This document shows positions 1 through 11,563 of a DNA stretch of 11,563 bases, piece by piece. The notes beneath the pieces are model-generated. The model had not been told where the DNA came from. It made no database searches and saw nothing but the letters and a program-made list of their open reading frames with translations. Every line of letters starts with the position of its first letter. The first letter of the stretch is position 1. Source of the DNA: an uncultured Brachyspira sp. (GTDB taxonomy: Bacteria > Spirochaetota > Brachyspiria > Brachyspirales > Brachyspiraceae). Made by a program: the position numbers and the translations under genes. The stretch lies in contig CAKVCJ010000030.1 in the NCBI GenBank assembly GCA_934725655.1, forward strand, positions 1 to 11,563. The letters are read 5' to 3'.

Positions 1-583
1 AATTAAGTGAAGCTATTACAACTATAACAACACTAATACCAATGCTTAAAGGGCTTGAACCATATAAGAAAGGAATCCTCGCACCAAAAAATGACATTAC
101 AAAATTAACTAAATATACAATAGCTATACATAAAGTTGCAGCCACTATCACACTTCTAAACTTTTCTGTTACTCTTATAATTCTAAATCTATAAAGAAGA
201 AGCATAATAAATAAATCAGCAAAAGTAAAAAATACAGCCTGAACAACTATTCCGTCATAAGCAGCATTAAAAACATAAGAAACCGCCCCAATAGCAACAC
301 CCTCAAGTATAGCATAAAGTATAGATAAAACCTTTGCTAACTCTTTTTTGAAAGTCATTATTAAAGCCAAAACAAAAGCCCCTATAGATGAACCTAAAGC
401 AGCAGGATAAAGCATCTCTGGACTGTTTGCTAAAACAAAAAATACGCTCACCATTGCAGAAAGCATTAAAACTAATGTTAAAATAATAGATTTGTTTATA
501 GCACCATTAATAGTCATAGTGCCTTCATTTGCATGCCTTAATTCATAATCAAAAGCTTTTTCTGATAAAACTGGATTAGCCAT
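1..583 (-). CDS. Bax inhibitor-1/YccA-like membrane protein (partial, 3' end outside window)
   Basis: The first 194 codons are visible and the frame is open to the window edge. The protein starts MANPVLSEKAFDYELRHA, followed by TMTINGAINKS and then a series of hydrophobic segments. This opening (xNPVLxEKAF...TMTxNGxxxK) and the later ILEGVAIGAVSYVF and RVTEKFRSVIVAAT stretches are what I know from the YccA-like branch of the Bax inhibitor-1 superfamily, integral inner-membrane proteins; relatives have been linked to calcium leak or membrane-protease control, but no exact role can be assigned here. At least five to six membrane spans are visible. The start ATG (581-583) is fixed by an AGGAGG ribosome binding site at 589-594, six bases upstream. 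The gene has its own promoter just upstream and so is probably transcribed separately from the glycosyltransferase gene behind it. Family call fairly sure; function uncertain. Confidence 0.85.
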   Translation of the reverse strand, partial: MANPVLSEKAFDYELRHANEGTMTINGAINKSIILTLVLMLSAMVSVFFVLANSPEMLYPAALGSSIGAFVLALIMTFKKELAKVLSILYAILEGVAIGAVSYVFNAAYDGIVVQAVFFTFADLFIMLLLYRFRIIRVTEKFRSVIVAATLCIAIVYLVNFVMSFFGARIPFLYGSSPLSIGISVVIVVIASLN

Positions 584-603
584 TTGTACCTCCTAATTTA
601 CTT

Positions 604-631
604 AATATATTAAATATTTAAAAAAAGTCAA
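604..631 (-). promoter_or_regulatory. Promoter of the Bax inhibitor-1/YccA-like gene
   Basis: On the minus strand TTGACT (631-626) is followed after 16 bases by TATATT (609-604). The expected transcript start is about 597, leaving a short leader that carries the AGGAGG site. In such AT-rich DNA chance matches are common, but position relative to the gene is right. Confidence 0.5.
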
Positions 632-667
632 TCAAATAACAATAAATTATATAGCATTAAAATAACT

Positions 668-2235
668 TCATTTTGTTTTTTTATATATTATATAAATATT
701 ATTGCTAAATATCATAGGAGCATCAATTCTTATACCATTTTTACTGCTATCTATATAATATATAATATCAGAATCTTCAGCTTCATTCCAATATCCTGTT
801 TTATTAAAAGCTTCCCCCATATCAGAAAACCAATCTTTATTATCTTCTACATCACCAAACTCTATACTAAATGATTTTAAATTAGCATCCTTTGCTATAG
901 CATCTACAGCATCCATATAATATTCATACTTATACGGTTCTTTATAATTTTTAGTATAAACAATAGTATTAAATCCCATATTAAAAGTATTTAATATAAA
1001 AAATATAACTAATATATTTATAATACCATCTTTATTTTGTAGTTTTAAATAATATAGTAAGTATATAATAGGAGAAAAAGATAAAGCAAAAGCTCCATAT
1101 TGATAACGAAATAATCCAGGTATACCATTGGCTATATTTGTAAATATTATTGTTACAGGAAAATATAATATAAATAATAAAAATAATTCCTTTGCTATTA
1201 CTAAAGAAGTATCAGAACCATTATAATATAAACTATTAAATTTATAGTCTTTGTTTTTTAAATATTTAATAAATGAAAATATAAATGCAAATAATACAAA
1301 TATAATAGAAAATATTAACATTATAATACCAAAATATTTAAACGGATTATTAGTATAAAACTCTATTATATGTTTTAAACTATTTCCATAAAGAGTTGAA
1401 AACTCATTTGTAGGAAACATAATTAATGAATGTACTTGAGGATATATAATACCATAATTTACACTTCCTGCCTTGTTTAACATTTTATCTAAATTGACAA
1501 AATTATTTCTTATTTCATAAACTAAATATGGTAAATATGTTAAAAAAGCTAAAAAAACGCCTATTAGTAACCCTAATAAATTTTTTAAAGTTTTTTTATA
1601 TCTTATAATAAGATATACAATTAGTGTCGGCACTATACCATAATAAACAGCAAAATGTGCTTGTCCCATCAAGGCCAAAATAGGAAACATCAAAATCGAA
1701 GGCAAAAAGCCTTTTCTGAAGAGGCATACTCACCAAACATAGTTAAAAATAAAAAAGAAAAAGAAAGTGTAATATATGGATTGTAAAATATCATATTGGT
1801 ACTAAAATAATATATATTCATTAATACCATAGAAGATATAATAGCAAAAACTGTTAAAGGAAACCGTTTAAAAACCCAATACAAAAATATCATAACAGGA
1901 ATTAACATTGAAATAAGATTATATATACGAGCAATAAAAAAATTACCATTGGCTAATTTATAACATAGAAGAAAATGCAAATAAAAAAAACCTCCAGGAA
2001 CTCTTGGCTTACTATTATCATGTAAACTGCCCATTTCAAAACGTGCTCCAAGATGAGGAATGGTATTACTTTCATAATGTATTTTCATATCATGAAAGTG
2101 CGATGAAAAATCTCTATAATAAATCTGCCCTTCTTTAGGCAGCAAGTATATTCTTAATAAAAGAGCAAATATAATAGTAAATACAATTAAAAAATATACT
2201 AAATATTTATTTTCAGACTTCATAATACTATCCAT
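668..2235 (-). pseudogene. GT39-like integral membrane glycosyltransferase, frame broken by one base
   Basis: Two overlapping open frames, 1690-2235 (181 residues) and 668-1705 (345 residues), are the two halves of one protein of about 522 residues. The first half has a membrane span at residues 11-32, then an extracytoplasmic loop with acidic residues (YYRDFSSHFHD, D42 and D49) and RVPGGFFYLHFLL, as in GT-C glycosyltransferases that use lipid-linked sugars (GT39/PMT, ArnT-like). The second half begins LPSILMFPILALMGQAHFA, also typical of that fold, followed by about six further spans. Joining needs one extra T in the T5 run at 1704-1708 (EKAF then LPSI). This may be a real mutation, a phase-variable tract, a -1 ribosomal slip, or a sequencing error. 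Start ATG 2233-2235 or 2221-2223 cannot be separated; only weak GGATAA/GGATAG sites precede them. Sugar and acceptor are not predictable. Transcribed from the promoter at 2255-2282. Confidence 0.75.
1704..1708 (-). other. Frame-break site (T5 run) in the glycosyltransferase gene
   Basis: On the minus strand the sequence reads GAA AAG GCT TTT TGC, which leads to a stop (CLRF*) within five codons. Reading back by one base after TTT gives TTG CCT TCG and restores the long downstream frame. The + strand shows five A between GGC and GCC. One more A would make the gene whole. Confidence 0.75.
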
Positions 2236-2254
2236 TAATATAATACTTTATCCA

Positions 2255-2282
2255 AGTATATAGGTATAAATAAAAAACTCAA
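2255..2282 (-). promoter_or_regulatory. Promoter of the glycosyltransferase gene
   Basis: Minus-strand TTGAGT (2282-2277), 16-base spacer, TATACT (2260-2255). The -35 box overlaps the stop codon of the first gene-tail repeat, so the repeat and promoter are physically fused. Predicted transcript start is about 2248, 13 bases before the first ATG. Confidence 0.5.
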
Positions 2283-2320
2283 GCCCATTTAGCGAACTTC
2301 CTAAACGCAGTAACAGCCTG
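2281..2320 (-). repeat. Isolated gene tail, copy 1 (relic of the pentapeptide gene 3' end)
   Basis: This 40-bp stretch matches 3635-3674, the coding end of the pentapeptide-repeat gene, at 38 of 40 positions. In frame it reads ISYFIQAVTAFRKFAKWA followed by TGA, against SVQTVTAFRKFAKGA in the full gene. No start codon or body belongs to it. It lies between the first HicB gene and the glycosyltransferase promoter. The 19-bp core CTGTTACTGCGTTTAGGAA (2298-2316) is identical in all three copies. Confidence 0.9.
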
Positions 2321-2335
2321 AATAAAATATGATAT

Positions 2336-2734
2336 TTATTTATAATAACTAGATATATAATTTTTGGCAGCTAATGATATAAATTCACTTCTATTTGATG
2401 ATAAGTTATCTATTGTCTTTAATAAACTCTCGTCTAATGTAATATCTATTCTCTTCTTCTTCTCTCTTGAAACTTTCACCTCTATTAACATTCTCGTTAT
2501 AGGTTCATCTTCAGTCTCTTTAATTATCTTTTCTAAACTAGAGGCTTTTGGAATTTTCTCGCCATCTTCTATCATACCATCAATATGCATTTGAAGTGCT
2601 ACTTTAGAATTATTTACTGTTTCCTCTAAAGTTTTACCTGCACTTACACATCCGTCAAAATCGTAAAATGCTGAATTATAACCTGATTTTACTTTATAAA
2701 TATTTGCTACAAATGTTTCTATATTTTTTTTCAT
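2336..2734 (-). CDS. hicB: HicB-family antitoxin with ribbon-helix-helix domain
   Basis: 132 residues in two domains. Residues 8-70 have the HicB fold pattern: FYDFDGCVSAGKTLEE, then ALQMHIDGMIEDGEKIPKAS, which matches the family consensus (PDxPGCxSxGxTxEEA, HxxxMxEDGExIPxPS). Residues 94-129 (RIDITLDESLLKTIDNL, then SNRSEFISLAAKNYI) form a ribbon-helix-helix DNA-binding domain. Such antitoxins bind and block HicA and repress their own operon as a complex. The gene follows hicA after 24 bases, the usual hicA-hicB order. I see no clear Shine-Dalgarno sequence before the ATG, only AT-rich DNA, so translation may depend on coupling to hicA. Likely operator: the direct repeat at 3012-3034. A copy of the pentapeptide-gene tail follows its stop. 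Family call is strong. Confidence 0.92.
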   Translation of the reverse strand: MKKNIETFVANIYKVKSGYNSAFYDFDGCVSAGKTLEETVNNSKVALQMHIDGMIEDGEKIPKASSLEKIIKETEDEPITRMLIEVKVSREKKKRIDITLDESLLKTIDNLSSNRSEFISLAAKNYISSYYK

Positions 2735-2758
2735 AATAAAATATTTTATAAAAACAAA

Positions 2759-2956
2759 CTATTTATTTAAAATCTTTATCTTAGCTTGTTTTTCTATACT
2801 TTTTATCACAGCTACCTGTAAATCAACATTACTATGATAAGGTACTGTAACTCTTCCCTTTTTCGTATTATGTTTAAACTGTTTATGGCTTCCTTTCTGA
2901 GCAATTTGAAACCAGCCATCTTTTTTTAGAAGTGTTATAATTTCTGATGCTTTCAA
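2759..2956 (-). CDS. hicA: HicA-family toxin, predicted mRNA interferase (TTG start)
   Basis: 65 residues, the normal size of HicA. The sequence shows KASEIITLLKKDGW, then QKGSHKQFKH with the catalytic-type histidine at 24, then GRVTVPYHSNVDLQ, then a final helix containing IKSIEKQAKI. This is the double-stranded-RNA-binding-like fold of HicA, which cleaves mRNA when free of HicB. The start is TTG (2954-2956), not ATG: an AAGGAGA site (2963-2969) lies 6 bases upstream and the family's N-terminus begins exactly here. A rare start codon would keep toxin output low relative to antitoxin. A second in-frame start is not available. A 37-codon open frame (2883-2996, minus) with its own AAGGAG site overlaps the 5' end in another frame. 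All key residues are present, so the toxin looks intact. Confidence 0.93.
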   Translation of the reverse strand: MKASEIITLLKKDGWFQIAQKGSHKQFKHNTKKGRVTVPYHSNVDLQVAVIKSIEKQAKIKILNK

Positions 2957-3011
2957 TGAAATTCTCCTTATTAATAATAAAACAATTCATAACCATTTCA
3001 ACACTCCTTTT

Positions 3012-3049
3012 TATACACATAAGTATACACATAAACCATTTTTTGTCAA
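3012..3049 (-). promoter_or_regulatory. Promoter and probable HicB operator of hicA-hicB
   Basis: Minus-strand TTGACA (3049-3044), 16-base spacer, TATACT (3027-3022). The -10 box sits inside two direct copies of TATACACATAA (+ strand 3012-3022 and 3024-3034), 12 bases apart centre to centre, with the palindrome GTATAC between them. Short repeats about one helical turn apart over the -10 box are what a ribbon-helix-helix repressor such as HicB would bind. Binding is inference. Confidence 0.65.
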
Positions 3050-3060
3050 CTCACAATCAC

Positions 3061-3095
3061 CCCCCTTAGAAAATTTCCTAAACGCAGTAACAGTC
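3061..3095 (-). repeat. Isolated gene tail, copy 2 (degenerate)
   Basis: The minus strand reads WTVTAFRKFSKG in the same frame as the pentapeptide protein's C-terminus, with a stop directly upstream and no coding body. The 19-bp core (3075-3093) is identical to the other copies; outside the core it has decayed (10 of 14 bases match on the 3' side). It separates the two toxin-antitoxin pairs. Confidence 0.85.
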
Positions 3096-3124
3096 CATTA
3101 TATAAAAACACATTCATAAATTAT

Positions 3125-3358
3125 TTAAATTTTTTCTATAAGATTATTATATTCTTCTACATCGAGATTTATTTCATTTAATATTTTTCTCATAAGCGGT
3201 CTTGATATTACCTTGCTTGAGTGAAAAGGTATAACGGTGCATCGTCCGTCCTCATGTTTATAAAAAGCATGACTTCCTTTCTGCCTATGTTTAACAAACC
3301 CTAATAAAAACAACAATTTTTCTATAGTTTTTGCCTCCTTTAATATTAGCTTACTCAT
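3125..3358 (-). CDS. hicA: HicA-family toxin of the second toxin-antitoxin pair
   Basis: 77 residues. It carries a variant HicA signature, KHRQKGSHAFYKHEDGR with the catalytic-type histidine at 30, then CTVIPFHSSKVISRPLMRKI and an acidic C-terminal tail (DVEEYNNLIEKI). This is the YcfA-like branch, a predicted mRNA interferase. Its ATG overlaps the stop of the upstream hicB by four bases (ATGA, 3355-3358), so translation is coupled and the antitoxin is made first. It is clearly not a copy of the hicA at 2759-2956: only the GSH and the PxHS motifs are shared. Its stop is followed after 29 bases by gene-tail copy 2. All expected residues are present, so it is probably functional. Confidence 0.9.
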   Translation of the reverse strand: MSKLILKEAKTIEKLLFLLGFVKHRQKGSHAFYKHEDGRCTVIPFHSSKVISRPLMRKILNEINLDVEEYNNLIEKI

Positions 3359-3579
3359 ACAAGCTCTATCTCTTCTACCTTTACAAACTCTGGAATGGCA
3401 TTCTTCTCTTCAATGTCCATCTCTTCAAGACATAAATCCAAAACCTCTTTTAATCTTATATGCAGCTCTTCCAAAGTGTCAGCCTGTGTATGTGCCCCCA
3501 CTATTGAAGGAATATAGCCCACATAAACATTGGTTTCTTTATCATATTCTATATATGCAAAAAACTTTTTCTTATCCAT
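3355..3579 (-). CDS. hicB: Short HicB-family antitoxin of the second pair
   Basis: 74 residues: FFAYIEYDKETNVYVGYIPS, then VGAHTQADTLEELHIRLKEVLDLCLEEM, matching the short HicB family (usual pattern YxGYVPxLPGxxTQGxTLEEL). Unlike the other HicB here it ends after this domain and has no ribbon-helix-helix segment, so it can neutralise its toxin but has no visible DNA-binding part of its own. Order is hicB then hicA, with a four-base overlap. The ATG (3577-3579) is supported by GAGGT (3586-3590), six bases upstream. The 55 bases to the pentapeptide gene stop contain a weak promoter, and readthrough from that gene is also possible. Confidence 0.88.
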   Translation of the reverse strand: MDKKKFFAYIEYDKETNVYVGYIPSIVGAHTQADTLEELHIRLKEVLDLCLEEMDIEEKNAIPEFVKVEEIELV

Positions 3580-3608
3580 TAGCAGACCTCAAAGCATTTA
3601 ATATTTTA

Positions 3609-3635
3609 ATTATAACATAAATTGGTATTAATTTA
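3609..3635 (-). promoter_or_regulatory. Weak promoter candidate for hicB-hicA
   Basis: Minus-strand TATAAT (3614-3609) preceded after 16 bases by a poor -35 match (TTAAAT, overlapping the stop of the pentapeptide gene). The distance from gene tail to -10 box is nearly the same as in copy 1. Confidence 0.35.
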
Positions 3636-5168
3636 AGCCCCTTTAGCGAACTTCCTAAACGCAGTAACAGTCTGCACCGAGCCGTACCAAAACAACACCT
3701 TACCTAAAAAATAAACTAAAACGCCGAATATTTTTAATAATAAATGCATATTAGATGCAGCATATTTTATTAAAAGTGTGTAATCTGTAGGTATAAAATA
3801 TTTTATTAACTCTGGAAATAAATTTTTATAATATAAACATATTATATTAGATTGAGTTAAATCAGGAATATAAAAAACTATAAAACAAATAACCGTTATA
3901 GCTATAGTCATACCTAAAGCCCTAATCCAATTCTGCCCATTGTCGCTGTAGAGTGAACTTAATTCAATAGAAAGTATGTCTCCTAAAGTTTTGAAATTTT
4001 TATTTTTCTGCCAATCTTTTATTAAATCTTCTTTGTGTTTATCAATTTCCTTAGCCTTATATTCTAATGCATCAATAGCATTGTTTCTGGCATAAGCCTG
4101 CTGTTTAAGAAATAAAGCACTTTCACGATTGGCGAATTTATGCACTTTGAAATTAACAGGATTGATTAAACCGCCATCAATAATGGAACCTTTAAAATCT
4201 GCTTCTTTTACTTCTATATTTTGTAAATCAATTTTTCCTGTTATTCTTATATTATAAAAATGTATTTTATTTATTTCATTATTTTTTTTATTTATATCTT
4301 TTAATATTTCTTTTTTCTCATCTTCCAATAAATAATAAAAAAATCTATCATAATAATTATTTTCTATAAAATTATTATCTATTGATAGAATAGAATTATT
4401 ATCATTAAATTTAATTTCATTAAATGATAATTTACTTATTGTAGAACCACGAAAATACATAATTGTATTCATAGTTGTATTTTTGAATTCTAAATTTGAT
4501 TTAAAATTAGATATATAAAAACAAATAATATTATTTAATTCACATTTTTTACTAAATATTAAAATTGAATGAAATGTATTTCTTATAAAAAATGAAATAC
4601 CGTTAAATTTTGAATTCTTAATTTCAACTCTGCAGTCAAAATTACAATATGCAAATGATAACATATTATTAAATTCAATATTATCAAACTCTAATCGTTG
4701 CATTTTATAAAAATCAGAATGTGAAAATACTAATAGTTTATTAAAATTAGAATTATAAAATCCAACATTTAATTGCAGAGTAGTATTGCGAAAATATACT
4801 GAACCATTAAAGTTAACATTTTGAATGAATAGCCCACAAGAAATTATAATATTTTCAAAATTAATATTATAATTTAATTCATATTTATCTTCTTTTTTTG
4901 TACTAAAATATTGAATTACATTCTCTAAACTAAAAGAGATTGGAATTTTTTCTTCAACATTATCATTATTTATAACCCTTATATTTAATGTATAGTCTTT
5001 TTCTTCTTCATCTGTAATAGTCAAACTATAACCTTGTAAAATTTTTCCTTTATTAAGAGCTTGACCTAACAAATTTAATTTAAGATATAATATTAATTGT
5101 TCTTTTGTTTTACATTCTCTAATATTTCTTGGGGATAATATTGTTTCATTAGTATCTAATACAATCAT
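3633..5168 (-). CDS. Pentapeptide-repeat-like protein with two C-terminal membrane segments
   Basis: 511 residues. Residues 1-100 are a soluble N-terminal part with no family I recognise. Residues 103-250 and again 303-330 show degenerate five-residue repeats with F, L or I at every fifth place (VNFNG, VYFRN, VGFYN, LVFSH, LEFDN, LSFAY, LEFKN), the sign of a pentapeptide-type right-handed beta helix. Residues 345-390 (ESALFLKQQAYARNNAIDALEYKAKEID in outline) form the helical linker often seen after such repeats in membrane-bound members. Membrane spans lie at about 415-434 and 474-495, and the last residues, RKFAKG, are positive. The protein is probably membrane-anchored with the beta helix in the cytoplasm; its function is unknown. 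Start ATG 5166-5168 has AAGAG (5175-5179) six bases upstream and a promoter at 5196-5223. Its 3' end recurs twice downstream. Confidence 0.8.
   Translation of the reverse strand: MIVLDTNETILSPRNIRECKTKEQLILYLKLNLLGQALNKGKILQGYSLTITDEEEKDYTLNIRVINNDNVEEKIPISFSLENVIQYFSTKKEDKYELNYNINFENIIISCGLFIQNVNFNGSVYFRNTTLQLNVGFYNSNFNKLLVFSHSDFYKMQRLEFDNIEFNNMLSFAYCNFDCRVEIKNSKFNGISFFIRNTFHSILIFSKKCELNNIICFYISNFKSNLEFKNTTMNTIMYFRGSTISKLSFNEIKFNDNNSILSIDNNFIENNYYDRFFYYLLEDEKKEILKDINKKNNEINKIHFYNIRITGKIDLQNIEVKEADFKGSIIDGGLINPVNFKVHKFANRESALFLKQQAYARNNAIDALEYKAKEIDKHKEDLIKDWQKNKNFKTLGDILSIELSSLYSDNGQNWIRALGMTIAITVICFIVFYIPDLTQSNIICLYYKNLFPELIKYFIPTDYTLLIKYAASNMHLLLKIFGVLVYFLGKVLFWYGSVQTVTAFRKFAKGA
3635..3674 (-). 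repeat. Gene tail, copy 3 (in place, coding)
   Basis: The presumed source copy: it is the last 12 codons plus stop of the pentapeptide gene, encoding TVTAFRKFAKGA. It matches copy 1 at 38 of 40 positions and copy 2 across the whole 19-bp core (3652-3670). Upstream of base 3674 the similarity to copy 1 stops abruptly. Confidence 0.9.
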
Positions 5169-5195
5169 AAAAAACTCTTAAAAAATCATACTTCA

Positions 5196-5223
5196 ATTAT
5201 AACCCAAATATATAAATCATCAA
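5196..5223 (-). promoter_or_regulatory. Promoter of the pentapeptide-repeat gene
   Basis: Minus-strand TTGATG (5223-5218), 16-base spacer, perfect TATAAT (5201-5196). Expected start about 5189, leaving a 21-base leader with the AAGAG site. It makes the gene independent of the restriction-modification gene upstream. Confidence 0.55.
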
Positions 5224-5260
5224 TAATAATGCATTTTATAAAAATAGTTTTTTATTTATC

Positions 5261-5320
5261 TGCAGGGCTTTGCCCCGCACCCCACTTCTTTTATTGGTAT
5301 AAAAGAAGCAAAAGAACTGC
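5261..5320. repeat. GC-richer palindromic repeat element between pentapeptide and restriction-modification genes
   Basis: Two adjacent hairpins: GCAGGGC-TTT-GCCCCGC (5262-5278, one mismatch) and a perfect 9-bp stem CTTCTTTTA/TAAAAGAAG (5285-5293 and 5300-5308) with a 6-base loop. The element ends AAAAGAACTGCA. The first 15 bases (5261-5275) recur inverted at 8046-8060, and the AAGAACTG end recurs at 8009-8018 and, inverted, at 8201-8208. It lies downstream of the restriction-modification gene, but no T run follows either stem in that direction, so it is not a classical terminator. Confidence 0.8.
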
Positions 5321-5371
5321 ATAAAAAAATTCACCTTTGGCAACGCTAAAAAGTTAAATCAAAAACTAAAA

Positions 5372-7798
5372 TCACTCCTTCAAAAACCCATGCTCATACA
5401 CCTTAACGGCAATTTTTTGGGCAAGAATATCCATTTTAGACTTGAGGTCGGCAAGTAATGAGTTGTAAGTCTCGTCTTTAGAGGTTGGATTCATACGCCC
5501 CTTGTCATTAAACTTCTGGAAAAACGCACGTATGTCATAGTAGGACGCATTAACATTAATGAGGTCGAAAGAATGATAATATTTCCATAGAGACAGCCCA
5601 GCCTCAAAAACCGCATCAGACTCGCTTGAAAATTTTAAAGGCGAGGACGATTTTGTATTAGTGCTGAAAAGACTGTCATTGTCTGAAATAGTTTTTTTAA
5701 TTTTGCCGGAAAGGAAATCAGTCATAAAGTGAGAGGCGAAAGAGTCTTTAGCATTAAGCTCATTTTCGGTGAACGGTATCCAATGATTAACGCCCTGCTC
5801 TGATGAAATACGGTTCTGCGGATGAAACAAAGTGAAAGCCGCGCAATCATTTTGAAACTCAGTGTCATCTTCCCAAGTATTTTTGGGGTAAAGGAACTGG
5901 TCTCTATCATTGAGCCAATCAGCCTCGATACAATGACGCACAGATAAATAAATGCATGATTGTAACAAATTATTTTTTGTAATTATATTTGTATGATTGT
6001 GATTATTATCAGATGAAATGCGTATATAATTATAATTTTGAAAATCATTTCCTCTAGTATTCATTATGCCAATTTCTTCTGAACTATTATCATAAAAATT
6101 TTTATACCAATCATTAATATATTTGCAATTAGAGTATGAATATATTTTTCTATTTCCTATAAAAATTTGATTCTCATCATATATATCATATAAATAACTA
6201 TCTATAATTTCCTTTTTTAGAGTATTCCATACAAAAAAACCTATAGGGAATTTACCTTTCACATTATCAAAAGTGTCAGCTGGTACAACAAACATTTTTT
6301 CTAATTTTGCTAAAAATATATTTCTAAAATCTTTAAAATTTGGAGATTGTATAACTTTTAATTTTGAAAATTCAGCTATAATACAATTAGGAATTTCTTT
6401 ATATATTCTTATTAAAAATTGTGCAAATATTTCATTTGAAGAAGCACCCATAATTTTTTTATATTTTTTTACTATATTATTTTCTGTTGCAACTTTTGAT
6501 TTATTTTTACTAGTGCCAGATATAGTACCTGTTGAAGCAGCCTCCGCGTAAGGCGGGTTGATATAGATTACTAATTTCTTCCTACTCTCTTCATCTTCTA
6601 CTATTCGCCTCAAATCTTCTGGAAGCTTATCAAACTCGTCATTCAAAAAGTCAAATTGAAATATATGATTCTCTAGCAAGTTCGCCCCATTCTTCACCCG
6701 CTCTTTCATTATCTCTACATCTGCCTTGTCTAAAGTAGAAGCCCATATGTTATATTTATTCGTAAGCCCCGCAAGCAGATTGCCTGTGCCTGCCGCACAG
6801 TCCCATATATAATATTCCTCCTGCCAATTCTCCCCCAATACTTCCGCTATATATTCCTGACTCTTCTCAACCCATATCTGCGGCGTGAAAAATGACCCCT
6901 TTCGCTCTCTTATATCCTGCGGCACAAGTAAATCCCGCCTCTCTATTATATAATCCCAATATTCGCTTTTAGGCGGTCTTTGATACCTCTTCCAAAACTC
7001 ATTATGCGACTTCTGCTTATCATAAAAATACGCTTCCTTGCTCGATGCAAGCCCCATATCGTCTATTTTTCTGTCAAGCTCATAATGGTCAGTTTTTAGT
7101 ATTACATATAGTTTTTCTTTTAATGTTAAATTATTCTCGCTTAGTAAATCCGCCAAATAAAAATCGGCATCTATTATACCAAAACTTTTAGCCCTATCCC
7201 AATCCACAGATATAGATTCTTTTACTGCATTAAGCCATTTTGAATATATATTAACAAAATTATTCTTGTCAATCTGTACTTTCGATAAGGAGTTTTTACC
7301 CGCTGTAAAATTAACCCTTATAAACTCTTTTAATTCCCTCTCATCATCATCAAATTTATAAATATAGCTTTCATTTTTCAAAGTATTTTCTACTAAGTCG
7401 TATAGCTGTTTAAACTCTTTAGTGTTATGGTCAGAAGGTGTAACATTCCAATTAAAATCATTCTGATTAAATACATCAAGCACTTTATAATACTGAATAA
7501 AAGCGATTTTCTCAGCATCAAAAGCCCCCAAGAAAGGCGGCGGCAAATGCTTATCAAATACCCTCTTCTTTCCTATAGTGAGTATAAGCTGCACAAAGGA
7601 TTCATATATATCATTTTTATTTCCTTTTTTAGCTTCTGCCCACAAAAAATATTCAGTATCTTTTTTGTCAGCTTCTTTTTTCGGAGCGATACTAAAATCA
7701 ATCTCCTCTATAATTTGAGTATTATCAAAAGAGTAAAAATAATCTCTAGCGACTTTATTTTTTAATTCTTCTTCTCTGATAGTTTTACTGTAAGACAT
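5372..7798 (-). CDS. Single-chain restriction-modification protein, type IIG style (nuclease plus N6-adenine methylase)
   Basis: 808 residues. The N-terminal region has a PD-(D/E)XK-like nuclease pattern: D34 (EEIDF), then E55-A-K57 in FLWAEAKKG. The methylase core follows with motif X-like RKGSFFTP (299-306), motif I DCAAGTGN (333-340, S-adenosylmethionine binding) and motif IV NPPY (414-417, catalytic), the gamma-class order for adenine-N6 methylases. The remainder, from about 480, should hold the target recognition domain. One chain would thus methylate and cut; no separate specificity or nuclease gene is present. The cleavage role is less certain than methylation. Only one ATG is possible at the 5' end (next Met is residue 248). 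No ribosome binding site is visible, and the promoter suggests a leaderless mRNA. Base composition is mosaic: a 60-base line near 6780 has 30 G+C, one near 6300 only 10. Confidence 0.82.
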   Translation of the reverse strand: MSYSKTIREEELKNKVARDYFYSFDNTQIIEEIDFSIAPKKEADKKDTEYFLWAEAKKGNKNDIYESFVQLILTIGKKRVFDKHLPPPFLGAFDAEKIAFIQYYKVLDVFNQNDFNWNVTPSDHNTKEFKQLYDLVENTLKNESYIYKFDDDERELKEFIRVNFTAGKNSLSKVQIDKNNFVNIYSKWLNAVKESISVDWDRAKSFGIIDADFYLADLLSENNLTLKEKLYVILKTDHYELDRKIDDMGLASSKEAYFYDKQKSHNEFWKRYQRPPKSEYWDYIIERRDLLVPQDIRERKGSFFTPQIWVEKSQEYIAEVLGENWQEEYYIWDCAAGTGNLLAGLTNKYNIWASTLDKADVEIMKERVKNGANLLENHIFQFDFLNDEFDKLPEDLRRIVEDEESRKKLVIYINPPYAEAASTGTISGTSKNKSKVATENNIVKKYKKIMGASSNEIFAQFLIRIYKEIPNCIIAEFSKLKVIQSPNFKDFRNIFLAKLEKMFVVPADTFDNVKGKFPIGFFVWNTLKKEIIDSYLYDIYDENQIFIGNRKIYSYSNCKYINDWYKNFYDNSSEEIGIMNTRGNDFQNYNYIRISSDNNHNHTNIITKNNLLQSCIYLSVRHCIEADWLNDRDQFLYPKNTWEDDTEFQNDCAAFTLFHPQNRISSEQGVNHWIPFTENELNAKDSFASHFMTDFLSGKIKKTISDNDSLFSTNTKSSSPLKFSSESDAVFEAGLSLWKYYHSFDLINVNASYYDIRAFFQKFNDKGRMNPTSKDETYNSLLADLKSKMDILAQKIAVKVYEHGFLKE

Positions 7799-7805
7799 AA
7801 TAGTT

Positions 7806-7834
7806 ATAATATTTTAATTTTCATTAAAAGTCAA
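7806..7834 (-). promoter_or_regulatory. Promoter of the restriction-modification gene, predicted leaderless
   Basis: Minus-strand TTGACT (7834-7829), 17-base spacer, TATTAT (7811-7806). Only seven bases separate the -10 box from the ATG at 7798, so the mRNA would start at or one base before the start codon. This fits the absence of any Shine-Dalgarno sequence. Confidence 0.55.
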
Positions 7835-7907
7835 CAATTTCATAATAGTTTTATAGAGTCTTAATTTAATTTTACTAAAGAACAATATTTTGTCATATAA
7901 GTTTTTG

Positions 7908-8060
7908 TTTTATTCAACTTTTTCCCGCCTTCGCACCCATACCTAAAGGTACTTCTTTCAGTCGCCCTGAAGGACTCCTTTCAGTCGCAGGCACTTCCTT
8001 CGGTCGTAAAAGAACTGGTGTGCTGCACAATGTGTACTTCGTTAAGGGCAAAGCCCTGCA
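7908..8060 (+). repeat. Composite repeat element, left copy
   Basis: Part of the 666-base gap without a gene (7799-8464). It begins with a 42-bp arm (7913-7954: TTCAAC, CCCGCCTTCGCACCCAT, TAAAGGTACTT), which recurs inverted at 8284-8325. Inside are TACCTAAAGGTA (7940-7951, palindrome), CTTTCAGTCGC twice (7955-7965 and 7978-7988, 23 bases apart) and a third related CTTCGGTCG (7998-8006), then AAAAGAACTG (8009-8018). It ends with GGGCAAAGCCCTGCA (8046-8060), the inverse of 5261-5275. It is much richer in G+C than the DNA around it. No open frame here looks real. Confidence 0.8.
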
Positions 8061-8096
8061 AATATCTTAACAAATAATTTTTTTATTTAATATATA

Positions 8097-8130
8097 TTTT
8101 ATTCAACTTTTTCCCGCAGCAAAAAGTTGC
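8097..8130. repeat. Direct repeat and perfect hairpin
   Basis: Bases 8097-8117 repeat 7908-7928 exactly over 21 bp (core ATTCAACTTTTTCCCGC). The sequence then folds back: CAACTTTTT (8104-8112) pairs with AAAAAGTTG (8121-8129) across an 8-base loop. A short echo, GCAAAAAGTTGC / GCAAAAAGTGC, follows up to about 8140. Confidence 0.8.
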
Positions 8131-8200
8131 AAAAAGTGCAAGTGTTTTATTTTATATCCTATAATATATAAATATAATACTTGTATTTTGTCTAAAAATG

Positions 8201-8325
8201 CAGTTCTTCGCGAAGCGTACCCTAAGGGTAAAAACTTCGACGAAGTCCGCACAGTGACTGAATGGAGTGTCTGCGACCATAGAAAGTACCTTTATATATG
8301 GGTGTGAAGGCGGAAAAAAATTGAA
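8201..8325 (-). repeat. Composite repeat element, right copy (inverted)
   Basis: The mirror of the left copy: read on the minus strand it starts with the 42-bp arm (8325-8284, 37 of 42 identical to 7913-7954), then GGTCGCAGACACTCCATTCA, and ends CGAAGAACTG (8210-8201). Three perfect palindromes stand almost end to end: CTTCGCGAAG (8206-8215), TACCCTAAGGGTA (8218-8230) and ACTTCGACGAAGT (8234-8246). A 60-codon open frame across it (8152-8334, minus) is composed of repeat sequence and is not called. Confidence 0.8.
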
Positions 8326-8464
8326 CAAAAACATATTTTAATTATAAACCAAAAAGGATTTGGCTCTAACTAATCATTATCATATATTTTATATAAAAAT
8401 ATTATGTATATATAAAAAATATTTCCGATAATATCAATAGTAAAATCTATTATGGAGTTCATAG

Positions 8465-9136
8465 ATGTATAAAAAAATAATCGCTATAATATTAGTGTCT
8501 GCTTTTGCGCTCAATGCTCAATATAGTAGTGGTAATTATATGGAAGTAGTAAGTGTTCAAGGTGAAGCCAAAATTACATCAAAAGATATAATAGCCAAGC
8601 TTGCTAGTATTGGCGATTTGTTATTTAGCAATGACAGACTAACTTTGCAGGCTAATTCTTATTTAACTTATTATATACAAAATAATTCTTTATTTAAATT
8701 AAAACAAAATACTTCTTTAAATATAGATGAATCATTAGATAGAAATAACAATATAAAATTCACACTATCTTCAGGCGAAATTATAGCTATTACAAAACTT
8801 GATTCTATTAATATAGTTACACAAAATGCTAATATTTCTATGAGAGGCACTGTTATTATTGCTAATAATAATGGCACAACTACTATTAAAGTATTATCTG
8901 GTTCTGCTACAGTTAATAATAATTTACAGCTTGGTGCATTTATGCAAGCTAATATATCAAGTACAGAAGCAACTACAGGAAGTATAGTATTAGATACAAA
9001 TACAAAAAGTTATTTAAATGAAATAATTAATTTGCCTTATGCTAATAATGTTGCTCAAGTAAACTTCTATAGAAATATAGTATCTTTGCCTGATAATACA
9101 GTGCTTAATGTTAATCAATCTACTATAGAAAAATAA
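8465..9136 (+). CDS. Exported FecR-domain protein
   Basis: 223 residues. It begins with a signal peptide (MYKKIIAIILVSAFALNA, likely cut after ALNA), so it acts outside the cytoplasm, in the periplasm or at the surface. Residues 26-150 follow the FecR domain pattern: MEVVSVQGEAKI, then NDRLTLQANSYLTYY, then LSSGEI (101-106), NIVTQNANISMRGT (the conserved RGT at 127-129), and IKVLSGSATV (141-150). In the classical iron-citrate system FecR is a membrane anti-sigma regulator, but this protein has no membrane anchor and no sigma-factor gene beside it, so that role should not be carried over; free-standing exported FecR-domain proteins are of unknown function. The C-terminal 70 residues are unassigned. 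Start ATG has GGAG (8454-8457) seven bases upstream. It faces away from the restriction-modification gene across the repeat gap. Confidence 0.85.
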   Translation: MYKKIIAIILVSAFALNAQYSSGNYMEVVSVQGEAKITSKDIIAKLASIGDLLFSNDRLTLQANSYLTYYIQNNSLFKLKQNTSLNIDESLDRNNNIKFTLSSGEIIAITKLDSINIVTQNANISMRGTVIIANNNGTTTIKVLSGSATVNNNLQLGAFMQANISSTEATTGSIVLDTNTKSYLNEIINLPYANNVAQVNFYRNIVSLPDNTVLNVNQSTIEK

Positions 9137-9160
9137 TTTAAAATCTTTATAATATATTGC

Positions 9161-9231
9161 TATCCTTGTATAACTTTTGACAAATAAAAAATATTATATA
9201 TAATTGTTAGTAGAAAGTTATATGAAGGATA
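9161..9231 (+). promoter_or_regulatory. Consensus promoter of the TetR gene inside a long inverted repeat (putative operator)
   Basis: TTGACA (9177-9182), 16-base spacer, TATAAT (9199-9204): both boxes match sigma-70 consensus. They lie between two arms, TATCCTTGTATAACTTT (9161-9177) and AAAGTTATATGAAGGATA (9214-9231), which are inverse copies with one mismatch and one extra base; the inner 9 bp TATAACTTT are perfect. The right arm contains the ribosome binding site GAAGGA (9224-9229). Likely autoregulation by the TetR protein; binding not shown. Confidence 0.7.
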
Positions 9232-9234
9232 GAA

Positions 9235-9801
9235 ATGAATCCAAGAGAACAAATTGTTAATGCTGGAAAAGAGCTATTCAAAAAATACGGATTTAAAAAG
9301 ACATCTATGAGCGATATTGCCTTGATGGTTCATAAATCTAAAAGCAGCATATATCATTATTTTAAAAGCAAAGAAGAAATTTTTTTCGCCATAGCTGAGA
9401 ATGAAGCATCAGATCTAAAAAGGTCTATGTACGAAGCAATAAAAAAAGAAGATACTGCCGAAGCTAAAATAAGAGCATATATACTAACAAGACAAAAAGG
9501 TTATATTAAATTAGCCAATCTTTATGAGGCTCTTCACAGTGAAATATTTGAAGACTTCACCCTAATAGAACATATGAGGGCAAAATATCATAAAGAAGAA
9601 TATGATACTATTAAAATGATATTAAGAAGAGGGGTAAAAAAAGGATTATTTAATATTGATTTAAGGCTTGCTACAGAATCAATACTCGCAATAATTAAAG
9701 GTTTTGAAATGGAGTGGGCAAAAAATAAAAATATAGAAAACAATGAAAAAGATTTAGATATTATCATAAATATTATCTTCTATGGAATAGTAAAAAGATA
9801 A
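9235..9801 (+). CDS. TetR/AcrR-family transcriptional regulator
   Basis: 188 residues, the usual size. Residues 5-52 form the TetR N-terminal DNA-binding domain: REQIVNAGKELFKKYGFKKT, then SMSDIALMVHKSKSSIYHYFKSKEEIF, with the helix-turn-helix at about 25-44 and the typical YHYFxSKEE end. The remaining 130 residues are helical and should form the ligand-binding and dimer part; the ligand cannot be told. ATG follows a GAAGGA site by five bases. The promoter is flanked by an inverted repeat that could be its operator, so it probably represses itself and the ComEC-like gene that starts five bases after its stop. A role in controlling that membrane protein is inference from this spacing. Confidence 0.9.
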   Translation: MNPREQIVNAGKELFKKYGFKKTSMSDIALMVHKSKSSIYHYFKSKEEIFFAIAENEASDLKRSMYEAIKKEDTAEAKIRAYILTRQKGYIKLANLYEALHSEIFEDFTLIEHMRAKYHKEEYDTIKMILRRGVKKGLFNIDLRLATESILAIIKGFEMEWAKNKNIENNEKDLDIIINIIFYGIVKR

Positions 9802-9806
9802 TATTT

Positions 9807-11348
9807 ATGATGAAAAAACCATATCCTATTACATATATACTTTATATTACAACAAGCTTTGCTTTAGGTATATCTATTGCATTAAAAAATAGCAGTAATG
9901 TTTTTTTTTATATATCTTTAGTAATATCTTTTATGCTAATAGTAATTTCAATAATACTTGATAATAAAAATAGCTTTTTTGTTTTAGTAATTTCAGTATT
10001 TTTCTTAGGATATAGTTATACAATTTATAGATATTACAATATATTTTCATCACCATTAAAAGAATTTAACAAAGAAATTAAAGCATATAGCTGTAAAATA
10101 GTGGATTATGATGGAGTAGTTAACTTAAGAGACAGATATATTGCCTATGTTGATATGGTTTATGATGGAGAAAACTGGCATAATTATGCTGGAAAGATTA
10201 GATTATATCATAATTCAGCTAAACCAATATATATAAATGATACCATTACAGTTTATGCTAAAATTATGCTGTATAAAAATATATTAACAAATAATCTTAA
10301 TATAGTAAAAGCGTTAGAAAATCAAATGCTTTACGGTGTAAGCAGTATTTACCCATATATTAATTTTACTGTACAAGAAGAAGGCTTTTCAATATTTAAC
10401 TTTTTAAATAGAATCGGGCTATATTTTAGAAACATTATAAAAAAGTCTTTAGGCGAGCATATAGAGCCAATAAGCTACTCTGTTGCTCAATGCATAATTA
10501 CAGGAGATAAGCATATTATACCAACAGATATTAATCAATACTTTATAAACTCTGGAATATCTCATATACTATCAATATCTGGACTTCATATATCTATGAT
10601 ACTTTTTATATTATTTACAGTATTATCTTTTTTTCCGATAAGTTTTTATAAAAAAATATTTATTTCTACAATCATTACTATTATAATATATCCGACTGTA
10701 AGTATATTTTCTATTTCAATAGTTCGTTCAAGCATAATGGCTCTTTGTATATTAATATCCTACTACTTTGACAGAGATAGAAACAATGTAAACTCTCTAT
10801 TTTTAGCAGCCTTAATAATATTACTCATAGAACCAAACTCTATAAGAGAAATAAGTTTTCAATTTTCATTTTTAGCAACTTTAGGAATAATATTATACTA
10901 CCCTATTTATAATTTCTTCATAATAACAAAAATAAAAAATTTAGAAATAAATGCATTTTTAAAAAATATATTTATAATTTTATTAGGATTTTTAACTATT
11001 AATATAATATCTCTTATATCTATATTGCCTTTAAATATATATCATTTCAAAGTTTTAAATCTTAATTCTATAATAGCAAACATCTTCGCCGTGCCATTAT
11101 CTTTTATCATACTATCATCATCATTAGTAACCATATTCACATATCAAATATTTCATAGTCTATCAATATACCCCGCAAAAACAACAGAGTTCGCTTCAAA
11201 TATTTTAATAGAATTATCTAAAAAAATTTCTGATTTTCAATATTTAAGATACAATTTTGAATTAAATATGTATATAGCAATATTTATTACTTTTGTAATT
11301 ATGCTAATAGGATTATTTTTAAATATAAAAATAAATAAAAGGATATAA
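9807..11348 (+). CDS. ComEC/Rec2-like membrane protein without the C-terminal nuclease-like domain
   Basis: 513 residues, against about 700-800 for full-length ComEC. Residues 8-75 hold three N-terminal membrane spans, 85-190 a soluble region matching the usual N-terminal extracellular domain, and 205-505 the Competence domain: ITGDKHIIP (231-239), FINSGISHILSISGLHISM (246-263), RSSIMALCILISYYFDRDRN (307-326), EPNSIREISFQFSFLATLGI (342-361) and NIFAVPLSF (425-433). In transformable bacteria ComEC is the inner-membrane channel for single-stranded DNA. The metallo-beta-lactamase domain that follows in many ComEC proteins is missing; the frame ends cleanly with no remnant before the hairpin. It could be a natural short form. 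Start is ATG 9807 or 9810; only a weak ribosome binding site is visible, suggesting coupling to the TetR gene. Confidence 0.85.
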   Translation: MMKKPYPITYILYITTSFALGISIALKNSSNVFFYISLVISFMLIVISIILDNKNSFFVLVISVFFLGYSYTIYRYYNIFSSPLKEFNKEIKAYSCKIVDYDGVVNLRDRYIAYVDMVYDGENWHNYAGKIRLYHNSAKPIYINDTITVYAKIMLYKNILTNNLNIVKALENQMLYGVSSIYPYINFTVQEEGFSIFNFLNRIGLYFRNIIKKSLGEHIEPISYSVAQCIITGDKHIIPTDINQYFINSGISHILSISGLHISMILFILFTVLSFFPISFYKKIFISTIITIIIYPTVSIFSISIVRSSIMALCILISYYFDRDRNNVNSLFLAALIILLIEPNSIREISFQFSFLATLGIILYYPIYNFFIITKIKNLEINAFLKNIFIILLGFLTINIISLISILPLNIYHFKVLNLNSIIANIFAVPLSFIILSSSLVTIFTYQIFHSLSIYPAKTTEFASNILIELSKKISDFQYLRYNFELNMYIAIFITFVIMLIGLFLNIKINKRI

Positions 11349-11350
11349 AA

Positions 11351-11378
11351 AAAGTGTATTCATTCTTGAATACACTTT
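11351..11378. terminator. Intrinsic terminator between converging genes
   Basis: Perfect 12-bp stem AAAGTGTATTCA / TGAATACACTTT with a TTCT loop, three bases after the ComEC-like stop. On the minus strand the stem is followed by seven T in a row, a good terminator for the FMN-binding gene; on the plus strand the T run is interrupted (CTAATACAATTTTT), so it is weaker in that direction. Confidence 0.85.
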
Positions 11379-11406
11379 CTAATACAATTTTTCACCTATT
11401 TTAAGA

Positions 11407-11563
11407 TTATTTTGCTGGAGTTAATTTAGTTAAAGCATCTTCAACAAGAGCTGTCCAAGTAGCACCAGTAACGCCATCAACATAAATGTCATTAGCAGCA
11501 ATCATTTTGTCATAAGCTGCTTTAGCTCTAGCAGGACCGCTTGAATGAGCACATTTAGTCATC
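11407..11563 (-). CDS. FMN-binding-domain protein (partial, 5' end outside window)
   Basis: Only the last 51 codons are visible, ending LTKLTPAK and a TAA at 11407-11409. The segment YVDGVTGATWTALVEDAL carries the motif DGxTGATxT, in which FMN-binding-domain proteins (the RnfG/NqrC group and simpler relatives) attach FMN to a threonine. Just before it, RAKAAYDKMIAAND looks like a short helix. The domain is at the extreme C-terminus, which suits a small exported or lipid-anchored FMN-domain protein, though the N-terminus cannot be seen. The Met at the window edge may be internal. Its transcript probably ends at the hairpin 28 bases downstream. Too little is visible for a specific function. Confidence 0.7.
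   Translation of the reverse strand, partial: MTKCAHSSGPARAKAAYDKMIAANDIYVDGVTGATWTALVEDALTKLTPAK

What the first reader, a model, noticed from the sequence alone, without database searches (positions are those of the whole stretch)
2281..3674. Serial [toxin-antitoxin + gene-tail] units behind a pentapeptide-repeat gene
The 3' end of the pentapeptide gene (3635-3674) recurs as bodiless tails at 2281-2320 (38/40 identical) and 3061-3095, all sharing one 19-bp core. In transcription order the layout is: full gene with tail, hicB-hicA, tail, hicA-hicB, tail. The two toxin-antitoxin pairs are unrelated in type and order, so this is not a simple tandem duplication. It resembles repeated insertion at the 3' end of a gene with the end rebuilt each time, as integrating elements do, but without any recombinase gene. 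An alternative is decay of a row of paralogous pentapeptide genes with toxin-antitoxin pairs between them.
Basis: partly seen in the sequence, partly recalled or inferred. Interest (0 to 1): 0.8.

Follow-up and report, generated by a model that had tools for sequence, protein, structure and literature searches.

The report
Swappable toxin-antitoxin units behind pentapeptide genes
In the gut bacterium Brachyspira, small toxin-antitoxin gene pairs are stacked directly behind pentapeptide-repeat genes, often separated by a copy of the gene's last 40 bases, and related species hold different sets and orders of these pairs, so the gene end looks like a docking joint for swapping small addiction modules.

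Summary
The repeats are real: three direct copies of the last ~40 bp of a pentapeptide-repeat (PPR) gene lie in a Brachyspira window (most likely B. pilosicoli) around hicBA and hicAB; 0 matches in 200 shuffles.

In stretches from 26 Brachyspira genomes plus the window I aligned 34 tails at 24 loci. At 20 of 24 a toxin-antitoxin (TA) module or a piece of one follows a tail: hicBA, hicAB, a convergent hicBA', or brnTA. Content and order differ between genomes. Two locus pairs differ at the tail by one [TA + tail] unit (772 and 789 bp); a third pair (620 bp) is less clean. One PPR-tail-hicBA'-tail prefix leads into three different units.

So unit-wise insertion or loss is supported for tails behind TA modules; decay is right for 7 of 8 leading bodiless tails, which are longer PPR remnants. 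The nearest PF00589 recombinase found is 16 kb from a tail, and at one locus TA modules abut without tails.

I favour homologous recombination at the conserved gene end; a site-specific enzyme acting in trans is not excluded. It resembles SCC/CIME accretion and dif modules.

The parts
3633..5168 (-). Intact pentapeptide-repeat gene (511 aa, PF13576), leading gene of the array; C-terminus YFLGKVLFWYGSVQTVTAFRKFAKGA
   Evidence: 98% identical B. pilosicoli protein P0001
3633..3675 (-). Leading tail: last 43 bp of the PPR gene including the stop codon
3355..3579 (-). hicB antitoxin of unit 1 (hicBA order)
   Evidence: PF15919 27.3 bits, cut-off 27; 92-97% aa relatives behind tails at 7 other loci, plus an 85% piece at L131
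3125..3358 (-). hicA toxin of unit 1
   Evidence: PF07927 56.9 bits
3056..3098 (-). Second tail, bodiless (homology about 3061-3095), behind hicBA; reading frame drifted at its 3' end
3022..3049 (-). Promoter-like sequence of unit 2 directly behind the tail: TTGACA, 16 bp, TATACT (11 of 12 consensus positions)
   Evidence: best of 11 promoter-like sites in 2200-3800, where 10.7 are expected from shuffles, so suggestive only
2759..2956 (-). hicA toxin of unit 2 (hicAB order)
   Evidence: PF07927 67.4 bits
2336..2734 (-). hicB antitoxin of unit 2
   Evidence: PF15919 80.2 bits
2279..2321 (-). Third tail, bodiless, about 15 bp behind the hicB stop codon
1..623 (-). Chromosomal flank (BaxI-like membrane protein gene, cut by the window edge) shared with the single-tail locus L023 and the one-unit locus L024
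   Evidence: 93% and 96% DNA identity; PF12811 162.6 bits

Best explanation
The 3' ends of Brachyspira PPR genes are a docking joint for short, self-contained TA modules. Modules start directly behind the gene's stop codon. Many have a second copy of the last ~40 bp of the gene on their far side, so that [TA + tail] behaves as a unit of 0.6-0.8 kb that can be gained, lost, reordered or exchanged while the gene keeps a complete end. SHOWN by comparison: tail-bounded units, permuted order, occupied/unoccupied pairs, different units behind the same prefix, and higher cross-species identity of the modules than of two yardsticks. INFERRED: that the joint works by ordinary homologous recombination between the strongly conserved gene ends, on DNA passed between strains and species (possibly by the VSH-1 transfer agent). 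INFERRED: that TA addiction helps the stacks persist. UNEXPLAINED: how each TA module was first joined to a tail.
For: (1) 34 tails at 24 of 29 scanned loci; at 20 of 24 a TA module or piece follows a tail, and four TA sets use the slot. (2) Orders: window PPR-t-hicBA-t-hicAB-t; L126 PPR-t-hicAB-t-hicBA; L127 PPR-t-hicBA'-t-hicAB-t-hicBA. (3) Occupied/unoccupied pairs: L126/L129 (789 bp; right flank 144 of 149 identical), L024/L023 (772 bp; right flank 129 of 146), and, less clean, L132/L135 (620 bp; left flank 138 of 150, right 97 of 128). (4) L127, L131 and L132 share PPR-t-hicBA'-t at 87-93% and then lead into hicAB, an hicBA piece and a brnTA start piece. (5) hicBA is 87-89% identical to 7 genomes outside the B. 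pilosicoli group and hicAB 87-88% to 3, while the tetR-comEC stretch is 71-74% to the 20 such genomes with a hit. (6) PPR genes are mosaic: against L018, codons 1-418 are 90.5% and codons 485-end plus hicBA 86.9%, with no DNA match between, which fits crossing-over inside the conserved gene end. (7) hicBA and hicAB hits at 87% identity or more lie beside a tail in 7 of 7 and 4 of 4 cases.
Against: At locus A (L016, L017, L018, L019, L025, L130, L134) no second tail was found though up to three TA modules abut; hicBA sits exactly between a tail's end and the brnTA start without a tail copy. So a tail copy is not obligatory. L135 is not a clean unoccupied site: it carries brnTA and, further on, a piece matching the hicBA' end plus 27 bp of a tail. 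Less similar hicAB relatives (75%, G007 and G019) lie without tails. The test of whether tail sequence travels with the downstream unit, on 26 of the 34 tails, was inconclusive: left part 3431/5000, middle 240/5000, right 398/5000 label shuffles reach the observed value, uncorrected for relatedness. About 40 bp is short for RecA-type recombination (recalled). The collection holds one genome per species, so no within-species polymorphism was seen. No pair fixes the direction, gain or loss. One core stretch and one flank gene (79-85% to 16 genomes and 72% to 2) are thin yardsticks for transfer.
Confidence: 0.6

Rival explanations
1. Site-specific integration in trans: the last ~40 bp of the PPR gene is an attachment site and the TA units are integrase-less elements mobilised by a recombinase encoded elsewhere (a Xer-like or phage enzyme), in the manner of CIMEs, SCC composite islands or dif modules.
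For: Tails are direct repeats ending at the stop codon. TA-following tails begin -1 to +5 nt from the same point for hicAB, hicBA' and the window's hicBA (+14 for brnTA in L001), while 7 of 8 leading bodiless tails begin 12-35 nt upstream. PF00589 recombinases exist in 26 of 26 genomes. B. pilosicoli B2904 and WesB are reported to hold many copies of an integrase gene absent from 95/1000 (PMC3532143, passages).
Against: Of 113 listed PF00589 matches the nearest to a tail is 16 kb away (G017), in a score class seen in 23 of 26 genomes; 10 of 22 tail-bearing contigs carry any match. PF00239 is in 1 of 26 genomes, on a contig with no known tail. PF00665 is in 12 of 26 genomes, 85 of the matches in G013, the nearest to a tail about 13 kb off. 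Identical-codon share in the last 14 codons of intact genes is 0.72, inside the 0.67-0.92 of nine earlier blocks. Terminal tails carry 12-14 mismatches in L128, L131 and L132, though not in the window or L024. Locus A stacks lack tail copies. Short contigs leave room for an unseen neighbour.
Confidence: 0.2
2. Decay of a row of paralogous PPR genes with TA modules between them: each bodiless tail is what is left of a former full gene.
For: Several leading bodiless tails are longer PPR remnants: G017 matches residues 421-511 with 10 stops, G022:C124 458-511 with 2 stops, G014:C2 464-511. PPR bodies are often broken or replaced: an AlwI-like endonuclease beside the tail in L130, an RmrA-like gene in L021.
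Against: In an ungapped comparison none of the 10 TA-following tails keeps PPR sequence more than 1 nt beyond the last 43 bp, although four TA sets and several loci are involved. No locus among the 24 shows two PPR genes separated by a TA module. L129 and L023 look like sites without the unit, not like losses of gene bodies.
Confidence: 0.15
3. Tandem or unequal exchange inside one lineage only, with no transfer between species: arrays expand and contract by slippage between tails.
For: Direct repeats of ~40 bp allow it, and single units differ between relatives such as L126 and L128/L129.
Against: hicBA and hicAB are more alike between species (87-89%) than a core stretch (71-74%) or the flank gene (72-85%), and the TA sets sit at four different flank-defined loci.
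Confidence: 0.05

Closest known systems
CIMEs and tandem accretion at 3' gene ends (ICE/IME relatives; PMC7563491, passages read)
   Same: Cargo-only elements without recombinase, bounded by direct repeats, stacked in tandem at the 3' end of a protein gene in variable order.
   Different: There they were found in arrays with ICEs or IMEs that supply the enzyme, and gene-carrying ones are 1.2-13 kb. Here units are 0.6-0.8 kb, carry only a TA pair, and no enzyme-bearing partner was found.
SCC composite islands at orfX/rlmH (PMC7029136, passages read)
   Same: Insertions in one gene's end, separated by short, slightly varied direct repeats.
   Different: SCC insertion uses ccr recombinases and the target is orfX/rlmH. 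Here no such gene was found near, and the target is a PPR gene family at several loci.
dif/pdif modules of Acinetobacter plasmids (PMC13141974, passages read)
   Same: TA modules are the common cargo, and modules between short repeats are shuffled between replicons.
   Different: pdif sites are Xer sites in C/D or D/C orientation, mainly on plasmids (one listed 2026 paper, PMC12907356, reports chromosomal ones; listing only). Here the tails of an array are all in direct orientation, lie in coding sequence, and several are on megabase contigs.
HicAB and BrnTA type II TA systems
   Same: Toxin and antitoxin families by Pfam.
   Different: Nothing unusual was seen in the proteins; the arrangement is what differs.

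Membership tests
HicAB type II TA | HicA toxin domain (PF07927) in both pairs | tested here: met
   56.9 and 67.4 bits, cut-off 27
HicAB type II TA | HicB-type antitoxin next to each toxin | tested here: met
   PF15919 80.2 bits for unit 2; only 27.3 (cut-off 27) for unit 1
CIME / accretion element | Direct repeats at both ends, stacked at a 3' gene end | tested here: met
   not met at locus A, where no second tails were found
CIME / accretion element | Repeats are att sites of a known ICE/IME recombinase | tested here: not met
   no linked PF00589 or PF00239 gene found; an unlinked enzyme cannot be excluded
SCC composite island | ccr serine recombinase (PF00239-type, recalled) | tested here: not met
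   PF00239 in 1 of 26 genomes, on another contig than that genome's tails
SCC composite island | Target is the 3' end of rlmH | tested here: not met
   target is a PPR gene
dif/pdif module | Neighbouring sites in inverted orientation (partly recalled; passages name C- and D-internal modules) | tested here: not met
   in all 8 arrays with two or more tails the tails are on one strand
dif/pdif module | Sites bound and recombined by XerC/XerD | not testable with these tools
   the Brachyspira dif site was not identified here
Integron cassette array | Linked integrase | tested here: not met
   no linked PF00589 gene found
Integron cassette array | attC-type foldable sites | not tested
   no fold of the tails was run

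The most novel reading that the evidence does not exclude
Brachyspira has an integrase-less cassette system: the last ~40 bp of PPR genes is a specific docking site, used across the genus, at which TA modules of several families are inserted, excised and shuffled between loci and species, the gene end being rebuilt each time.
Probability: 0.25. Interest if true: 0.75.

Novelty: new variant of a known kind. Interest (0 to 1): 0.52.

Why it matters
TA modules turn up in variable chromosomal spots, and how such small genes without a mobility enzyme get there is often unclear (recalled). Here the joints can be read: a conserved gene end recurs at the borders of modules from several TA sets, and unoccupied and rearranged versions exist in related species. 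That makes the mechanism testable with two short repeats on a plasmid, and offers a way to track TA gain and loss in a spirochaete for which genetic tools are few. One search of a 5.39-million-paper open library with six terms, at least four required, found no paper. Of 15 papers holding both Brachyspira and toxin-antitoxin only PMC3532143 was opened (passages only); it has no mention of pentapeptide or hicA. PMC3163572 (passages) has none of toxin, pentapeptide or hicA. That is a narrow search.

Tried and rejected
Whole-genome work on the window's own strain was impossible. Plasmid and phage records gave no megablast match to the window, and the exact core gave none in viral contigs, so a phage or plasmid origin found no support. 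A second gene end (the 3' end of the 808-aa gene) was tested as another recurring tail: 6 matches in 5 of 26 genomes, one of them just behind the PPR tail of L021. It was not pursued as a general rule. Codon conservation gave no support for a constrained DNA site. The test that tail sequence travels with the downstream unit was inconclusive. A rank comparison of tail start points, done by hand (4 TA joints: hicAB, hicBA', window hicBA, brnTA; against 7 leading tails, L128 and L129 counted once, L130 counted as leading although short) gives about 0.02 one-sided. It is small and partly shaped by what the 43-bp scan can detect, so I do not lean on it. Rfam found nothing in the window at its gathering scores. 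PADLOC had no match to the PPR protein or the 808-aa protein at 0.001. The promoter scan found no excess over shuffles.
Full report
What is in the window. The window is from Brachyspira. The exact 19-bp core occurs in only three stretches of the genome collection, all Brachyspira, and the PPR protein is 98% identical to a B. pilosicoli protein, so the strain is most likely B. pilosicoli. On the - strand the order is: an 808-aa gene (5372-7798; no Pfam hit, though an NPPY motif recalled from adenine methyltransferases is visible), the PPR gene (3633-5168), hicB-hicA (3125-3579), hicA-hicB (2336-2956), a gene of unknown family split over two frames, and a BaxI-like gene. Copies of the PPR gene's last ~40 bp lie at its own end, behind hicBA and behind hicAB. 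No match occurs in 200 shuffles.

The genus survey. With a handle from the named B. hampsonii locus I searched 26 Brachyspira genomes. A 28-bp tail pattern with up to 3 mismatches is in 10 of 26 genomes, a 30-bp pattern nearer the stop codon in 15 of 26, and the PPR protein in 21 of 26. I fetched stretches around these places and the better TA hits. Of 29 loci scanned, window included, 24 hold a tail, 34 tails in all; L136, L137, L139, L140 and L141 hold none. A profile built from 30 of these tails scores 20 bits or more at all of them, against a best of 9.8 in reversed sequence.

What follows the tails. At 20 of 24 loci a TA module or a recognisable piece of one lies behind a tail; the four without are L020, L021, L023 and L138. 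Four sets occur: unit 1 hicBA and unit 2 hicAB on the strand of the PPR gene, unit 3 hicBA' and unit 4 brnTA on the opposite strand. Unit 4 was identified by PF04365, 92.4 bits. By shared downstream flank genes at least four loci are involved: A (L016, L017, L018, L019, L025, L130, L134), B (L127, L131, L132, L133, L135), C (L126, L128, L129) and the window's own (window, L023, L024).

Arrays and order. Window: PPR-t-hicBA-t-hicAB-t. L126: PPR-t-hicAB-t-hicBA. L127: PPR-t-hicBA'-t-hicAB-t-hicBA. L024: remnant-t-hicAB-t. L131 and L132: PPR-t-hicBA'-t and then a piece of hicBA or of brnTA. L001: PPR-t-brnTA-t. Ten tails at 8 loci thus lie behind a TA module with no gene body.

Occupied and unoccupied sites. 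L126 matches L129 through one tail, then carries hicAB and a second tail, and continues with L129 (144 of 149 identical). L024 relates to L023 in the same way (right flank 129 of 146). Left identities for these two pairs over 150 bp are 75.2% and 77.5%; the PPR gene is a short remnant in L129, L024 and L023, so less is shared. L132 relates to L135 through hicBA' (left 138 of 150), but its right flank is only 97 of 128, and L135 itself holds brnTA and further on a piece of hicBA' end with 27 bp of a tail, so it is not a clean empty site. None of the pairs says which state is older.

Where the tails begin. TA-following tails start between -1 and +5 nt of one point for hicAB, hicBA' and the window's hicBA, and at +14 for brnTA in L001. 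Leading bodiless tails start 12 to 35 nt further upstream at L021, L023, L024, L025, L128, L129 and L142. L130, behind an AlwI-like endonuclease gene, is a leading tail that is short (+12). Some longer remnants hold stop codons, so leading copies look like decayed genes.

Evidence on mechanism. Against a strict attachment site: identical-codon share in the tail of 10 intact genes is not raised; terminal tails are worn in L128, L131 and L132; of 113 listed PF00589 matches the nearest to a tail is 16 kb away; PF00239 is in 1 of 26 genomes; PF00665, in 12 of 26, has no match nearer than about 13 kb. Several tails lie on contigs of 11-24 kb, so an unseen neighbour is possible, and B. pilosicoli strains with many integrase copies are reported (PMC3532143, passages). 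For recombination by homology: the C-terminal residues are highly conserved across otherwise divergent PPR proteins, and PPR genes are mosaics joined inside that end. Against L018 the window is 90.5% over codons 1-418, without DNA match to codon 485, then 86.9% through the tail and hicBA. For movement between species: unit 1 is 87-89% identical to 7 genomes and unit 2 87-88% to 3 genomes outside the B. pilosicoli group, while the window's tetR-comEC stretch (PF00440, PF03772) is 71-74% to the 20 such genomes with a hit and 88-90% within the group. The flank gene stretch gives 79-85% to 16 and 72% to 2, so the excess is clear against one yardstick and modest against the other. More distant relatives of both units also exist (hicBA 76-80%, hicAB 65-75%), and the two such hicAB loci that were fetched, L139 and L140, have no tail. 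Brachyspira has a transducing agent that moves random 7.5-kb fragments (PMC3163572, passages), a plausible but untested carrier.

What does not fit. At locus A up to three TA modules are stacked and no second tail was found, and hicBA lies exactly between the tail's stop codon and the point where brnTA begins elsewhere. The docking point is therefore the gene's end, and a tail copy on the far side is frequent but not required. How the first TA-tail joints arose is unexplained.

Comparison with the known. The pattern works like accretion of cargo-only elements at 3' gene ends: CIMEs (PMC7563491, passages), SCC composite islands (PMC7029136, passages), or TA-rich dif modules (PMC13141974, passages). 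It fails the recombinase criterion of the first two as far as tested and the inverted-site criterion of the third. I file it as a new variant of a known kind, without claiming membership.

Noticed in passing
window 600-2256: A gene of unknown family (no Pfam family above cut-off) split over two frames (1690-2235 and 668-1705) sits between the last tail and the flank gene; L023 and L024 show no match to it, and G011 has a 77% relative elsewhere that is also split.
   Followed up: partly
window 5240-5275, 7908-7965, 8046-8081, 8273-8330: Inverted repeats, GC-rich in part, flank the 808-aa gene; similar text appears between array and flank in L132, so it looks like a dispersed intergenic repeat.
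   Followed up: no
L020 9278-9330 and L021 8866-8905: A piece of the 3' end of the 808-aa gene lies directly behind the PPR tail, so other gene ends may also survive without bodies.
   Followed up: partly
L130 2400-3980 and L021 7585-8730: Defence-type genes (AlwI-like endonuclease; M78/HTH gene resembling RmrA) stand where the PPR body would be, which makes the spots look like defence islands.
   Followed up: no
L127, L128, L018, L135: Several TA copies in the arrays are broken by stops or frameshifts, so some stacks are decaying.
   Followed up: no
G013 (B. pilosicoli group): 85 PF00665 (integrase-type transposase) matches in this one genome, against 0-3 in each of the other 25.
   Followed up: no
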